DNA of 64,000 nucleotides from Sporosarcina ureae (GTDB lineage: Bacteria; Bacillota; Bacilli; Bacillales_A; Planococcaceae). The notes beneath the pieces were generated by a model. The model saw only the letters and a list, made by a program, of their open reading frames with translations, was not told where the DNA came from and made no database searches. The translations under genes were made by a program, and so were the position numbers. Location of the stretch: NCBI RefSeq assembly GCF_002101375.1, contig NZ_CP015207.1, forward strand, positions 2,248,001 through 2,312,000, written 5' to 3'. Of the stretch, positions 1 through 64,000 are shown one piece after another; within the stretch, counting starts at the first letter, position 1, and each line of letters starts with the position of its first letter.

Positions 1-2
1 AC

Positions 3-140
3 CTGGAAGAAAAAATAGGGCCATATCATTTTGATAATGATAATGAAAATCAAATATCAGATTATAACGAAGAATCAAATCAGTTATTAGAGGAACTAGT
101 TGAACAGAATAAAGAGAAAATTGAAGTGCTGATAAAATAA
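3..140 (+). CDS. C-terminal end of a hypothetical protein (cut by window edge)
   Basis: An open frame enters from the left edge and ends at the TAA at 138-140, giving 45 residues rich in Glu, Asn and Gln and ending in a short amphipathic stretch with Leu-Leu-Glu-Glu-Leu. No family is recognisable from this tail. Codon use matches the small genes that follow, so it is probably a real gene end and the first member of the small-gene block. Confidence 0.5.
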   Translation: MEEKIGPYHFDNDNENQISDYNEESNQLLEELVEQNKEKIEVLIK

Positions 141-144
141 GTTG

Positions 145-170
145 AATCAATAATCGGACCATTATCCGAT
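145..170 (+). repeat. GGGCCA-type intergenic element, copy 1
   Basis: Core AATCGGACCA at 152-161 between two small genes. CGGA and TCCG at 155-167 can pair. It matches the AAT-CGG-(G/A)-CCA core found between most genes up to 17.5 kb. Confidence 0.45.
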
Positions 171-193
171 GTTACAGGAAGTGAAGTTTAGCA

Positions 194-646
194 ATGAAAA
201 AATACATGTTGCTCATGTTATTATTATTGACTTTCATTTTAACGTTATCAGCTTGCACCCAACGCGAGGAAGAAAAAATACAAGCTTACTTAAAAGATAA
301 AAGTCAAAACTTTTATGATTTTCTAGTTGTTGATTTTACAGTAGGAGAATTAAACATTGAATTTAAGATGCTTCCCCATTCTGAAACTTTGAATAATGAT
401 GATCTGGAATTTGATGTAGCTGTTGAAACAAAAGCATTATTGGAAGCTATAAAGAGTTATTCTAAAGAACATTTGGATGTAGTAAAGGACGTAAATCTTT
501 ACTTTGTTACGAGAGAATCAAATAAAACTGTTGCAGAAGTAAATGCAAATAATGAGACTATATTGGAAAACAATTGGTTAGAAGTGAGTAACCAAGAATT
601 TCTTCAAATTGTGGATGGTTACAAATTTTATGGTGCATCAGATTAG
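194..646 (+). CDS. Small lipoprotein, unknown function
   Basis: The 150-residue product has a typical lipoprotein signal: Lys-Lys start, a Leu-rich hydrophobic stretch and the lipobox L-S-A-C at residues 18-21, so it should be lipidated and held on the outer face of the membrane. The mature part is acidic and lysine-rich, with no recognisable domain. The upstream ribosome site is weak (GAAGTGAAG). It sits between two copies of the GGGCCA intergenic element and is one of four small lipoproteins in the first 9 kb. Function unknown. Confidence 0.8.
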   Translation: MKKYMLLMLLLLTFILTLSACTQREEEKIQAYLKDKSQNFYDFLVVDFTVGELNIEFKMLPHSETLNNDDLEFDVAVETKALLEAIKSYSKEHLDVVKDVNLYFVTRESNKTVAEVNANNETILENNWLEVSNQEFLQIVDGYKFYGASD

Positions 647-682
647 TTCTTCAGCTAAAGAGCGTAATAACTGAATAAGGAT

Positions 683-716
683 TTTCCATAATCGGGCCAT
701 TTTGTGAAGGAGGTTA
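683..716 (+). repeat. GGGCCA-type intergenic element, copy 2
   Basis: Core AATCGGGCCA at 690-699, preceded by CTGAATAAGG at 671-680. It sits just ahead of the GGAGG ribosome site of the next gene. Confidence 0.5.
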
Positions 717-720
717 AACG

Positions 721-984
721 ATGGATTGGGATGCTCTGTTTGAAGTTTTAAGAAATATATTCATGATTCTATTCATTATATTTTTTGTAATAGATGTTTT
801 TTCAAAAAAATCTTATAAAGTTCTATACCATATAGCATTAACAGTTGGAGTCACTTTCTCGACTTTCATATGGAATTGGTCAATAGGATTCAAAGTAGGG
901 TTTATTGCTCTCTTTTTAATTGTGGCCGTAAAGACAATTTCTGACGTTAGAAAAAGTGAGATAGATACTAATACAGCGGCGTGA
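721..984 (+). CDS. Small three-helix membrane protein
   Basis: The 87-residue product is mostly hydrophobic, with about three predicted membrane segments (roughly residues 8-27, 35-53 and 57-72) and a short charged tail. An AAGGAGG site precedes the ATG. The stop overlaps the region where the next reading frame opens. No family is recognised. Its position and size suggest a member of the small accessory-gene set, possibly an immunity-type or stress membrane protein; that is only a guess. Confidence 0.7.
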   Translation: MDWDALFEVLRNIFMILFIIFFVIDVFSKKSYKVLYHIALTVGVTFSTFIWNWSIGFKVGFIALFLIVAVKTISDVRKSEIDTNTAA

Positions 985-1034
985 ATTTTCTAGGAAATCC
1001 AGTGGATAATCATTTTTTTGATTGGGGGATCTTC

Positions 1035-1535
1035 GTGTCAAATGAGATTATTGAAAAAGTGAAAAAAGGACTTGAGGGAATCGAAATTGGCTATTTTGAT
1101 ACAGGTCAAAGCTTTGAAGAGGATGCGTATTACAATTATTTTGGTGCTTCAGATAAGGAAACACGTCGCTATGCGATTGCTGTACTTACAGTGTATTTAG
1201 GAAATTGGTATAGCGGTTGTAGTTTCCCGTTTTTAGATAAAGAATCTTATTTGGAAGAGTTTATTAAGGCATTTGTAGAGCGTCATCAGCAAATTGAAAG
1301 TGATTTTCCTATTATGTATGAATATATCATTTCATTTTTAATTGGCATTGAAGAAGAAAATAGTGGGAAATATGCTTATTCCACCATCGAAATTGATAAT
1401 GAATTATACAAGCGCTTGAAAGAAGAAGTGTTAATTCCTAAACGTGACTACTTAAATAAGCATACATCAATAAAATATTTTTTAAGGGAACTTAGAGTTA
1501 ATCCTTTTTTTATATCTGATTACTTTGAGGAATAA
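1035..1535 (+). CDS. Hypothetical soluble protein, 166 aa
   Basis: The frame is open from 981, but the GTG at 1035 follows a GGGGGA site with 6-nt spacing and is the better start. The product is acidic, without signal peptide or membrane segment. Tyr-rich and Phe-rich stretches suggest an all-helical globular fold, as in small immunity-type proteins, but no motif proves this. It directly follows the small membrane gene and may be co-transcribed with it. Function unknown. Confidence 0.7.
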   Translation: MSNEIIEKVKKGLEGIEIGYFDTGQSFEEDAYYNYFGASDKETRRYAIAVLTVYLGNWYSGCSFPFLDKESYLEEFIKAFVERHQQIESDFPIMYEYIISFLIGIEEENSGKYAYSTIEIDNELYKRLKEEVLIPKRDYLNKHTSIKYFLRELRVNPFFISDYFEE

Positions 1536-1590
1536 CATGAACGGAGTAAATTTACGGATAGTAAATATTTCGCTATCGGTGGCAATTGTA

Positions 1591-1645
1591 TGACAAGGAG
1601 TTGCACCCTTGTTAGTAATAGGGCCAATTAAATTAATTGAGTTAA
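1591..1645 (+). repeat. Hairpin plus GGGCCA-type element, copy 3
   Basis: TGACAAGG (1591-1598) pairs with CCTTGTTA (1607-1614) with one G-T pair; the loop is AGTTGCAC. Core AATAGGGCCA follows at 1617-1626. It has the same order, hairpin then GGGCCA core, as the copies at 6.8 and 7.5 kb. Confidence 0.55.
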
Positions 1646-1706
1646 AGAAATCTAATATTCGTTCGAAATAAATCAATAACAAGGGGAGAGTAAAATTAAT
1701 TCTGAA

Positions 1707-1901
1707 ATGATTTTGGAAAGTAAACAAAGTGTTTTTAGCATTGCAGATGCATTAGCTCAAACCCTTCTAATTGCATTTGTAATGCTAATTATAGTTGCCA
1801 TAGTGTTTTTATTTCGTACTAACAAAGAGAGAAGAAGTCAACTTAATAGAATTGAAAAGAAAATTGACAGACTCGAACAAGAAACGAAAAGTATTAAATA
1901 A
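1707..1901 (+). CDS. Small membrane-anchored coiled-coil protein (DUF4083-like)
   Basis: The product is about 64 residues: one N-terminal membrane helix (about residues 13-36), then a charged amphipathic segment with a hydrophobic heptad (RIEKKIDRLEQE) that should form a short coiled coil. This layout resembles the DUF4083 family of Bacillales. The ATG at 1707 is 19 nt from the ribosome site AAGGGGAGAG (1681-1690), whereas an in-frame ATT at 1695 is 7 nt from it. Initiation at ATT, adding four residues, is therefore plausible. Function unknown. Confidence 0.6.
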   Translation: MILESKQSVFSIADALAQTLLIAFVMLIIVAIVFLFRTNKERRSQLNRIEKKIDRLEQETKSIK

Positions 1902-1940
1902 TAAACTTATACTTTCCCTTTAACGGCAGAAAGTTAGTGC

Positions 1941-1968
1941 CACTATAGAGCCATCTAGTTGAACAAGA
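1941..1968 (+). repeat. GGGCCA-type intergenic element, copy 4
   Basis: CTATAGAGCCA with following CTAGTTGAACAAG, matching the TTTAGTTGAATAAG extension of other copies. Confidence 0.4.
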
Positions 1969-2022
1969 TAGCATTTTTACAAAACACAGGAGTTTTTGAT
2001 TACAAATGAATTGGAGTGATTT

Positions 2023-2136
2023 TTGATAATTGATTATCAATGTTGGTTTGATATAAATTTGGGTACCTATGAAGTAAAAATTAAACTTAGTGGTGACGGC
2101 CAGATCATCCATTTTAAATTTATGATCACTAGATAA
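2023..2136 (+). CDS. Possible 37-aa small protein
   Basis: A TTG at 2023, preceded by GGAG at 2013-2016 with 6-nt spacing, opens a 37-codon frame ending at TAA 2134-2136. The product alternates polar and hydrophobic residues in beta fashion (Tyr-Glu-Val-Lys-Ile-Lys-Leu) and looks protein-like. It could be a real micro-protein or the remnant of a longer one. Low confidence because it is so short. Confidence 0.3.
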   Translation: MIIDYQCWFDINLGTYEVKIKLSGDGQIIHFKFMITR

Positions 2137-2235
2137 AATATATAGAAACTGGGACAAAACCATTCTGTAATATGACAGAATAATTGTAACCTTTATGAAT
2201 TTAAGCCGTCCAACCTTGCGAGGAGGCGATGGAAA

Positions 2236-2598
2236 GTGAAGTTAAAATATATATGCTTTTTCTTAGTAGTGTTATCAGCCTTACTAATTATGGGTTGCGC
2301 AAATAAATTGAACTCAGAAAAAGTAAATAACGTTGACGAATATAGTGATGTTAGGGCTGCTGCATGGGTATTTGTTAATGAAAAAGGTTGGAATAATACA
2401 GCTGAAGATGGTTGGCAAGGTGCAGATGTAGAAGAAACTATGGCCGATAATCGTTATGTTCTGTTAGACAAAAAATATGAGGGTCAGAAAGTTTTGGTCG
2501 TAACTTTTGAGGACGTAGAAAACGTTGTTACTGGAACACCCCAAATCCTTGTTGACTCTACTACCAATGAAGTAATTGGTTATATGCCAACTGAATAA
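2236..2598 (+). CDS. Small lipoprotein, unknown function
   Basis: A GTG start behind GAGGAGGCGATG gives a 120-residue lipoprotein with lipobox I-M-G-C at residues 18-21. The mature domain has a Trp-rich beginning (AAWVFVNEKGW) and a beta-rich C-terminal part with a short segment ending in VIGYMP, like small periplasm-side domains of Bacillales lipoproteins. No known family is assigned. It is flanked by small genes in the same orientation. Confidence 0.75.
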   Translation: MKLKYICFFLVVLSALLIMGCANKLNSEKVNNVDEYSDVRAAAWVFVNEKGWNNTAEDGWQGADVEETMADNRYVLLDKKYEGQKVLVVTFEDVENVVTGTPQILVDSTTNEVIGYMPTE

Positions 2599-2821
2599 GT
2601 AATTAATAGTCATAAAACAAACTATTTATATTGAATTTGTAGAGAGAGGAATTGCATATGAGGATTGAATAGGCGTTGCTGATGGATTCAATAACCGGGA
2701 AGAATTAGAAAAAAATCGGTCGAAGATGACGAAAAAGAATTAATACATACGCTTACGGTGCGTATGTTGCCAAGACTACTCAATATGTAACCCGAGTGAT
2801 CTAAAATTAAATTTAACTTAA

Positions 2822-3078
2822 AGCAATCGGGCGGGGGGATTAATATACTTTCTGATAATAAACAACATCCGTGGCGTTGGGCTATCAGAGGTTGGGGAGC
2901 GTTTATTGTGGCAACTATTTTGTTCCTAATATTTGATTTTAATATTCTTAATATATATGGGGTACTTGGTTTATTAACAGCAGCAATAATTCCAACAATT
3001 GGAAATGCCACTTATGTTATTTATACAAAGCGAAAATCCAAGAAAAGTGAAAAACAAAAAAATGTTTTTTTTAGTTAA
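2822..3078 (+). pseudogene. Frameshifted small membrane protein
   Basis: Two adjoining frames encode one plausible protein. From about 2840 the frame reads a hydrophilic start ending Pro-Trp-Arg-Trp; at about 2880 the coding signal moves by one base into a frame with two hydrophobic helices and a basic tail ending at TAA 3076-3078. One missing G at 2879-2881 would explain it. The first frame has no ATG, GTG or TTG; a G-rich stretch (2831-2839) precedes an ATT. The second frame alone could start at GTG 2872 (68 aa) but lacks a ribosome site. I call it a broken gene; a sequencing error is the alternative. 2640-2820 holds only degenerate fragments. Confidence 0.5.
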
Positions 3079-3119
3079 CTATATTTGGGTTTGTTTGGAG
3101 TAATTCAAGATAGTATTTT

Positions 3120-3150
3120 CCACAATCGCACCATATTGAGTAAGGCTTGT
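3120..3150 (+). repeat. GGGCCA-type intergenic element, copy 5
   Basis: CACAATCGCACCA at 3121-3133 followed by TATTGAGTAAGG, a divergent copy of the AATCGGGCCA...TTGAATAAGG element. Confidence 0.4.
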
Positions 3151-3204
3151 TGAATGAAATAGCAGGCTAGTTTCGATATACACTTTTCTTTAAAGGAGCT
3201 ATAA

Positions 3205-3495
3205 ATGAAGACAAACGATAGGGCTATATGGGAAATGATAAAGGATACTTTTACTTATATTAATTATGTTTTCCTTTCTAATGAAAGAAGACTTTCATCC
3301 AATGTTAGATTGGTAAAAGAAAAATATTGGTTTAGGAAGTTATCGGAAAGTAATCCAAGTATCTACTCATTGATAGAGGAAGATAAAGAACTTAAGGATT
3401 ATTTTTCATCTAGAAAAAAAGTTAGAAAGCTTCTTAGAGATAAAAATGAACGACAGAACTTCAAGAAATGGTTAGAAACTAAAACAATTATTTAA
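3205..3495 (+). CDS. Hypothetical basic protein, 96 aa
   Basis: An ATG behind AAAGGAG (spacing 7) gives a 96-residue, strongly charged, helix-rich protein without signal or membrane segment. Lys and Arg are frequent (KKVRKLLRDKNERQNFKKW near the C-terminus), which could suit nucleic-acid binding, but no domain is recognised. It stands alone between two GGGCCA-type elements. Confidence 0.6.
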   Translation: MKTNDRAIWEMIKDTFTYINYVFLSNERRLSSNVRLVKEKYWFRKLSESNPSIYSLIEEDKELKDYFSSRKKVRKLLRDKNERQNFKKWLETKTII

Positions 3496-3586
3496 AAATA
3501 AATCCTTACCTTCATTAAGATTCATAGCCAATAGAGAATTTATCTTAGCGTTTTATAAAATAAGCAACGATTAGGAGGTACGTGTT

Positions 3587-3988
3587 TTGAGTCCCAGTAG
3601 TGTAATTCTTTTCATGATTTTAGTTGCACCTTTAATATTGTTGCTCATTGTCGCACTTTTTTGGAAAAAGGTTAGAACTATCCTGTTAGTTCTAGCAATT
3701 GTTGTCGCATCCGTCGAGACTTATTATGTGATGTACAAACAAGAGTCATCGCTTCAAGAGTGGTACGAACATGAAGACATTGTTAATGCCTATTTAGAAA
3801 AAACGTATCCTGAAGACGATTGGGTAATTAGATATGCTACTCGATCTGCTTTTTCCTCGGCAGGTGTTGAAGTGGTATTCATAGACGAACTCGAAGTCGC
3901 TTATCTGTATATAGTCGAAGATGGTGATGTGAATCTCGTTGGCTATTCTTCGAAGGAAGGGTATGAAAATCCGAAAAGAAGCCAATAA
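3587..3988 (+). CDS. Two-helix membrane protein with extracytoplasmic domain
   Basis: TTG start 8 nt after TAGGAGGT. The 133-residue product has two membrane helices (about residues 6-26 and 30-49) and then an acidic domain of about 80 residues, which topology puts outside the cell. The domain shape resembles small DUF3139-type proteins of Bacillales, but that is only a resemblance. It is flanked by GGGCCA-type elements. Function unknown. Confidence 0.7.
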   Translation: MSPSSVILFMILVAPLILLLIVALFWKKVRTILLVLAIVVASVETYYVMYKQESSLQEWYEHEDIVNAYLEKTYPEDDWVIRYATRSAFSSAGVEVVFIDELEVAYLYIVEDGDVNLVGYSSKEGYENPKRSQ

Positions 3989-4002
3989 CGGCTTGTTTAT
4001 AT

Positions 4003-4030
4003 TGCAATCGGACCATTTAGATCAATAAAG
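4003..4030 (+). repeat. GGGCCA-type intergenic element, copy 6
   Basis: Core AATCGGACCATTTAG at 4006-4020 followed by ATCAATAAAG, just ahead of the ASCH gene. Confidence 0.45.
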
Positions 4031-4054
4031 ATAAAGCTAATGGAGGGTAGAATT

Positions 4055-4519
4055 ATGAATTCAGCTACACAAACATATTGGGATGAATATTGGGGAAATC
4101 AAGAGAAACCACAATCTGTTAGTGCGTGGCAATTCGGGGCTGCACCTGATTACCTTGCACAATTAGTAGTGGACGGTATTAAAACTGCAACATGCTCAGG
4201 TCACATTTTCTACGAACTCGAAAATGAACCACTCCCAACAACTAAAGATTACAATATTATTTTAAACAGTGCCGATCAACCCGTAGCCATCACTAAGACT
4301 GTAGAGGTTACGATAACTCCAATGAATAAAGTAAGTGAAGAGTTTGCTATAGCGGAAGGTGAAGGGGATAGAACGTACAGATATTGGTGGGAAGCACATG
4401 AGGAGTTTTTTAGAAAGGAATTACATGCGATTGAACGTGAATTTTCAGAAGATATGCTTCTCGTTTGTGAACGCTTTGAAGTGATCCATGTAAAAGATGA
4501 ACAGCCCGTCAAGTCTTAG
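4055..4519 (+). CDS. ASCH-domain protein
   Basis: The 154-residue soluble protein has ASCH features: N-terminal aromatic segment, a Gly-Ile-Lys-Thr-Ala-Thr motif (GIKTATCSGHIFYE), central beta strands and a C-terminal ERF strand. ASCH domains have a PUA-like fold and include N4-acetylcytidine amidohydrolase-like and RNA-binding proteins; the substrate here is not known. The frame opens at 4040, but that ATG lies in the ribosome site TGGAGGG, so ATG 4055 is preferred. It stands alone with a GGGCCA-type element upstream. Confidence 0.8.
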   Translation: MNSATQTYWDEYWGNQEKPQSVSAWQFGAAPDYLAQLVVDGIKTATCSGHIFYELENEPLPTTKDYNIILNSADQPVAITKTVEVTITPMNKVSEEFAIAEGEGDRTYRYWWEAHEEFFRKELHAIEREFSEDMLLVCERFEVIHVKDEQPVKS

Positions 4520-4598
4520 CGGTCGGTTGCAATTCTTCAATAAGAAATCTCCATCAATCGGATGAGATTTAGCATTTTAGACTACGGAGTGTTTTGAT

Positions 4599-4752
4599 TT
4601 GAAAAAAATATTGGAAAGTCATATTTGCAATCTACATCGTGCTGGTGCTAAATTTCATTGTGGTCACGTTTAACGGAAATATTTATCACACTATTCATAC
4701 TGTACAAATGAATAGTATGAGAAGAGTTGAGGGAGGGAATTATGAGAATTAA
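4599..4752 (+). pseudogene. Truncated, frameshifted VanZ-like N-terminus
   Basis: A TTG at 4599 behind GGAGT starts Met-Lys-Lys-Ile; the coding signal then continues one base out of frame from TGG at 4612: a membrane helix (WKVIFAIYIVLVLNF), then a polar stretch to TAA 4750-4752. This layout resembles the first segment of VanZ-family membrane proteins of Bacillales. The frameshift plus the missing rest suggest a decayed remnant. The end overlaps the ribosome site and first codons of the next gene. Confidence 0.4.
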
Positions 4753-5212
4753 AATGAACAGAGAAGATTTATTGAACAAGGACGATATATGGAATGCAGT
4801 GGTATCAGTAGTAAGTGACTGTGATTTACCATCCAAAGATACTGTCGTCAATGAAGCATGTATGGTGTTTCAATATTATTCTGAGCTTGAGAGCGGAGGA
4901 CATGAAAGCTTACTCAACTGGTTTGGATCGTATATCGAAGAAATAGGAATAGAAAGTTATTTGAAAGAATTAATAGCTATACTTGAGAAAATTGGTGCCC
5001 ACGACTATGCAATGATTGAGAGAAAGTATGGTCAAGAAATGTGGAGGTTGCACGTTGTTTTGAAAAATGGCGAGAATAAAGAAGATGAATTTTATAGTGT
5101 TATTGAAAAAGCTGATGATGAATATTACAAGCTTAATCAGAAGTTAGACAATTTAGTAGAAGCATATTTTATTAGTATTCATACTGATTTAATTGAAGTA
5201 GTTGAAGATTAA
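4742..5212 (+). CDS. DUF4375/DMP19-like protein
   Basis: An ATG 6 nt behind GGGAGG gives a 156-residue acidic helical protein. The segment around residues 42-60 (FQYYSELESGGHESLLNWF) matches the conserved Gly-rich helix pair of the DUF4375 family, whose member DMP19 of Neisseria is a DNA-mimic protein. The high Glu/Asp content fits that idea, but binding to a DNA-binding partner is inference. The start overlaps the decayed VanZ-like fragment, so it may have replaced the end of that gene. Confidence 0.55.
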   Translation: MRIKMNREDLLNKDDIWNAVVSVVSDCDLPSKDTVVNEACMVFQYYSELESGGHESLLNWFGSYIEEIGIESYLKELIAILEKIGAHDYAMIERKYGQEMWRLHVVLKNGENKEDEFYSVIEKADDEYYKLNQKLDNLVEAYFISIHTDLIEVVED

Positions 5213-5575
5213 TCGTGAAGGAAGCACTAGTAGTTTTTAAGGTGAACAGTTCCTGAAATGGACCATTTAGTTACATGTAAATAAGGCTTCGCCAACGCAA
5301 GTAGTGATTCAGAAGCAAATAGTAGGTGGATTGCTGTTGTTCATGGGAAGGCGATAACGTTCAATTTGATCATCCAGACTATACTTGCGGAGCTATTGAG
5401 CCGTCGTTACGATAAGCACAAAAGAATTTTATCGCATTTGTGTAGCAGAAAACAGATGTGGGTTGGAAACCCTTATATAATCAGAGGTTATTTTAAAATC
5501 AAGTGTGATTCTATTGCAAGGAATTGCGTTTGACCTACATAAGGGCCACTTAATTACATACAGTCTGTTGGAAAA
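5213..5575 (+). other. Intergenic stretch with two GGGCCA-type elements and a start-less open frame
   Basis: About 360 bp without a convincing gene. Element cores lie at 5256-5265 (AAATGGACCA) and near 5538-5547 (CATAAGGGCCA, preceded by TTGCAAGGAATTGCG). Between them about 79 codons stay open to a TGA near 5533, without a usable start or recognisable domain; this may be a gene remnant. Confidence 0.4.
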
Positions 5576-5590
5576 ATGGGGGATAAAAAT

Positions 5591-5890
5591 ATGGAATTTG
5601 ATTTATTTTGGATTGCATTAGGAATTGCTGCAGCTGGATACTTTATAGGCAATGGGCTTAAAAATTTTAAAAATCCGGATGCTAAAGATAGTCTCAGTGA
5701 GATCTTTAGCGATGATGATGAACACGAATTGATAAGGGAAAATAATGTTCATTACTTCATGGGGATTTCCAAAGAAGATGCGAAGCACTTGATTCAAGAA
5801 TATCCAGACATACCACGCGTAGTTATAAATAATAAACTATATTACCCTAAAGCAAAACTTCGTAAATGGTTATCTGATTTAGGGGAGTGA
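5591..5890 (+). CDS. Membrane-anchored excisionase/MerR-like small protein
   Basis: ATG 5591 lies 8 nt after GGGGG; an earlier in-frame ATG at 5576 lies in that site. The 99-residue product has one N-terminal membrane helix with Gly motifs (about residues 6-24), an acidic linker and a C-terminal domain of about 45 residues reading Gly-Ile-Ser-Lys-Glu-Asp-Ala then Val-Val-Ile-Asn and a final Leu-Arg-Lys-Trp-Leu. This is the pattern of excisionase-type winged helix-turn-helix domains. A membrane-tethered DNA-binding-like domain is unusual; it may have lost DNA binding. Function unknown. Confidence 0.65.
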   Translation: MEFDLFWIALGIAAAGYFIGNGLKNFKNPDAKDSLSEIFSDDDEHELIRENNVHYFMGISKEDAKHLIQEYPDIPRVVINNKLYYPKAKLRKWLSDLGE

Positions 5891-5895
5891 ACGAT

Positions 5896-5937
5896 TTAGT
5901 AATATGGCTATTTAGTTTAAATAAGATTCAATAAGAA
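5896..5937 (+). repeat. GGGCCA-type intergenic element, divergent copy
   Basis: AGTAATATGGCTATTTAGT followed by TTAAATAAGATTCAATAAG at about 5898-5935, aligning with the AATCGGGCCATTTAGTTGAATAAG consensus. Confidence 0.4.
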
Positions 5938-5948
5938 AGGAGAAAATA

Positions 5949-6356
5949 TTGAAGAAAACATTCCTTGTTTTAATGTTTTCCGTCACAACTTTGGTTTTGG
6001 TTGCTTGTGGGGGATATACGCCCGACAACTATTGGGTGTTGGAAAAGGATAGATTGAATGAAGATCCTGAAATTAAAAACTTTGTGACTAGTCTTCAGGA
6101 TAACCCTGATAAAAGGGGATTTAAAGTATTTACAATATCAGAAGGTAGAAAAATGGTGGTCGTATCGACTGGAGATGCAGAGATATCATTGGAACTAGAT
6201 GATGTGAAAGTAGATTCAGGAAATACAAAAGCAATATTAAAAGAGATAGAAAATAAAAATGATGAAGATAATCCGTACATTATGGTTGGCATAAGTGCTA
6301 TAAAGGGTGAGCTTTTCGTTCAGGATACGGATGGGAATAGTTATGACGAGTTTTAG
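5949..6356 (+). CDS. Small lipoprotein, unknown function
   Basis: A TTG start behind AGAAAGGAGA gives a 135-residue lipoprotein with lipobox L-V-A-C at residues 17-20 followed by Gly-Gly. The mature part is acidic and predicted beta-rich, with regularly spaced Val/Ile (KMVVVSTGDAEISLEL), like small extracytoplasmic beta domains. No known family. It is flanked on both sides by GGGCCA-type elements. Confidence 0.75.
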   Translation: MKKTFLVLMFSVTTLVLVACGGYTPDNYWVLEKDRLNEDPEIKNFVTSLQDNPDKRGFKVFTISEGRKMVVVSTGDAEISLELDDVKVDSGNTKAILKEIENKNDEDNPYIMVGISAIKGELFVQDTDGNSYDEF

Positions 6357-6461
6357 GGATACTCCTAACCAATCGGGTGTGTTAACTGAACAACGGTTGC
6401 GCATTAAATTGTCCATTTAACGTCATAAGAAATGGAGTCAATTGAGTGAGGGGTGAAAGTA

Positions 6462-6758
6462 TTGGTTTCACAGAAGAAGAGTAAATGGTCAATTGCTTTA
6501 AGTCTCGTAGGCGTTATTGCGTTTGCGGTCAGCTATTCTATATCTGAAAATCCGTCATTTATAGAGAAAATATTTATTGGGACTCTTTTTTTCTGTGGAA
6601 TTGCACTTATGATAGGCGGCTTTATTTCGGGTATTTGGGCATTCAAGGCAAAGGAGAAGGGCATTCTCAAATACATTGGATTTTTAGTAATAATTCTCCT
6701 TGTTATTAGGTTAGTTTTACCACTGTTACTTATGGTTTTGTTTGGATTTGGAGGATAG
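6462..6758 (+). CDS. Small three-helix membrane protein
   Basis: TTG 6462 sits 6 nt after GAGGGGTGA and is a better start than GTG 6453, which lies in that site. The 98-residue product has hydrophobic segments at about residues 10-27, 38-60 and 70-96, the last rich in Leu/Val and ending Gly-Phe-Gly-Gly. It resembles small multi-pass proteins common in Bacillales, but no family is assigned. A strong hairpin plus GGGCCA element follows at 6780. Confidence 0.65.
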   Translation: MVSQKKSKWSIALSLVGVIAFAVSYSISENPSFIEKIFIGTLFFCGIALMIGGFISGIWAFKAKEKGILKYIGFLVIILLVIRLVLPLLLMVLFGFGG

Positions 6759-6779
6759 TCTATATATTGGAATTTGGTA

Positions 6780-6838
6780 AACGGGTGTGATTCTTGAAGA
6801 AGGATTTGCACCCGTTCAACAATACGGCCAAGATTATT
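6780..6838 (+). repeat. Hairpin plus GGGCCA-type element, best copy A
   Basis: Arms AACGGGTG (6780-6787) and CACCCGTT (6809-6816) are perfect and extend by a G-T pair. The 19-nt loop 6789-6807 is identical to that of the copy at 7.5 kb. Core AATACGGCCA follows at 6821-6830, inside a second near-palindrome in which TTCAACAAT pairs with ATTATTGAA. Confidence 0.7.
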
Positions 6839-6876
6839 GAAAATGCAAAGTTATCAATACATAGGGGGAGAGGTAA

Positions 6877-7239
6877 ATGATTCTTGGGTTGCATCATGCA
6901 CAGATCACAATTCCGAAAAATGCAGAAGCGGAAGGTAAGCATTTTTATTGTGATGTATTGGGATTGAAAGAAGTAGAAAAGCCAGACTCGCTTACTGGTC
7001 GTGGAGGATTTTGGTTAAAAGTCGGCGATCGAGAAGTTCACGTAGGCACAGAAGACGGTTTTAACCGCTTAACAACAAAAGCGCATGTAGCTTATCTGGT
7101 AGGGGATCTCTTACATTGGAAAGGCGTGTTAGAACAACATACTATTCAAATCATTGAAGGCGTACCAATTCCAGGTTATGACCGATTTGAATTTAGGGAT
7201 CCGTTTGGAAACAGAGTAGAAATGATTCAAGCATTATAA
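6877..7239 (+). CDS. VOC-superfamily (glyoxalase/bleomycin-resistance fold) protein
   Basis: The 120-residue protein opens with Gly-Leu-His-His-Ala-Gln, a metal-ligand strand of the vicinal-oxygen-chelate fold, and ends with the signature FRDPFGNRVEMIQ containing the C-terminal Glu ligand. A strong site AGGGGGAGAGG precedes the ATG. VOC members include glyoxalases, extradiol dioxygenases and antibiotic-binding proteins. This short single-domain form probably works as a dimer in the cytoplasm, and its substrate cannot be read from sequence. Confidence 0.85.
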   Translation: MILGLHHAQITIPKNAEAEGKHFYCDVLGLKEVEKPDSLTGRGGFWLKVGDREVHVGTEDGFNRLTTKAHVAYLVGDLLHWKGVLEQHTIQIIEGVPIPGYDRFEFRDPFGNRVEMIQAL

Positions 7240-7327
7240 GTGCGAGTTTCAGCAAATGGAAGCAGTTGTTGAATAAACACCGTACTGGCAGCGGGAAAGC
7301 TTTGTATAAAGAATGGAGTGAGAGTTA

Positions 7328-7501
7328 TTGGCCAGTCAGGTTTTTGGGATGATTATTCTTTGGATTATAGGAATATTCATTCTTTATCTAGTAATTTATA
7401 AAGCAGTCAAAGAAGGAATTAACAAGTCTGTAGTGGGACAGTCAATAGAAAGAACAACCGAGTCTGTAGTATATAAAAAGTCATTTACTGATGATAATTA
7501 A
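7328..7501 (+). CDS. 57-aa single-helix membrane protein
   Basis: TTG at 7328, behind TGGAGTGAGA, opens 57 codons to TAA 7499-7501. The product has one membrane helix (about residues 4-25, Ile/Leu-rich) and a polar tail with many Ser, Thr and Lys. A ribosome site at good spacing and a protein-like composition support it. The hairpin/GGGCCA element follows its stop by 15 nt, as for other genes here. Function unknown. Confidence 0.55.
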   Translation: MASQVFGMIILWIIGIFILYLVIYKAVKEGINKSVVGQSIERTTESVVYKKSFTDDN

Positions 7502-7515
7502 AAAGGGTTACATGC

Positions 7516-7577
7516 AAATGAGTGCGATTCTTGAAGAAGGATTTGCACTCATTTCAGTAATCGGGCCATATAGTTGA
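7516..7577 (+). repeat. Hairpin plus GGGCCA-type element, best copy B
   Basis: Arms AAATGAGTGC (7516-7525) and GCACTCATTT (7545-7554) are a perfect 10-bp stem. The 19-nt loop 7526-7544 is identical to that of copy A at 6.8 kb although the stem differs at two base pairs. Core AATCGGGCCA follows at 7559-7568, flanked by TTCA (7553-7556) and TGAA (7574-7577). Confidence 0.75.
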
Positions 7578-7712
7578 AGATGGAACCGTATTAAATAAAT
7601 AAAATATAGCATTTCTCGTTATATGGTCACGTTAGTGATATAATTTAAAAAACAATATTGCGAGTGATTCGAATGGAGAATTTTATCTCAACAAAATATA
7701 TTTTTTCAAAAA

Positions 7713-7748
7713 CAAAAACCCTTGACTGAATCTGGTCAGGGGTTTTTG
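7713..7748. terminator. Strong intrinsic terminator-like hairpin
   Basis: Fourteen-base arms starting CAAAAACCC (7713-7726) and ending GGTTTTTG (7735-7748) pair with a single G-T. A-rich and T-rich flanks would let it work in both directions. It isolates the CDF gene from the upstream small genes. Confidence 0.75.
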
Positions 7749-7815
7749 TTGCCTTAAGGCAAGTTTATATTTTCTTGAAAATATTTAGTAAATTTATTTG
7801 ATAAGGAGTTGTGTA

Positions 7816-8703
7816 TTGTTGGATGAACAAAAGTATAATGATCTAAAATTAGGTGAAAAAGGTGCTTATTTAAGTATAGTCGCTTATATATGTTTATCCA
7901 TTTTAAAATTAATTATAGGATATTTAAGCGGCTCTGAAGCATTGAAAGCAGATGGATTAAATAATACAACTGATATTGTTGCATCGATCGCTGTTCTTAT
8001 CGGGCTAAGATTATCGAGGAAACCAGCAGATAAAAACCATAAATATGGTCATTGGAAAAGTGAAACCATCGCATCAATGGTTGCTTCTTTTATTATGATG
8101 GCGGTAGGTATACAAGTCTTATTTAGCACAATCATCTCCTTTGCGGATGGAGGAAAGGAATCGCCAGATATAATGGCAGGTTATGTTGGTATCTTTTCCT
8201 TTTTGGTCATGTATTTTGTTTATCGATACAATAAAAAATTAGCTTTGAAAATAAACAGTCAAGCTGTTATGGCTGCTGCCAAAGACAACATTTCAGACGC
8301 ATGGGTCAGTATAGGAACTGCGATAGGAATATTCGGATCCCAGTTAAATATGCCATGGCTTGATACCTTAACTGCACTAATAGTAGGATCTCTTATTTGT
8401 AAAACGGCTTGGGATATTTTTAGAGAAGCCTCCCATGATTTAAGTGACGGTTTTGATGAGAATCAAATTGAAGTTTATAAAAAAACGATTCAATTAATCA
8501 ATGGAGTACAAGAGATCAAAGAAATTAAGGGGAGGAATTATGGAAATAATGCAGTGGTCGATATTGTAATTTTAGTACAACCGAATCTAAGTCTTGAAGA
8601 AGCTCATGATATTTCCACCTTAGTCGAAAACACATTGAAAGAAAAAGATGGAGTATATGATGTTCATGTTCATGTTGAACCAAATTCCAATGGGAGTGAA
8701 TAA
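7816..8703 (+). CDS. Cation diffusion facilitator, MneS/YeaB-like
   Basis: The 295-residue CDF family transporter exports divalent metal, in the closest Bacillus relatives (MneS/YeaB, MneP) manganese, in exchange for protons. Motifs: DGLNNTTD in TM2 (Asp ligands), HKYGHWKSE between TM2 and TM3, and DNISDAWVS in TM5. The C-terminal cytoplasmic domain (about 215-290) contains the His-rich end DVHVHVE. The frame opens at 7798, but that codon lies before the AAGGAG site; TTG 7816 has 8-nt spacing. It is the only clear metal exporter in the window. Confidence 0.88.
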   Translation: MLDEQKYNDLKLGEKGAYLSIVAYICLSILKLIIGYLSGSEALKADGLNNTTDIVASIAVLIGLRLSRKPADKNHKYGHWKSETIASMVASFIMMAVGIQVLFSTIISFADGGKESPDIMAGYVGIFSFLVMYFVYRYNKKLALKINSQAVMAAAKDNISDAWVSIGTAIGIFGSQLNMPWLDTLTALIVGSLICKTAWDIFREASHDLSDGFDENQIEVYKKTIQLINGVQEIKEIKGRNYGNNAVVDIVILVQPNLSLEEAHDISTLVENTLKEKDGVYDVHVHVEPNSNGSE

Positions 8704-8732
8704 ATTCGCAGTATAAAAACAATCTCTTTCCA

Positions 8733-8800
8733 CTGAAAACGGGGACGATTATAAAGGAGGGATCCACCCTGTTTTCGGTTATTTGGCCATTTAGTGGAAA
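8733..8800 (+). repeat. Hairpin plus GGGCCA-type element, copy C
   Basis: CTGAAAACGGGG (8733-8744) pairs with CCCTGTTTTCGG (8767-8778) over 12 positions with two G-T pairs. The loop keeps GATT..AAGG..GGAT. Core ATTTGGCCATTTAG follows at 8780-8793. Confidence 0.65.
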
Positions 8801-8881
8801 AAGAGGTATTTTTAGAAGTGTGTTAGAATAGTTAATATATGGTAACATCTTAACTCGATATTTACTTGGGGGAGAGTTATT

Positions 8882-9316
8882 TTGAAGAAAATAATCACGT
8901 TGTTATTTGCAGCAATACTTTTAACAGCTTGTTCAGAAACTACCAACAATGATTATATATTTATTGGGGAAAGTGAGCATTGGGAAGCTGAGTATACTTA
9001 TAATGGAACAGAAAAGTGGGAAGAGAAAGACGGGCAAAAAGCCATTTCGAACGAAGATCACTTTAGGTTTATATTAACATACAAAGGTCCTTTAAAAGAG
9101 TTGTCTTCATTACAAAAAATCGAATACTCCTTTGAAACCAACAGTGGTCAAGGGAGTGGCACTAAAGAGTTTACGGCACCTCCGTCATCAAGAACATTTT
9201 CGTCTTCAGGCGGTTCTAAAGGTGGAGCAAAAGTAGAGGAAGATGAAGTGATAAAAGTACATGTGAAATGGGATGACTTGGAAGAGTCATTTGAACTGCA
9301 TAATAATAATCAGTGA
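8882..9316 (+). CDS. Small lipoprotein, unknown function
   Basis: A TTG start behind GGGGGAGAG gives a 144-residue lipoprotein with lipobox L-T-A-C (residues 14-17). The mature domain has beta-strand patterns (WEAEYTYNG, HFRFILTYKG, KVHVKWDD) with a Ser/Gly-rich loop near residues 100-112, suggesting an immunoglobulin-like sandwich. The family is not recognised with certainty. It precedes a membrane protein gene of the same orientation. Confidence 0.75.
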   Translation: MKKIITLLFAAILLTACSETTNNDYIFIGESEHWEAEYTYNGTEKWEEKDGQKAISNEDHFRFILTYKGPLKELSSLQKIEYSFETNSGQGSGTKEFTAPPSSRTFSSSGGSKGGAKVEEDEVIKVHVKWDDLEESFELHNNNQ

Positions 9317-9384
9317 TTTTGTTGAACTGACGACCATATTGCTAAACAGGCTTAGAATCTAATACGGCGGTTAAGAGGGGTATT

Positions 9385-9966
9385 TTGAAGATCCATTTAA
9401 TTACGATTAAAAATTATATATACAAAGTTTTACTGATTTTATCAGCCATTTATCTAGTTCTGCGAATGGTGTCGATTGTTTTAGTAAAGGGTTTCGACTT
9501 CATAATCTTTTCAAGAACATATGAAATCAACTTATTGAATTTGACACCATCAATGGATATTTTAATGAGTGCCATCTGTTTTACTGTAGCTTTTATATAT
9601 TTTAATGGCCTTAAACGTGTGGTCATCTCATTTGCAGCATTTTTACTATTTATCTATTCCGTTTTTATGTGGTTTCCTATGATGATTGTTTCACGAAGTC
9701 TAACATCAATAGAAGATTCTTCTTTGACTGATAACTACGCTGTCCACCAGGTTAGTCATCAAGGGCACCTGGGAGAAGGTATATTACACATTGCAGTTTA
9801 TAAGGAGCATTACCCTTTACTTTATAAACGTGTGACCAGTGAAAGTCAAAGGTTTTCCAAAAAGGATGATTATGAGACAGTCGACTCGTTTGATAAGAAT
9901 AACTATACAATCAGTGAAGACCAGAAATATCTATATTATGGGAAAATGAAGATACCATTGAAATAG
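9385..9966 (+). CDS. Membrane protein with C-terminal extracytoplasmic domain
   Basis: A TTG start behind AGAGGGG gives 193 residues. About four membrane segments occupy residues 10-115, followed by a soluble part of about 75 residues with Tyr-rich strands. The topology suggests a sensor or immunity-type protein, but no family is recognised. Flanking elements near 9329 (GACCATATTGCTAAACAGG) and 10019 (ACTGGCCACTTGAATAAA) are divergent copies of the block's repeat. Confidence 0.65.
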   Translation: MKIHLITIKNYIYKVLLILSAIYLVLRMVSIVLVKGFDFIIFSRTYEINLLNLTPSMDILMSAICFTVAFIYFNGLKRVVISFAAFLLFIYSVFMWFPMMIVSRSLTSIEDSSLTDNYAVHQVSHQGHLGEGILHIAVYKEHYPLLYKRVTSESQRFSKKDDYETVDSFDKNNYTISEDQKYLYYGKMKIPLK

Positions 9967-10235
9967 TGACTTTTCACAAGCGTGTGGAGTTGTTGACAAT
10001 TACTGATAGGTTTCATGTGAACTGGCCACTTGAATAAAATTCTTTAATTAATATTAGAAAGGCTATCTTTTATCATTAATCGCTGGCAGCATTCCTGGAA
10101 CATGGAACTACTCCCGTACAGAAATGATGGAGAGTAATTATGGAAAAGAAGTTATAGTAGTCAAGTCTATACGGGTTGTTTTTTGGGTTCTGTTCTGGTT
10201 ACACTCTTGTCTTTTGTAGTTATTTAATTCTTTCC
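9967..10235 (+). other. Intergenic stretch with a decayed coding fragment
   Basis: A frame stays open from 10058 to the TAG at 10217-10219. It reads protein-like (IPGTWNYSRTEMMESNYG, then a hydrophobic helix) but has no usable start, so it is probably the remnant of a small membrane gene. A GGGCCA-type core lies at 10019-10028. Confidence 0.4.
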
Positions 10236-10290
10236 GTAATCGGATGCAGTGGGTGTATAAGGACTGCATCTTTTAAAGGGCAAGAATAAG
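10236..10290 (+). repeat. Hairpin plus element, copy D
   Basis: GATGCAGT (10243-10250) and ACTGCATC (10263-10270) form a perfect 8-bp stem. AATCGG precedes the first arm here and TTTTAAAGGGCAAGAATAAG follows, so the copy is rearranged relative to copies A and B. The loop keeps AAGGA. Confidence 0.5.
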
Positions 10291-10317
10291 AAATAAAAGA
10301 GAGTGGTGAGATGAAAA

Positions 10318-10542
10318 ATGAGTTACTCCAAAAGTAATTATGCTACAGGTATTTTAATGATTATCATGACACTTTTGCTAGTTGTATCATTTTTAATCAT
10401 TAGTATCAGTTACTTTAATACTAATGAAATCGGGTCATTAATTTCACAATGTCAGGAAAACGGCGGGGAAGAAACATTAGAAATACATAGTAATCTCACA
10501 AGCAAATATTCTTTTGAGTGTAGAGAATTAACAAATGGATGA
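10318..10542 (+). CDS. Small single-helix membrane protein
   Basis: ATG 10318 gives 74 residues: one membrane helix at about residues 11-32 and a short extracytoplasmic-looking part with two Cys (SQCQENGG and SFECRE) that could form a disulfide. The upstream site GAGAGTGGTGAG is moderate. No family is recognised. Confidence 0.6.
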   Translation: MSYSKSNYATGILMIIMTLLLVVSFLIISISYFNTNEIGSLISQCQENGGEETLEIHSNLTSKYSFECRELTNG

Positions 10543-10639
10543 AATTAACGGGGAAGATCACGCACAAATGGGGTCCGATAATAAATTGATTCTTATATGT
10601 AAAGTTTTGACTAAGGAAGATAGATAAAGGTGATCGGTC

Positions 10640-11058
10640 TTGCAGTGGAGAGATAAGATTATGATTGGTATAGCAATGACCTGCTGGTAGCTATGTCGAT
10701 TGCCATTGTCTTTGGCGGTATAGTTTTTGGTCTAGCAAGCTTTATCTCTTTACTTGGTGTTTCGTATGAATCAATTGGATCTTTACTGTGGTTCATCTTC
10801 TTTTGTTTTTTGGTTGGCATGTTCTTTGAAATAATAGAGCAGGTCACTTTATTTTTTATAGCGAGATCAAAAGCACACAGTAAAGAAAAATGGATTTGGA
10901 TAGCTTTAAGTAAATTCATCTTAAGCTGGATTGTGATACATATTGTCAATGCATCCATGACTACAGTCGTTTTATCAGGCGTAGCAGAATTCTTAACTGC
11001 ACTACTTATAGTAAGCATAGACATAGTGTTTGATGATAAAAAGTTACAATACAGTTGA
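10640..11058 (+). pseudogene. YrvL-family membrane protein, apparently frameshifted near its start
   Basis: A TTG at 10640 with site AAAGGTGAT starts a protein-like frame (Met-Gln-Trp-Arg-Asp-Lys) that hits TAG 10685. One base out of frame, the coding signal continues from GAC 10678 and stays open to 11058. A single missing base near 10676 would join them. The main part has about four membrane helices and the YESIGSLL..FEIIE pattern of YrvL proteins, which in B. subtilis influence the SigO system. The downstream ATG at 10693 could also start a 121-aa protein but lacks a ribosome site. Either a broken gene or a sequencing error. Confidence 0.55.
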
Positions 11059-11101
11059 ATGAAGCGTATATTTATTATCCATTTAAGGAGGAATGAAATG
11101 G

Positions 11102-11506
11102 ATGATTTTATTGAATCCTAAAGAGTATGCAAAGGTTTGTAGATGTTCATTAGAATTAGCTACTAAAAGATGGTCATATTTCGAAAACCTGTATAGAAAA
11201 CATCTTGAAGCTGTTTGCCCTACCTGCAATGCTACAAGCGGTAATTTATGCTTTGTCGACAATGATAAAATAGATGAGAACAATATAGTCTATATTCGTT
11301 GTGGAAATTGCAAAGAAACATTTAATTGTAAGGATATAAGATTACGTGATTGGCGAGCTGGAACGGGATTGCTCGATCAGGTATTAGATGTAATCAAGTA
11401 CGGTGATTCGTCTGTAATGGGATTTGCTTATGATGATTTGTCAGAAGAAGAGTGGTTTCAATTTGTAACGGATTCAACGAATAAATTATATAATGATGAC
11501 TTGTAA
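11102..11506 (+). CDS. Zinc-ribbon protein, unknown function
   Basis: ATG 11102 lies about 10 nt from AAGGAGG; ATG 11093 is too close. The 134-residue soluble protein carries CPTC and CGNC about 35 residues apart (near residues 38-76), a likely zinc ribbon, followed by an acidic helical C-terminus. No paralogue or partner is evident nearby. Nucleic-acid or protein binding is possible but not shown. Confidence 0.65.
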   Translation: MILLNPKEYAKVCRCSLELATKRWSYFENLYRKHLEAVCPTCNATSGNLCFVDNDKIDENNIVYIRCGNCKETFNCKDIRLRDWRAGTGLLDQVLDVIKYGDSSVMGFAYDDLSEEEWFQFVTDSTNKLYNDDL

Positions 11507-11632
11507 ATGGATAGATTTAAGCTAACGCGGCGATTGCTTCATAAGTAATCACATATGTTCTAATAGGTGCTATTGTGAAAAAATGAAATTCAATATTCTA
11601 TAGGTTAAATACGTACTAGATAAGGAGATCAC

Positions 11633-13102
11633 ATGCAAACGATAGCACATTTAGTAAAGAAGCCGTGGTTCCTAGGAAGTCTAGTGGTTATTTTTGTATC
11701 TGTTATCTTATGGAACATTCCGATTGAGAAAAGGAAATATGGACTTTCTCAGAGTGGTTTAGTAACAGATTACACCGGATTACTTCCTGAGCGCATTGAA
11801 AGAGTGGTTCGAGCGGAAAATCGCAGTGATTTGCAAAGAATTGTAAGACAAGCAAACGTCAATGGACAACAAATTGCAATTGCCGGATTGCAGCATTCAC
11901 AAGGTGGCCATACGTATTACAAAAACGGAGTGGTCCTGGATATGCGGACATTCAATCGTATACTGGAAATAGATGAACTGCAAAAAACGGTTCGTGTAGA
12001 AGCAGGAGCAACTTGGGAAGATGTGCAAGAGGCCATACAACCTATTGGATTGGCCTTGAAAGTGACGCAATCTCAATCGATTTTTACAATAGGTGGTTCT
12101 CTATCTGTCAATGCACATGGTCGGGATATCCGCTTTGGTTCAATGGCAGAAACGGTAAAGGCAATGACGATCATTACCCCTGAAGGTGAAAGCAAGACCG
12201 TGACCCGAGAGGATCCAGATGAATGGATGAAGTACATATTTGGTGGCTATGGATTATTCGGCGTGATAGTAGATGTGACAGTAGAATTAACGGAAAACCA
12301 GCTATATACGATCCAAACAGAGAAATTGAAAATGAGTGCGTATGCCTCCTATTTTGACCGGTTATTAAATGATCAACATACGGCCATGCACTATGCGAGA
12401 GTGAGTGTAGCACCGAACTCCTTTTTAGATGAAATGTATGTCATTAATTACAATCATACAGAAAAACAAGATTTTACTACTAGGTTAAAAAAAGAACAAA
12501 GCGTTCGATTAACTAAGTTAGCACTTGATATTGGACGACATGGCGGCGCTTTAGAAAATCTTTTTTGGGGAACACAAAAGCGCTACATTGCTTCCCTCAA
12601 TGGGAAAGAGATTACCCGAAATAATGCGATGCGTTCGGAATCCACGTTTATGGAATATACGAAGCCCGGTCGGGTGGAAGTATTGCAGGAATTCTTTGTT
12701 CCCGTTCATGGTTTTGAGGCCTACATGAAGGATTTGAAGAATGTAATTCCAGTCAATGATAAACATGATGACTTTAAAATCCATAATATCACCATTAGAT
12801 ACGCTGCTACAGATCAGTTTACAACACTCAACTATGCCAAAGAGGATATGTTTGGCTTGGTTGTTTTAATGCAACATGGGTTAAAAGAGGAGCAGATATC
12901 GGAAGCGACGTCTCTCATCCAAAACTGGACCAATCTGACATTAGACCATGGAGGAACGTATTATTTGCCTTACTATCGTTATCAGACGAAAGAACAGTTC
13001 AGGCGTTCTTATCCTCAGTGGAATACATTTGCAGATGAAAAATTACGTAGAGATCCACATAACGTTTTCCAGAATATGTTTTACGACTATTATGTAAAAT
13101 GA
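11633..13102 (+). CDS. FAD-linked (PCMH-type) oxidoreductase, membrane-anchored
   Basis: The 489-residue protein has an N-terminal membrane helix (about 12-28), then an FAD-binding PCMH domain: GLQHSQGGHTYY near residue 85, VEAGATWEDVQ near 122, IGGSLSVNAHGRD near 150 and GGYGLFGVI near 203. The C-terminal half resembles sugar-lactone or aldonolactone-type oxidases, ending in the HNVFQN-like YDYY region. Such flavoenzymes oxidise alcohols, lactones or hydroxyacids; the substrate is unknown. AAGGAGATCAC precedes the ATG. It overlaps the next frame by ATGA, so the two are probably translated together. Confidence 0.8.
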   Translation: MQTIAHLVKKPWFLGSLVVIFVSVILWNIPIEKRKYGLSQSGLVTDYTGLLPERIERVVRAENRSDLQRIVRQANVNGQQIAIAGLQHSQGGHTYYKNGVVLDMRTFNRILEIDELQKTVRVEAGATWEDVQEAIQPIGLALKVTQSQSIFTIGGSLSVNAHGRDIRFGSMAETVKAMTIITPEGESKTVTREDPDEWMKYIFGGYGLFGVIVDVTVELTENQLYTIQTEKLKMSAYASYFDRLLNDQHTAMHYARVSVAPNSFLDEMYVINYNHTEKQDFTTRLKKEQSVRLTKLALDIGRHGGALENLFWGTQKRYIASLNGKEITRNNAMRSESTFMEYTKPGRVEVLQEFFVPVHGFEAYMKDLKNVIPVNDKHDDFKIHNITIRYAATDQFTTLNYAKEDMFGLVVLMQHGLKEEQISEATSLIQNWTNLTLDHGGTYYLPYYRYQTKEQFRRSYPQWNTFADEKLRRDPHNVFQNMFYDYYVK

Positions 13103-13113
13103 GGGAGCGCAGC

Positions 13114-13647
13114 ATGAATCATAAAAGTACGCGCTATTTACCGCTTATCGTTACAGTCGGTCAGGTTGTTATTTTTCCATATTATATAATTTGGCTGAAA
13201 GAGGTCTCTTTGACATTTACCTTATTTGCCTGGTTCTTTGCTGCATTTTCTTTTGCAGCTGCTTGGGGATACCGAATCGCGCAGTCGAGAAAGAAAAAGG
13301 ATCGTTCTTATATCGCAATCATTTACGCGGGTATGGGGATCGTGTATGTAAGTATAGGCGGTATAAAGTATTCGTCTGACATTCTCCCCTATGTGGTACT
13401 TTTATTGCAGGTTATTCTTGGACTCTTACAAGGGTACTTTCGTGCTTGGCATGCTGAGCAAGATACCTACCATTTACACACAGTCCATCATTATTTGATT
13501 GTTGGTTGTGCGATGATAGGTTTCAGCTTCGTTAAAATCATATCTCCTGTTGTCTTTATTACTACTTTTGGGATTTTGATGTGTATGTGTGCTGTGTGGA
13601 CCCTTGTCATACATGAAAAGGAAGAGGTCGTTATTCCTCGGAAATGA
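13114..13647 (+). CDS. Multi-pass membrane protein coupled to the FAD oxidase
   Basis: About 177 residues and six hydrophobic segments, with basic loops near residues 50-60 and a charged tail. The frame begins at 13099, overlapping the previous stop; ATG 13114 behind GAGGGAG is a better start. Tight coupling to the membrane-anchored FAD enzyme suggests a partner or anchor role, by context only. No family is recognised. Confidence 0.65.
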   Translation: MNHKSTRYLPLIVTVGQVVIFPYYIIWLKEVSLTFTLFAWFFAAFSFAAAWGYRIAQSRKKKDRSYIAIIYAGMGIVYVSIGGIKYSSDILPYVVLLLQVILGLLQGYFRAWHAEQDTYHLHTVHHYLIVGCAMIGFSFVKIISPVVFITTFGILMCMCAVWTLVIHEKEEVVIPRK

Positions 13648-13727
13648 GTTTTACAGTGCTCGCTAAGGTGGATTCCTTTAACGGATGCTTTTCTAGAATA
13701 AAAAATACTTACATTTTCGGGAAGTAG

Positions 13728-13925
13728 ATGAGAGCATTTTTAAATGAAATTCGAAAACCAATGAATTTGCCTGTATCAAGAAAATGTATAAACTCGATTT
13801 CCATATTTATCGTAGGAATAATTTTAGGCGTGCTCTCCAAAGTACTGGATGAAACTGCGAGTAATTCGTTGCCGTCTTTTCTTGAAATGTTAGATTTACG
13901 TAATTTCTTTTGGGGATTACTGTAG
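13728..13925 (+). pseudogene. Truncated membrane protein
   Basis: ATG behind GGGAAG gives 65 residues: a basic start (Asn-Glu-Ile-Arg-Lys-Pro), one membrane helix (about residues 23-40) and an abrupt stop after FFWGLL, just where a second hydrophobic segment seems to begin. The layout matches the first third of a four-helix protein type seen in Bacillales. The next 300 bp hold no continuation, so the gene looks truncated. Confidence 0.45.
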
Positions 13926-14224
13926 TTATTTTCGCGTTGCAACTGGGGATCTAAAATAGATTAAACAATGAAGACGAAGTATATGAGCTATTACATTCAT
14001 GGATGCATATCTGGAAGTCGAGCTGCATCAAAATCGGGGCGAGGAATAATATACTGATTAGCTTGATGCAAGGTCGTGGAACTAGATATAGCGGTGTCAT
14101 TTGCTTTTCAAAAAAAATTACGGATAGTTCTTCTGTATTATACTGACGATCGAAACTCTTTGAAGTAAATAAGATGTTCGATCAATAAAAAACATCAACA
14201 AAGTCTAATAGCTTCATTGATGTT
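13926..14224 (+). other. Degenerate intergenic stretch
   Basis: No gene is supported. Part of one frame (NNEDEVYELLHSW around 13965) reads protein-like but has no start, suggesting decay. It ends with a promoter-like segment (14077-14146) that recurs at 16990. Confidence 0.4.
14077..14146 (+). repeat. Promoter-like repeat, copy 1
   Basis: The segment shares GGAACTxGATATAGCGGTGT and TCATTTGCTTTT, then xGGATAxTTCT and a TATACT-like box, with 16990-17054. The last part, TGTATTATACTGA, looks like a -10 box. No gene follows in this direction here. Confidence 0.55.
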
Positions 14225-14551
14225 TTACTTTATATCGATATCTCTTAAACGTTTCGCTGCGTGTTTATATACCTCATCATTTCTACGCTTCCCGATTGAA
14301 ATAATTTCTGCGATTTCAGCTTGGTTTCCTACTATTCTAAAGACAATTCGGATTCCGATCTTCCTGAACTTAATCTTTTTGCAACCAGCTAAATTTGAGC
14401 CGGCTTTGTTAGATAGTCCATCTCCAATTTCATCTGCTCGTATTCTGATTTTCGCAAGAGCAAGATCTACATACTTTTTCTCAGAACCGTCTAATTTCAG
14501 ATAATCTTTTTTTGCATCTTCTATGAAGACAATCTCAAATTCTTTAGCCAT
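14225..14551 (-). CDS. RelE/ParE-type toxin
   Basis: The 108-residue basic protein has the RelE/ParE fold pattern: FEIVFIEDAKKDYLKL at the N-terminus, central IKFRKIGIRIVFRIV strands and a C-terminal IISIGKRRNDEVYKHAAKRL. RelE-type toxins cut mRNA on the ribosome; ParE types poison gyrase. The C-terminal Arg-Arg and Tyr favour a RelE/YoeB-like RNase, but this is inference. It begins 3 nt after the antitoxin stop, the normal antitoxin-first order. Confidence 0.8.
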   Translation of the reverse strand: MAKEFEIVFIEDAKKDYLKLDGSEKKYVDLALAKIRIRADEIGDGLSNKAGSNLAGCKKIKFRKIGIRIVFRIVGNQAEIAEIISIGKRRNDEVYKHAAKRLRDIDIK

Positions 14552-14554
14552 AAC

Positions 14555-14899
14555 TCATTCGAACAATTCTTCATCAGAGATGGAATTCGGATCGATTTGT
14601 TGGAATTCGGCATAATTGTCTGATCCCATCACCTCACGGATAGGGAATCGGTGCTGTGGGTTTAAATCGGCCTTTTTAATGCGTTCAGATAGCTGAAGAT
14701 CGTAGAATAATTCACGTAAGCTCTCTAATTCCATATACATCTTTTCGTAGTCCTCATAACTTTGTATTACTGAATCAATATTGTTGTTTTGAGAAATGAA
14801 TTGAGGTTTGCTTTTTGCATTTCGGCGAACTTCTGCAAATCGTTTCACAGCATGTGAAGCAGAAATTACTTGGTCTTTGTTGAATTGCGGTTTATCCAT
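14555..14899 (-). CDS. Phd/YefM-like antitoxin
   Basis: The antitoxin is about 114 residues. Its N-terminal segment, Val-Ile-Ser-Ala-Ser-His-Ala-Val-Lys-Arg-Phe and KPQFISQNNNIDSVI, matches the Phd/YefM DNA-binding and dimer fold; the acidic C-terminus would wrap the toxin. The start is uncertain: ATG 14899 follows a weak GGGGCGG, but TTG 14914 is 9 nt from AAAGGAG. The frame extends to 14944. It should repress its own operon, whose promoter lies in 14945-15010. Confidence 0.75.
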   Translation of the reverse strand: MDKPQFNKDQVISASHAVKRFAEVRRNAKSKPQFISQNNNIDSVIQSYEDYEKMYMELESLRELFYDLQLSERIKKADLNPQHRFPIREVMGSDNYAEFQQIDPNSISDEELFE

Positions 14900-15182
14900 A
14901 ACAATCCGCCCCAATCGTATCATCTCCTTTATAGTATGTTTCAATTACTTAAAAGTATACATTAAAATACATCATATGTACATTGATATTGTATGTGATA
15001 CTATACATAGTATATTGCATAACTTTTTTAGAAAGTATGAAACTCTCATCTTTTGTATAGTGGGTAAAGAAGAATAAAAGGTATATTTATACTACGTAAA
15101 ACACGCTGCAATGTTTAAGTAAATTATTTTGTCGTCCCCAAGGAACTTTAGGAAAAGCTAATTCAAGAAATAGCTTTATTTT

Positions 15183-15222
15183 AAGTGACTGATGCGATGA
15201 CTAGCGCCAGTCACTTTTTTAT
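15183..15222 (+). terminator. Intrinsic terminator-like hairpin
   Basis: AAGTGACTG (15183-15191) and CAGTCACTT (15208-15216) pair perfectly and are followed by a T-run. Confidence 0.7.
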
Positions 15223-15327
15223 TGTTACCGCTAAACTGCTCAGGTTCCAATCAAGTAGCGGTAACTATGTCGATTATGATTCAGTATTTGTAGTGGGAGA
15301 GACATTCATGACAATTCCATAAAGTTC

Positions 15328-15374
15328 AAGGGAATACCGACTCTATTTAACTTAGTCGATATTCCCTTTTTATT
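15328..15374 (+). terminator. Intrinsic terminator-like hairpin
   Basis: AAGGGAATACCGAC (15328-15341) pairs with GTCGATATTCCCTT (15355-15368) with one mismatch, followed by T residues. Confidence 0.7.
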
Positions 15375-15438
15375 ACAGTATTCGGTGTAAGTTAATAGCG
15401 TAACAGTTTGGCTAATGTTAGATTATTTAAAATCATAC

Positions 15439-15467
15439 TTGACGAATAGGGATTAAGGGGATAAAGT
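15439..15467 (+). promoter_or_regulatory. Candidate sigma-A promoter of the cystine transporter
   Basis: TTGACG (15439-15444), a 17-bp spacer, and TAAAGT (15462-15467), about 50 bp upstream of the start codon. No CymR-type site is evident to me. Confidence 0.45.
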
Positions 15468-15518
15468 GTAATCTATATCAAAATCTACAATAATATAAAA
15501 ATAGAAGGAGATGGAAAG

Positions 15519-16910
15519 ATGAATACTTTTTTACTTATTGTGAACATTGCGGGTCTATTGTTGCTCGTAGGCTTGTTATATAGAATGAATCGTAAAAAGG
15601 TTTCATTTTCAAAACGCGTTTTTACGGGGCTTGGACTCGGGATTGGCTACGGACTTATATTACATTTCGCATATGGAACAGAATCTGAGATCCTCAAGCA
15701 GTCGATGCCATGGTTTAACCTAATAGGTGGCGGCTATGTTAAATTACTGCAAATGATCGTGATGCCGCTTGTATTTATTTCCATATTGGCAGCCTTTACG
15801 AAAGTGACCATTGGAAAAAACTTTGGGAAGATAGCGGCTACGATTTTAGGTATGCTCGTGGGTACAACCGCGATTGCCGCGATTGTGGGAATTTCAGTAA
15901 CGCTTCTATTTGGACTGGACGCATCTGAAATTGTACAAGGAGAAGCAGAAGCGGCACGTGGGCTTTCTATAGAAGAAAACTACGAAACTGTAGCTGATCT
16001 TTCGTTGCCTGACAAACTCATTGATTTACTACCTGCTAATCCTTTCCTAGATTTCACAGGGGCACGTCCAACTTCAACCATTGGGGTCGTTATTTTTGCG
16101 GCGTTCCTTGGGTTTGCCTACTTAGCGATTACAAGAAGAGATGAAGAAAATGCGGTCACAGTGAAAAAAGGAATTGATGCGATTTACGCATTGATCATGG
16201 GTGTTGTACGAATCGTTCTGCGTTTGACGCCATATGGTATTTTGGCGATTATCGCTCGAACGGTCGCGACGTCTGACTTTATGGCAATTTACAGTCTCGG
16301 GAAGTTTGTCCTCGCTTCTTATGTCGCCTTAGTGGTGATGTTCGGTGTTCACTTGCTCATTATTACTCTATCGGGATTAAACCCAGTGACGTATGTGAAA
16401 AAAGCAGGAGAAGCGTTGATATTTGCTTTCACATCACGCTCAAGTGCGGGCACATTACCGTTAACGATTCATGCACAAACAAACCGCTTAGGTGTACCTG
16501 AAGGGATCGCAAACTTTTCTGGTTCATTTGGTTTATCCATCGGGCAAAATGGCTGTGCAGGGATTTATCCAGCGATGCTCGCTGTCATGATTGCTCCATC
16601 AGTAGGTCAAAATCCACTTGACCCAACATTTTTAGTCACATTAATTGCAATCGTAGCAGTTAGCTCATTTGGTGTAGCTGGGGTTGGGGGAGGCGCGACA
16701 TTTGCCGCCATTCTTGTCTTATCGGCACTAAATCTTCCTGTCGCACTCGCGGGGTTATTGATTTCTGTTGAACCATTGATTGACATGGGCCGTACTGCCG
16801 TAAACGTAAGTGGCTCGATGACGGCAGGTGTCACGGCAGCCCGCGTGACGGGTGAACTTGACACGGATATGTATAATGAATCACTTGAAAAACAAACAGT
16901 AGAAGCTTAA
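15519..16910 (+). CDS. tcyP: L-cystine uptake protein, TcyP-like (DAACS family)
   Basis: The 463-residue dicarboxylate/amino acid:cation symporter has the same length as B. subtilis TcyP (YhcL), a high-affinity cystine importer. Seen: about eight membrane helices, the HP1 serine-rich loop TSRSSAGTLPLT near residue 307, the HP2 region AGVGGGATFA near 390 and the TM8 signature DMGRTAVNVSGS near 427. Strong AGAAGGAGATGG site. It stands alone between terminators. The aldehyde- and dicarboxylate-transporting relatives share the fold; cystine specificity is inferred from overall similarity to TcyP. Confidence 0.85.
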   Translation: MNTFLLIVNIAGLLLLVGLLYRMNRKKVSFSKRVFTGLGLGIGYGLILHFAYGTESEILKQSMPWFNLIGGGYVKLLQMIVMPLVFISILAAFTKVTIGKNFGKIAATILGMLVGTTAIAAIVGISVTLLFGLDASEIVQGEAEAARGLSIEENYETVADLSLPDKLIDLLPANPFLDFTGARPTSTIGVVIFAAFLGFAYLAITRRDEENAVTVKKGIDAIYALIMGVVRIVLRLTPYGILAIIARTVATSDFMAIYSLGKFVLASYVALVVMFGVHLLIITLSGLNPVTYVKKAGEALIFAFTSRSSAGTLPLTIHAQTNRLGVPEGIANFSGSFGLSIGQNGCAGIYPAMLAVMIAPSVGQNPLDPTFLVTLIAIVAVSSFGVAGVGGGATFAAILVLSALNLPVALAGLLISVEPLIDMGRTAVNVSGSMTAGVTAARVTGELDTDMYNESLEKQTVEA

Positions 16911-16914
16911 GTTT

Positions 16915-16959
16915 AAAAAATCCCGCAGGAGACAGCATCGTCTACTGCGGGATTTTTTT
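16915..16959 (+). terminator. Intrinsic terminator of tcyP
   Basis: A-run plus TCCCGCAG (to 16928) pairs with CTGCGGGA (16945-16952) followed by seven T. Confidence 0.85.
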
Positions 16960-16989
16960 GATCGAATTAATATCCGATTAGAACACTAA

Positions 16990-17054
16990 GTGGAACTGGA
17001 TATAGCGGTGTCATTTGCTTTTTTTAAAAACTGGATAATTCTGCTATACTAATA
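16990..17054 (+). repeat. Promoter-like repeat, copy 2
   Basis: Second copy of the segment at 14077-14146, here upstream of a small membrane gene. It contains TGCTATACTAATAG, a good extended -10 box, so it may be a mobile or duplicated promoter. Confidence 0.55.
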
Positions 17055-17079
17055 GAAAAATAAGATTAGGTTCACAGTT

Positions 17080-17113
17080 AAACAATAGGGCCAGATTATG
17101 ATTAATTGAAATA
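17080..17113 (+). repeat. GGGCCA-type intergenic element
   Basis: Core AATAGGGCCA at 17084-17093 followed by GATTATGATTAATTGAA. Among the last copies before the block ends at about 17.5 kb; another degenerate core (AATCGGGGGC) lies at 17480. Confidence 0.45.
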
Positions 17114-17131
17114 AAAAAGTGGGTGAATCTA

Positions 17132-17470
17132 GTGGTTAACAATAGTATTGAAAATGTTAAAACTCATAAAAAGTTTGGATTGGGATCATTGTCGTTATTG
17201 TTATTTATATTGGGTATATTATTTTCTGTCTCTTTTGGAAAATACGATGCTATTGGCGATTATATTTTGCGTTTTATGAGTGTAAAACCTTGGTCAAACG
17301 GTAATACGGGTTTGCATAATACAGTATTTTATTCTCTTGCTTTTTATATATCAGCCTTAATTATTGGGTATAAATTCAAAAGTGATTGGGGAGCAAAAGC
17401 AGGTAGAGTTTTGTCAACGATTTTGGTTGTTTCTATTCTGGTAACACTATTGTTTTTTGAAGTTATTTAA
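17132..17470 (+). CDS. Three-helix membrane protein, unknown function
   Basis: GTG 17132 behind GGGTGA is preferred over GTG 17123. The 112-residue product has hydrophobic segments at about residues 17-36, 65-81 and 92-111 and a loop with VKPWSNGNTGLHN between the first two, resembling small YidH/DUF-type proteins of Bacillales. No confident family. It sits between the last two GGGCCA-type elements. Confidence 0.65.
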   Translation: MVNNSIENVKTHKKFGLGSLSLLLFILGILFSVSFGKYDAIGDYILRFMSVKPWSNGNTGLHNTVFYSLAFYISALIIGYKFKSDWGAKAGRVLSTILVVSILVTLLFFEVI

Positions 17471-17520
17471 ATCATTCAGTAATCGGGGGCGTTTAATTAA
17501 TAAGGTCATAAGCCAACACT

Positions 17521-17705
17521 TAGTTGATCTTCGCTACAGCCGGCGACTCTGGGAGGATCAGCGAGAGCCGTAACGAAGAACGGCTTTTGCGAGTGAAGCG
17601 TAGCGGGAAGGAGCACATCTTTGCATTGACAGGTGAAACACCTAGCGAGTGGTGTGGTTCACTGCCCACCCATAAGACACGCGTCCGGCTGCAGCGCAGA
17701 TCAAC
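17521..17705. repeat. Long-hairpin dispersed repeat, copy 1
   Basis: About 185 bp with inverted ends: TCGCTACAGCCGGCGAC (17529-17545) against GTCCGGCTGCAGCGCAGATC (17684-17703). The internal box GGCGACTC-GGGAGGATCAGCG is shared with 31921-32093, although the outer stems differ. It resembles the structured intergenic repeats common in Bacillaceae. It is not coding, although frames happen to stay open. Confidence 0.7.
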
Positions 17706-17827
17706 GGGTTCCAACCACTATCTCGACTTTGCGCACTAAACGTAAGCAAATAACGTAAAAACCAACTAACGTTGATCGTCTTGATCGTTGAGCGATATAA
17801 GCAATCTTCTTAGTAAAGGAGAATACC

Positions 17828-18319
17828 ATGAAAAACCCCACAAAATACTTTTTGTATTCATTAATACTAATACTTTTCTTAACTGGTTGCAGTTCCACTA
17901 CCGATCAGCCAAGTGAAGATGTATTCCAATACAAAGGATCATTTATTGGCGATAACAGTGCAGTAATTCATATAATCGAGCAACTGCGTTACGCTGAGCA
18001 GTTTGAAGAAGTTTCGCTTGAAACCAAAACAGAACCGTATGGTATGACGATCCAGTATGAAAATATGGATGCGGCGATGGGAGAAAGGGATTATAAAGAG
18101 ACAGCGGTTTATAATGCAAGCTATTTATTCACGCTCATCGATAATGTGGAGTGGGTGGATTTTGATTTTGGGAACTACACCTATGAAATCAACAAATCGG
18201 AATTGCAGGACTGGTATGGTAAAGAGTTAAACGACTTTACGAATAAAGAAGAATTGGATGCCTTCATTCAAGAAAAGTTACATGAAGACAGTGAAATGCA
18301 ACAGCTGTTCGTGGAATAA
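17828..18319 (+). CDS. DUF4825-type lipoprotein
   Basis: The 163-residue lipoprotein has lipobox L-T-G-C (residues 18-21) behind AAAGGAG. The mature start, with the segment YKGSFIGDNSAVIHIIEQL, matches DUF4825, a domain found in Bacillales lipoproteins and in some anti-sigma/BlaR-linked proteins. The domain should face outside. The DWYGKEL segment near residue 120 lies in a helical C-terminal part. Function unknown; it stands alone. Confidence 0.75.
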   Translation: MKNPTKYFLYSLILILFLTGCSSTTDQPSEDVFQYKGSFIGDNSAVIHIIEQLRYAEQFEEVSLETKTEPYGMTIQYENMDAAMGERDYKETAVYNASYLFTLIDNVEWVDFDFGNYTYEINKSELQDWYGKELNDFTNKEELDAFIQEKLHEDSEMQQLFVE

Positions 18320-18425
18320 AAATCGGAAAATTCGTCATTGAAAGAACAATGTAATATGTAACAAAAATCCATCATTCTATGGTATACTTGCAGAAAAAAT
18401 CAGGCATATTTGGAGATGGACAACT

Positions 18426-19475
18426 ATGATACGATTTGAAAATGATTATACGGAAGGCGCGCATACGCGAATTCTGCAACGATTGATCGAAACAAATGAA
18501 GAACAAACGCCGGGATACGGTATGGATGAACACTGCGAGAAAGCTAGAGAGTATATTCGTAAAGAGTGTGAAGCGAAAGAGGCAGATGTTCACTTTTTAG
18601 TAGGAGGCACTCAAACAAATACTACGATCATCGCGTCGATTTTACGTCCGTACCAAGGTGCAGTCGCTGCCGAGAGTGGACATATTGCAACGCATGAAAC
18701 GGGCGCTATTGAATCTACTGGACATAAAGTGCTTACTGTACCTAGCGAGGACGGGAAAATTACAGCGGAGCAAGTGAAAGAGTTAGTGGATGCTCACTGG
18801 AATGACGCGAGCCCTGAGCATAGTGTACAACCAGGCCTCGTATATATATCAAACCCTACAGAAAATGGAACGACTTATACTAAAGCAGAATTGGAAGCTT
18901 TGAGTGAAGTATGTGGGGAATGCGAGTTGCCATTAGTACTGGACGGTGCCCGACTTGGGTATGGGTTGGCTTCGGTTGATAATGACATCACGTTAGCAGA
19001 TTATGCACGACTATGTGATGTATTCTATATTGGTGGAACGAAAATAGGTGCGTTATTTGGTGAAGCGGTCGTCATTACCAATGATTCATTGAAAAAGGAT
19101 TTTCGATATTTTATCAAACAAAGAGGCGGCTTGCTCGCTAAAGGAAGACTGTTAGGCATCCAGTTTGAAACGTTGTTCGAAGATGGTTTGTACTATGAAG
19201 TCTCGAAACATGCTGTGGAAATGGCGTTGATCCTTCGACAAGCATTTGTGGAGAACGGGTTTGCATTACGTTTTGATTCGACAACTAATCAGCAATTTCC
19301 GATCTTGCCAGAGTATGTCATGACAGAGCTGAGTAAAAAGTATTCATTCACTTTCTGGGAAAAGGTCGATGCAACTCATAGTGCGGTTCGTTTTTGCACA
19401 AGTTGGTCTACTAAGAAAGAACATGTTGACATGCTCGTGAACGATTTGCATCGGCTATGTATTACATCTTACTAG
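18426..19475 (+). CDS. Low-specificity threonine aldolase-like PLP enzyme
   Basis: The 349-residue fold-type I PLP enzyme belongs to the beta-eliminating lyase/threonine aldolase family. Seen: FLVGGTQTN near residue 58 (cofactor phosphate loop), DGARLGYGLAS near 173 (Asp to the pyridine N), and the Schiff-base Lys in YIGGTKIGALFGEA near 204. These enzymes cleave L-threonine or allo-threonine to glycine and acetaldehyde, or other beta-hydroxy amino acids. GGAGATGGACAACT precedes the ATG. It stands alone, so its pathway role is not set by context. Confidence 0.85.
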   Translation: MIRFENDYTEGAHTRILQRLIETNEEQTPGYGMDEHCEKAREYIRKECEAKEADVHFLVGGTQTNTTIIASILRPYQGAVAAESGHIATHETGAIESTGHKVLTVPSEDGKITAEQVKELVDAHWNDASPEHSVQPGLVYISNPTENGTTYTKAELEALSEVCGECELPLVLDGARLGYGLASVDNDITLADYARLCDVFYIGGTKIGALFGEAVVITNDSLKKDFRYFIKQRGGLLAKGRLLGIQFETLFEDGLYYEVSKHAVEMALILRQAFVENGFALRFDSTTNQQFPILPEYVMTELSKKYSFTFWEKVDATHSAVRFCTSWSTKKEHVDMLVNDLHRLCITSY

Positions 19476-19542
19476 TAGCTGGTTAATGTTGAATTACGGT
19501 AGAGAGTAAAATGAAATGTACTCTAGTTAGGGAGGTTTGTTT

Positions 19543-19809
19543 ATGAATACGGAAAGTATATTAATTGTAGCACTCGCTTTAGCAAGTGTAGGATTCTTAT
19601 TGCTGATCCTAGGGCAAGCCAAACAAATTAGAGTATTGAAGGAAGAGAATCAGAAATTGCGTCCCGTCGAAAGTCAGGATGAATTGATCGCTGTTGCACA
19701 GGAAAAATTAAAAACTCTCGGTGTCGTAAAAACGGTGAAGTACTTGCGGGAGTATAAAGGCATGTCGATGGTAGATGCCAAGCGACTTGTGGATACTATT
19801 AAAGAATAA
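19543..19809 (+). CDS. Membrane-anchored L7/L12 C-terminal-like small protein
   Basis: An ATG 6 nt behind GGGAGGT gives 88 residues: an N-terminal membrane helix (about 5-24), a coiled-coil linker (residues 26-42) and a C-terminal half resembling the ribosomal L7/L12 C-terminal fold (KTVKYLREYKGMSMVDAKRLVDTI). Proteins of this type occur across Bacillales; their role is unclear. The terminator at 19819 ends the unit. Confidence 0.7.
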   Translation: MNTESILIVALALASVGFLLLILGQAKQIRVLKEENQKLRPVESQDELIAVAQEKLKTLGVVKTVKYLREYKGMSMVDAKRLVDTIKE

Positions 19810-19818
19810 CTATTCGTA

Positions 19819-19852
19819 GACCTTACCAGTATTTTGGTGAGGTCTCTTTTTG
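19819..19852 (+). terminator. Intrinsic terminator
   Basis: GACCTTACC (from 19819) pairs with GGTGAGGTC (to 19844) with one G-T, followed by CTCTTTTTG. Confidence 0.75.
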
Positions 19853-20021
19853 TGATGGTATGACCCCCGAGAGCATGACTGCAAAGAACCTCTTTAAAGT
19901 GATGAATTATCCATCGGCTTATCCGTACTTTTCGAATCTAGAGCGGGATGAATAGGTTCGTTTATTCATAAAGTCAAAGGGAATAGATAACCAACTACCT
20001 TATGGAAAAGAGGGAAAGCAG

Positions 20022-20456
20022 ATGAAGCAGTTTTTGCAGTTGGTTAGCATAGGCATTGTCAGTGGTGCCGTTTTGGCGCTACTCCTGTTTGGCGTATGGG
20101 TCGTAACCGGAAATGAAGCGTATGTTTTACTGTATAATGTAGACTACTTCCCCATCATTCATGTCTTTTCGGATGTCGCTTGGTTCGGCATCGTCTTTCA
20201 CTTCGTTTTTTGTATCGCCAGCGTATTGGGACTGTTTTACCTATTGAAGTTTTTCAAATGGCAATACAATATGTGGCCGTATGTGGTTGTGTACACAGCG
20301 GGGAGCGGTGTGTTGTATTTCCTTACCTTGCTGACTGACCGGCCGCCAGCAGCGGATGACGGCATGGCATGGTTGTACTGGACAGGAAGTCATTTGATAT
20401 ACGGTGTGCTCGTTGCTAGCCTGGTCATCCGATACGTAGACCGTGGTCGTGTGTAG
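20022..20456 (+). CDS. Four-helix membrane protein
   Basis: ATG behind AGGGAAAG gives 144 residues with four hydrophobic segments (about 6-29, 45-73, 83-103 and 112-136) and very short loops; a Trp/Tyr-rich end contains WLYWTGSHLIYG. No family is recognised. A 32-codon open frame at 19860-19955 just upstream may be a gene remnant. Confidence 0.65.
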   Translation: MKQFLQLVSIGIVSGAVLALLLFGVWVVTGNEAYVLLYNVDYFPIIHVFSDVAWFGIVFHFVFCIASVLGLFYLLKFFKWQYNMWPYVVVYTAGSGVLYFLTLLTDRPPAADDGMAWLYWTGSHLIYGVLVASLVIRYVDRGRV

Positions 20457-20733
20457 CGGGTGTGGGGTTCAATTAGTTGGAAAAGACAATAAGTTGGATG
20501 AACTTACGGGAATCCATGGTATATTTACTACACCACATAAGTAGGCGCAAACGCTTAGTATCCAACTCCTGTTTTACTTTCAAATGGGAAGGGATGCTAT
20601 TTATTTTACGGGCTTAGCACTTTTCAAGGATAAATACCCTAAGCCAAACGTAAAGTAGATAGATCGTGTGTATACGTTTGGTATTCTCACTTGCGTCGCG
20701 TCGTAGTCATTTTTCCAAAAAAGGAGCCTGTAC
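20457..20733. other. Intergenic stretch, nothing recognised
   Basis: No open frame with a ribosome site and no clear hairpin; it contains the promoter region of the DedA gene. Confidence 0.5.
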
Positions 20734-21387
20734 ATGAATCTCATTCAAGGACTAATCAGCTTTATCTTGCACATTGATGAGCATCTAGTCGATATCATTC
20801 AAATTTTTGGCGGTTGGTCGTACGTCATCTTATTTTTAATCGTTTTTATTGAAACCGGTGTAGTGATATTTCCATTTCTACCTGGTGACTCTTTGCTGTT
20901 CGCAGGTGGTGCATTTGCGGCGTTAGATGCATTTAATATTTGGTGGCTTGTCGCGGTCTTCTTCGTTGCAGCTGTCCTTGGTGATACAGTGAACTACCAT
21001 ATTGGACGTAAAGTGGGGATGTCGATTTCTCCCGGCAGTTGGCTAGGGAAAGTGATAAACCAAGAGAAAATGAGAGCTGCAGAGACGTTCTTTAATACGC
21101 ATGGTGGAAAAACTATCTTGATTGCCCGCTTTATGCCGTTTGTCCGGACATTCGCTCCGTTCGTTGCGGGCGCGAGCCGCATGAATTATCGGTACTTTGC
21201 TTTCTATAATGTCGTTGGAGCGGCATTTTGGGTAGGTCTATGCACGATGCTAGGGTATTTATTCGGCAATATTCCTGTTATTAAAGAGAACTTTTCCACG
21301 GTGTTGCTTGCAATTATCTTTTTATCTGTCCTGCCTGCATTAATCGGTGTGGTGAAAAGTAAATTGAGCAGGCAAGCTGTACGATGA
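20734..21387 (+). CDS. DedA family membrane protein
   Basis: The 217-residue protein has the DedA/SNARE-associated pattern: E-x-G-x-x-x-F-P-F-L-P-G-D (residues 41-53), a central DTVNYHIGRKVG motif and the FMPFVRTFAPFVAG signature with Arg near residue 134, which together form the re-entrant hairpins of the family. DedA proteins work in the membrane as transporters or scramblases, in some cases for undecaprenyl phosphate or phospholipids, coupled to proton flow. AAAGGAG precedes the ATG. Which lipid it handles cannot be read here. Confidence 0.9.
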   Translation: MNLIQGLISFILHIDEHLVDIIQIFGGWSYVILFLIVFIETGVVIFPFLPGDSLLFAGGAFAALDAFNIWWLVAVFFVAAVLGDTVNYHIGRKVGMSISPGSWLGKVINQEKMRAAETFFNTHGGKTILIARFMPFVRTFAPFVAGASRMNYRYFAFYNVVGAAFWVGLCTMLGYLFGNIPVIKENFSTVLLAIIFLSVLPALIGVVKSKLSRQAVR

Positions 21388-21583
21388 GAAAGGTCGATTG
21401 TTTTATCATAGTGAGTCAATAAATATCTATGCATTCCTAGTTAGTTGACATATAAGGCGGTTCAATTTATAGTGAGCCTATACTAATATACGAACACTTC
21501 CGTTAAGGGGAGTAGCTATCACAGTAAAAGTCGTCAATACAGGATGGGAATCCTCGGCTTTACTGGCAACTTACGTTGTTTGC

Positions 21584-21616
21584 GAGACCTTGCCAATTAT
21601 TTGGTGAGGTCTCTTG
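21584..21616 (+). terminator. Intrinsic terminator-like hairpin
   Basis: GAGACCTTGCC (21584-21594) pairs with GGTGAGGTCTC (21603-21613). Confidence 0.6.
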
Positions 21617-21626
21617 TGATTTTTAT

Positions 21627-21670
21627 AGAGATATCAAATCCACTAATTGGTTTTGATGTCTCTTTTTTGT
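21627..21670 (+). terminator. Intrinsic terminator-like hairpin
   Basis: AGAGATATCAAA (21627-21638) pairs with TTTGATGTCTCT (21652-21663) with one G-T, followed by six T. It lies 30 bp before the kinase-like gene. Confidence 0.75.
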
Positions 21671-21695
21671 TTTTAAAATTATTGGAGGTTACGCT

Positions 21696-22304
21696 TTGAG
21701 TATATATCAGGAACTTGTGGAGTCGATCGTCGTGAATCAAAAGAATCGTCTAATGGACTTTCATCCATCTTTGCAGCTTATCGGAACAGGGAGAAGTGCG
21801 TTTGTATTTCGAATTCAATCCTCGAACAAGGCGATTAAAGTTTTCTTTCCAAATTTCGTCTACATTGCGAAGGAAGAGGCTGAGATTTATCTAGTACTCA
21901 AGGATATTCATTATTTTCCACGTATTTATGAAGCAGGCACGAATTATTTAGTGATGGATTACGTGGAAGGAGATACGCTTTTTGATTGCCTGACAAATGG
22001 GCGGTTGATTACAGACGCACATATTAAAGAAATCGACTATGCTTTATCGTTAGCATCTGACGCGGGGTTGAATCCGTCAGACATTCATTTGCGAAATATA
22101 TTGATCACGCCTGACGATCAAGTCAGACTGATCGACGTGGCGCGGTATAGACAGCAAAAAGATTGCAGGCAGTGGAGTGATTTGAAAAAAGCTCATCGCC
22201 AATTTTATCAAAAACATTTCTTTTGGAAGAAAGTCCCGAGCTCGTTTTTGAATGGTGTAGCGTACTTGTATAAAAAGGGACTCATCCCATCGTATCGGTT
22301 ATGA
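21696..22304 (+). CDS. YrzF-like protein-kinase-fold protein
   Basis: The 202-residue compact kinase-fold protein is close in layout to B. subtilis YrzF. Seen: Gly-rich GTGRSAFVF (residues 31-39), the ATP Lys in KAIKVFF (Lys48), a catalytic-loop-like NPSDIHLRNIL near residue 127 (Asp then Asn) and a metal-binding LIDVAR near 146 in place of DFG. The C-lobe is very short, as in RIO or lipopolysaccharide-type kinases. It may phosphorylate proteins or small molecules; it is not a classical Hanks kinase. TTG start behind TTGGAGG. Confidence 0.75.
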   Translation: MSIYQELVESIVVNQKNRLMDFHPSLQLIGTGRSAFVFRIQSSNKAIKVFFPNFVYIAKEEAEIYLVLKDIHYFPRIYEAGTNYLVMDYVEGDTLFDCLTNGRLITDAHIKEIDYALSLASDAGLNPSDIHLRNILITPDDQVRLIDVARYRQQKDCRQWSDLKKAHRQFYQKHFFWKKVPSSFLNGVAYLYKKGLIPSYRL

Positions 22305-22345
22305 AGAATGCACACGTTACGAGTTTTAGTGTTTTATAAACAAAG

Positions 22346-22380
22346 AAAGGACCGAATTCACAATGAATTCGGTTCCTTTA
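22346..22380. terminator. Bidirectional terminator between convergent genes
   Basis: AAAGGACCGAATTCA (22346-22360) pairs with TGAATTCGGTTCCTTT (22364-22379) with one bulged base, between the kinase-like gene and degV. Confidence 0.8.
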
Positions 22381-22385
22381 TATAT

Positions 22386-23231
22386 TCAATAGGTGACCCA
22401 GCTTAATCCCGTCGTTCCTTCGCCTGCATGCACGGCCACACAAACACTAAGTGAAACGACTTGAACATGTAATGTCGGAAATTCTTTTAGTAGCTCGTTC
22501 TTCCATATGTTAGCGTCCTGTGGATTATGGCAATGAATAACCGCTACTTCTGGTACAAAACCTTTTTCCATATCGGAACGGAGTAGGGAAGTAACATGTT
22601 TTTTTGCCCGCTTCATGGACCGCACTTTTTCCGTCATCACGGCTTTTCCGTTCTCAAAACTAATGAGAACTTTTATGTTCAGCAAATTACTTAAAAATGC
22701 TTGTGTTCCTGAAACGCGACCACTTTTATGCAATTGGCCTAGACTACCTGGGATAAACGATAACTTAGAATTTGCAGTCATCGCAGTAAGGGCTTCCACG
22801 ACTTCTTCTGGTCCTTTACCTTCCGCAAACAGTTCATTCCCCATCTCAATCATTTTGACCATTGGAAAGGAACCGATTTTTGAATCAATAGGGTACACAG
22901 GGAAGTCTGTCATCTTTGCTGCGGATTGAGCGCTTTCAAATGTACCTGAAAGTCCACTAGATAAATGCACGGCAATCGCAAAGTCATATCCTTCTGTCTG
23001 CAGTTTTTCATATAAAGTAGTCATCTCACCAATTGTAGGTTGTGAGGTTTTAGGTGAACCTTTTGCAGCGCGTAATTTATCATAAAACTCGTCTTCTGTA
23101 AGATCCAGTGATTCCCTATAGCATCGATCTTCAAACACTACGCCAAGAGGAAGTACAGATACATGATGTCGTTGAATAAAAGCCTCATCTACTTGTGCTG
23201 CCGTATCCGTAATCCAAGCTATTTTCTTCAT
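22386..23231 (-). CDS. DegV family fatty-acid-binding protein
   Basis: The 281-residue protein opens with the DegV signature (IAWITDTAAQVD) and carries SSGLSGTFESA near residue 88, whose Ser/Thr bind the fatty-acid carboxylate. Firmicute DegV/FakB proteins hand acyl groups to fatty acid kinase FakA for phospholipid synthesis. No fakA is nearby. TTGAGGAG precedes the ATG on the minus strand. It is likely monocistronic, bounded by the shared terminator at 22346. Confidence 0.88.
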   Translation of the reverse strand: MKKIAWITDTAAQVDEAFIQRHHVSVLPLGVVFEDRCYRESLDLTEDEFYDKLRAAKGSPKTSQPTIGEMTTLYEKLQTEGYDFAIAVHLSSGLSGTFESAQSAAKMTDFPVYPIDSKIGSFPMVKMIEMGNELFAEGKGPEEVVEALTAMTANSKLSFIPGSLGQLHKSGRVSGTQAFLSNLLNIKVLISFENGKAVMTEKVRSMKRAKKHVTSLLRSDMEKGFVPEVAVIHCHNPQDANIWKNELLKEFPTLHVQVVSLSVCVAVHAGEGTTGLSWVTY

Positions 23232-23793
23232 TATAAATTTCTCCTCAAACTATAAATTTCGTATATGAACTAGCGAACTTCTATCCATAACTTACACTAA
23301 GGATTAGCCAGGACCTAGTGATAATTGTCATATCTTGTCGAATTAATGCGTTTGCTGTCATAAATTGAACATATGTTTAGAGAGGAGAATGAATCGAAGT
23401 GTAGGAATTAACGAAGAATCCCATGGACGTGGTTTGTGGATAGTGTAATTTACCATCTGTAAGGTAATAACGGGTTCATCTATAAAACAATAGCTGTCAA
23501 AAAGATCGCTATCCTCGTTTTCACTATTCGACTGCCGTTGAAATGAAAGGATCGCATACTTTTATAACCTCCAGTTCCTACTGCGTATATCTAGTACTGT
23601 AGTACATTATATCATCCACGACGATTGGAACATATGAGCGGTACTTTTTGCATACATGCGCCTACACGGATTTTTATGATGAATACTATGCTGTAACAAG
23701 GAATAGATTACTAATAAGATGTAACTCGATCACTTCATGATGTTCGCAATTTGAGTAGTAAATACACTTAAAATAGCTGAAGGGGCGTGTGAA
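23232..23793. other. Intergenic region, nothing recognised
   Basis: About 560 bp without a supported gene, RNA or strong hairpin. It must hold the divergent promoters of degV and the glsB-like gene; I see no clear SigB-type site. Confidence 0.5.
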
Positions 23794-24048
23794 ATGAGTA
23801 TCCTTTTATATTTAATAATTGGCGGTGTAATTGGTTGGTTTGCTAGTCTACTCATTGGAAAAAGTGTCCCAGGTGGTATTGTGGGGAATATGATTACGGG
23901 AATCATAGGTGCGTGGATTGGCGGCAATTTATTAGGTAGCTGGGGCCCGCGGTTAGGAGAATTTTATGTCGTCCCTACTATTGTAGGCGCATTGATTTTT
24001 GTTATAGTCGTCAGTTACATTATGAAGGCGACACGGAAAAGGCGGTAA
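23794..24048 (+). CDS. GlsB/YeaQ/YmgE family stress membrane protein
   Basis: The 84-residue protein has three membrane helices and the Gly-rich pattern typical of the family: GGVIGWFASLLIG, then VPGGIVGNMITGIIGAWIGG. Members are small envelope-stress proteins; in other bacteria they are induced in stationary phase or by acid. AAGGGGCGTGTGAA precedes the ATG. A weak hairpin at 24053-24090 may end the transcript. Confidence 0.9.
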   Translation: MSILLYLIIGGVIGWFASLLIGKSVPGGIVGNMITGIIGAWIGGNLLGSWGPRLGEFYVVPTIVGALIFVIVVSYIMKATRKRR

Positions 24049-24122
24049 CTAGATGGGGCTACCCGCATTGTCGAGCGGGAGCTCTTTTTCTATTGATTGC
24101 AATCTGTCGTGCAAGAGGATGT

Positions 24123-24857
24123 TTATTTTTTGTGAGTATCTGAAAAAATGGTCATCGCTTCGCACATAAATTGTGCCAAACCTGTACCGAATTGATCGAT
24201 ATTTTTCGTGAAGCGTTCGTCTGCTGTATACATATGCCCTAACCCTTTGAACGCTTCCAAAGTGTAGTGATGACCAGTATGTGTATTCAAAAACTCATAC
24301 CATTCTGTAATGGCTGTTTGTGCTTCAGTGGATTCAGGTGGTGTGTTTTTGAGCTGTGCCAATTTCCGGTAGATGTCATTCATCTTTTCTCCGACGGCTG
24401 TATTTTTGAATGCGGTGTTTGATTGTTCGATCGCCTTTGCTCCCCATAATTTCCGCGCTTCTTCTTCATATGGGTTTTGACTGAAATTAAATCCTTTAAA
24501 CTTTTCTTCATTGGACATGTCGATCTCTCCTTTTAGATAGTGTGTAGTTTTATCGATGGTCGCAACCATTTGATCGATCCGGTCGCGTTTCTCAAGCAAT
24601 AGTTTTCGATGCAGCTGAAGAGCTTGCTGGCGGTCAAATGACGGATCGCTGAGAATTTCCTTTATTTCTTTCAGAGGAAAGTCCAGTTCTTTGAAAAAAA
24701 GTATTTGCTGCAACGTCTCGAGATTCTGTTCGGAGTAATAGCGATAACCCGCGTCTGTGGTTTCCTCGGGTGTCAGCAATCCGATTTCATCGTAGTGATG
24801 AAGTGTGCGCACGCTAATACCGACTAATTCCGCGACTTGCTTTACCTTCATTTTCAT
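24123..24857 (-). CDS. MerR family regulator with TipAS-like effector domain
   Basis: The 244-residue protein has a MerR winged helix-turn-helix ([24 protein letters not shown], residues 4-27), a dimer helix (about 75-110) and a C-terminal TipAS-like antibiotic-binding domain (about 120-244, with KFKGFNF and the [10 protein letters not shown] segment). Such regulators (TipA, Mta, SkgA) are switched on by drugs and twist their target promoter. The frame extends to 25130, but ATG 24857 follows AAGGAGGTG at 6-7 nt. Its own promoter has the 19-bp spacer of MerR targets, so it is probably autoactivated. Confidence 0.88.
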
Positions 24858-24879
24858 TATCAGCACCTCCTTATTATGT

Positions 24880-24910
24880 AGTATAAAGTGTAACGTAACG
24901 TGAGGGTCAA
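24880..24910 (-). promoter_or_regulatory. MerR-type promoter with 19-bp spacer (autoregulation)
   Basis: On the minus strand TTGACC (24905-24910) and TATACT (24880-24885) are separated by 19 bp holding CTCACGTTACGTTACACTT. The long spacer is the hallmark of promoters activated by MerR proteins. Confidence 0.7.
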
Positions 24911-25006
24911 TACATGTAGTAGAGTTTTTAAAAAGTAGTGCTGAGAAAATCATAGAGTAATCAGATAATTTATGGGATAATGAGGTAATGAAGAGGGGGT
25001 TTTGTA

Positions 25007-25516
25007 ATGGATCATCGATTTCCGATCGGAGAATTACACGTTCCTGAACAAGTGACGTTGGAAGATATTCGAAAGTGGTTACAAGAAATTGAAAGCTATA
25101 CAACTCGATTGAGGGGAACTGTAGATTCATTGAATGACGAAGAACTAACTAAAACGTATCGCGAAGGTGCGTGGACAGTTCGTCAATTGGTGCATCATAT
25201 TGCAGACTCGCAGTTGACTATGTATCAGCGATTAAAGCTTGCGTTAACAGACGACCATCCAACAGCACCTGCTTTCGATCAAGAGAAGTGGGCTGTACTC
25301 CCTGACACCGAGCTACCGGTGGAGCCTTCCATTAAGATGCTCGAAGGGATCAATGAGCGTATTGTCGCGTTAGGCAATAGTCTGACAGAAGAGCAACAGC
25401 AACGAACATTTATTCATCAAGTAAACGGAGAGATTACAGTAGCGAAAAAGATCGCGAAGTTGGCTTGGCATGAAGCGCATCATTTAGCACATATTGAGAT
25501 CGCTTTGGCGAAATAA
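25007..25516 (+). CDS. YfiT/BstA family bacillithiol transferase (DinB fold)
   Basis: The 169-residue DinB-fold protein has the metal triad of the YfiT/BstA group: His in LVHHIADSQ near residue 63 and [10 protein letters not shown] near 157. BstA-type enzymes conjugate bacillithiol to electrophiles such as antibiotics; YfiT was first described as a metal-dependent hydrolase. It lies divergent from the TipA-type regulator, which fits a detoxification role under its control, though that is inference. AGAGGGGG precedes the ATG. Confidence 0.85.
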
Positions 25517-25776
25517 TGGAAGATGTGGTGAACGGCTTATCGAACTTCGGTAAGTCTTTTTACATACGAGCAATGAACGAAAGTACAGTCGTCATTTTTA
25601 ATTGGCTCCACGCCAAGTCTATGGGTTTAGAATGTAGTCAACCTGATTTTTAAGAGGTTGCGATTATGATATAGTTAGGACTAGTTTTCAAGCAATAATC
25701 TTGCGTGCGTCTACAGCTGTAAGCAGATGAAAAGTCCACGCTGGATTATCCGAAGTGATTAAATGGAGGTTTACTG

Positions 25777-26103
25777 ATGGTGAAAGTTGTAGTGATATTT
25801 CTCCTAGCCGGCTTGGCCGAAATCGGTGGAGGGTATTTGATTTGGCAATGGCTGCGCGAAGGTAAATCTGCGATGTTTGGCTTATTCGGCGGCGTTGCAT
25901 TAATTGTATATGGCGTGGTGGTCACATTCCAGACATTCCCGTCTTTTGGCAGAGTGTATGCAGCGTATGGAGGAGTGTTCGTTTTTCTATCTGTATTATG
26001 GGGATGGGGAATTGATAAAAAAACCCCTGATTTGTACGATTTCATAGGGGCGGGTATTTGCCTGATTGGTGTGTCCGTCATATTGTTTGCACCGAGATCG
26101 TAA
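25777..26103 (+). CDS. YnfA family (UPF0060) membrane protein
   Basis: The 108-residue, four-helix protein has the YnfA signature: [21 protein letters not shown] (one break added by the limit: Glu and Gly-Gly-Gly in TM1), [12 protein letters not shown] and [17 protein letters not shown]. The family belongs to the drug/metabolite transporter group and has SMR-like topology; drug efflux has been proposed. ATGGAGGTTTACTG precedes the ATG. Confidence 0.9.
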
Positions 26104-26143
26104 TCAAATGAAGGACAACATTTTATAAGGGGAGGACGAGAAT

Positions 26144-26563
26144 ATGACGCAAAATGAAATGTTTCATATCGGAAAGCAAGCACTGGAAGCCCAATCTTTC
26201 AGCAAACTGTTAGGTACTGAATTGATGGAGTTTAAACCAGGTGAAGTCGTTCTGGAAGTTCCCATCACGGAACATGTATTGCAGCAACATGGCTTTGTGC
26301 ACGGTGGGGTCATTGGTTATGCAGCTGATAATGCATTGACCTTTGTAGGCGGTTCCGTTCTGGGCCCTAACGTATTGACGGCAGAATACAAAATCAACTA
26401 TATACGGCCCGCTGTTGGTGAAAAGTTAATTGCCCGGGCGACAGTTATATCAGCAGGCAAGCGGCAAGCCGTATGCCGTTGTGATGTTTTTTCCGTCAAA
26501 GATGGAGAAGAGAAGATGTGTGCCGCAGCCCAAGGGACCATTATGACAGTGATAGCCGAATAA
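26144..26563 (+). CDS. PaaI-type hotdog thioesterase
   Basis: The 139-residue hotdog-fold protein carries the PaaI motif HGFVHGGVIGYAADNAL (residues 49-65), with His and Asp in the places of the acyl-CoA thioesterase active site. It probably hydrolyses aryl- or acyl-CoA in the cytoplasm as a tetramer. A strong terminator follows. The upstream ynfA gene is 40 bp away, so the two may share a transcript. Confidence 0.85.
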   Translation: MTQNEMFHIGKQALEAQSFSKLLGTELMEFKPGEVVLEVPITEHVLQQHGFVHGGVIGYAADNALTFVGGSVLGPNVLTAEYKINYIRPAVGEKLIARATVISAGKRQAVCRCDVFSVKDGEEKMCAAAQGTIMTVIAE

Positions 26564-26581
26564 TGAAATGTATAACCGAAG

Positions 26582-26617
26582 ACAAAACGCACCTAGTAGT
26601 TGGCAGGTGCGTTTTGT
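26582..26617. terminator. Bidirectional terminator
   Basis: ACAAAACGCACCT (26582-26594) and AGGTGCGTTTTGT (26605-26617) are a perfect 13-bp stem between convergent genes; it overlaps the last codons of the minus-strand ctaG gene. Confidence 0.85.
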
Positions 26618-27429
26618 GTCGTTTCACTCTTATACACATGAACGTCTGAAGTGGATGGAATGTTGGTCTGTTGACGTTTCGCCGAGTGATACCAGCTTCT
26701 AAACAATAGAATGATCAACACGAGATCCACCGCATCGCCTCCGTAATACATAAGCATAGCTCCTACACGCGCTTCTTCAACAGGTACACCGGCAGGCGGA
26801 TAGGCATATAGGAATTTTGATAGAATTCCGTGTCCCGCAAGAGCCACAATAAAAACTACAGTGCGGTATCGGTAACTATAGCGGTGAGATACAGGATCGA
26901 TGTATAAAAGAGAAATGGTAAATAAATATCCCGCAACGAACACGTGCACATGGATCAAGATATGCAGCCAAAGATGGTGGTGCATGGCCGCAAACAACCC
27001 CGTCGTATATAACAGCCACAGTCCGCCGATGTTCAGAATGGATGCAGTGACGGGATGTGTATAGAACCCCGCGAGTCGGCTTTTTAGCAAGTAGGTTACT
27101 TTACGTGCCTGCCGAACGGGTAGTGTCCGCAGCAATAACGTCATGGGAGCGGCGAGCGCCAACAGAAGGGGGCCGAGCATGCCGAGCAAGAGATGGCCCA
27201 ACATATGCCATGTGAAAGAATCATGTGACAGGTCGGCAAGCGGTCCGACGACAGCACTTGCTGAGGCTACTACACCCGCTACCCACAACACGATCCGTCT
27301 CCGTGGCCATTTTCGCAAACGTCTTTGTCGATTGGAATGAAAGACAGCGACTCCGTATAATAGGATGGCGAGAACCGCAGAAATCCCAAATAGCCAATCG
27401 GTTACACTGATATATGAATTATGTTGCAT
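26593..27429 (-). CDS. CtaG-type cytochrome c oxidase assembly protein
   Basis: The 278-residue membrane protein has about seven helices and the conserved His of the caa3-type CtaG/YppF family (DLSHDSFTWHMLGHLLLGMLGP near residues 66-88, HHHLWLHILIHVHVFVAGYLF near 150-170). The family helps assemble cytochrome c oxidase, probably in copper delivery. It starts inside the end of the upstream DUF2243 gene, so the two are translationally coupled, a pairing also known in other Bacillales. Confidence 0.85.
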   Translation of the reverse strand: MQHNSYISVTDWLFGISAVLAILLYGVAVFHSNRQRRLRKWPRRRIVLWVAGVVASASAVVGPLADLSHDSFTWHMLGHLLLGMLGPLLLALAAPMTLLLRTLPVRQARKVTYLLKSRLAGFYTHPVTASILNIGGLWLLYTTGLFAAMHHHLWLHILIHVHVFVAGYLFTISLLYIDPVSHRYSYRYRTVVFIVALAGHGILSKFLYAYPPAGVPVEEARVGAMLMYYGGDAVDLVLIILLFRSWYHSAKRQQTNIPSTSDVHVYKSETTQNAPANY

Positions 27430-27922
27430 GAAGCATCAACCTTTCCGCCGAGCGGGCATCCCGTTGCGCGGACTTGATGAGCAACAGACCGATCACAATC
27501 ATCAAAATCGCAGAACCGTTCCAAATGATATCATACGGAACGATGTCCACGTTATAACGAATCTGATGAATGCGCATGACCTTGTGTTGAATGGTCCCGT
27601 CATATAATTGGAACGCCCCGCCCCCGAGTAACTTGCCACCCCAGAACATCTTATGCCATAGCGCATTTCTTCTACGCAAATCCGCCACCAAATACAAACC
27701 GCCCACCGTCGCAAACCAGCTGAACGCATGAAACAAACCATCCGACACCAAGCCAACCGCCACGGTAGATTTATCATAAAACTTGTGCCAATGCAGCAGT
27801 TGATGGAACAGTGTCTCATCCAAAAACGCCACAAACCCAAGGCCGAATAGTATACCGGCCCATAGATTTCTTTTCTGATAACTTTTTCGGTTCGTCCAGT
27901 TTTTCACTTTTAACTCAGCCAT
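27419..27922 (-). CDS. DUF2243 membrane protein
   Basis: The 167-residue protein has four membrane helices and the DUF2243 marks FVAFLDETLFHQLLHWHKFYD near residue 33 and FQLYDGTIQHKVMRIHQIR near 105, both His-rich, which suggests metal or haem contact. Genes of this family commonly pair with CtaG-type genes, as here (overlap of 11 bp). AAGGGAGCGGG precedes the ATG. Its upstream side faces the 21-bp array. Confidence 0.85.
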   Translation of the reverse strand: MAELKVKNWTNRKSYQKRNLWAGILFGLGFVAFLDETLFHQLLHWHKFYDKSTVAVGLVSDGLFHAFSWFATVGGLYLVADLRRRNALWHKMFWGGKLLGGGAFQLYDGTIQHKVMRIHQIRYNVDIVPYDIIWNGSAILMIVIGLLLIKSAQRDARSAERLMLHAT

Positions 27923-28021
27923 ATTTCACCCGCTCCCTTCCTTATGTATGTAGTGTTCCCTGAGGGTGCAACATTTAAAACCTGTTGTGTGGATGTTAGA
28001 CGGGGGATGAACTGGGGGCTT

Positions 28022-29106
28022 ATAGAGCGGGTAGACGTCCTCATAGAGCGCTTTTCGAAGAAGTATGATCGGACTTAGGTTGCCTATGAGCGGAAACGTG
28101 TCCTGATAGAGCGGGTAGACAGACTCATAGAGCGCTCTCCGCAGAAGTATGCTCGGATGCCGGTTGACTATGAGCGGAAATGTGTCCCGATAGAGCGGAT
28201 AGACAGACTGATAGAGCGCTCTCCGCAGAAGTATGCTCGGATGCCGGTTGACTATGAGCGGAAATGTGTCCCGATAGAGCGGATGAACGGCCTCATAGAG
28301 CGCTTCCCGCAGCAGTATGATCGGATACTCGTTGACTATGAGCGGAAATGTGTCCCGATAGAGCGGCTGAACGTCCTCATAGAGCGCTTCCCGCAGAAGT
28401 ATGCTCGGATGCCCGTTGTCTATGAGCGGAAACGTATTCCGATAGAGCGGATAGACGTCCTCATAGAGCGCTTTCCACAGAAGTACTATCGGATCTCCGT
28501 TGACTATGAGCCAAAACGTGTCCCGATAGAGCGGGTAGACAGCCTCATAGAGCGTTCTCCTCAGAAGTATGATCGGATGCCCGTTGACTATGAGCGGAAA
28601 TGTGTTCCGATAGGGCGGCTGGCCAGCCTCATAGAGCGTTCTCCGCAGAAGTATGATCGGACTTAGGTTGCCTATGAGCGGAAACGTGTCCTGATAGAGC
28701 GGGTAGACAGACTCATAGAGCGCTCTCCGCAGAAGTATGATCGGATGCCGGTTGCCTATGATCGGAAACGCGCCCCGATAGAGCGGATAAACAGACTCAT
28801 AGAGCGTTCTCCGCAGAAGTATGATCGGATGCCCGTTGACTATGAGCGGAAACGTATTCTGATAGAGCGGATAGACGTCCTCATAGAGCGCTTCCCGCAG
28901 AAGTATGCTCGGCTTCTCCGGTTGCCCATGAGCGGAAACGCGTGCTGATAGAGCGGATGAACGTCCTCATAGAGCGCACTCCACTGAAGTATGATCGGCT
29001 TCCCGTTGCCCATGAGCGGAAACACATCCCGATAGAGCGGCTGAACGGTCTCATAGAGCGCTATCCACTAAAGTATGATCGGATCCACATCCATCATAGC
29101 CAGCGG
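28022..29106. repeat. 21-bp phased word array A (about 50 words)
   Basis: Nine-base words ATAGAGCGG, ATAGAGCGC, TATGATCGG and TATGAGCGG recur every 21 bp with 12-bp variable spacers (checked starts 28022, 28043, 28064, 28085). Four words form an 84-bp higher-order unit repeated about 13 times. One interval near 28930 is 23 bp. The array fills the region between the divergent DUF2243 and glycerate kinase genes. Long open frames arise only because 21 is divisible by three; they have no ribosome sites and carry internal stops. Confidence 0.9.
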
Positions 29107-29201
29107 AAAGTCTATAGTATAAAAATATAGTAGCTATCCAATAATTTATGGTAACTTTTCTTGCATAATCTGCTAGAATACGAATAAAGGGAGTGTGAGC
29201 T

Positions 29202-30320
29202 GTGAAAATTGTCATTGCCCCTGATGCATTTAAGGGCAGCTTACAGGCAGATCAAGCGGCCAACGCTATGTATAGTGGCGTGAAGAAAGTATATCCGCAT
29301 GCAGAAGTAGTCCGTTTACCCGTCGCGGATGGTGGCGAGGGAACGCTTGCTGTCCTTGTCGCGTCAACTGGCGGGACGTTGCGAACCGTATCTGTGCAAG
29401 ATCCGCTTGGTCGCACAATAGATGCATGCTTTGGTATGCTTGGTGACGGTGAGACAGCGGTCATTGAAATGGCACAGGCGTCCGGTTTGCTGTTGCTTGA
29501 GGAGCATGAACTCGATCCAATGAAAGCGTCAACATTTGGCACGGGGCAGTTAATTCGTCATGCGCTGGATATGGGTTACAGGAAAATGATCATTGGACTT
29601 GGCGGGAGTGCGACGAATGATGGGGGAGCGGGTTTGCTTGAAGCGCTAGGCGTTCGTTTCCTCTCTGATGGACAGCTATTGCGGATGAATGGGGCTACGC
29701 TTCCGTTAATCAATGAAATCGATACCTCGCAACTGGATAAACGTTTGCTGGAGACGGACATTCGCATTGCATCTGATGTGGACAATCCGTTTGTCGGTGA
29801 GCAAGGCGCGTCGTTTGTTTTCGGTCCGCAAAAAGGAGCGGATGCAGAGATGATCCTGCGTCTGGATGAAGGGTTACGACATTTGGCGGACGAAACGGAA
29901 AAGCAAATGGGCGTGCGATTGCATGCGTTACGCGGTGCAGGAGCGGCTGGGGGAAGTGCGGGTGCATTAATTGCCTATTGTGGAGCGCGTCTTGAAAGTG
30001 GAATTGATGTCATGCTCGAAGCGATGGATTTCGAAAAGCATCTCTCTTCAGCAGATTTCATTGTAACAGGGGAAGGTAAGACGGATCGGCAGACGCTTGC
30101 AGGCAAGGCATTAATGGGGATTGCAAAGCTTGCGAGGGTAGAGGATGTTCCGGTTATTGTCATTTCAGGAGCGATTGAAGAAGCAGCGCGTCAAGAGCTT
30201 CTTGTGTGGTTCACCGAATTGCATTCATTGGATGATGGAAAGAAGTCGTTGGCCGAATTGATGGCAAATGCGGCAGAGTTATTGGAAAACAAAACGTCGA
30301 TAGTCATGCAAAGTAGATAG
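29202..30320 (+). CDS. Glycerate kinase (GlxK/GarK family)
   Basis: The 372-residue glycerate kinase phosphorylates D-glycerate with ATP, feeding it into lower glycolysis. Signature points: IAPDAFKGSLQA at the start, VADGGEGT near residue 43, GLGGSATNDGGAG near 130 and VTGEGKTDRQT near 288. GTG start behind GGGAGTGTGAG. The 2-hydroxyacid (glycerate-type) dehydrogenase at 56.3 kb could in principle supply substrate, but they are not linked in an operon. Confidence 0.92.
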   Translation: MKIVIAPDAFKGSLQADQAANAMYSGVKKVYPHAEVVRLPVADGGEGTLAVLVASTGGTLRTVSVQDPLGRTIDACFGMLGDGETAVIEMAQASGLLLLEEHELDPMKASTFGTGQLIRHALDMGYRKMIIGLGGSATNDGGAGLLEALGVRFLSDGQLLRMNGATLPLINEIDTSQLDKRLLETDIRIASDVDNPFVGEQGASFVFGPQKGADAEMILRLDEGLRHLADETEKQMGVRLHALRGAGAAGGSAGALIAYCGARLESGIDVMLEAMDFEKHLSSADFIVTGEGKTDRQTLAGKALMGIAKLARVEDVPVIVISGAIEEAARQELLVWFTELHSLDDGKKSLAELMANAAELLENKTSIVMQSR

Positions 30321-30395
30321 TAGAAAATAGTTTTTTATTATGCGATGCATAGCAAGTAGGCGGGTAGGGTATAGAATACACGAGGAGGTGGTCAG

Positions 30396-31817
30396 ATGTT
30401 TCAAGATGCAATCAACTGGCTTGTAGGGCCGGCGAATAATTTCATTTGGACATATGTTTTAATTGGACTTTTATTGGCAACAGGTTTATATTTCTCAATT
30501 CGCACGAAATTTGTACAAGTACGCTTATTTGGTGAGATGTTCCGTCTGATTGTTGAGAAGAAGGATAGCAACGACGGGGTATCGCCATTCCAAGCATTTA
30601 CAATTAGTGCCGCGTCACGTGTAGGGACAGGTAACGTAGCAGGGGTAGCCCTTGCGATCGGAATCGGTGGGCCCGGCGCGGTATTCTGGATGTGGGTTAT
30701 CGCTATAATCGGTATGGCGACTGCATTCATTGAAAGTACATTGGCGCAAGTGTATAAAGTGAAAGACGGCGATACTTTCCGCGGAGGGCCGGCGTATTAT
30801 ATGCAAAAAGCGTTAGGCTGGCGGAAACTTGGTATTGTCTTTGCGATTTTACTGACGATGTGTTTCGGATTCATCTTTAACGCAGTGCAATCGAACACAA
30901 TCAGTCAATCGTTCACAGACGTATTCGGCATTCCACATTGGGCTGTAGGAGTTGGACTCATTGCTCTGACGGCAGTAATTGTCTTTGGTGGTGTGCAGCG
31001 TATTGTTAAAGTAACGCAGACTATCGTACCTATAATGGCAACATTTTATATTATCGTAGCATTGTATATTGTGATATTGAACATTACAGAAGTTCCAGCG
31101 ATGATCGCATTAATCTTCGAGCACGCATTCGGTATTAAAGAAATCATGGGCGGCGGAATCGGTATGGCTATGATGCAAGGTGTACGCCGAGGTCTGTTCT
31201 CCAATGAAGCAGGTATGGGTAGTGTGCCAAACGCAGCAGCTACAGCGAACGTATCGCACCCAGCAAAACAAGGACTCGTACAATCATTAGGCGTATTTTT
31301 CGATACCATCATCATCTGTTCAGCAACTGCCTTCATTATCTTACTTGGCGGCTTGTACCAATCAGGCGAAACAAACGGTATCTTATTGACGCAAGCATCC
31401 ATGGAAGTACACGTAGGCGCATGGGCACCATACTTCATCGCCGTAGCGATCATGTTCTTCGCCTTCAGTTCCATCATCGGTAACTACTACTATGGCGAAA
31501 CGAACATCGAATTTATCAACGCTAACGTCTTGTGGAAACGAATCTACCAAGTTCTCGTACTCGCTATGGTCTACTTCGGAGCCGTTGCAAAAGTACAAGT
31601 CGTCTGGGACATGGCCGACTTATTCATGGGACTAATGGCCATCATTAACTTAGTCGTTATACTACTCCTGGGCAAAATTGCCTTCAAAGTACTCGACGAC
31701 TTCACCAAACAACGAAAGGCGGGCAGGAACCCCGTCTTCAAAGCAGCTAGCATCCCTGATTTAAAAGGCGCAGAGTGTTGGGAAGAAACAGCTGAAAGAG
31801 CAGAAGATCGTTTGTGA
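30396..31817 (+). CDS. Alanine/glycine:cation symporter (AGCS, AlsT-like)
   Basis: The 473-residue sodium/proton amino-acid symporter has about eleven helices. Family marks: TISAASRVGTGNVAGVALAI near residue 69, FRGGPAYYMQKALG near 129 and the GLFSNEAGMGSVPNAAATA signature near 265, which contacts the amino acid. The family imports alanine, glycine or glutamine. ACGAGGAGGTGG precedes the ATG. It follows glycerate kinase by 75 bp and may share its transcript. Confidence 0.92.
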   Translation: MFQDAINWLVGPANNFIWTYVLIGLLLATGLYFSIRTKFVQVRLFGEMFRLIVEKKDSNDGVSPFQAFTISAASRVGTGNVAGVALAIGIGGPGAVFWMWVIAIIGMATAFIESTLAQVYKVKDGDTFRGGPAYYMQKALGWRKLGIVFAILLTMCFGFIFNAVQSNTISQSFTDVFGIPHWAVGVGLIALTAVIVFGGVQRIVKVTQTIVPIMATFYIIVALYIVILNITEVPAMIALIFEHAFGIKEIMGGGIGMAMMQGVRRGLFSNEAGMGSVPNAAATANVSHPAKQGLVQSLGVFFDTIIICSATAFIILLGGLYQSGETNGILLTQASMEVHVGAWAPYFIAVAIMFFAFSSIIGNYYYGETNIEFINANVLWKRIYQVLVLAMVYFGAVAKVQVVWDMADLFMGLMAIINLVVILLLGKIAFKVLDDFTKQRKAGRNPVFKAASIPDLKGAECWEETAERAEDRL

Positions 31818-31920
31818 TATTGATAGATAATATTGGGCTTTTTATATTTTGATCTTAAGACTTTGAATTGGAACTAATAAATACAGTGAATTTTCTAGGT
31901 GGTCTACGTTAGAAAGTAGG

Positions 31921-32093
31921 ATTGTAGCGGAAGCAGGGGGCGACTCCGGGAGGATCAGCGTGAGTCTGAGACCCTGGCCAGGTGCCTTAATTTCTGCAAA
32001 GTACACAGAAATACGGCAAAGCGAACCCTTCGCTGTTCGCTTGGCTCAGGCCACGCCCTTCGGAAAGCGTCCCCCTGCTGTAGCGGAAATCCC
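31921..32093. repeat. Long-hairpin dispersed repeat, copy 2
   Basis: Outer stem AGCAGGGGG (31932-31940) with CCCCCTGCT (32071-32079), then GTAGCGGAA on both sides in direct orientation. The internal box GGCGACTC-GGGAGGATCAGCG matches the copy at 17.5 kb. Inner arms TGAGTCTGAG and GGCTCAGGCCAC can also pair. Confidence 0.75.
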
Positions 32094-32186
32094 TTCTCCT
32101 CACTAATTTCACTATCTAATTAAAACGTTCACACAAACAATTTAGTCAAGAAGTAAAAAGTTTGATATACTATAAAATACTGAATA

Positions 32187-32245
32187 ACAAAAGTCGAATC
32201 GTAGTTCAGAAGAAGGATTCTGAACATCGGTTCGATTTTTGTTTT
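32187..32245 (+). ncRNA. Candidate short hairpin RNA or terminator upstream of the nrd leader
   Basis: A TATACT box at 32166-32171 is followed by a long nested hairpin: GTTCAGAA (32204-32211) with TTCTGAAC (32218-32225), TCGAATCG (32194-32201) with CGGTTCGA (32228-32235), ending in TTTTTGTTTT. It may be a terminator of upstream transcription or a small RNA of about 65 nt. Confidence 0.4.
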
Positions 32246-32251
32246 GCATGT

Positions 32252-32280
32252 TTGAACACAACATGTTAGGGTTATATATG
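32252..32280 (+). promoter_or_regulatory. Candidate promoter of the nrd operon
   Basis: TTGAAC (32252-32257), 17-bp spacer, TATATG (32275-32280). The NrdR boxes overlap the -35 box and the start site, as expected for repression. Confidence 0.45.
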
Positions 32281-32303
32281 AATCAATACACTATATATAG
32301 TGT
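32256..32303 (+). promoter_or_regulatory. Tandem NrdR boxes
   Basis: ACACTATATATAGTGT at 32288-32303 is a perfect 16-bp palindrome and fits the NrdR consensus (acaCwAtATaTwGtgt). A weaker box, ACACAACATGTTAGGG, lies at 32256-32271; the gap is 16 bp, typical for paired NrdR boxes. NrdR with dATP would repress the operon. Confidence 0.8.
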
Positions 32304-32324
32304 GTAACAGCAATTAGATGAATT

Positions 32325-32515
32325 GGTACCCACCACGTTTAAAAGGGAATCCGCCACGAACGGAGCTGCCCCCGCAACTGAGGGCACGGACGACTATCTT
32401 GTAAAACCACTGCTTCGGCGGGAAGGAAAGATGGAAGAGCGATGTGCCAGCCAGTAGACCTGCCAGTCATCTCAGCAAAACATTCTTCGGGGTTGGAGAG
32501 TGAAAGCACAAAGCA
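32325..32515 (+). ncRNA. Cobalamin (adenosylcobalamin) riboswitch
   Basis: Seen in order: GGTACC, AAAAGGGAA, GCCCCCGCAACTG and the B12 box GCCAGTAGACCTGCC (about 32450-32464). The leader ends with a terminator hairpin 44 bp before nrdE. With cobalamin bound it should stop transcription of the B12-independent reductase, a logic known for nrd and metE in other bacteria. A B12-dependent class II enzyme elsewhere in the genome would be expected. Confidence 0.9.
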
Positions 32516-32568
32516 GTCTTTTTCAGTCTGCCTAAAACTTTCCGCTATCTACTAAGCGTCAATTGACG

Positions 32569-32596
32569 ACTCCCGATTTTATTGGGAGTTTTTTTA
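32569..32596 (+). terminator. Expression-platform terminator of the riboswitch
   Basis: ACTCCC (32569-32574) pairs with GGGAGT (32584-32589) followed by seven T. Confidence 0.75.
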
Positions 32597-32639
32597 TTTA
32601 GTATATAACCGAACTAATTAACTAAAGGGAGCGGATATA

Positions 32640-34862
32640 ATGGCTATTATTCAAGAAGCTGTGGGACTTAATCTATTGATGGAAAACTTACAAGAGGAAT
32701 TCGGCAAGAAACAAATCGAACCGTTGATCGAAGCGAGCGAGAAATTCCAGGAGCGTCACCCGGCAAGCTCGGCAACTGAGTGGACGAATGCGATGGTGCT
32801 AGAGTCTTTAAGCCGTATTGATGAAGCGACCACGTATTGGACGTTTGTAGCTGCGCGTATTTATTTATTCGACGTCTATGCAAAGCAAAAAGCATTGCGT
32901 GGAGCGGATGTGTATACCGATTTTGCGAAAAATGTAGAACGCTTGGTGGAACAAGGTTTATATACACCTGTTCTGACAGAGAAATACAGCCAAGATGAGC
33001 TTCAGGAAATCGGCAAGCTACTCGATCCTTCTCGTGACCTTTTATTCACATATATCGGCTTGAAAACATTGGTAGACCGCTATGTAACAGTAAACTTTAA
33101 GAAACAATCAGTGGAGCTTCCGCAAGAGCGCTGGTTAATTATCGCGATGACGTTAATGCAAGATGAAACAGTAGACCGCATTCATAAAGTCGGCGAAGCA
33201 TATTGGGCGATGAGCAACTTGTACATGACCGTTGCGACACCTACATTATCGAATGCAGGCAAGATGCACGGACAGCTATCAAGTTGCTTTATCGATACAG
33301 TGGATGATTCCTTACAAGGGATTTACAACAGCAACACTGATATCGCGAACTTGTCGAAATTCGGCGGCGGAATCGGTGTCTATATGGGGAAAGTTCGTTC
33401 TCGCGGTGCATCGATTCGTGGCTTCGAAGGTGCATCAAGCGGTGTTCTCCCATGGATCAAACAGCTGAACAATACGGCAGTCAGTGTCGACCAACTCGGT
33501 CAACGTCAAGGTGCCGTAGCCGTTTATCTCGACGTATGGCATCAAGACATCTTCACATTCCTTGATCTCAAGCTCAATAACGGTGATGACCGTTTGCGCG
33601 CACATGACATTTTCACAGGCGTTTGCTTGCCGGACTTATTCATGGAGAAAGTCGAGTCCCGCGAAGACTGGCATTTATTCGATCCACATGAAGTCCGCAC
33701 GAAAATGGGCTATTCATTGGAAGACTTCTATGATGAAACAAAAGGGAAAGGAACATTCCGCGAGAAGTATGAAGAATGTGTCCGCAATGAAGATTTATCC
33801 AGAGAGACGGTTTCAGCGATTGAAATCATGAAGCGTATCCTACGTAGCCAGCTCGAGACAGGAACGCCATTCATGTTCTACCGTGATGAAGTAAACCGTA
33901 TGAACCCGAATAAACATGAAGGCATGATTTATTCTAGTAATTTGTGCTCAGAAATACTTCAAAATATGTCAGCATCTACACATGAATCCGTAACACTAGA
34001 AGACGATATGGTCGTCACACGCACGAAGCCAGGCGATTTCGTTGTATGTAACCTGTCATCGATTAACCTTGGAAGAGCGGTTACAGCAGACGTGCTAGAC
34101 CGTTTGATCCGCATTCAAGTGCGTATGCTCGATAACGTCATTGATCAGAACCAAATCCCAGTTGTACAAGCACAACGCACAAATGCGCGCTACCGTGGAA
34201 TTGGACTTGGCACATTTGGCTGGCACCATTTACTCGCATTGAAAAATATTCAGTGGGAATCGGATGAAGCGGTGAATTTTGCAGATGAGCTGTATGAAAA
34301 TATCGCGTATTTGACAATTAAAGCTTCAATGGAATTATCGAAAGAAAAAGGCGCGTATCCATTGTTCGATGGTTCGGATTGGCAAACGGGCGAATACTTC
34401 GAGCAACGCGAATACGATTCGAATAAATGGCGTGAACTGCGCATGGATGTGGCAATGAACGGTATGCGGAACGGCTACTTGATGGCAGTCGCACCAAACA
34501 GTTCAACTTCGGTTATCGCAGGTTCAACAGCGTCAATCGACCCAGTATTCAAACCGTTCTACCATGAAGAAAAGAAAGACTATAAATTACCGGTTATTGC
34601 ACCGGATCTAGATCATAATACGTATGACATTTACCGTCGTTCCGCTTACATCGTGGATCAGCGCTGGTCTATCAAGCAAAACGCCGCGCGTCAGCAACAC
34701 ATCGATCAGTCAATTTCATTCAATATTTATGTACCGAACTCCATCCGCGCATCTGTTATTTTGGATTTACACTTGCAGGCATGGAAATCCGGCATGAAAA
34801 CCACGTACTATATGCGTTCAACTGCAGCGGAGATTGAGGAGTGCGAGTGGTGTCATTCTTAA
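32640..34862 (+). CDS. nrdE: Class I ribonucleotide reductase, large subunit
   Basis: The 740-residue catalytic subunit reduces ribonucleoside diphosphates to deoxy forms. Seen: redox Cys in LSSCFID near residue 215, the thiyl-radical motif NLCSE near 435, second redox Cys in VVCNLSS near 470, the radical-path tyrosines in KTTYYMRS and the C-terminal shuttle pair ECEWCHS. No N-terminal ATP-cone is evident, so overall activity control by dATP may be absent, as in class Ib. AAAGGGAGCGG precedes the ATG. First gene of nrdE-flavodoxin-nrdF, under NrdR boxes and a B12 riboswitch. Its end overlaps the next gene. Confidence 0.93.
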   Translation: MAIIQEAVGLNLLMENLQEEFGKKQIEPLIEASEKFQERHPASSATEWTNAMVLESLSRIDEATTYWTFVAARIYLFDVYAKQKALRGADVYTDFAKNVERLVEQGLYTPVLTEKYSQDELQEIGKLLDPSRDLLFTYIGLKTLVDRYVTVNFKKQSVELPQERWLIIAMTLMQDETVDRIHKVGEAYWAMSNLYMTVATPTLSNAGKMHGQLSSCFIDTVDDSLQGIYNSNTDIANLSKFGGGIGVYMGKVRSRGASIRGFEGASSGVLPWIKQLNNTAVSVDQLGQRQGAVAVYLDVWHQDIFTFLDLKLNNGDDRLRAHDIFTGVCLPDLFMEKVESREDWHLFDPHEVRTKMGYSLEDFYDETKGKGTFREKYEECVRNEDLSRETVSAIEIMKRILRSQLETGTPFMFYRDEVNRMNPNKHEGMIYSSNLCSEILQNMSASTHESVTLEDDMVVTRTKPGDFVVCNLSSINLGRAVTADVLDRLIRIQVRMLDNVIDQNQIPVVQAQRTNARYRGIGLGTFGWHHLLALKNIQWESDEAVNFADELYENIAYLTIKASMELSKEKGAYPLFDGSDWQTGEYFEQREYDSNKWRELRMDVAMNGMRNGYLMAVAPNSSTSVIAGSTASIDPVFKPFYHEEKKDYKLPVIAPDLDHNTYDIYRRSAYIVDQRWSIKQNAARQQHIDQSISFNIYVPNSIRASVILDLHLQAWKSGMKTTYYMRSTAAEIEECEWCHS

Positions 34863-35287
34863 TCGCCTATGCATCCTGGAGTGGCAACACTCAGGAAGTA
34901 GCGGAATTGATTACGGAAAGTTTACAAAGTGAAGGCGTCGAAGTCGATACCTATCGTATCGGCATCGGTGTCATCCCAAACGTTAAAGAATACGACGCGC
35001 TCTGCATCGGTTCATTCACATGGGAAAAAGGTGCAACGCCCGATGAAGTAAAAGACTTCGTGGCGGACGTCGGTTACAAACCCGAGCTCGTCTATGTCTT
35101 TGGCACAGGGGATACGCAGTTTGGCGGCGACGATCTATTTTGCAAAGCCGCAGACAAGCTAGCAAAATTCTATCATTCACCTTTTGACCCACTGAAGATC
35201 GAACAAAGTCCGCGTGGTATACAAGAACAAACGGTTACGAATTGGACGAAAGGAGTGCTCGAACATTGGCGACACTTACAAGAGTAA
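34847..35287 (+). CDS. Flavodoxin in the nrd operon (NrdI-like role)
   Basis: The 146-residue flavodoxin has the FMN phosphate loop YASWSGNTQEVA near residue 9 and later FMN loops CIGSFTWEKGATPDE and VFGTGDTQFGGD. It is longer than classical NrdI (about 130 aa) and has a full flavodoxin P-loop, so it is a true flavodoxin placed where NrdI usually sits. It could supply electrons to the metal/tyrosyl cofactor of NrdF or the reductase. GTG 34847 is 6 nt from GAGGA; GTG 34841 is too close. It overlaps nrdE and nrdF at its ends. Confidence 0.85.
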   Translation: MVSFLIAYASWSGNTQEVAELITESLQSEGVEVDTYRIGIGVIPNVKEYDALCIGSFTWEKGATPDEVKDFVADVGYKPELVYVFGTGDTQFGGDDLFCKAADKLAKFYHSPFDPLKIEQSPRGIQEQTVTNWTKGVLEHWRHLQE

Positions 35288-36303
35288 AAGTACTGAATCC
35301 TGCAAACCCGAATAAGGCAACAGCTATTTTCGGTGGCGAAGCAAGCGGCATCCTAAACTGGAACGACATCGCGCACCCTCATTTCTATACATTACGTCAG
35401 CGAATCCGTTCTCTTTTCTGGACGGCGAATGAAGTCGACATGACGCAAGATGTCAAGCAGTTCTCAAGCCTGACACAAGAAGAACAATCCGCATTCCTAA
35501 AAATTATCGGCCTACTGGCGACACTTGACGGTCCACAAACTGTCATCGCAATGAAAATCGCAGACTTCACAACGGATCCTTCCGTCAAGTCGATTCTCGC
35601 GACTATTGCCGACCAGGAAAGTGAGCATAACCATAGCTACGCGTATGTACTTTCATCTGTCACGAACTTAGACAAGCAAATGGAAGCCTTTGAAATGGGG
35701 CGCACTGACGAAGTATTAATGAAGCGAAATGAACGAATTGTAGATGTCTACAATGAATTTGCGGAGAACCCGACAATCGAAACAGTTCTAAAAGCGATGG
35801 TGTATACGACATTATTAGAAGGTCTATTCTTCTACAGTGGCTTCGCATTTTTCTATAACTTAGCGCGCCATCAAAAAATGGTTGGCACATCCACGATGAT
35901 TTCGTACATCAACCGTGACGAACTGCAGCACGGTAAAGCGATCAGCGATATCTTCCGAGCAGCTTTGGCCGAAAATCCAGAGTATAACACAGACGAATTC
36001 ACGGAATGGATCTATGACCAATTCCGCCACTCCGTCGAGCAAGAAGTCATCTGGAGCCGCTATGTATTAGCAGGAATCGATGGCCTGGAGCTAGAAGAGA
36101 TGGAAGGCTACGTGAAGTATCGCGCGAACAAAATGTTGCGCATGCTCGGCTTGAGCGAAATCTATCCAGAGTTCACAGAGAATCCAATGAAGTGGATCCG
36201 CGCGTACGTCGATAACTTCGACGACACGAAAACGGACTTCTTCGAACAAACTAGCCGTCAGTACGTGAAGACTAGTGATTTGAACGGCTTTGATGATTTG
36301 TAA
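35266..36303 (+). CDS. nrdF: Class I ribonucleotide reductase, small (radical) subunit
   Basis: The 345-residue ferritin-like subunit holds all metal and radical residues: Asp in TLDGPQ, ESEH with the radical Tyr four residues after the His (HNHSY), Glu in LLEGLFFYSGF and ELQH in NRDELQHG. It makes the tyrosyl radical passed to NrdE. TTG 35266 follows AAAGGAG by 10 nt, so the frame upstream to 35242 is not used. The start lies inside the flavodoxin gene, showing coupling. The metal (iron or manganese) cannot be told from sequence. Confidence 0.92.
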   Translation: MATLTRVKVLNPANPNKATAIFGGEASGILNWNDIAHPHFYTLRQRIRSLFWTANEVDMTQDVKQFSSLTQEEQSAFLKIIGLLATLDGPQTVIAMKIADFTTDPSVKSILATIADQESEHNHSYAYVLSSVTNLDKQMEAFEMGRTDEVLMKRNERIVDVYNEFAENPTIETVLKAMVYTTLLEGLFFYSGFAFFYNLARHQKMVGTSTMISYINRDELQHGKAISDIFRAALAENPEYNTDEFTEWIYDQFRHSVEQEVIWSRYVLAGIDGLELEEMEGYVKYRANKMLRMLGLSEIYPEFTENPMKWIRAYVDNFDDTKTDFFEQTSRQYVKTSDLNGFDDL

Positions 36304-36421
36304 TAAGTAAGAGTGGAAGGGGAATCCGTTATGGGTTCCTCTATTCTTCGTGGAAGGGGGCGCCTTTGATCGATGCTCTGCGCTCACGATCAACTAGTTT
36401 CATTTTCCCTAAGAGATAACA

Positions 36422-36885
36422 CTCATATATATGGCCAAGCGCTCATACATTCACGCTATCCGCTCATACATTTTCGCACCCGCTCAATGACCCTTGGAAA
36501 GCGCTCTATCCATCCGTTTACCCGCTCTACGTGACTCAGTATCCGCTCTATGCACTCGCTTAACCGCTCAATGTCCATCGTGGCGACTAGCCTAATCCAT
36601 CTTGAGAGAGGAGACGCTCATATATATGGCCAAGCGCTCATACTTTCACGCTATCCGCCCTATGCGACCCGGCATCCGCTCTATCCATCCGTTTATCCGC
36701 TCTACGTGACTCAGTATCCGCTCTATGCACTCGCTTAACCGCTCAATGTCCATCGCGGCGACTAGCCTAATCCATCTTGAGAGAGGAGACGCTCATATAT
36801 ATGGCCAAGCGCTCATACTTTCACGCTATCCGCTCTATGCGACCCCACGTCCGCTCTATCCACCCCCACATCCGCTCAACCCAGC
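36422..36885. repeat. 21-bp phased word array B, with 175-bp tandem duplication
   Basis: Words CGCTCATA, CGCTCTAT and CGCTCAAT (reverse complement of the words in array A) recur every 21 bp (starts 36440, 36461, then 36481, 36502, 36523, 36544), with one 20-bp step. Part of the array and a non-array insert are duplicated in tandem at a distance of 175 bp (36550 and 36725). It fills the space between convergent nrdF and the CoA-transferase gene. Confidence 0.85.
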
Positions 36886-36924
36886 CATTTACCCACCCCA
36901 CCCCCAAAAAAATCACACGAAAAA

Positions 36925-36950
36925 ACCAAGCGGATCGAAGTCCGCTTGGT
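36925..36950 (-). terminator. Terminator of the acetyl-CoA hydrolase gene
   Basis: ACCAAGCGGA and TCCGCTTGGT form a perfect 10-bp stem; the A-run at its left becomes a T-run on the minus strand. Confidence 0.8.
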
Positions 36951-36968
36951 CATTTCCTATCTATAAAA

Positions 36969-38513
36969 TTACTTCTGAACTTCTACAGTCTTGTGCATCG
37001 TCTTGTTTTTCGCAAGATTCACGTGCCAAGATAGCGCTTCTTCCAAGATGTGTGGAGTTTGTCCGCCAACTTGTTCAACTGCTCTATTGTAATAATCACG
37101 TAGCTCTTCCTTGAAGTCAGGGTGAGCACAGTTCTCTATCAACAATTCTGCTTTCTGTCTTGGAGCCAAGCCGCGAAGATCCGCGTACCCTTGTTCTGTA
37201 ACGATTACGTCTACATCGTGCTCCGTGTGGTCCACGTGAGAAGAGAAAGGTACGATAGATGACACGTCTCCGCCTTTTGCGTAAGACTTCGTAACGAAAA
37301 TCGCGATGCGTGCGTTACGAGCGAAGTCACCAGATCCACCGATGCCGTTCATCATGCGTGTTCCGCTAACATGTGTAGAGTTAACGTTTCCGTAGATGTC
37401 TAGCTCAAGCGCTGTGTTGAATGAAATGATACCCAAACGACGGATAACTTCCGGGTGGTTTGAGATTTCTTGTGGACGGAATACGAGTTTATCACGGTAT
37501 TTAGCGATATCGTCTTTGAAGCTGTCCAAACGCTTTTTAGATAGAGTCAATGAAGTAGCAGAAGCGAATTTCACTACGCCGTCATCGATCAAGTCGAAGA
37601 TTGCGTCTTGAAGTACTTCAGAATATACTTCGATATCTTTAAACTCAGAACTTCTCATGCCGTCAAGTACTGCGTTCGCAACCGAACCGACACCTGATTG
37701 AAGAGGCATTAGCGTTTCATCCATACGGCCCAATTTGATCTCGTCACGGAAGAAGTTCAACAAGTTGTTTGCAATCTCTTGTGTCTCTTCGTCTGGAGGA
37801 ACGATAGGGGAAGGAATATCACCTTTCTCCGTAAGAACAATTCCGACAACCTTTTTAGGGTCTACTTTGATTCCTGGTGTACCGATTTTATCTGTTGCAC
37901 TGTAAACAGGGATTTCTTTACGTTGGTTTTGAGCATCTGGAATATAGATGTCGTGTAAGCCTTCAAACTCCATAGGCGCGTTAACGTTCAATTCGATGAT
38001 GACATGCTTCGCTTCTTGAACGAAAATCGGAGAGTTACCTACAGAACCAGTCGGGATGATATATCCTTCTTCTGTAATAGCTGCTGCTTCGATGATTGCA
38101 TAGTCAACGGGTCCGATTACGCCTTGGCGAATCCATTCAGCTGTATGGGAAAGGTGCTGATCGATATAGAATGAGTCACCTGAGTTGATTTTGCCGCGCA
38201 TTGCTGGGTTACCTTGGTATGGAACACGTAAATTGATGACGTCTGCATTGGCCATTAATTCATCTACGTTCGGGCCCATTGAAGCACCAGTGAAAACGTT
38301 TACTTTAAAGTCCTCAGTTTTTCCTCGTTCTGCCAATGCCAAAGGCACCGCTTTTGCGTCTCCGGACAAAGTAAATCCACTCAGACCTAGAGACATTCCA
38401 TCCTCGATCCAAGAAGCTGCTTCTTCTGCTGTAACAATTTTATCTTTTAGTGCTTCACAACGAAGTACTTTATTTAATTCGTTTGCCACGGTATCATCCA
38501 CCTTACCTTTCAT
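36969..38513 (-). CDS. Acetyl-CoA hydrolase/succinyl-CoA:acetate CoA-transferase family
   Basis: The 514-residue class I CoA-transferase family protein is of Cat1/Ach1 type. Seen: GSVGNSP near residue 156, the oxyanion/CoA loops MPLQSGVGSVANAV near 269, the catalytic Glu in VYSEVL (Glu299) and GIGGSGDFARNA near 388. It moves CoA between acetate and succinate or hydrolyses acetyl-CoA, linking acetate with the TCA cycle. ATG 38513 has GAAAGGTAAGG-type site upstream in the minus direction. It is divergent from narG, 400 bp apart. Confidence 0.88.
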   Translation of the reverse strand: MKGKVDDTVANELNKVLRCEALKDKIVTAEEAASWIEDGMSLGLSGFTLSGDAKAVPLALAERGKTEDFKVNVFTGASMGPNVDELMANADVINLRVPYQGNPAMRGKINSGDSFYIDQHLSHTAEWIRQGVIGPVDYAIIEAAAITEEGYIIPTGSVGNSPIFVQEAKHVIIELNVNAPMEFEGLHDIYIPDAQNQRKEIPVYSATDKIGTPGIKVDPKKVVGIVLTEKGDIPSPIVPPDEETQEIANNLLNFFRDEIKLGRMDETLMPLQSGVGSVANAVLDGMRSSEFKDIEVYSEVLQDAIFDLIDDGVVKFASATSLTLSKKRLDSFKDDIAKYRDKLVFRPQEISNHPEVIRRLGIISFNTALELDIYGNVNSTHVSGTRMMNGIGGSGDFARNARIAIFVTKSYAKGGDVSSIVPFSSHVDHTEHDVDVIVTEQGYADLRGLAPRQKAELLIENCAHPDFKEELRDYYNRAVEQVGGQTPHILEEALSWHVNLAKNKTMHKTVEVQK

Positions 38514-38696
38514 TTTGTATATAATTCTATCATTTATATAAATAAAATCAACATAATATTATGAGAACTATACTAAATTTCCCATTTGTTAAATAAAAAC
38601 ACTTAAAATTGTGAAAATAATAGAACGTATTCAGAAGGCGGTATAAAGAGTTTTCCCTCACTCAGAAAGTAAAACTAGAGATTCGTGAAAGGAGAA

Positions 38697-38709
38697 TAGG
38701 GAATTCCCT
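38697..38709 (+). promoter_or_regulatory. NreC-type palindrome, distal
   Basis: TAGGGAATTCCCT fits the TAGGG-N4-CCCTA site bound by phosphorylated NreC ahead of staphylococcal nar and nir genes, except for the last base. Confidence 0.65.
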
Positions 38710-38801
38710 GATAGAAACAAGTATGGAAACACGTATACTTATTTTATACAAAGATATTTTACAAGAGTTGATAGAAAAGTCCTACGATACGTTGTAATCA
38801 A

Positions 38802-38814
38802 TAGGGAATTCCCT
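38802..38814 (+). promoter_or_regulatory. NreC-type palindrome, proximal
   Basis: TAGGGAATTCCCT, identical to the distal copy and exactly 105 bp downstream. It lies 98 bp before the narG start, a fitting place for an activator. Confidence 0.7.
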
Positions 38815-38911
38815 TATGTGGAATTCAGACTACTTAGTCTATTCGGGGGTAAGAGAATAAGTAGATCTGATTCATTTACTGCTACATTCTGAAAAGGAGT
38901 GGAAATGTTCG

Positions 38912-41900
38912 ATGAAAAAGAGATTCGGATTGAATTATTTTAAACCTGTCGAGAGTTATTCTGGAAGTTGGTCAGTACTAGAAGAGAAAAGTCGTGATTG
39001 GGAAAACATGTACCGTCAACGCTGGTCCCATGACAAAGTTGTCCGTACGACGCATGGCGTAAACTGTACGGGTTCGTGCAGTTGGAAAGTCTTCGTCAAG
39101 AATGGCATCATCACATGGGAAAATCAGCAAATCGACTATCCATCCTGTGGCCCTGATCTGCCTGAATTTGAACCGCGTGGTTGTCCACGGGGCGCCTCGT
39201 TTTCTTGGTATGAATACAGTCCATTGCGCGTGAAGTATCCTTATATACGCGGAAAACTGTGGCGCATGTGGAACGAAGCGTTGGCAGAAACGAAAGATCC
39301 TGTTAAAGCATGGACAGCAATCGTTGAAGATCCCGAGAAATCCAATGAATACAAAAGAGCCCGCGGCAAAGGTGGTCACGTCCGGATTCATTGGCGAGAT
39401 GCGACGATGCTCATTGCGGCACAACTCATCTATACGGTACAAAAATACGGTCCGGATCGTGTGGCAGGATTCACACCGATCCCTGCGATGTCAATGGTCA
39501 GTTATGCATCGGGCGCGCGTTTCATTTCATTGCTTGGTGGCGAAATGCTCAGTTTCTACGACTGGTACGCAGATCTTCCACCATCCTCTCCGCAAATTTG
39601 GGGTGAGCAGACGGACGTTCCTGAATCGAGTGACTGGTTCAACGCAGGCTATATCATCATGTGGGGCTCGAATGTACCGCTTACCCGGACGCCGGATGCG
39701 CACTTCATGACGGAAGTCCGCTATAAAGGAACCAAAGTCGTTTCCGTCGCGCCGGACTATGCGGAAAGTGTTACGCATGCGGATGACTGGATCGCAGCGA
39801 ACCCAGGGACGGACGCGGCAGTTGCGCAAGCGATGACACACGTCATTTTGGATGAATTCTATCAAAAACGTAAAGAACCAACATTTATAAACTATGCCAA
39901 ACAATACACCGATATGCCGTTCTTGATTTTACTTGATCCGCATGAAGATTCGTATAAAGCAGGGCGTTTCTTGCGGGCAAGTGATCTTGGACAGGAGACG
40001 GCGCACGCTGATTGGAAACCGGTTTTATTTGATGAAGCGACAGATGAAATCATTGTTCCAAACGGCACGATGGGACAACGCTGGGAAGAAGGCGTCAAGT
40101 GGAATTTACAATTGGAACATGCAGATGGCACACGCATTGAGCCCGCATTATCTATCGAAAAACAAGCACAGCAATGGCAAGAAATGCATTTCCCATACTT
40201 CGATAACCGAGGAAATGGCACATTCAAGCGTCCCATTCCCGTGATGAAAGTACAGTTTGCGAACGGCACTGAGCGTTTGGTTACGACAACGTACGATATT
40301 ATGTTGAGTCAGTATGGCGTAAATCGAATCGGCAGTGAGCTAGAAGCGACAGGTTATGACGATGTGACTTCTATCTATACACCCGCTTGGCAAGAAGCGA
40401 TTACGAACGTTAAACCAGAACTTGTTACACAAATCGCCATGGAGTTTGCACAAAATGCTATCGACACAGGTGGACGTTCGATGATTATTATGGGAGCGGG
40501 CATCAATCACTGGTTCAACAGTGACACGATCTATCGTGCGATTCTCAACCTCGTCACGTTGACCGCTTCACAAGGAGTGAACGGTGGGGGTTGGGCGCAT
40601 TACGTAGGACAAGAGAAATGTCGTCCAATCGAAGGCTGGAGCACGATTGCCTTCGCAAAAGATTGGCAAGGCCCACCACGTCTGCAAAATGCCACATCAT
40701 TTTTCTATTTTGCGACCGATCAATGGAAATACGAAGAAGCGGGTACGGATACACTTCAGTCGCCACTTGGCGGAGAAGCGAGATACCAGCATCCGGCAGA
40801 CTATAACGTACTTGCGGCGCGTCTCGGCTGGTTGCCATCGTATCCTCAGTTCAATAAAAATAGTTTATTGCTCGTGGAAGAAGCGGCGAAGCTAGGTAAG
40901 ACGGATGCGAAAGAAGTCGTTGCGCATGTCGTCGATCAACTGAAGTCTGGTGAACTACAATTCGCAGCAGAAGATCCAGATGCACCGGAAAACTTCCCGC
41001 GTTCATTATTCGTCTGGCGTTCGAATTTGATCTCAAGTTCTGCAAAAGGGCAGGAATACTTCATGAGACACTTACTCGGTGCATCAGACGGCTTGCTTGC
41101 TACGCCGAATGAGGATATGAAACCGAAAGAAATGGTGTGGCGCGACGATGTGGAAGGAAAGCTCGATCTATTAGTAGCACTCGATTTCCGCATGACCGCG
41201 ACACCGCTATATGCAGATATTGTTCTACCAGCCGCCACTTGGTATGAGAAAGTGGATCTGTCTTCAACGGACATGCATCCATTCGTCCATCCATTCAATC
41301 CGGCAGTTAATCCATTATGGGAATCTAAATCGGACTGGGATATTTATCGTGAAATCGCGAAAACGTTCTCTACACTTGCGCAAACGCATTTGCCAGGCGT
41401 CTATAAAGATGTAGTCACGTCTCCGTTAGCACATGACTCGGTTCAGGAAATTGCTCAGCCGATGGGCGAAGTACATGACTGGAGTAAAGGGGAAATTGAA
41501 GCCATTCCGGGCAAAACGATGCCGGGGATGACGATTGTCGAGCGTGATTTTACGAAGATTTACGATAAATATATTACGCTCGGCCCGTTATTATCGACGG
41601 GGAAAACGGGCGCACACGGTGTCAGTTTCTCGGTAGCGGATGAATATGAACTGATGAAAGGCATCAACGGTATATATGAAGACGATACCGTGAAAGACGG
41701 CTTGCCTAAATTGTACACAGCGAAACACGCAGCAGAAGCAATGTTGACACTATCTTCTGCAACGAACGGCCGCGTATCGCAAAAAGCATTTGAAGCTGCG
41801 GAGCATGATACGGGCATGGAACTGAAAGATATTTCAGCAGACCGCGCAGCAGAGCGATTCACATTCGCAGGAATTACCGCGCAACCACGTGAAGTCATTC

Positions 41901-42586
41901 CAACACCGGTCTTCAGTGGGTCGAATAAATTAGGTCGACGCTACTCGCCATTTACGACGAATATTGAACGTCTCGTGCCATTCCGAACATTGACCGGTAG
42001 ACAACATTTCTACATCGATCACGAATTATTCCTTGGATTCGGCGAAGCATTGCCAGTCTATAAACCGACGCTTCCACCATTCGTCTTTGCGGACCGTGAT
42101 GCAGAAATTAAAGGCGGACAAGATGCACTCGTTCTTCGTTACTTAACACCGCATGGTAAGTGGAATATCCACTCGACATACCAAGACAACCAGCACATGT
42201 TGACGTTGTTCCGTGGCGGTCCGACGGTGTGGTTATCGAATCTCGATGCAGAAGAGCACGGGATCGACGACAATGCTTGGCTCGAAGTATATAACCGAAA
42301 CGGTGTCGTCAATGCACGGGCCGTTGTCAGTCACAGAATGCCTAAAGGTACGATGTTTATGTACCACGCACAGGATAAGCATATTCAAATGCCAGGTTCG
42401 GAAATCACCGAGCAACGCGGAGGAAGCCATAATGCACCGACGCGCATTCACATGAAGCCGACTCAAATGGTAGGCGGCTATGCACAGCTCAGTTATGGAT
42501 TCAACTACTACGGACCGATCGGTAACCAACGTGATGTCTACGTCGCTGTCCGTAAGATGAAGGAGGTCAACTGGCTTGAAAATTAA
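38912..42586 (+). CDS. narG: Respiratory nitrate reductase, alpha subunit
   Basis: The 1224-residue molybdenum subunit reduces nitrate to nitrite on the inner membrane face with quinol electrons. The N-terminal FS0 cluster ligands are His48, Cys52, Cys56 and Cys91 (HGVNCTGSC and RGCPRG). The bis-MGD region includes YADLPPSSPQIWGEQTD near residue 213, with the Asp that can bind Mo. The length is normal for Firmicute NarG. AAAAGGAGTGG precedes the ATG. It starts narGHJI, with NreC palindromes upstream; the stop overlaps the narH start. Confidence 0.97.
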   Translation: MKKRFGLNYFKPVESYSGSWSVLEEKSRDWENMYRQRWSHDKVVRTTHGVNCTGSCSWKVFVKNGIITWENQQIDYPSCGPDLPEFEPRGCPRGASFSWYEYSPLRVKYPYIRGKLWRMWNEALAETKDPVKAWTAIVEDPEKSNEYKRARGKGGHVRIHWRDATMLIAAQLIYTVQKYGPDRVAGFTPIPAMSMVSYASGARFISLLGGEMLSFYDWYADLPPSSPQIWGEQTDVPESSDWFNAGYIIMWGSNVPLTRTPDAHFMTEVRYKGTKVVSVAPDYAESVTHADDWIAANPGTDAAVAQAMTHVILDEFYQKRKEPTFINYAKQYTDMPFLILLDPHEDSYKAGRFLRASDLGQETAHADWKPVLFDEATDEIIVPNGTMGQRWEEGVKWNLQLEHADGTRIEPALSIEKQAQQWQEMHFPYFDNRGNGTFKRPIPVMKVQFANGTERLVTTTYDIMLSQYGVNRIGSELEATGYDDVTSIYTPAWQEAITNVKPELVTQIAMEFAQNAIDTGGRSMIIMGAGINHWFNSDTIYRAILNLVTLTASQGVNGGGWAHYVGQEKCRPIEGWSTIAFAKDWQGPPRLQNATSFFYFATDQWKYEEAGTDTLQSPLGGEARYQHPADYNVLAARLGWLPSYPQFNKNSLLLVEEAAKLGKTDAKEVVAHVVDQLKSGELQFAAEDPDAPENFPRSLFVWRSNLISSSAKGQEYFMRHLLGASDGLLATPNEDMKPKEMVWRDDVEGKLDLLVALDFRMTATPLYADIVLPAATWYEKVDLSSTDMHPFVHPFNPAVNPLWESKSDWDIYREIAKTFSTLAQTHLPGVYKDVVTSPLAHDSVQEIAQPMGEVHDWSKGEIEAIPGKTMPGMTIVERDFTKIYDKYITLGPLLSTGKTGAHGVSFSVADEYELMKGINGIYEDDTVKDGLPKLYTAKHAAEAMLTLSSATNGRVSQKAFEAAEHDTGMELKDISADRAAERFTFAGITAQPREVIPTPVFSGSNKLGRRYSPFTTNIERLVPFRTLTGRQHFYIDHELFLGFGEALPVYKPTLPPFVFADRDAEIKGGQDALVLRYLTPHGKWNIHSTYQDNQHMLTLFRGGPTVWLSNLDAEEHGIDDNAWLEVYNRNGVVNARAVVSHRMPKGTMFMYHAQDKHIQMPGSEITEQRGGSHNAPTRIHMKPTQMVGGYAQLSYGFNYYGPIGNQRDVYVAVRKMKEVNWLEN

Positions 42587-44192
42587 AGCGCAAGTTGCAA
42601 TGGTCATGAACTTAGACAAGTGTATTGGGTGTCATACATGTAGTGTGACGTGTAAAACGACATGGACGAACCGCGAAGGCGCCGAGTATATGTGGTTCAA
42701 TAACGTAGAAACGAAACCGGGCATCGGCTACCCAAAACGCTGGGAAGATCAGGAGCTTTATAAGGGTGGCTGGCAGTTGCGAAAAGGCAAGCTAGAATTG
42801 AAATCGGGTTCCAAGCTGTCGAAAATCGCACTCGGTAAAATCTTCTATAACCCGGATATGCCTGAAATGAAAGATTATTATGAGCCATGGACGTACGACT
42901 ATGAAAAACTGACGTCCGCACCGGATCGAAAACATACGCCGGTTGCACGTGCAAAGTCCGTCATTACAGGCGAATACATGGATCCCGAGTGGGGCCCGAA
43001 CTGGGAAGATCAGTTAGCTGGCGCACATATTACAGGACCCACTGACCCGAATATCGAAAAAATCGAAGAAGAAATCAAGTTCAACTTTGAACAAGCGTTC
43101 ATGATGTACTTGCCACGACTATGTGAACACTGCTTGAACCCGAGCTGTGTAGCTTCTTGTCCGTCAGGTGCAATGTACAAGCGTGACGAAGATGGGATCG
43201 TCCTCGTCGACCAAGAAGCGTGTCGCGGATGGCGGTACTGTATGACGGGTTGTCCGTACAAGAAAGTATACTTCAACTGGAAAACGAATAAAGCGGAGAA
43301 ATGTACGTTCTGTTTCCCACGCGTGGAATCTGGTTTGCCAACAGTTTGTTCTGAGACATGTACAGGCCGAATCCGCTATCTAGGTGTCTTGCTTTATGAC
43401 GCAGACCGCGTACAGGAAGCCGCATCTACACCGGATCCGAAAGACTTGTACCAAGCACAATGTGATTTGTTCCTAGACCCACATGATCCGGAAATCATCC
43501 AGCAAGCAATTAAAGACGGCATCTCCGAAGACTGGATCGAAGCAGCACAAAACTCACCGGTTTATAAGTTAGCGATCGAGTACAAGTTGGCTTTCCCGTT
43601 GCATCCGGAATACCGGACATTGCCCATGGTATGGTACGTTCCGCCGCTTAGCCCGATCATGAACTACTTTGAAGGTAAAGATTCCATCAAAAATCCGGAC
43701 ATGATTTTCCCGGCAATCGAAGAAATGCGAATTCCGCTTCAGTATTTGGCCAATATGCTGACGGCTGGAGATGTGGATATCGTCAAAGGAGGCTTACAGC
43801 GTATGGCTATGATGCGTTCCTATATGCGTGCGGTATCTTCAGGCAAGGACTTTGACGAAACCAAACTGGAGCGTGTCGGCTTGACTGCGAAACAGACAAA
43901 GCAAATGTATCGCTTGCTTGCCATTGCCAAATACGAAGATCGTTTCGTGATTCCAACATCGCATAAAGAAAGTCAAATGAACGTCTACCGCTCACAAGGT
44001 TCAGCAGGTTACGACGGTATGGGAACTTACGGTGAACAAGCACCGGCTCAAAATCCGTATTCCTCATTTTCTGTAATGGGCTCGGATGGAGGTTGTGATG
44101 GTTGCGGACCTGTAACACCGGGAGCGGCTCCAGTGAAAACGGGCAAGGAAATCTATGAAGAAAACTTCTACGGGGGGATCTGGCGTGATTAA
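42576..44192 (+). CDS. narH: Respiratory nitrate reductase, beta subunit (iron-sulfur)
   Basis: The 538-residue electron-transfer subunit carries four Cys groups for three 4Fe-4S and one 3Fe-4S clusters: Cys16/19/22/26 (CIGCHTCSVTC), CEHCLNPSCVASCPSG near residue 184, CRGWRYCMTGCP near 217 (Trp replacing a Cys at the 3Fe cluster) and KCTFCFPRVESG near 244. It bridges NarI haem to NarG. TTG start behind AAGGAGGTC, overlapping the narG end by 11 bp. The Gly/Cys tail (GGCDGCGP) near residue 505 is an unusual extra. Confidence 0.96.
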   Translation: MKIKAQVAMVMNLDKCIGCHTCSVTCKTTWTNREGAEYMWFNNVETKPGIGYPKRWEDQELYKGGWQLRKGKLELKSGSKLSKIALGKIFYNPDMPEMKDYYEPWTYDYEKLTSAPDRKHTPVARAKSVITGEYMDPEWGPNWEDQLAGAHITGPTDPNIEKIEEEIKFNFEQAFMMYLPRLCEHCLNPSCVASCPSGAMYKRDEDGIVLVDQEACRGWRYCMTGCPYKKVYFNWKTNKAEKCTFCFPRVESGLPTVCSETCTGRIRYLGVLLYDADRVQEAASTPDPKDLYQAQCDLFLDPHDPEIIQQAIKDGISEDWIEAAQNSPVYKLAIEYKLAFPLHPEYRTLPMVWYVPPLSPIMNYFEGKDSIKNPDMIFPAIEEMRIPLQYLANMLTAGDVDIVKGGLQRMAMMRSYMRAVSSGKDFDETKLERVGLTAKQTKQMYRLLAIAKYEDRFVIPTSHKESQMNVYRSQGSAGYDGMGTYGEQAPAQNPYSSFSVMGSDGGCDGCGPVTPGAAPVKTGKEIYEENFYGGIWRD

Positions 44193-44754
44193 TCTCGATC
44201 TCTTATATGACAAGAAGCATATCTTCGGCTTTTTCTCCCATCAACTGAACTATCCGGAAAAGCTGACGTTCCATCCAGACATGTGGAATGAGTACGTAAC
44301 GGAAAACGCTGCGGGTTATGACGACCTGCAGCTGTACTGGGAAACGATGCAAACGTACAGTTTGGATGAAATACAGGAGTTGTACACGTACACATTCGAT
44401 TTCCAAAAAGACGCCACGCTGTTTATGACGTACGTAAAATTTGCAGACTCGAAAGAACGTGGTCAGACGTTGGCGCAGTTAAAAGTGTTATACGAAATGT
44501 TCGGGCTCGAAATGCCCGATGAAGAACTATCCGACTTACTTCCGTTAATGTGTGAATTTATTTATGCCGCTGAATGGAAGGGAGATCCGCGAGCGCAACA
44601 GAGCTTTTCCATGTTGCTCGCAGTCATCGAGGACGGTTCCTACTTTTTAATGAAAGCACTTGAAAAGTATGAAAGTCCATGGCTTCATTTAATCCGTGCG
44701 CTGCGTGAAACATGTAAATCATGTATTCAACGGGAGGTTTCCGCTAATGACTAG
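44185..44754 (+). CDS. narJ: Nitrate reductase molybdenum cofactor assembly chaperone
   Basis: The 189-residue all-helical TorD/DmsD-family chaperone holds NarG for cofactor insertion and membrane docking and is not part of the final complex. Typical marks: FFSHQLNYPE near the start, TYTFDFQKDATLFMTY near residue 65 and a helix with LPLMCEFIYAA. The frame opens at 44155, but GTG 44185 behind GGGGGATC has the right spacing. It overlaps narH and reaches the start of narI. Confidence 0.9.
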   Translation: MINLDLLYDKKHIFGFFSHQLNYPEKLTFHPDMWNEYVTENAAGYDDLQLYWETMQTYSLDEIQELYTYTFDFQKDATLFMTYVKFADSKERGQTLAQLKVLYEMFGLEMPDEELSDLLPLMCEFIYAAEWKGDPRAQQSFSMLLAVIEDGSYFLMKALEKYESPWLHLIRALRETCKSCIQREVSAND

Positions 44755-45442
44755 TCAATTTCTATGGGTCATTTTTCCTTACATCTGTATCGCAGTATTT
44801 ATTGTAGGACATATTTTTCGTTATAAGAATGACCAATTCGGCTGGACCGCGAAGTCGAGTGAGTTTATTGAAAAGAAGCAATTAATGATCGGTAGCTTGC
44901 TGTTCCACATCGGAATCTTCCCCGTCATTTTAGGCCATGTGGCGGGACTTGGAATTCCGAAAGAGTGGACGCGGGCAATGGGTGTCAGCGACCATATGTA
45001 CCATATCGGTGCCGTGTGGGGTGGCGGATTCTTTGGTGTGATGACATTAGCAGGAATGATTATTCTGACATCACGTCGTTTCACAAAGAGTAATGTTCGC
45101 AAGTTGTCCTCGAAATCAGATTTAATCGTCAATACCTTGTTGTTGTTTATCGTTTTCATCGGTGTTTACAGCTCATTAATTACAAACACAACGACGCCAG
45201 GATTCGATTACCGTGATACGATTTCGGTTTGGTTCAGATCATTGCTCATATTCCAGCCGGAAGCTGCATATATGGCATCTGTTCCCATTGCGTTCAAGCT
45301 GCATGTTTTAACTGGATTTCTAATTTTCGCCATGTGGCCATTCACACGACTCGTCCACGTCTGGAGTGTGCCATTGAATTATGTAGGGAGAAGTTATATT
45401 CTATATAGAAAACATCAGCCGACCAAACAATCACCCCGGTAA
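44747..45442 (+). CDS. narI: Respiratory nitrate reductase, gamma subunit (cytochrome b)
   Basis: The 231-residue membrane cytochrome b has five helices and oxidises menaquinol, passing electrons to NarH. Haem-ligand His are in GSLLFHIGIFPVILGHVAGL near residue 45 and FKLHVLTGFLIFAMWPFTRLVHVWS near 185. ATG 44747 follows CGGGAGG by 9 nt; the frame upstream of it lies inside narJ. Length and His pattern are normal. Confidence 0.95.
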   Translation: MTSQFLWVIFPYICIAVFIVGHIFRYKNDQFGWTAKSSEFIEKKQLMIGSLLFHIGIFPVILGHVAGLGIPKEWTRAMGVSDHMYHIGAVWGGGFFGVMTLAGMIILTSRRFTKSNVRKLSSKSDLIVNTLLLFIVFIGVYSSLITNTTTPGFDYRDTISVWFRSLLIFQPEAAYMASVPIAFKLHVLTGFLIFAMWPFTRLVHVWSVPLNYVGRSYILYRKHQPTKQSPR

Positions 45443-45472
45443 GCGAATGATGAATAATAGGAGATAAAGTCT

Positions 45473-45952
45473 ATGACGGGACAGATAAATAGTGATTTCC
45501 AACTGGCGATCGACGAATTGAAAGAAACGCTTCATGCGGATTTCATCGGCTTGGCATTAGTGGATTTGAAGAAATTTCATTACGAATTAAAGTGGCGATA
45601 TGTAACGGGGAATATCAGTTTACGCTATCGTAGAATTGTCCTTCAATCAGGCAAAGGCGTGGCGGGAACCGTCTTCAAGACAGGAAAGCCGATGAAGATC
45701 GAAAACGTTGCCTCAAGTGTTATGGATGAAGATCTCTACAACTATCCGATTGTCGTATTCGAAAAGCTGAAAAGTTTTGGCGCGATTCCTCTATTCCGTG
45801 ATGACCATGTGCAAGGTGTGCTTTTGATTGGCTATCGTGAAGTGGACCGGTTAACGGCTGACAAGTTTGAGCAATTCAAGCATGCGGTAGGGCCTCAATT
45901 CGGACCGTTTCACATGAAGGAGCGATTGAAAGATGACTTTATTGAACAATGA
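45473..45952 (+). CDS. nreA: Nitrate receptor NreA (GAF domain)
   Basis: The 159-residue single GAF-domain protein, in Staphylococcus NreA, binds nitrate and restrains the kinase NreB when nitrate is absent. Marks: WRYVTGNISLRYRRIVLQSGKGVAG near residue 37 and the GYREVDRLT strand. The gene follows narI by 30 bp and overlaps nreB, the same order as in staphylococci (nar then nreABC), which supports the assignment. GGAGATAAAG precedes the ATG. Confidence 0.92.
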   Translation: MTGQINSDFQLAIDELKETLHADFIGLALVDLKKFHYELKWRYVTGNISLRYRRIVLQSGKGVAGTVFKTGKPMKIENVASSVMDEDLYNYPIVVFEKLKSFGAIPLFRDDHVQGVLLIGYREVDRLTADKFEQFKHAVGPQFGPFHMKERLKDDFIEQ

Positions 45953-47015
45953 CCAGCTAACGACTATGCTGCATAAACTATACGATCGGACAACAGAAGC
46001 GATGTTCTTTTTCGGCGCGAATGGCGAAGTGCTCTCAATGAATGAAGCGGCGAAACAAATAATGGAACCTTCTCTTTATGAAAAGATGTTGCAGGGCGAG
46101 GCGGATGCCATTTGTCTGACATGCCGTGGCTTTACGAGTGAAGATGAACAGATGACGTGTGTTTCGTGTTTTATGGAGAAGCCACAACAAACCGTATCTT
46201 CATTCCAATTATATTTGGAGACAAAAGATCTGGGCTTGCAACCATACAGCGCAACCTATCAAGTATTAGATGAAGAGCAACACGTATCCATGTTGATGTT
46301 GCGTAATTTAACGAGACAAACTCAGACGTCCGAAGTGCTCCATCAAAAATTGCGCATGCAACAAGTGATTTTGGCGCAAGAAAATGAACGCAAACGAATT
46401 TCACGTGAGCTGCATGACAGTGTAGCGCAGGAAATGCTCAGTTCGCTCGTCGATTTACGCGTCTTGAAATATATGGGCATGAACGACAAGGCACTTGAGA
46501 AGTTGCGTCAAACAGAAGGTTCACTGATGCGCTTACTCGATGAGATCCGTCATCTATCTGTCGAATTGCGACCGGCTGTACTCGATGATTTTGGATTAGA
46601 AGCCGCTTTCCGAACACACATCAAGAATCTCGAGAAGAATTATGGATTGTATGTACATTATGAATCCGATTTGAAAGAACAACGTTATGAAGGTGCGATT
46701 GAAACGGTTGCGTATCGTATCGGCCAGGAAGCGATTCTCAACTCCATGAAATATGCCCAAGTAGAAGACGTCTTTTTAACGTTGAATGAAGTGGATGGAC
46801 AGCTGCAAATAAAAGTATCTGATGAAGGTGTCGGCTTTGACGTCAATGACTTTACACCGCAAGGCACGGGACTCGGTCTATATGGGATGAAAGAACGGGT
46901 GGAACTGGTAGGTGGTAGTTTGACGATCATTTCTAGTCGACAAACAGGTACGACAGTCCAAGCGAATATTCCACTGAAGAAGGAGAGAGCAACGAGTGAA
47001 AATCATAATAGCTGA
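45933..47015 (+). CDS. nreB: Oxygen-sensing histidine kinase NreB
   Basis: The 360-residue cytosolic kinase has a PAS domain with Cys61, Cys64, Cys76 and Cys79 (C-x2-C-x11-C-x2-C) for an oxygen-labile 4Fe-4S cluster, exactly the NreB spacing. Then follow a HisKA_3 domain with phospho-acceptor His161 ([12 protein letters not shown]) and an ATPase domain ([30 protein letters not shown]). Without oxygen the intact cluster turns on autophosphorylation and NreC is phosphorylated. It overlaps nreA and nreC. Confidence 0.95.
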
Positions 47016-47646
47016 TGATCATGCAGTCGTCCGCACAGGATTTATGCATATATTGAATTTCCAAGATGATATGGAAGTCGTAGCAACAGCGGCAGATGGG
47101 TTGGAAGCATATGAACTAGTTGCGAAGCACAGACCGGATATTATTTTACTGGATCTCAGCATGCCTCCTGGCCAAAGTGGCTTAATTGCGACAGGCAAAA
47201 TTCACGAAGATTTCAAAGAAACGAAGATCGTCATTTTAACGATGTACGATGACGAGGAGTATATGTTCCACGTACTGAAAAACGGTGCATCAGGCTATAT
47301 TTTGAAAAATGCGCCCGACGAAGAGTTACTACATGCCATTCGTCAAGTGTACGATGGCGGAACGTATGTCCATCCGTCCATGGCGACTTCGCTCGTCAGG
47401 GAGTTTGTCAAGAAAGGGTCGAAAGAGACAGACGAAGATGATCCGTTCAAGATTTTATCTAAACGGGAAATCGAAATTCTACCGCTTGTTGCAAAAGGTT
47501 ATGGCAATAAGGAAATAGCAGAAATGCTGTATATTTCCGTCAAGACTGTAGAAGCGCATAAAGCGAAAATGATGGACAAGCTGCAATTGAAGAGCCGCCC
47601 GGAACTCGTCGAATATGCGCTGCGCAAGAAGTTTTTAAGTTTCTAA
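46996..47646 (+). CDS. nreC: Response regulator NreC
   Basis: The 216-residue NarL/FixJ-type regulator has a receiver domain with acidic pair Asp7-Asp8, phosphorylation site Asp53 (ILLDLSMPP) and a switch Lys, and a C-terminal LuxR helix-turn-helix ([25 protein letters not shown], then [16 protein letters not shown]). Phospho-NreC activates nar by binding TAGGG-N4-CCCTA palindromes; two such sites precede narG. The start overlaps nreB. Confidence 0.95.
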
Positions 47647-47660
47647 TCGGGAGGTGAAAG

Positions 47661-48194
47661 ATGATGAGCAATACAGGATTTATGCATACGCTACCTGCAT
47701 TACGTGTGCTTGAAAATGAACATCGTTTCTTACTGACTTTGATGGAGCAGTGGCATGCGATTGTATTGGATTTTGAGAATGATAGATTCACACGTGATGA
47801 AGGTCTCGAAGCACTCAAGAAAATGCGCAGGCTTCTCGTCGAATTCATCGATCCGCTGAAAAACCATACAGAAAAAGAAGAAGCATACCTGTTTCCGATG
47901 CTAGCAAAATATGTGGGCAATGATCAAGGACCGGTTCAAGCCGTGCAAGAAGAACACGATGAGATCGATGCGTTTATCGGACATTTCCTTCATCACACAA
48001 GAGGAGATCTATCGAAATTTACTCTCGCTATGATGCAAGACGTCGTAAAAGACGCGGGCGAAGCGTTTGAAGTCATCATGATTCACTTTGTAAAAGAAGA
48101 AAACGTCATCTTTCCGATGGTTCAATCGGTCTTACTTGCCAAAGAGCAAGATGAATTATTTGAACAATTGTATACGTCAATTCTACCAGAGTAA
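47661..48194 (+). CDS. Hemerythrin-domain protein
   Basis: The 177-residue protein has the di-iron hemerythrin pattern: HRFLLTLMEQWH near residue 15, HTEKEEAYLFPML (H-x3-E) near 71, EEHDEIDAFIGHFLHH near 101 and HFVKEENVIFPM near 147. Such proteins bind oxygen or NO or help repair iron-sulfur clusters. Its place between nreC and narK suggests protection or sensing in nitrate respiration, where NO may arise; that is inference. GGGAGGTG precedes ATG ATG. Confidence 0.88.
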   Translation: MMSNTGFMHTLPALRVLENEHRFLLTLMEQWHAIVLDFENDRFTRDEGLEALKKMRRLLVEFIDPLKNHTEKEEAYLFPMLAKYVGNDQGPVQAVQEEHDEIDAFIGHFLHHTRGDLSKFTLAMMQDVVKDAGEAFEVIMIHFVKEENVIFPMVQSVLLAKEQDELFEQLYTSILPE

Positions 48195-48264
48195 CACATA
48201 CTATCAGTCTAAAAGAAAGAGTGTTGGATCGTTTTTCAACTAATTTCAGATGGGATGGATTCCT

Positions 48265-49776
48265 ATGATACAAAAGATTCAGTTACCTCTGCAGACAGCA
48301 AATCTAGTCGTCGGTTTCATGGTGTGGGTTCTGATCTCTTCTTTGTTACCGTTTATTAGCGAAGATATCAGCATTCCACCAGAGCGTGTAGCTATCATCA
48401 CGGCAATCCCCGTAGTACTCGGTTCGATTTTGCGGATTCCACTCGGCTACTACGCCAATGTCTATGGCGCACGCATGATGTTTTTTATCAGTTTCATTGT
48501 ACTATTATTTCCTGTCTACTACATAAGTGAAACGTCAACAGTGACAGGGCTTTTGATCGGCGGTACGTTACTTGGGATAGGGGGCGCGATTTTCTCTGTT
48601 GGGGTTACGTCGCTACCAAAGTATTATCCTAAGGAAAAGCACGGACTCGTCAATGGTATTTACGGGATGGGGAACATCGGGACAGCGATCACGACGTTTT
48701 CAGCACCCGTCCTTGCGATGAAGTTTGGCTGGTCAATGACTGTCAAAATGTATTTAATTTTATTGCTTGTATTCATCGCAATGAACTTCTTCTTCGGTGA
48801 CCGTAAAGAAGTAAAAGTGAAGGCGCCGATTGTGGAGCAAATTAAAGGTGTCTATAAGAATGAAAAACTTTGGTTCTTCTCATTGTTCTATTTCATCACA
48901 TTCGGTTCATTCGTTGCGTTTACTGTGTTTTTGCCAAGTTTCCTCGTCAATTACTTTGAACTCGATAAGGTCGACGCGGGTCTTCGTACAGCCGGCTTCA
49001 TCGTCGTTGCGACGTTATTGCGTCCTGTCGGAGGTTGGTTAGGCGATAAGTTCCAGCCGTTATTCTTGTTGATGGGCTGTTTCGCAGGTTTGACGATTTC
49101 ATCCATCGTTCTGGCATTTTCACCCGATATCGGACTGTACACAGTCGGCAGTATTATGATTGCAGCAGCTGCGGGTCTCGGAAATGGTGTCATCTTTAAA
49201 CTCGTACCGATGTATTTCAGTAAGCAAGCAGGTACTGTGAATGGGATTGTATCCATGATGGGTGGTCTTGGTGGATTTTTCCCTCCATTATTACTCGCGA
49301 CGATTTTCTCTATGACGGGTTCCTATTCAATCGGTTTCATGGCGTTTTCACAAGTATCGTTAGTCAGTCTTGTATTGGCTTTCTGGCTTTACTATATGGA
49401 TCGTACGAGCTTGTCTAAAGAAGTATTTGATTCGACTGGGCAAGGTATTCTCGTGACCAATTCGAAAGGAGCCATCGTTTCGGTCAATCCGGCGTTTACG
49501 AAGCTAACAGGTTATAGTGAAGAGGAAGTACTTGGTAAGAGCCCGAATATTTTAAGTTCGGGCAGGCATGACCGGGAATACTATCACGAAATGTGGCGCA
49601 CAATTGATGAACAAGGCGTCTGGCAAGGTGAAATTTGGAATAAGAAAAAGAGTGGCGAAGAGTACTTGGAGTTCCTTTCCATCAGTTCGGTAAAAGATGG
49701 AACAGGCGACGTCGTTCGCTACGTCGGTTCATTCAGTGATATTAGTCCAGAAGTCAACGCAGGCAATCGGTCATAA
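48265..49776 (+). CDS. narK: NarK-type nitrate/nitrite transporter fused to a C-terminal PAS domain
   Basis: The 503-residue fusion begins with about 390 residues of twelve-helix major-facilitator NarK type, with nitrate-signature Gly-rich segments (GTLLGIGGAIFSVGVTSLPKY near 98 and GLGNGVIFKLVPMYFSKQAG near 305). It imports nitrate or exports nitrite. Residues about 395-500 form a cytoplasmic PAS domain with ILVTNSKGAIVSVNPAF, GYSEEEVLGKSP, and the PAC motif YVGSFSDIS. The fusion is unusual: a ligand, redox or oxygen signal may gate transport. ATG 48265 follows GGGATGG; ATG 48250 is in the site. No stop or frameshift separates the domains. Confidence 0.9.
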   Translation: MIQKIQLPLQTANLVVGFMVWVLISSLLPFISEDISIPPERVAIITAIPVVLGSILRIPLGYYANVYGARMMFFISFIVLLFPVYYISETSTVTGLLIGGTLLGIGGAIFSVGVTSLPKYYPKEKHGLVNGIYGMGNIGTAITTFSAPVLAMKFGWSMTVKMYLILLLVFIAMNFFFGDRKEVKVKAPIVEQIKGVYKNEKLWFFSLFYFITFGSFVAFTVFLPSFLVNYFELDKVDAGLRTAGFIVVATLLRPVGGWLGDKFQPLFLLMGCFAGLTISSIVLAFSPDIGLYTVGSIMIAAAAGLGNGVIFKLVPMYFSKQAGTVNGIVSMMGGLGGFFPPLLLATIFSMTGSYSIGFMAFSQVSLVSLVLAFWLYYMDRTSLSKEVFDSTGQGILVTNSKGAIVSVNPAFTKLTGYSEEEVLGKSPNILSSGRHDREYYHEMWRTIDEQGVWQGEIWNKKKSGEEYLEFLSISSVKDGTGDVVRYVGSFSDISPEVNAGNRS

Positions 49777-49818
49777 CCGATTGCCTCGCTTGTTGTGTAA
49801 TGAAAGGAAGTAGATCCA

Positions 49819-50838
49819 GTGGAGAATCGCTATTCAAGGCAAACATTATTTCAGCCTATTGGCACGTCGGGACAACAGCAGCTAGCTGACGCACATGCAG
49901 TGATTATAGGCTGTGGCGCGCTCGGTTCTTCGATTTCCGAGACGCTCGTACGCGCAGGAATCGGTAAAATAACGCTTGCAGACCGAGATTATGTTGAAGC
50001 ATCCAATTTGCAGAGACAACAATTATTTGTCGAAGCAGATGCAAAAAATAGTGTGCCGAAAGTCGTGGCGGCAGCGCATCGCTTACATGCTATCCGTGAA
50101 GATGTGGAAATTATGACGGTGCTCGATCATATCGACGGACCGTTGCTCGAAGAAATTGCGGTCGGTGCGGATATCTTACTCGACGCAACGGATAATTTCG
50201 AGACACGTTTGCTGATCAATGATGTCGCGTGGAAACTGAATATCCCCTGGGTCTACGGCGCGGTCGTCAGCAGTTCAGGCAGCGTATTTCCTTTCATTCC
50301 AAGCAAGACACCGTGTTTCCGCTGTTTGCTTCCGGTCATGCCAGCGGTCAATGAAACGTGTGATACAGTAGGGGTAATTGCGCCTGCTGTCCAGATTTCG
50401 GCTGCACATCAAAGTGCGGAAGCGATGAAATGGCTGACGGGAAATGAAAAGGCTATGCGCACGAAACTTCTTCATTTTGATGTGTGGAATAATACATCGG
50501 TTGAGGCAGGAATCAGTCGGATGAAGAATCCGCAATGCGGAACATGCGGCGAACATCCGACGTACCCTGCGTTGCATCAAGCCGCGGGCACGCAATACGC
50601 GGTGCTATGCGGACGTGATACGGTGCAAATCATACCCGATGCAGGACGTAAGTTGACGGTGGCGGACGGTGTGAAAGTCGCCCGACAACTAGGGGCGGAT
50701 TACCGGGAGACACCGTTTTTCGTGGAGTTTCAAGCGGAAGGCTATCGCTGTATTTTATTCGGGAATGGCAGACTGTTAATTCATGGATTGAAAGATATGC
50801 GAGAAGGACGAAAAATCTATCATTCATTATTCGGCTAG
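49819..50838 (+). CDS. moeB: MoeB/ThiF-type adenylyltransferase
   Basis: The 339-residue E1-like enzyme activates the C-terminal Gly-Gly of MoaD (or ThiS) by adenylation. Seen: the nucleotide loop IIGCGALGSSISE near residue 29, catalytic RQQLF near 70, DATDNFETR near 120 and a CRCLL...CGTCG zinc set. The remaining C-terminal 85 residues are not a full rhodanese, so sulfur loading needs another protein. GTG start behind AAAGGAAG. Its place directly before moaB makes moeB more likely than thiF. Confidence 0.9.
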   Translation: MENRYSRQTLFQPIGTSGQQQLADAHAVIIGCGALGSSISETLVRAGIGKITLADRDYVEASNLQRQQLFVEADAKNSVPKVVAAAHRLHAIREDVEIMTVLDHIDGPLLEEIAVGADILLDATDNFETRLLINDVAWKLNIPWVYGAVVSSSGSVFPFIPSKTPCFRCLLPVMPAVNETCDTVGVIAPAVQISAAHQSAEAMKWLTGNEKAMRTKLLHFDVWNNTSVEAGISRMKNPQCGTCGEHPTYPALHQAAGTQYAVLCGRDTVQIIPDAGRKLTVADGVKVARQLGADYRETPFFVEFQAEGYRCILFGNGRLLIHGLKDMREGRKIYHSLFG

Positions 50839-50850
50839 GAGGAATAGCAA

Positions 50851-51369
50851 ATGGAAGAAGCTCATTTACCACAGAAAGCTCGTGATCAATCAATTGCAGT
50901 CGCGGTGCTGACAATCAGTGACACGCGGACCCAAGCGGATGACAAGAGTGGCAAGGTGATTTGCGACAAGTTGATCGAAGCTGGACATACAGTGAAAGCG
51001 TATGAAATTTGCCAAGATGAAGCAAAGCATATTGTAGAGCGGTTATCCGCTTGGTCGTCCGATTCGTCGATTCAAGCCATGATTTTCACGGGTGGCACGG
51101 GGATTGGAGCACGGGATATTACAGTGGAAACCGTGTCACCTTATTTCACAAAACGGCTAGACGGATTTGGCGAACTGTTTCGCTTTTTGAGTTATACCGA
51201 AGATGTGGGATCAAAAGCATTGCTCAGTCGCGCAACCGCTGGCGGAATCGGATTACAGGCGGTATTTTTATTGCCGGGCTCTTCCAAGGCTGTGACGCTT
51301 GCGATGGATAAGTTGATCTTGCCGGAGTTACCGCATATTGTGCATGAACTTGGGAAACATTTGGCATAA
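50851..51369 (+). CDS. moaB: Molybdopterin adenylyltransferase MoaB
   Basis: The 172-residue MogA/MoaB-fold protein adenylates molybdopterin before metal insertion by MoeA. Motifs: TISDTRTQADDKSGK near residue 22, FTGGTGIGARDITVE near 73, and LSRATAGG near 125. TAGGAGGAATAG precedes the ATG, 13 nt after moeB. Array C begins within 22 bp of its stop. Confidence 0.92.
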   Translation: MEEAHLPQKARDQSIAVAVLTISDTRTQADDKSGKVICDKLIEAGHTVKAYEICQDEAKHIVERLSAWSSDSSIQAMIFTGGTGIGARDITVETVSPYFTKRLDGFGELFRFLSYTEDVGSKALLSRATAGGIGLQAVFLLPGSSKAVTLAMDKLILPELPHIVHELGKHLA

Positions 51370-51390
51370 TTGATGTGGGATGGTGTGGGG

Positions 51391-51714
51391 ATAGAGCGGA
51401 TAGGGTGGGCGAATGATTGGATGCGTGGGTGGATAGAGCGGGTAGCGCGGAAGTATGATCGGATACGTGGGTTGATAGAGCGGTTAGCGTGGAAGAATGA
51501 GCGGCTACGCGTGCTCATAGAGCGGATAGCGCGGAAGAATGAGCGGCTACGCGTGTTGATAGAGCGGATAGCGCGGAAGTATGAGCGGCTACGCGGCCTG
51601 ATAGAGCGGGTAGCGTGGAAGAATGAGCGGCTACGCGTGCTCATAGAGCGGATAGCGCAGAAGTATGATCGCATACGCGTGCTGATAGAGCGCTCACGCG
51701 ATATCATTGAGCGC
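51391..51714. repeat. 21-bp phased word array C (16 words in perfect register)
   Basis: Words ATAGAGCGG, TATGATCGG, AATGAGCGG and ATTGAGCGC recur at exactly 21-bp steps from 51391 to 51706 (315 bp = 15 x 21). The spacers alternate GTAGCGCGGAAG-like and CTACGCGTGCTC-like forms. It fills the gap between convergent moaB and moaC. Confidence 0.9.
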
Positions 51715-51769
51715 AACAACCACCACCACAACAACCACCCCACCATCCAACCAAAAAAACGCGCGATGT

Positions 51770-52261
51770 TTAGTCTGCGCGTTGATAATCTCCATTTTTC
51801 CCGCCCGATTTATGCTGTAGCATCGTCGGTCCGATGACCATCTCCTTGCCAGCCGCTTTACACATATCGTAAATCGTCAATGCGGCGGCAGAAGCGGCAG
51901 TCAAGGCTTCCATTTCGACACCGGTCACGCCTTTCGTTTTGACTTCGGCTTGGATTAGCACATGATAATGGGAAGATTCTTCATCAATATCCCAATCAAA
52001 TCGGACATCGACACCCGTTAAAGGAAGTGGATGGCACATGGGAATGATGGTGGACGTGTTTTTCGCGGCCATGATGGCGGCGACTTGCGCGACTGCGAAG
52101 ACGTCTCCTTTTTTATTTGTGCCATGAGTGATTTGTTCGTGGATGGATTTGTTGACACTAATGGACGATGTGGCAATCGCGGTACGTAGTGATGTTTCTT
52201 TGTCGGACACGTCGACCATTTTGGCACGGCCTTGTTCATTGAAGTGTGTAAGTTCGGACAT
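51770..52261 (-). CDS. moaC: Cyclic pyranopterin monophosphate synthase MoaC
   Basis: The 163-residue enzyme converts the MoaA product into cyclic pyranopterin monophosphate. Motifs: [14 protein letters not shown] near residue 15, [14 protein letters not shown] near 75 and [26 protein letters not shown] near 113, with catalytic Lys and Asp. ATG 52261 is 8 nt from AAAGGA; the frame runs to 52270. It is the only Moco gene on the minus strand, divergent from moeA. Confidence 0.93.
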
Positions 52262-52327
52262 GATGATCATCCTTTCGTTTCATTTCATTGTACTAGTTAG
52301 TATAACAAAAGAAAGTAGGAGATGTAC

Positions 52328-53584
52328 GTGGTAGAAATTCGAAAACCGATACAAGTGGCAGAAGCTGTAGAACGTGTGATGAAACATGTACATAAGCTTA
52401 GTACAGAAGTTCTTCCGTTAGAAGATACATATGGTCGTGTGCTAGCAGAGCCTATCGTCGCAAAACATGACGTGCCGCCTTTTGATCGTTCGCCGTATGA
52501 CGGGTTTGCAATTCGTGCGGAAGATTCGGTGGGTGCTTCAGGTGATGCAAGAAAAGCGTTTCGTGTGATTGGAGAAATTGGTGCAGGGCATGTAGCGGAT
52601 CGTCCGATTGAGCCAGGTGAATCGTTTCGCATCATGACAGGTGCATTGATTCCAGAACATGCGGATGCGGTCGTGATGCTGGAGCAAACGGTGGAGAATG
52701 ATAATGGATTTACGTTACGTAAGCCGTTTGAAGCGGGCGAAAACATTTCGCGTCAAGGCGAAGATGCGAAGCGAGGGGAGACATTGATCGAAGCAGGAAC
52801 GATCATTCATCCAGGAACCATTGCGTTGCTAGCGACATTTGGCTATGCGCAAGTGCGTGTCGCGAAACGGCCAATTGCAGGGGTATTGTCGACTGGGACG
52901 GAATTATTGGACGTCGCTGAAGAACTCGAGCCGGGGAAGATCCGCAATTCAAATGGACCGATGATTCGTGCACAGTTGGCGCGAATGGGAATTGACTATA
53001 CATCGTATGGCATGATGGAAGACGACTTGGATGCATGCACTGAAATCGTTGAGAAGGCACTGCAGGAAACAGACTTGCTTATTACAACAGGCGGCGTGTC
53101 GGTCGGAGATTACGATTATTTGCCGGTAATCTACGAACGACTCGGTGCGGAAGTATTGTTCAATAAAGTGGCGATGCGTCCAGGTAGTGTGACGACGGTG
53201 GCAGTGTTAGGGGATAAATTATTATTCGGTCTCTCAGGAAATCCTTCTGCTTGCTTCACGGGATTTGAATTATTCGCACGCCCTGCCATTTACTCGATGA
53301 TGGGCTGTACAGCGCCTTATATGCCGCGTATTCAAGCGGTTCTTGGGGAAGATTTCAAGAAAGCGAATCCATTCACTCGTTTCGTTCGCGCTAGCTGGTC
53401 GATGACAACTGAAGGAATCATAGCGACGCCTGCAGGTTTCAATAAATCCAGTGCAGTGTCATCTATCGCGCGGGGGAACTGCATGATCGTCTTGCCAAGC
53501 GGAACCCGCGGCTTTGAAAAAGGTATGCTGGTGGACGTATTGTTACTAGGAACGGAACAAGGTGTGGAGCGTTGGGAACTGTGA
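52328..53584 (+). CDS. moeA: Molybdopterin molybdenumtransferase MoeA
   Basis: The 418-residue enzyme inserts molybdenum into adenylated molybdopterin. Motifs: PPFDRSPYDGFAIRA near residue 56, GVLSTGTELLD near 184, TTGGVSVGDYDYL near 256 and GLSGNPSACFTGFELF near 302. GTG 52328 is 6 nt behind TAGGAG; ATG 52322 is too close. It starts the moeA-mobB-moaE-moaD-mobA-moaA run with tight overlaps. Confidence 0.93.
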   Translation: MVEIRKPIQVAEAVERVMKHVHKLSTEVLPLEDTYGRVLAEPIVAKHDVPPFDRSPYDGFAIRAEDSVGASGDARKAFRVIGEIGAGHVADRPIEPGESFRIMTGALIPEHADAVVMLEQTVENDNGFTLRKPFEAGENISRQGEDAKRGETLIEAGTIIHPGTIALLATFGYAQVRVAKRPIAGVLSTGTELLDVAEELEPGKIRNSNGPMIRAQLARMGIDYTSYGMMEDDLDACTEIVEKALQETDLLITTGGVSVGDYDYLPVIYERLGAEVLFNKVAMRPGSVTTVAVLGDKLLFGLSGNPSACFTGFELFARPAIYSMMGCTAPYMPRIQAVLGEDFKKANPFTRFVRASWSMTTEGIIATPAGFNKSSAVSSIARGNCMIVLPSGTRGFEKGMLVDVLLLGTEQGVERWEL

Positions 53585-54051
53585 AGACACTACATGTCGT
53601 TGGCTTCAAGAACAGTGGAAAAACGACGCTTGTTTCGCACTGGATTACCGTGCTGAAACAGCTTGGTTACGAAGTGGCGGTGCTCAAACATCATGGGCAT
53701 GGGGGCGCGCCCGCACTGCCGCCAGCGCATACGGATACGGTGCAATTCTTACAATGTGGAGCAGTCTCAACTCTTGTGGCGGGCGGCGATATGATACAAT
53801 TGATACAGAATAAAGAACGTTCATTTGAACAGTTAAAGACATTGGCCGCGTCTAATGAGCCGGATGTTTTATTGATAGAAGGCTATAAAAAAGAAGCCGG
53901 TGAGAAAGTGGTGCTCATCCGAAATGAAGAACAACGGCAAGAGCTGGAGTCGTTATCTGGAATCATTCAGACGGTGGAAACAGCCGAATTGTTCGATGAC
54001 ATTACACGACTCGATGATTGGCTGCAAGAATGGGTGGAGGCGAGAGAATGA
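53581..54051 (+). CDS. mobB: Molybdopterin-guanine dinucleotide biosynthesis protein MobB
   Basis: The 156-residue GTP-binding adaptor has a Walker A VGFKNSGKTTL at residues 7-17, HHGHGG near 38 and a DVLLIEGYKKE motif near 97. MobB helps MobA make bis-MGD, required by NarG. GTG 53581 overlaps the moeA stop (GTGA); the frame extends upstream to 53562. Its end overlaps moaE by 4 bp. Confidence 0.92.
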   Translation: MKTLHVVGFKNSGKTTLVSHWITVLKQLGYEVAVLKHHGHGGAPALPPAHTDTVQFLQCGAVSTLVAGGDMIQLIQNKERSFEQLKTLAASNEPDVLLIEGYKKEAGEKVVLIRNEEQRQELESLSGIIQTVETAELFDDITRLDDWLQEWVEARE

Positions 54052-54494
54052 AACGATATGAAATCATAGATACGCCGATTGATGTGCAGAAATACAGCGA
54101 TCTCGTTTTGCATCCAGCAGCGGGCGCCGTGACAGTGTTCACGGGACATGTTCGTGAATGGACGCATGGCGTACGGACATTGTATCTCGCGTATGAAGCG
54201 TATGTCCCGATGGCGGAAAAGAAACTTGCTGAAATCGGTGCGGAGATGGAAGCGAAGTGGCCGGGAGTTCAAGTCGCTATGGCACATCGGATTGGTGAGC
54301 TGAAAATATCAGACATTGCTGTAGTCATCGCGGTATCGTCACCTCACAGAAAAGAAGCGTATGAGGCAAATGAATATGCTATTGAGCGCATTAAAGAAGT
54401 CGTACCGATTTGGAAGAAAGAAATCTGGGAAGACGGCGAAGAATGGATCGGTGCACAGAAGAAATATCCAGAGAAAGGGAGCGAATCACAATGA
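54048..54494 (+). CDS. moaE: Molybdopterin synthase large subunit MoaE
   Basis: The 148-residue subunit has the Arg of FTGHVREWT near residue 30, HRIGELKISDIAVVIAVSSPHR near 81 and the active-site Lys pair in PIWKKEIWEDG near 119. With MoaD it converts cyclic pyranopterin to molybdopterin. ATG 54048 overlaps the mobB stop (ATGA) and is preferred over upstream starts; its own end overlaps moaD. Confidence 0.93.
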   Translation: MKRYEIIDTPIDVQKYSDLVLHPAAGAVTVFTGHVREWTHGVRTLYLAYEAYVPMAEKKLAEIGAEMEAKWPGVQVAMAHRIGELKISDIAVVIAVSSPHRKEAYEANEYAIERIKEVVPIWKKEIWEDGEEWIGAQKKYPEKGSESQ

Positions 54495-54724
54495 TTACAG
54501 TTCATTACTTTGCAAGGCTGCGTGAGTTGACGGGTAAAGGGGAAGAGTCTTTGGATCGTGCGCCTTTGACGGTCGAAGAATTGCTGAACTGGGCAGAAGA
54601 CACGTATCCGGGTTTCGGTAAAGAGACAATTCATGTAGCGGTGAATGAAGAATATGCCTTAAAGGATGATGTCATTCAGGCGGGGGATGTCTGTGCGTTT
54701 ATTCCACCAGTGAGTGGCGGATGA
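54491..54724 (+). CDS. moaD: Molybdopterin synthase sulfur carrier MoaD
   Basis: The 77-residue ubiquitin-fold protein ends in FIPPVSGG; the Gly-Gly is adenylated by MoeB and then thiocarboxylated. ATG 54491 follows AAAGGGAG and overlaps the moaE stop; the longer upstream frame lies inside moaE. It overlaps mobA by 4 bp. Confidence 0.93.
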   Translation: MITVHYFARLRELTGKGEESLDRAPLTVEELLNWAEDTYPGFGKETIHVAVNEEYALKDDVIQAGDVCAFIPPVSGG

Positions 54725-55290
54725 AGACGGTCGGTGTGTTGCTAGCGGGCGGTCAATCGCGACGTTTTGGATCGCCAAAAGCTTTTGCGACGCATGAAGG
54801 TCACGCGTTCTATCGTTATTCGTTAGATGCATTGCGTCCAATTTGCGATGAAATCGTCATTGTCACGCGTCCTGAAAGCAAAGAGTTGTTTCCGGATACT
54901 GTTCGGGTGACGACAGATCTGGAGTCGTTTTCCGGAATGGGTCCTCTTGCAGGGATTTTATCTGCAATGGAGTTGTTGGAAGCAGACCGATACGTAGTAT
55001 TGCCTTGTGATATGCCGTTTATTGAAGCGGGTGTCATGAAAAGATTGCTTGAATTGCATCAGGGGGATATTTCGTCTGTCACGGTAGAAGGCAAGCGACA
55101 TCCACTTGTTTCGGTCTGGAATGCTAACGTCAAACCGACGATAAAACAAGCGTTACACAATGGCAATCGTCGAGTCATGCATGTGCAAGCGCAACATGAA
55201 AGTCAGTGGATTGAAGGCGCTGTATTAACCCATACACCTGAAATAACTTTTAAAAATGTCAACACGCCATGTGAACTAGAAAGGGGATGA
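54721..55290 (+). CDS. mobA: Molybdenum cofactor guanylyltransferase MobA
   Basis: The 189-residue nucleotidyltransferase adds GMP to molybdopterin. Motifs: [16 protein letters not shown] (residues 7-22, GTP loop with Lys), [20 protein letters not shown] near 62 and LPCDMPFI with the metal Asp near 100. ATG overlaps the moaD stop. Bis-MGD made here is used by NarG. Confidence 0.92.
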
Positions 55291-55295
55291 AGAAG

Positions 55296-56306
55296 ATGAA
55301 TGCCATTGTAGATCAGCTCGGTCGTCCGATTCGGGATTTGCGGATTTCTGTTACGGATCGTTGTAATTTCCGCTGTACGTACTGTATGCCGAAAGAAGTT
55401 TTTGGCGATGACTTTTTATTTCTAGCTAAAAATGAATTGCTATCGTTTGAGGAGTTGGAGCGCTTGGCACGGATTTTTGCTCAGTTAGGTGTGAAGAAAC
55501 TACGCTTGACGGGCGGTGAACCGCTGATGCGCCGAAACTTACCCGAGTTGATACGAAAGCTTCACGACATCGAAGGGATCGAAGACATCGGACTTACAAC
55601 GAATGCAGTGTTGCTCGGTCAATACGCGCAAGCGCTTTACGACGCTGGATTGCGCCGTCTAAATATCAGTTTAGATGCACTCGATCCAGAATTATTCGGA
55701 CAGATCAACGGCCGTGGCATTTCACCTGAACTTGTTCTCAAAAATATCCAAAAGGCACAAGACATAGGCTTCACCATCAAAGTAAATATGGTCGTACAAA
55801 AAGGTATCAATGAAAGCGAGATCCTCCCAATGGCAGCGTATTTCAAAGAACGTGGCATCACGTTACGCTATATCGAGTTCATGGATGTCGGCAATGACAA
55901 CGGCTGGAGTTTTAAAAAAGTCGTCACGAAGAAAGAAATCTACGACATGCTGGCAGCTGAATTCGATATGGAGCCTGCGGAAGAAGACTATTACGGTGAA
56001 GTAGCCAAACGCTATCGCTATACAGGGACGGATGCGCAAGTGGGCTTCATTACATCTGTTTCGGAGTCGTTTTGTTCAACGTGTACACGTTCTCGTCTAT
56101 CATCCGAAGGGAAACTCTACACGTGTCTCTTCGCGTCAGAAGGCTTTGACCTGCGGGAATTAATTCGTTCGGATCAAACCGACGAAGAAGTATACGAAGT
56201 GATCGCCAACGTCTGGAGAGGCCGAAAAGACCGCTATTCCGATGAACGTACGGAGCAGACCGTGAAGAACCGTAAGAAAATTAATATGAACTATATCGGT
56301 GGCTAA
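55296..56306 (+). CDS. moaA: GTP 3',8-cyclase MoaA (radical SAM)
   Basis: The 336-residue radical-SAM enzyme has the Cys23, Cys27, Cys30 cluster motif (CNFRCTYC), the GGEP motif near residue 74, and a second cluster with CSTC and CLF near residues 251-270. The C-terminus ends in Gly-Gly (YIGG), which is essential in the family. It turns GTP into the pterin precursor for MoaC. ATG 55296 follows GAAAGGGG; ATG 55287 overlaps mobA. Last gene of the Moco run. Confidence 0.94.
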
Positions 56307-56319
56307 AGGAGTGCTGTCC

Positions 56320-57285
56320 ATGAAACCAACAGTATATATTTGTCGAGAGATGCCGGAAGAAATGATCGCCCCAGTACGTGAATACTATGAAGTACGGATG
56401 TGGGAATCAACGAGTGAAGCGGTTCCCCGTGATGTGTTGTTAAAAGAAGTGGCTGACGCTAACGCGCTATGGACCGTCATTTCCGATCAAATCGATGAAG
56501 AAGTACTCAACGCAGCCCCTTCATTACAACTAATCGTTAATATGGCAGTGGGCTATAATCACATCGATGTTAAAGCGGCGGCGGCACGGAATATTACCGT
56601 AACGAATACACCGGATGTGCTGACAGAAACGACTGCAGATTTGGCGTTTGCTTTATTGATGGCGACGGCCCGTGATTTGATCGGTGCAGAGAATATGTTG
56701 CGCGAAGGGCGCTGGACGTCATGGGAGCCACTTGGTTTCACGGGAACGGATGTATATGGAGCTACACTGGGGATCGTCGGCATGGGCCGGATCGGTGAAG
56801 CGGTGATGAAACGTGCAAAAGGGTTCGATATGGACGTGCTATATCACAACCGTAACCGCAAGTCCGAAATGGAAGATATGTATAGCTGTCGTTATGCCGG
56901 ATTGCCTGATTTACTAGCGTCGTCTGATTTCGTGCTAATTTTGGTGCCGTTCAGTGAAGAGACGAAAGGTATGATTGGCGAAAAACAGTTGTCCCAGATG
57001 AAAGAGACGGGTATTCTGATCAATGTCGCACGTGGCGGTATCGTGGATGAAGACGCACTGTTTGATGCGCTACGCACGAAAAAGATTCATGCGGCAGGGC
57101 TAGACGTGTTTGAGACTGAGCCTGTTCCGCTAGATCATCCGTTGCTGACATTGCCGAATGTGACAGTGCTTCCGCATATTGGCAGTGCTACAGTGAAGAC
57201 GCGCAAGGCGATGATGAAGTTGAACGTGGACGCGTTACTTGCATTTGCGCAAGGGGAAGAGCCCAATCATCAAGTTCGTGGTTAG
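56320..57285 (+). CDS. D-2-hydroxyacid dehydrogenase (glyoxylate/hydroxypyruvate reductase type)
   Basis: The 321-residue NAD(P)-dependent D-2-hydroxyacid dehydrogenase has the dinucleotide loop LGIVGMGRIGEAVM near residue 148, catalytic Arg in NVARGGIVDEDAL near 230, and Glu and His in TEPVPLDHPL and LPHIGSAT near 279. Reduction of glyoxylate or hydroxypyruvate to glycolate or glycerate is most likely. ATG 56320 is behind AAAGGAG. It may be transcribed with the Moco genes, 13 bp away, but has no known link to them. Confidence 0.85.
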   Translation: MKPTVYICREMPEEMIAPVREYYEVRMWESTSEAVPRDVLLKEVADANALWTVISDQIDEEVLNAAPSLQLIVNMAVGYNHIDVKAAAARNITVTNTPDVLTETTADLAFALLMATARDLIGAENMLREGRWTSWEPLGFTGTDVYGATLGIVGMGRIGEAVMKRAKGFDMDVLYHNRNRKSEMEDMYSCRYAGLPDLLASSDFVLILVPFSEETKGMIGEKQLSQMKETGILINVARGGIVDEDALFDALRTKKIHAAGLDVFETEPVPLDHPLLTLPNVTVLPHIGSATVKTRKAMMKLNVDALLAFAQGEEPNHQVRG

Positions 57286-57367
57286 TTGGTATGCGCTAAG
57301 ATCAACTAGTTTATTTTACTGTATAGTGTGACATGCAAAGATTTACTCACATACCTCCTCTACAATG

Positions 57368-57416
57368 AAAAAAGAGACTAGCCACGTCGTACTCGCTGAC
57401 TTGGCTAGTCTCTTTT
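57368..57416. terminator. Bidirectional terminator
   Basis: AAAAGAGACTAGCCA (to 57384) and TGGCTAGTCTCTTTT (57402-57416) are a perfect 15-bp stem between convergent genes. Confidence 0.88.
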
Positions 57417-57422
57417 GTGTTG

Positions 57423-58304
57423 TCACTGGGATTTATTGATGAACAACCAAATCGCTGCGGACAGTTCGATTGCCTGCAACTGTAATTCGGAACCTTCAAA
57501 CGCTTGACGGAACGAACGTACAACGGATTCCAGTAAATAGAATCGGGGGTGTTCAGCGGATAGCTCATCCAATAAAAACTGGCTGTATAATGTCTGTTGA
57601 CTTTCTTCCTTCGGTAAATTGTCAATGAACTTTTGCAAATTCTCGATTAGCACTTCGCGTGGCATCGGATAAAACTCTGCGGCTGTTAAAATATCTTCCA
57701 GCAAGTTTTGCGACAGGAAATGTGCGTCTCGTTTGACGATATCCGGTACGAGGACTTCCATTCGTTGCATGACGAACTCCACTAGTTTCATCGTATCAAT
57801 TCGCTCGGTAGTTGAACTTTTCCAGATGTTGAGCGCATGTTGGATGAATCCGAAAAGCAGCGATGCACAATCATAGGCGTAGGGTTTTACTTCTTCGCCG
57901 TAGACGTCGACCAGTCGTTTCGCAATCCATGCGAGTTCTCGGAAGTGCATCTGCTTGACGAATTGCCGTAGCTCGTCATCAGGCGAATGAACGATCGTTT
58001 CAAACAGTGGAAGTAAGTTTTGTTCCCGGTTCATCGTCAAACGAATTTCAATTTGTTCAGAGAGCAAGGCAGGGTCTGCTAGATCTTTGCCAATCGCTAG
58101 CTCATTTCTTCGTAAGTAACTTATACAATAAGCGTCTCGCAAAATCGCCATGAGACATTCATTTTTAGAAGAGAAGTAATTATAGAACGTTCCCTTTGAA
58201 ATTTGCGCTGCATCCAAAATATCCTGAATAGATGTCGCGTGAAAGCCTTTGTCGATGAATAATTGTTTTGCGATAAGCAGTACGTGCTTTTTGCGGTCAT
58301 TCAT
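57423..58304 (-). CDS. TetR family regulator
   Basis: The 293-residue protein has an N-terminal TetR helix-turn-helix (AKQLFIDKGFHATSIQDILDAAQISKGTFYNYF, residues 13-45) and a longer C-terminal all-helical ligand domain than usual (TetR proteins are often about 200 aa). It is divergent from a DHA2 exporter with two identical inverted repeats between them, so it most likely represses that exporter and itself and is released by a drug-like ligand. Confidence 0.9.
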   Translation of the reverse strand: MNDRKKHVLLIAKQLFIDKGFHATSIQDILDAAQISKGTFYNYFSSKNECLMAILRDAYCISYLRRNELAIGKDLADPALLSEQIEIRLTMNREQNLLPLFETIVHSPDDELRQFVKQMHFRELAWIAKRLVDVYGEEVKPYAYDCASLLFGFIQHALNIWKSSTTERIDTMKLVEFVMQRMEVLVPDIVKRDAHFLSQNLLEDILTAAEFYPMPREVLIENLQKFIDNLPKEESQQTLYSQFLLDELSAEHPRFYLLESVVRSFRQAFEGSELQLQAIELSAAIWLFINKSQ

Positions 58305-58331
58305 AGATAATCACCTGTGTGTTTTATTTTT

Positions 58332-58346
58332 TATACTCCGTGTATA
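58332..58346. promoter_or_regulatory. TetR-type operator 1
   Basis: TATAC-TCCGT-GTATA, an inverted repeat with 5-bp spacer, 28 bp upstream of the tetR-like start. Confidence 0.65.
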
Positions 58347-58418
58347 CTTTATATACTATTCTTAAAACATTGTTACATCAAGCTTTTGAGATTTTTGAAA
58401 TCTATTAGTTGTAATAAA

Positions 58419-58433
58419 TATACTGACGGTATA
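58419..58433. promoter_or_regulatory. TetR-type operator 2
   Basis: TATAC-TGACG-GTATA, the same half-sites and spacing as operator 1, 87 bp away on the exporter side. Confidence 0.65.
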
Positions 58434-58477
58434 AAATATAAATCTGACATAACTTTCACATGCTATAGGAGGATAAA

Positions 58478-59968
58478 ATGGTAGAATCAATAGAAATTAA
58501 AAAAATGCATGAGAAACCGCCCTATGGCATCATAGCCATATTATTCATAGGGGCGTTTGTTGCGATCTTGAACAATACTTTACTGAATATTGCATTGCCG
58601 GTCATTATGGAAGAGTTTTCTATTACTCCATCGGCTGTTCAGTGGCTGACGACAGGTTATATGCTGGTCAACGGGATTATGATTCCGGCAAGTGCGTTTT
58701 TCATTCAGAAGTTTACAAATAGAAGAATCTTCATTATCGCGATGGTGCTCTTCTCTCTAGGGACGTTTATCGCAATCATCGCACCGACATTCTCTTTACT
58801 AGTAGTTGCACGTATGATCCAAGCTACCGGTTCCGCACTGATGATGCCGCTGTTGATGAATGTAATGTTGACGGCTTTCCCAATTGAAAAACGGGGAGCG
58901 GCATTAGGTATGTTCGGTCTTGTGATGTTCACGGCACCTGCAATTGGGCCGACATTGTCTGGCTGGGTAGTCGAGCATTATTCGTGGCGGACATTGTTTG
59001 AGATTGTGCTGCCGATTTCATTGCTAACATTGGCCCTCGCCATCTTCAAACTCAAGAATATTACACCGAATCGTGATGTACGCATCAATTTCTCCTCGTT
59101 AGTATTGTCGACTATCGGTTTTGGTGGTTTGCTGTACGGTTTCAGTTCTGCGGGTGAAAAGGGTTGGAGTTCTCCGATCGTCTATGGCACAATCGCGATT
59201 GGTACGATTTCGCTCGTGCTATTCATTCTAAAACAATTACGCATGAAAGAGCCGATGCTCGATTTTCGGATTTACAAATACCCGATGTTTGCCCTTGCTT
59301 CCGTCGTATCGATGGTATTGTCTGTTGCGATGTTTTCCGGAATGATTTTGACACCGCTATATGTGCAAAACGTTCGCGGGATTTCACCGTTAGATGCTGG
59401 ATTGCTGATGTTGCCGGGTGCGGTATTGATGGGTATCATGTCGCCCATCACAGGTCGTTTATTCGATAAATACGGGCCGCGTGTCCTAGTTTACACAGGA
59501 CTTAGTATTTCGGTATTCTCGACGTATTTATTGAGCCAATTGCAGATGGATACAGGTTATTATTATTTGATGGGTGTCTATACGCTTCGGATGTTTGGTT
59601 TATCGATGGTCATGATGCCGGTTATGACAAACGGAATGAACTCGTTGCCGATGATCTCCAATCCACATGGTACGGCAATGAATAACACATTGCAGCAAGT
59701 ATCGGGCGCGATTGGTTCGGCGTTGTTATTGACGCTTATGACAAAACGATTGGATGTATCAGCGGCTGTCCAAGCGAAGGATTTGGCCGCCTCTGGAGTC
59801 GATGTATCCACTATGAAAGCGGAGATTGAACGTATGGCGATGCTAGATGGCGTCAATCACGCATTCATCATTTCTACTATGATTACACTCGTCGCATTGA
59901 TTTTATCGTTATTCATTAAACGGGTCATGCCACCGACAACTGGTGAAGTGAAAAAACAGTCTGAATAG
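58478..59968 (+). CDS. DHA2-type multidrug MFS exporter (EmrB/QacA family)
   Basis: The 496-residue fourteen-helix major-facilitator protein has DHA2 motifs: NNTLLNIALPVIMEEF (TM1, motif D1) near residue 27, WLTTGYML near 51, motif C in TM5 (GLVMFTAPAIGPTLSGWVVE near 148) and GRLFDKYGPR near 330. It should export drugs or lipophilic cations with protons. TAGGAGG precedes the ATG. Divergent from the TetR gene. Confidence 0.92.
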   Translation: MVESIEIKKMHEKPPYGIIAILFIGAFVAILNNTLLNIALPVIMEEFSITPSAVQWLTTGYMLVNGIMIPASAFFIQKFTNRRIFIIAMVLFSLGTFIAIIAPTFSLLVVARMIQATGSALMMPLLMNVMLTAFPIEKRGAALGMFGLVMFTAPAIGPTLSGWVVEHYSWRTLFEIVLPISLLTLALAIFKLKNITPNRDVRINFSSLVLSTIGFGGLLYGFSSAGEKGWSSPIVYGTIAIGTISLVLFILKQLRMKEPMLDFRIYKYPMFALASVVSMVLSVAMFSGMILTPLYVQNVRGISPLDAGLLMLPGAVLMGIMSPITGRLFDKYGPRVLVYTGLSISVFSTYLLSQLQMDTGYYYLMGVYTLRMFGLSMVMMPVMTNGMNSLPMISNPHGTAMNNTLQQVSGAIGSALLLTLMTKRLDVSAAVQAKDLAASGVDVSTMKAEIERMAMLDGVNHAFIISTMITLVALILSLFIKRVMPPTTGEVKKQSE

Positions 59969-60051
59969 TAAAACAAGGGGTTTCGTATGCTGCTATGCAT
60001 GCGGAGCTTCTTTTTAGTATGGTATAGTAAAAAGAAAAGGTTGTGTTCGAT

Positions 60052-61905
60052 GTGATAGGGAATAAAGAAAAATGCCCATGCGGAAGCGGGGAAATCGTGG
60101 AGAACTGCTGTGGCAAAACAGAAATGCCGGGCACAAATGCAGTCCAAGAAGAATTGAAGAAAGTATTAAACAGCTATTATGAAACGTCCTTGTCTCCTGC
60201 TGAGATTCAATCATTAGAAGGATTATTGAAAGAGTGGGCTGGACGTCTCGGTGAGTGGATGGAAGAAGAGGAACTCGTGACGAATGTCAGCGATTACTAT
60301 TTCTTCGTCGTGCGGAAAGATCTTTGGAGACGCCATCTTGTAAAAGCGCTAAACCGTACACAAAATAGAGCGGTACGGGCCATTTTAAAGAGTTGGCAAA
60401 ATGTTTTCATTACATTCGCAGAAGTGACGAAGGCGGATAAAGACGTCTACCATATGAAAGAGATTCTTGGTGAAGGCGAGTATTTATTGGCAAGAGAAGC
60501 GGGTGAGCCCGAAGATGTTCGCGCTGTCGTTGCAATTGTCTTGGAAGAGATGCGCAATGAAGAGCGCTGGGTCATGCCGATTTCTGCCATTGCAGTGAAT
60601 GATCATATGAGTGATGAACTATTGACGCGTGTTCAGGAACTAGCTGAAACGAGCGAGGAAAAGAATAGTTTCAATTTCTTCAAGAAGCACCTTGTCGATA
60701 TTTATGAAGTGGTTTGCAAGTTAGACGTTCAGACGTTATCTGACGTAGTGGAGCAGAATTTCACACCATTGCAACGTGAAGTAGTGGAAATATTAGATGC
60801 TGCACTCGAGAAGGAAGAGCTACATCCGGGCGCGTATGAAATGTTACTATCCTTGCTGGCGTATTACTTTACCGACCAGAATCCGAAGTTCCGTAAGCCG
60901 GAAGTACTCGCTGCGGCGGCGTTCCAATTGGCAGTCGATACGAGTATGATGACGAATACGTATACACAAGCAGAAGTAGGTAAACTGTTCGGGGTTTCGG
61001 TCTCTTCGTTCCGAAAGCATACTGATATTCTACTAGAGAAGATTGAAGACCTCGAAAAGATGATGGCGGAAAGGCAGACCGATGCTGTGTATCATATCGG
61101 TACCAACCCCCTTCCATCTGAGCAAATGAATTGGCAAGTGCATATGTTAACGCAAAAGCATAATTTTGATTCGTTTGAAGAAGCACAAGCGTACATTCAA
61201 GAAGCGATCCAGCAGCCGTTCGAGCCGGAAAATCAACAACAAGAAGCACAGATGCTTTGCTATATGGCGTACAATGCCGAAACGATCGAGCAGCGACATG
61301 ACTTCGCAGTAGGTGCATATGGCGCTGATCCGACGAATGTCGATGCGTTGTTACTTCAGACGGAGTTGACAGATTCGAAGGACGAGCAGGAGAAGTTCTT
61401 CAAACAAGCGATATTCTCCGGTGAAAAACAATTTGACAATCGTGCGGAAGATGCGTGGAAGTTCGCACCGAATCGTCCGTATTTACGCAGCTTGATGCAG
61501 TACGGTGTGTGGTTCTATGAGCAAGACCGTTTTGTTGAAGCGAGCGACATGTTATTGCGTCTTTTATCGCTTGACCTCTTTGACCATCAAGGTGCACGAT
61601 ACTTGGCGATTTCTTCGTTGATCCATCAAGGAGAAATTGATCAAGCGGCACAGGTGCTGGAGGCGAGTGCAGAAGTTTCTAAAGATGATGCAGCGTATTG
61701 GTATTTGTCATGGTTGGTCGAGATGGAACGCGCGCAAGGTACGTCTTCAGAGCGCGCTTTAGAGTTATTCGCTAAGGCGGAGCAGTTAAATCCACATGTC
61801 AGTAAGTTGATGGAGATGGCAGTGGAGAAAATGAGTTATCCGAAGAGTGTTGCTCTTACGCCGGGTAGTCATGAAGAAGCGCACTATATTTGGTATTTAT
61901 TGTAA
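60052..61905 (+). CDS. SEC-C protein with TFIIB/cyclin-like helix-turn-helix and TPR-like C-terminus
   Basis: The 617-residue protein has an N-terminal SEC-C zinc motif (CPCGSGEIVENCC, Cys8/10/19/20), as at the end of SecA. A helical region follows, and residues about 280-335 read like a TFIIB/cyclin repeat: PEVLAAAAFQLAVD, then TQAEVGKLFGVSVSSFRKHTDIL. The last 230 residues have TPR-like helix pairs (LLQTELTDSKDEQEKFF, LAISSLIHQGEIDQAAQVLE). GTG 60052 is preferred over GTG 60043. Function is unknown; protein-protein and possibly nucleic-acid contact is inferred. Confidence 0.8.
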   Translation: MIGNKEKCPCGSGEIVENCCGKTEMPGTNAVQEELKKVLNSYYETSLSPAEIQSLEGLLKEWAGRLGEWMEEEELVTNVSDYYFFVVRKDLWRRHLVKALNRTQNRAVRAILKSWQNVFITFAEVTKADKDVYHMKEILGEGEYLLAREAGEPEDVRAVVAIVLEEMRNEERWVMPISAIAVNDHMSDELLTRVQELAETSEEKNSFNFFKKHLVDIYEVVCKLDVQTLSDVVEQNFTPLQREVVEILDAALEKEELHPGAYEMLLSLLAYYFTDQNPKFRKPEVLAAAAFQLAVDTSMMTNTYTQAEVGKLFGVSVSSFRKHTDILLEKIEDLEKMMAERQTDAVYHIGTNPLPSEQMNWQVHMLTQKHNFDSFEEAQAYIQEAIQQPFEPENQQQEAQMLCYMAYNAETIEQRHDFAVGAYGADPTNVDALLLQTELTDSKDEQEKFFKQAIFSGEKQFDNRAEDAWKFAPNRPYLRSLMQYGVWFYEQDRFVEASDMLLRLLSLDLFDHQGARYLAISSLIHQGEIDQAAQVLEASAEVSKDDAAYWYLSWLVEMERAQGTSSERALELFAKAEQLNPHVSKLMEMAVEKMSYPKSVALTPGSHEEAHYIWYLL

Positions 61906-61910
61906 TGCAT

Positions 61911-61965
61911 GCGAACCGTCATGGCGAGTTGGAATTTCCGACTTGCTGTGGCGGTTTTTTGTATG
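61911..61965 (+). terminator. Terminator-like hairpin
   Basis: ACCGTCATGGCGAGT and ACTTGCTGTGGCGGT pair with several G-T pairs and are followed by TTTTTTG. Confidence 0.6.
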
Positions 61966-62140
61966 GGCAGGGATGAGTCGGAAAGCAACGTTGATCTGCG
62001 TTTTAGGCGGATACTTCCCACACCAACTCTCTACAGTACGGATTTCGTTCATGCTGGAGTATCAAAGCGCATGCACACATCCATCAAAATTCGCTGTCTT
62101 CCGCTTACATTCAATGAATGTCGTTTTCTTTAGGGGGAAA

Positions 62141-62285
62141 TGCTCATACTTTCTTCTAAGCGCTCATACTTCCACGACATCCGCTCATAAATCGCTATAG
62201 GCGCTCTATCAATCCCCTAGAGCGCTCTATCCATCCATTTAACCGCTCTATGAAATGACACAAGCGCTCTATACCCGTTATCTAT
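62141..62285. repeat. 21-bp phased word array D (about 7 words)
   Basis: CGCTCATA and CGCTCTAT words with GCTC starts at 62142, 62162, 62183, 62203, 62224, 62245 and 62266: steps of 20 or 21 bp. Same orientation as array B. It lies between two plus-strand genes. Confidence 0.8.
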
Positions 62286-62410
62286 TGTTGACCATCAAGT
62301 GAATTTATCCCGAATATGTCTAGCTTTAAAGGAATAGGATGATATATTGTCGAACAATTCTAATAGAGACAACTGACGAAAATTATATCGAGCAGAGAGG
62401 AGTAGTTTTG

Positions 62411-63886
62411 ATGAAGCTAACTAATTATATCGACGGCATGTGGCAGGAGGAAGCTGCTAGTTATACAGCTGTACTCAACCCGGCGAACGGGGATGAATTG
62501 GCACAAGTACCTTTGTCAACGGATGAAGAGGTTCGGCGGGCGGTTGCTGCGGCGAAGGAAGCACAGAAGAAATGGGCTTTGGTGCCGGCACCGAAACGTG
62601 CGGATTATCTCTATGAAATTGGCCGTATTATGAAAGGCAAAAAAGAACATCTAGCGCAAGTACTGACGAAGGAAATGGGTAAAGTCATAGAAGAGGCACG
62701 TGGTGAAGTGCAAGAAGGGATTGACATGGCGTTCTACATGGCTGGAGAAGGTCGCCGATTGTTCGGTGAAACGGTTCCGTCTGAGTTGCAGGATAAGTTT
62801 GCGATGAGTGTTCGAGCACCGATTGGCGTTGTGGGTCTGATCACTCCATGGAACTTTCCGATTGCCATTGCTACGTGGAAATCGTTCCCGGCAATTGTCG
62901 CCGGAAATACATTCATTTGGAAACCGGCGACGGAAACGCCGTTGATGGCATATGAAATGGCGTTGATCTTTGAAGAAGCCGGCTTGCCGCGTGGTGTGGC
63001 GAATATCGTCTTTGGTTCAGGTGCAGATGTAGGCACTGCGCTGATCGAACATCCGGACGTACGGGTTATTTCATTTACCGGCTCGACGGAAACAGGACGT
63101 CACGTTGCGGAATTAGGCGGTCGCCATTTGAAGAAAGTATCTCTAGAAATGGGCGGCAAAAATGCGGTCATCGTGCTGGAAGATGCAGATATTGAACTAG
63201 CGGTAGAAGGAATTTTGTGGAGCGCATTTGGAACGGCAGGACAGCGCTGTACAGCTTGTAGTCGAGTCATCGTTCATGAAGATGTGAAAGAAGAATTGCA
63301 GAAACGTCTGATGGAGAGCATGAAAGACTTAACGATGGGCGGCGGTCTGGATGAAACGGTGAAAGTCGGTCCAGTGATCAATGAAAAGGCACTGGAGAAA
63401 ATCCAGCGCTATATCGAAATCGGTAAAAGTGAAGGTGCAAATCTAGTGGCAGGTGGAAATGTGCTGAATGAAGGGAAATTCGCGAATGGATATTATGTTG
63501 AGCCCACATTGTTTGCGGATGTCGCATGGGATAGCCGACTCGCGCAAGAAGAAATTTTTGGCCCAGTCGTTTCATTGATCACGGTCAGTAGTCTGGATGA
63601 AGCGATTGAAGTGAATAACAGCGTCGCGTATGGCTTGTCCAGTTCGATTTTCTCGCAAGATGTCAATAAAGTATTCCGCGCACAACGCGATCTGGATACA
63701 GGTATCGTCTATATCAACGCAGGCACGACAGGTGCGGAAATTCATTTGCCGTTTGGTGGAACGAAAGGGACAGGGAACGGTCATCGTGACTCCGGGGTCG
63801 CGGCACTCGATGTCTTTACGGAATGGAAGAGCATTTACATCGATTACAGCGGCAAGTTGCAACGCGCGCAAATCGATACGGAATGA
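62411..63886 (+). CDS. Aldehyde dehydrogenase, probably alpha-aminoadipate semialdehyde type
   Basis: The 491-residue NAD(P)-dependent aldehyde dehydrogenase has [12 protein letters not shown] near residue 145, the catalytic Glu in LEMGGKNAV near 251, and the catalytic Cys in [12 protein letters not shown] near 285. ATG 62411 is behind AGAGGAG; the frame runs upstream to 62339. The neighbouring partial lysine-dehydrogenase-like gene suggests that the substrate is alpha-aminoadipate semialdehyde from lysine; this rests on context. Confidence 0.85.
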
Positions 63887-63911
63887 ACTCACAGGAAGAA
63901 GGGATGAGCAG

Positions 63912-64000
63912 ATGAAAATTGTTGTATTAGGTGCGGGATTAATGGGAAAAGAAGTCGTGCGTGATTTAGTAAAGCAAGACGAAGTGAAGAAAGTGTATCT
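63912..64000 (+). CDS. Saccharopine/lysine dehydrogenase family protein (cut by window edge)
   Basis: ATG 63912 behind GGGATGAG opens a frame running off the window. The first 29 residues contain the Rossmann loop VVLGAGLMGKEVVRDLV, which closely resembles the N-terminus of L-lysine 6-dehydrogenase of Geobacillus type. With the aldehyde dehydrogenase 25 bp upstream it would make a two-step lysine to aminoadipate route. Confidence 0.7.
   Translation, partial: MKIVVLGAGLMGKEVVRDLVKQDEVKKVY

Follow-up and report, generated by a model that had tools for sequence, protein, structure and literature searches.

We identified, in the chromosome of Sporosarcina ureae and in those of its relatives, arrays of short asymmetric words that recur every two helical turns and lie mostly behind genes. 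The strongest feature of these arrays is that the word differs between species, while the two-turn period is retained. The phasing of the words, their conservation, their locations and their turnover at a constant period were all directly observed, starting from the 64,000-bp stretch of S. ureae DNA presented above (hereafter, the window), which contains four arrays, listed here with two of their flanking features:

28022..29084, + strand: array A, approximately 50 word slots at a 21-bp step with an 84-bp super-unit (Tandem Repeats Finder, chains)
27980..28021, + strand: G-rich 5' flank of array A (sequence; composition over 57 arrays)
36440..36886, - strand: array B, at 36.4 kb (Tandem Repeats Finder, chains, sequence)
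51383..51725, + strand: array C, at 51.4 kb, with a 42-bp dimer unit (Tandem Repeats Finder, chains, sequence)
51713..51756, + strand: C/A-rich 3' end and flank of array C (sequence, flank composition)
62141..62275, - strand: array D, at 62.1 kb, short (sequence; chains at 62190-62273; lag-21 test)

In array A, Tandem Repeats Finder detected a period of 84 bp (4 × 21) with 12.6 copies, and 35 of the approximately 50 slots hold an exact GAGCG in chains, in agreement with the initial annotation, which had described about 50 words and an 84-bp super-unit. The self-match of array A is 0.42 at lag 21, compared to a mean of 0.25 and a maximum of 0.29 in 200 base shuffles, and 0.80 at lag 84. The matching arrays that had been noticed at 36.4, 51.4 and 62.1 kb are likewise borne out: the lag-21 self-matches of arrays B, C and D are 0.46-0.48, each greater than in all 200 shuffles (maxima of 0.33-0.36). 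By Pfam assignment, array A occupies a divergent gap, flanked by the genes for a DUF2243 protein (- strand, 27419-27922) and glycerate kinase (+ strand, 29202-30320). Array B, which includes a 175-bp tandem duplication (36502-36862), and array C occupy convergent gaps, the former between the genes for the ribonucleotide reductase small chain (+ strand, 35242-36303) and acetyl-CoA hydrolase (- strand, 36969-38513), and the latter between a MoCF-domain gene (+ strand, 50851-51369) and moaC (- strand, 51770-52270). Array D lies upstream of an aldehyde dehydrogenase gene (+ strand, 62339-63886), with its words on the opposite strand. The initial description of all four arrays as intergenic is mostly correct, with two qualifications: array D overlaps the end of a 117-aa ORF (61847-62200), a probably spurious frame that shares sequence with a larger gene, and an open frame of 169 aa (28157-28666) lies within array A.

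Several other elements were observed in the window. The only Rfam match at gathering score was a cobalamin riboswitch (RF00174, 81 bits; 32306-32481, + strand), away from the arrays and upstream of an operon whose last gene encodes the ribonucleotide reductase small chain, a position that is as expected if the genome has a B12-dependent alternative enzyme. Positions 1-23000 contain many small + strand ORFs and are free of GAGCG arrays; of six proteins tried from this region, four matched PHROGs families (one a cation efflux protein, the other three without a known function). A different dispersed repeat (GATCTGCGTTTTAGGCGG-like, near ...CAGGCGGACGC...) is located at approximately 61989-62025, and occurs beside arrays, or replaces them, in several gaps.

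In the 3,353,765-bp contig, the pattern GAGCG-N16-GAGCG-N16-GAGCG had 461 overlapping matches (207 forward and 254 reverse), compared to 0 forward and 0 reverse matches of the same pattern with the letters reversed, showing that the 21-bp word arrays are real and larger in scope than initially claimed. The genome-wide excess of 21-bp spacing is also evident in an 864-kb sample that consisted of 40 spaced 20-kb stretches and the window, where GAGCG yielded 26 array calls, corresponding to 25 distinct places, and five other 5-mers used as array words yielded none. The sampled 2.1-2.7 Mb region was array-rich, and array-free runs extended over 6 consecutive sampled 20-kb stretches at 1.26-1.70 Mb and over 7 at 2.77-3.29 Mb.

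Across 262 distinct units, the motif is S-WWW-GAGCG-S-W-T-R, where 95-100% of the units have A or T, with no fixed letter, at each of positions -3 to -1, and approximately 8 positions of the unit contain almost no information. There is thus a conserved word, as initially proposed, but it is degenerate and longer than nine bases (approximately 13 bp, with approximately 8 free bases). When the phase was filled in, GAGCG was present in 338 of the 378 slots in the 864-kb sample, the commonest departures being GATCG and GAGCA. Among 872 distances between neighbouring words in the S. ureae clade, 730 were 21 bp, 41 were 20 bp and 41 were 42 bp, with off-phase distances of 18 bp (12 cases) and 48-50 bp (13 cases). 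A spacing of exactly 21 bp, as originally stated, therefore applies to most distances but not to all, and array A itself contains a 2-bp slip between 28862 and 28948.

The words are asymmetric and lie on the same strand throughout any one array. Polarity was also observed in base composition: among 57 arrays, a count that includes orthologs in relatives, the 5' flanks are G-rich (45% G in the last 10 bp compared to 22% at 120 bp), the 3' flanks are rich in A and C, and the composition of the spacers moves from G to C along the array. This polarity of flanks and spacers is its own reverse complement; we report it without an explanation.

We compared the locations of the arrays to those of ORFs identified with a simple custom script. 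Of the 25 array places, 24 overlap no ORF of at least 90 aa by more than a few bases, and the exception (L036:19079) overlaps a 97-aa ORF. After removal of ORFs located to at least 40% inside an array, the 23 array gaps in the 864-kb sample were typed as 11 convergent, 10 tandem and 2 divergent, compared to 41 convergent, 200 tandem and 83 divergent among 324 array-free gaps of at least 100 bp. Convergent gaps were significantly more frequent among array gaps (11/23 vs. 41/324, p = 1 × 10−4), and divergent gaps were scarce (2/23 vs. 83/324, per-array p = 0.08). In tandem gaps, the words were opposed to the gene direction in 7 cases and along it in 3, and 12 of the 25 places were on the leading strand, with the strand switch judged by eye from GC skew. 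One array that was examined closely is flanked by the apparent terminators of two convergent genes. The placement of the arrays behind genes on either strand indicates that they act as DNA rather than as RNA.

The PlsY protein of this genome matched contigs of Sporosarcina sp. P32b, S. ureae DSM 2281, P34 and P2 at 97-99% identity, which places the host in Sporosarcina near S. ureae. Of 37 pairwise alignments of arrays, 4 were clean, being either free of gaps or interrupted only by indels that span 1-2 bp or entire units (P2, S. ureae and P34 at L033:6249, and G229 at window position 62190). In these clean orthologous pairs, 94 of 95 core positions were identical, compared to 115 of 152 spacer positions (p = 8 × 10−8), supporting the original observation of conserved words among variable spacers, and the long indels were 42, 63 and 147 bp. 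The pooled identity over all 37 alignments was 0.92-0.99 at core positions and 0.66-0.77 at spacer positions, where the remaining 33 alignments were anchored by the words and their indels were often not multiples of 21. Comparison of the arrays within the 864-kb sample showed 65-75% identity among the 25 longest pairs listed, about the level expected from the words alone. Given that only this word-level identity is shared, the arrays are not copies of one another, and dispersal of whole arrays as mobile units was rejected.

Two gaps beside or near acnA hold arrays in the S. ureae clade wherever the contig reaches; in S. aquimarina S/N-308-OC-B4 and its neighbours, the corresponding gaps are empty and short (90 and 56 bp vs. 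304 bp in one case, and 122-126 bp vs. 324 bp in the other). Within the S. ureae clade, the array length at orthologous gaps varies, and several arrays have been re-expanded from different units with the words retained. Given this gain, loss and re-expansion among close species, no single array appears to be essential. In one genome of this set (G230, loci L188-L193), ATAGAGCGG and ATAGAGCACTC strictly alternate, for example, in the ortholog of array C (L190), possibly representing a word change under way; the same genome has no array in the gap orthologous to array D. The GATCTGCGTTTTAGGCGG-like repeat mentioned above is found in that gap in G230, as well as in the acnA gaps of L106 and L110.

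We further searched for arrays in other genomes. In the family, the three-word GAGCG pattern was found in 116 of 261 genomes and the four-word pattern in 85, with genome-specific flanking letters; at the class level, the five-word pattern was found in 18 of 398 genomes, 8 of these outside the family, where several of the matches look like coding or simple repeats. The family and class counts include some genomes without true arrays, in which single matches are coding-like or simple repeats. The reversed-letter control had matches in some relatives; in the 10 that were searched, the places listed (all of those in G004, G033 and G034, and some of those in G057) correspond to arrays of a GCGAG word, and the loci examined in the others appear similar. 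In G033, G034 and G057, GCGAGTATT arrays replace GAGCG, and those of G033 and G034 are locally almost uniform with locus-specific spacers. Of 13 GCGAG arrays with neighbours on both sides, 6 were convergent, 6 tandem and 1 doubtfully divergent, and 5 of 15 distinct GCGAG arrays overlap an ORF of at least 80 aa. Other words follow the same spacing: ACCGCGC at a 21-bp step in Sporosarcina sp. P13; TTATGAGCGG at 20 bp, mostly with TTATGATCAC, in Sporosarcina MER 20, ZBG7A, D27, NCCP-2716, S. gallistercoris and others; and CTATCCGGTCATAA, with steps that alternate between 20 and 21 bp, in Psychrobacillus faecigallinarum.

Among 33 GAGCG-free genomes, 8 contained, in the sampled 20-kb stretches, a noncoding array with a 20-21-bp step and a different word (10 were flagged at first, of which G206 and G253 were set aside as low complexity or another repeat). 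Periods of 20-21 bp accounted for 19 segments in the GAGCG-free genomes, compared to 7 for ten control base periods combined, and the words included GTGTSCAAC, TATGATYGGTC, AGTGCAAGC, TAATAGACAAT and AAGCCGATTAAA. In a pattern search, 13 of the 68 genomes from the genus had the CCAAC/GCAAC type, with a maximum of 94 + 82 matches in one genome; the window's genome and ten close relatives (G193-G198, G228-G231) had no match. Both the GAGCG and the CCAAC types were observed in G191, and two unrelated-looking array words lie less than 4 kb apart in G203 (L210:10549-10757 and L210:14255-14730). A genome may have more than one binding protein.

The counts of segment periods are based on a word-free lag scan of noncoding sequence. 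Periods of 21, 42 or 63 bp were found in 54 of 58 segments from the S. ureae clade, including orthologs in relatives. In the rest of the family, 28 of 32 segments had periods of 20-21 bp or multiples (25 of 29 when three doubtful segments are excluded); among the ten period-20 segments outside the S. ureae clade, seven come from one place in related Sporosarcina, and L117, L118 and L120 (near 570) are A/T-rich and doubtful. In other Bacilli, the fraction was 3 of 5 segments, two of the three being adjacent, and in 627 kb of Bacteroidota loci it was 0 of 5. Some arrays mix 19-, 20- and 21-bp units with a mean of 20.3-20.5 bp, which points to helix phase rather than one fixed duplication length as the retained property. 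Periods of 20-21 bp were also seen outside the family (G462, G596, G604, L255 of G438 and L260 of G612), some with other words, among them TTCGGTAA (21-bp step) and ATTACAGCTTA (20-bp step); such arrays may be more widespread in Bacilli.

Comparison of the harmonics of A+T content to those obtained after permuting the unit columns in 15 word sets shows that, among the first five, only the second harmonic, corresponding to one helical turn, was enriched (combined p = 1.6 × 10−5, a generous value given that the sets were hand-picked and partly related). Individually, the one-turn signal had p < 0.1 in 8 of the 15 sets and not in the other 7. Words of different letters thus tend toward A/T patches approximately one turn apart around a G/C-rich core. 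This pattern fits a protein that touches the minor, major and minor grooves on one face, and is also compatible with DNA prepared for wrapping. Predicted curvature, calculated for 17 arrays with a wedge table, was 56.7 compared to 40.3 in shuffles (mean z = 1.9), a modest excess of intrinsic curvature that is not decisive.

The reading that we prefer, and to which we give about an even chance, is that the arrays are sites for one or more sequence-specific proteins bound head to tail on one face of the DNA behind genes, with the word drifting by lineage. Such a protein would read one asymmetric word of approximately 9-13 bp, contacting the G/C-rich core in the major groove and the A/T patches approximately one turn away on each side. 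Adjacent molecules would sit head to tail, 20-21 bp (two helical turns) apart on one DNA face, and the spacers would be free. The role would likely be structural, either a nucleoprotein patch that shields or organises the DNA between transcription units or one that holds supercoils at gene ends, and lineage-specific words would appear if the specificity of the protein drifts or if related proteins substitute for one another. We infer protein binding, cooperativity and function from several observations: words are retained where spacers are free (338/378 slots; 94/95 core vs. 115/152 spacer positions), the period in the lag scan is approximately two turns irrespective of the word, A+T is enriched at one turn, convergent gaps are in excess, and the long indels are 42, 63 and 147 bp. 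Counting against this reading, drive or biased conversion could retain words too, off-phase distances occur, the A+T signal is absent in 7 of 15 sets, and the flanks are unexplained.

An alternative that we regard as unlikely is that the arrays are platforms for wrapping or supercoils, that is, anisotropically flexible DNA favoured by gyrase or another wrapping protein, where the letters are secondary to helix-phased A/T and the arrays are a Firmicute counterpart of BIME-2. The once-per-turn A+T peak across dissimilar words, the lack of a strand rule and the somewhat increased predicted curvature are consistent with such a role, although a two-turn period by itself raises predicted curvature to some extent. 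In E. coli, gyrase sites are over-represented in BIME-2 and have flanks whose GC content varies with a 10.75-bp period (PMC6379681), and REPs, like the arrays, are frequent between convergent genes (PMC1525189). However, wrapping alone would not preserve GAGCG exactly while the spacers change, and the gyrase signal at E. coli BIME-2 rises once transcription stops, and hence does not originate from transcription of the neighbouring genes (PMC6379681). The protein-site reading and the wrapping role may both be partly true.

It is also improbable, in our assessment, that the arrays are satellite DNA without a host function, in which a seed word is amplified by local tandem duplication or slippage and kept by drive, conversion or recent growth, with gene ends being the places where this does the least harm. 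Such an origin would account for the re-expansion from different units in close relatives, for the locally almost uniform arrays with locus-specific spacers in G033 and G034, for the gain and loss of arrays between clades, and for the scarcity of arrays in divergent, promoter-bearing gaps (2/23 vs. 83/324, with the per-array p of 0.08). It does not account for old arrays that keep their words though the spacers are unrelated, nor for the higher conservation of the core compared to the spacers between species, and under neutral duplication, unrelated words would not be expected to share a 20-21-bp period.

Direct-repeat operators are bound by ordinary transcription regulators such as AraC-like proteins, and operators of a regulator of this or the LytTR kind would be a very unlikely identity for the arrays. 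LytTR regulators (of the AgrA and LytR type) bind 9-bp direct repeats separated by 12 bp (PMC2766830), the same geometry as 9-bp words with 12-bp spacers and within the 12-13-bp spacer range of LytTR operators, and the window's genome has 3 LytTR proteins. However, the arrays are located mainly behind genes, with only 2 of 23 gaps divergent, and comprise up to approximately 50 words each and hundreds per genome. Moreover, LytTR, the only family tested as a candidate, does not discriminate, because its proteins were found in 20 of 20 genomes examined regardless of the word.

An RNA element, with the array transcript as the active form, was rejected as highly improbable: folding is slightly stronger than in shuffles for array C (z = −1.4) but no stronger for part of array A (z = +0.8), which is no convincing fold excess, no Rfam match coincides with the arrays, the words follow no strand rule (7 against and 3 with the genes in tandem gaps), and helix-phased spacing has no obvious meaning for RNA. 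We can practically dismiss the coding of a coiled-coil heptad protein (21 bp being seven codons), despite one frame that reads [IYFL]-E-R-[ILM] with few stops (31 in 2646 codons), the 169-aa open frame in array A and the coding appearance of many viral contigs with the pattern (80 examined of at least 120 stretches), because the synonymous change GAG to GAA is rare (none of the 378 slots in this genome and 4 of 517 slots from relatives), the residue-changing GATCG and GAGCA are common, and periods of 20 and 20.3-20.5 bp elsewhere are not multiples of three and break the frame.

More broadly, and somewhat more tentatively, we propose that the arrays form a chromosome-wide system of sites defined by geometry, at gene ends in Planococcaceae and perhaps in other Bacilli, with one or more lineage-specific words, where a fast-evolving family of DNA-binding proteins would form short filaments with a role in topology or insulation. 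Such a system, should this tentative proposal hold, would parallel satellite DNA and its binding proteins, which change together. Known families of bacterial intergenic repeats are recognised by sequence, whereas here the sequence shifts within one genus and the two-turn spacing stays; a search by sequence would miss such arrays, given that the sequence changes between species while the spacing is kept. Should the words be read by a protein, that protein would be a new site-specific nucleoid factor whose specificity differs by lineage, and its natural variation would allow the coevolution of protein and sites to be tested directly in harmless soil bacteria; if the arrays are wrapping platforms, Firmicutes would gain a BIME-2 analogue. 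In either case, searching by period instead of letters may uncover further repeat systems. The initial annotation had suggested a possibly undescribed chromosomal repeat system, and this still appears to be so: no account of such arrays was found in the literature searched, a scope that left out most subscription papers and all bioRxiv preprints.

Comparison with known systems shows both likenesses and differences. STAR elements of Staphylococcus are intergenic direct repeats of variable number and unknown function; their signature and spacing are longer than those of the arrays. CRISPR arrays consist of repeats of approximately 25-40 bp with spacers of similar length and are accompanied by cas genes, and were rejected by unit size (a motif of approximately 13 bp and a free part of approximately 8 bp). 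Chi of B. subtilis is AGCGG; replication polarity of the Chi or KOPS type was rejected given that 12 of the 25 places are on the leading strand. Plasmid iterons are direct repeats approximately two turns apart that are bound by an initiator, whereas the arrays are chromosomal and occur in many places, with hundreds of matches, and the neighbour genes of the window arrays are metabolic or DUF2243, so that an iteron origin was rejected. A plasmid or phage origin was rejected as well, since array A had no match in 72,556 plasmid records or in a phage collection. A scan of viral sequences for the pattern yielded at least 120 stretches, and the 80 examined (L261-L340) contain 82 arrays of at least 4 words, of which 28 lie outside ORFs of at least 600 bp; judged by eye, simple repeats, repeats of short ORFs and cut ends make up most of these, and two of the examined stretches (L290 and L308) resemble Sporosarcina-type arrays.

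Bacterial minisatellites (VNTRs) resemble the arrays in growing and shrinking by whole units, but array spacers diverge where words do not, and unrelated words have one period; a simple minisatellite, with even divergence along the unit, was rejected by the core and spacer identities given above (94/95 vs. 115/152). LytTR operators share the 21-bp spacing, but consist of two repeats at promoters, unlike arrays of up to approximately 50 words, mostly behind genes and with hundreds of matches per genome. The letters of REP/BIME elements are species-specific. REPs are palindromes of 20-40 bp (PMC3733652), and REP/BIME elements resemble the arrays in their high copy number per genome and in an extragenic location that is often between convergent genes (PMC1525189; 11/23 vs. 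41/324 gaps for the arrays). However, REP units are palindromic, whereas the words of an array are asymmetric, on the same strand and two turns apart, and the two folds made give no sign of hairpins of the REP/BIME kind (z of −1.4 and +0.8). Strong gyrase sites, as described in PMC6379681, share with the arrays a helix-phased base composition across tens of bp, observed here as the second harmonic (p < 0.1 in 8 of 15 sets), but their flanks are described there without a letter-for-letter word and with a period of 10.75 bp compared to 20-21 bp. Any assignment of the arrays to a kind is least secure with regard to function and binding partner. If all bacterial intergenic repeats are counted as one kind, the arrays would be a new variant within it; otherwise, they would be a new kind, given that they lack at least one tested defining feature of each named family except the gyrase site.
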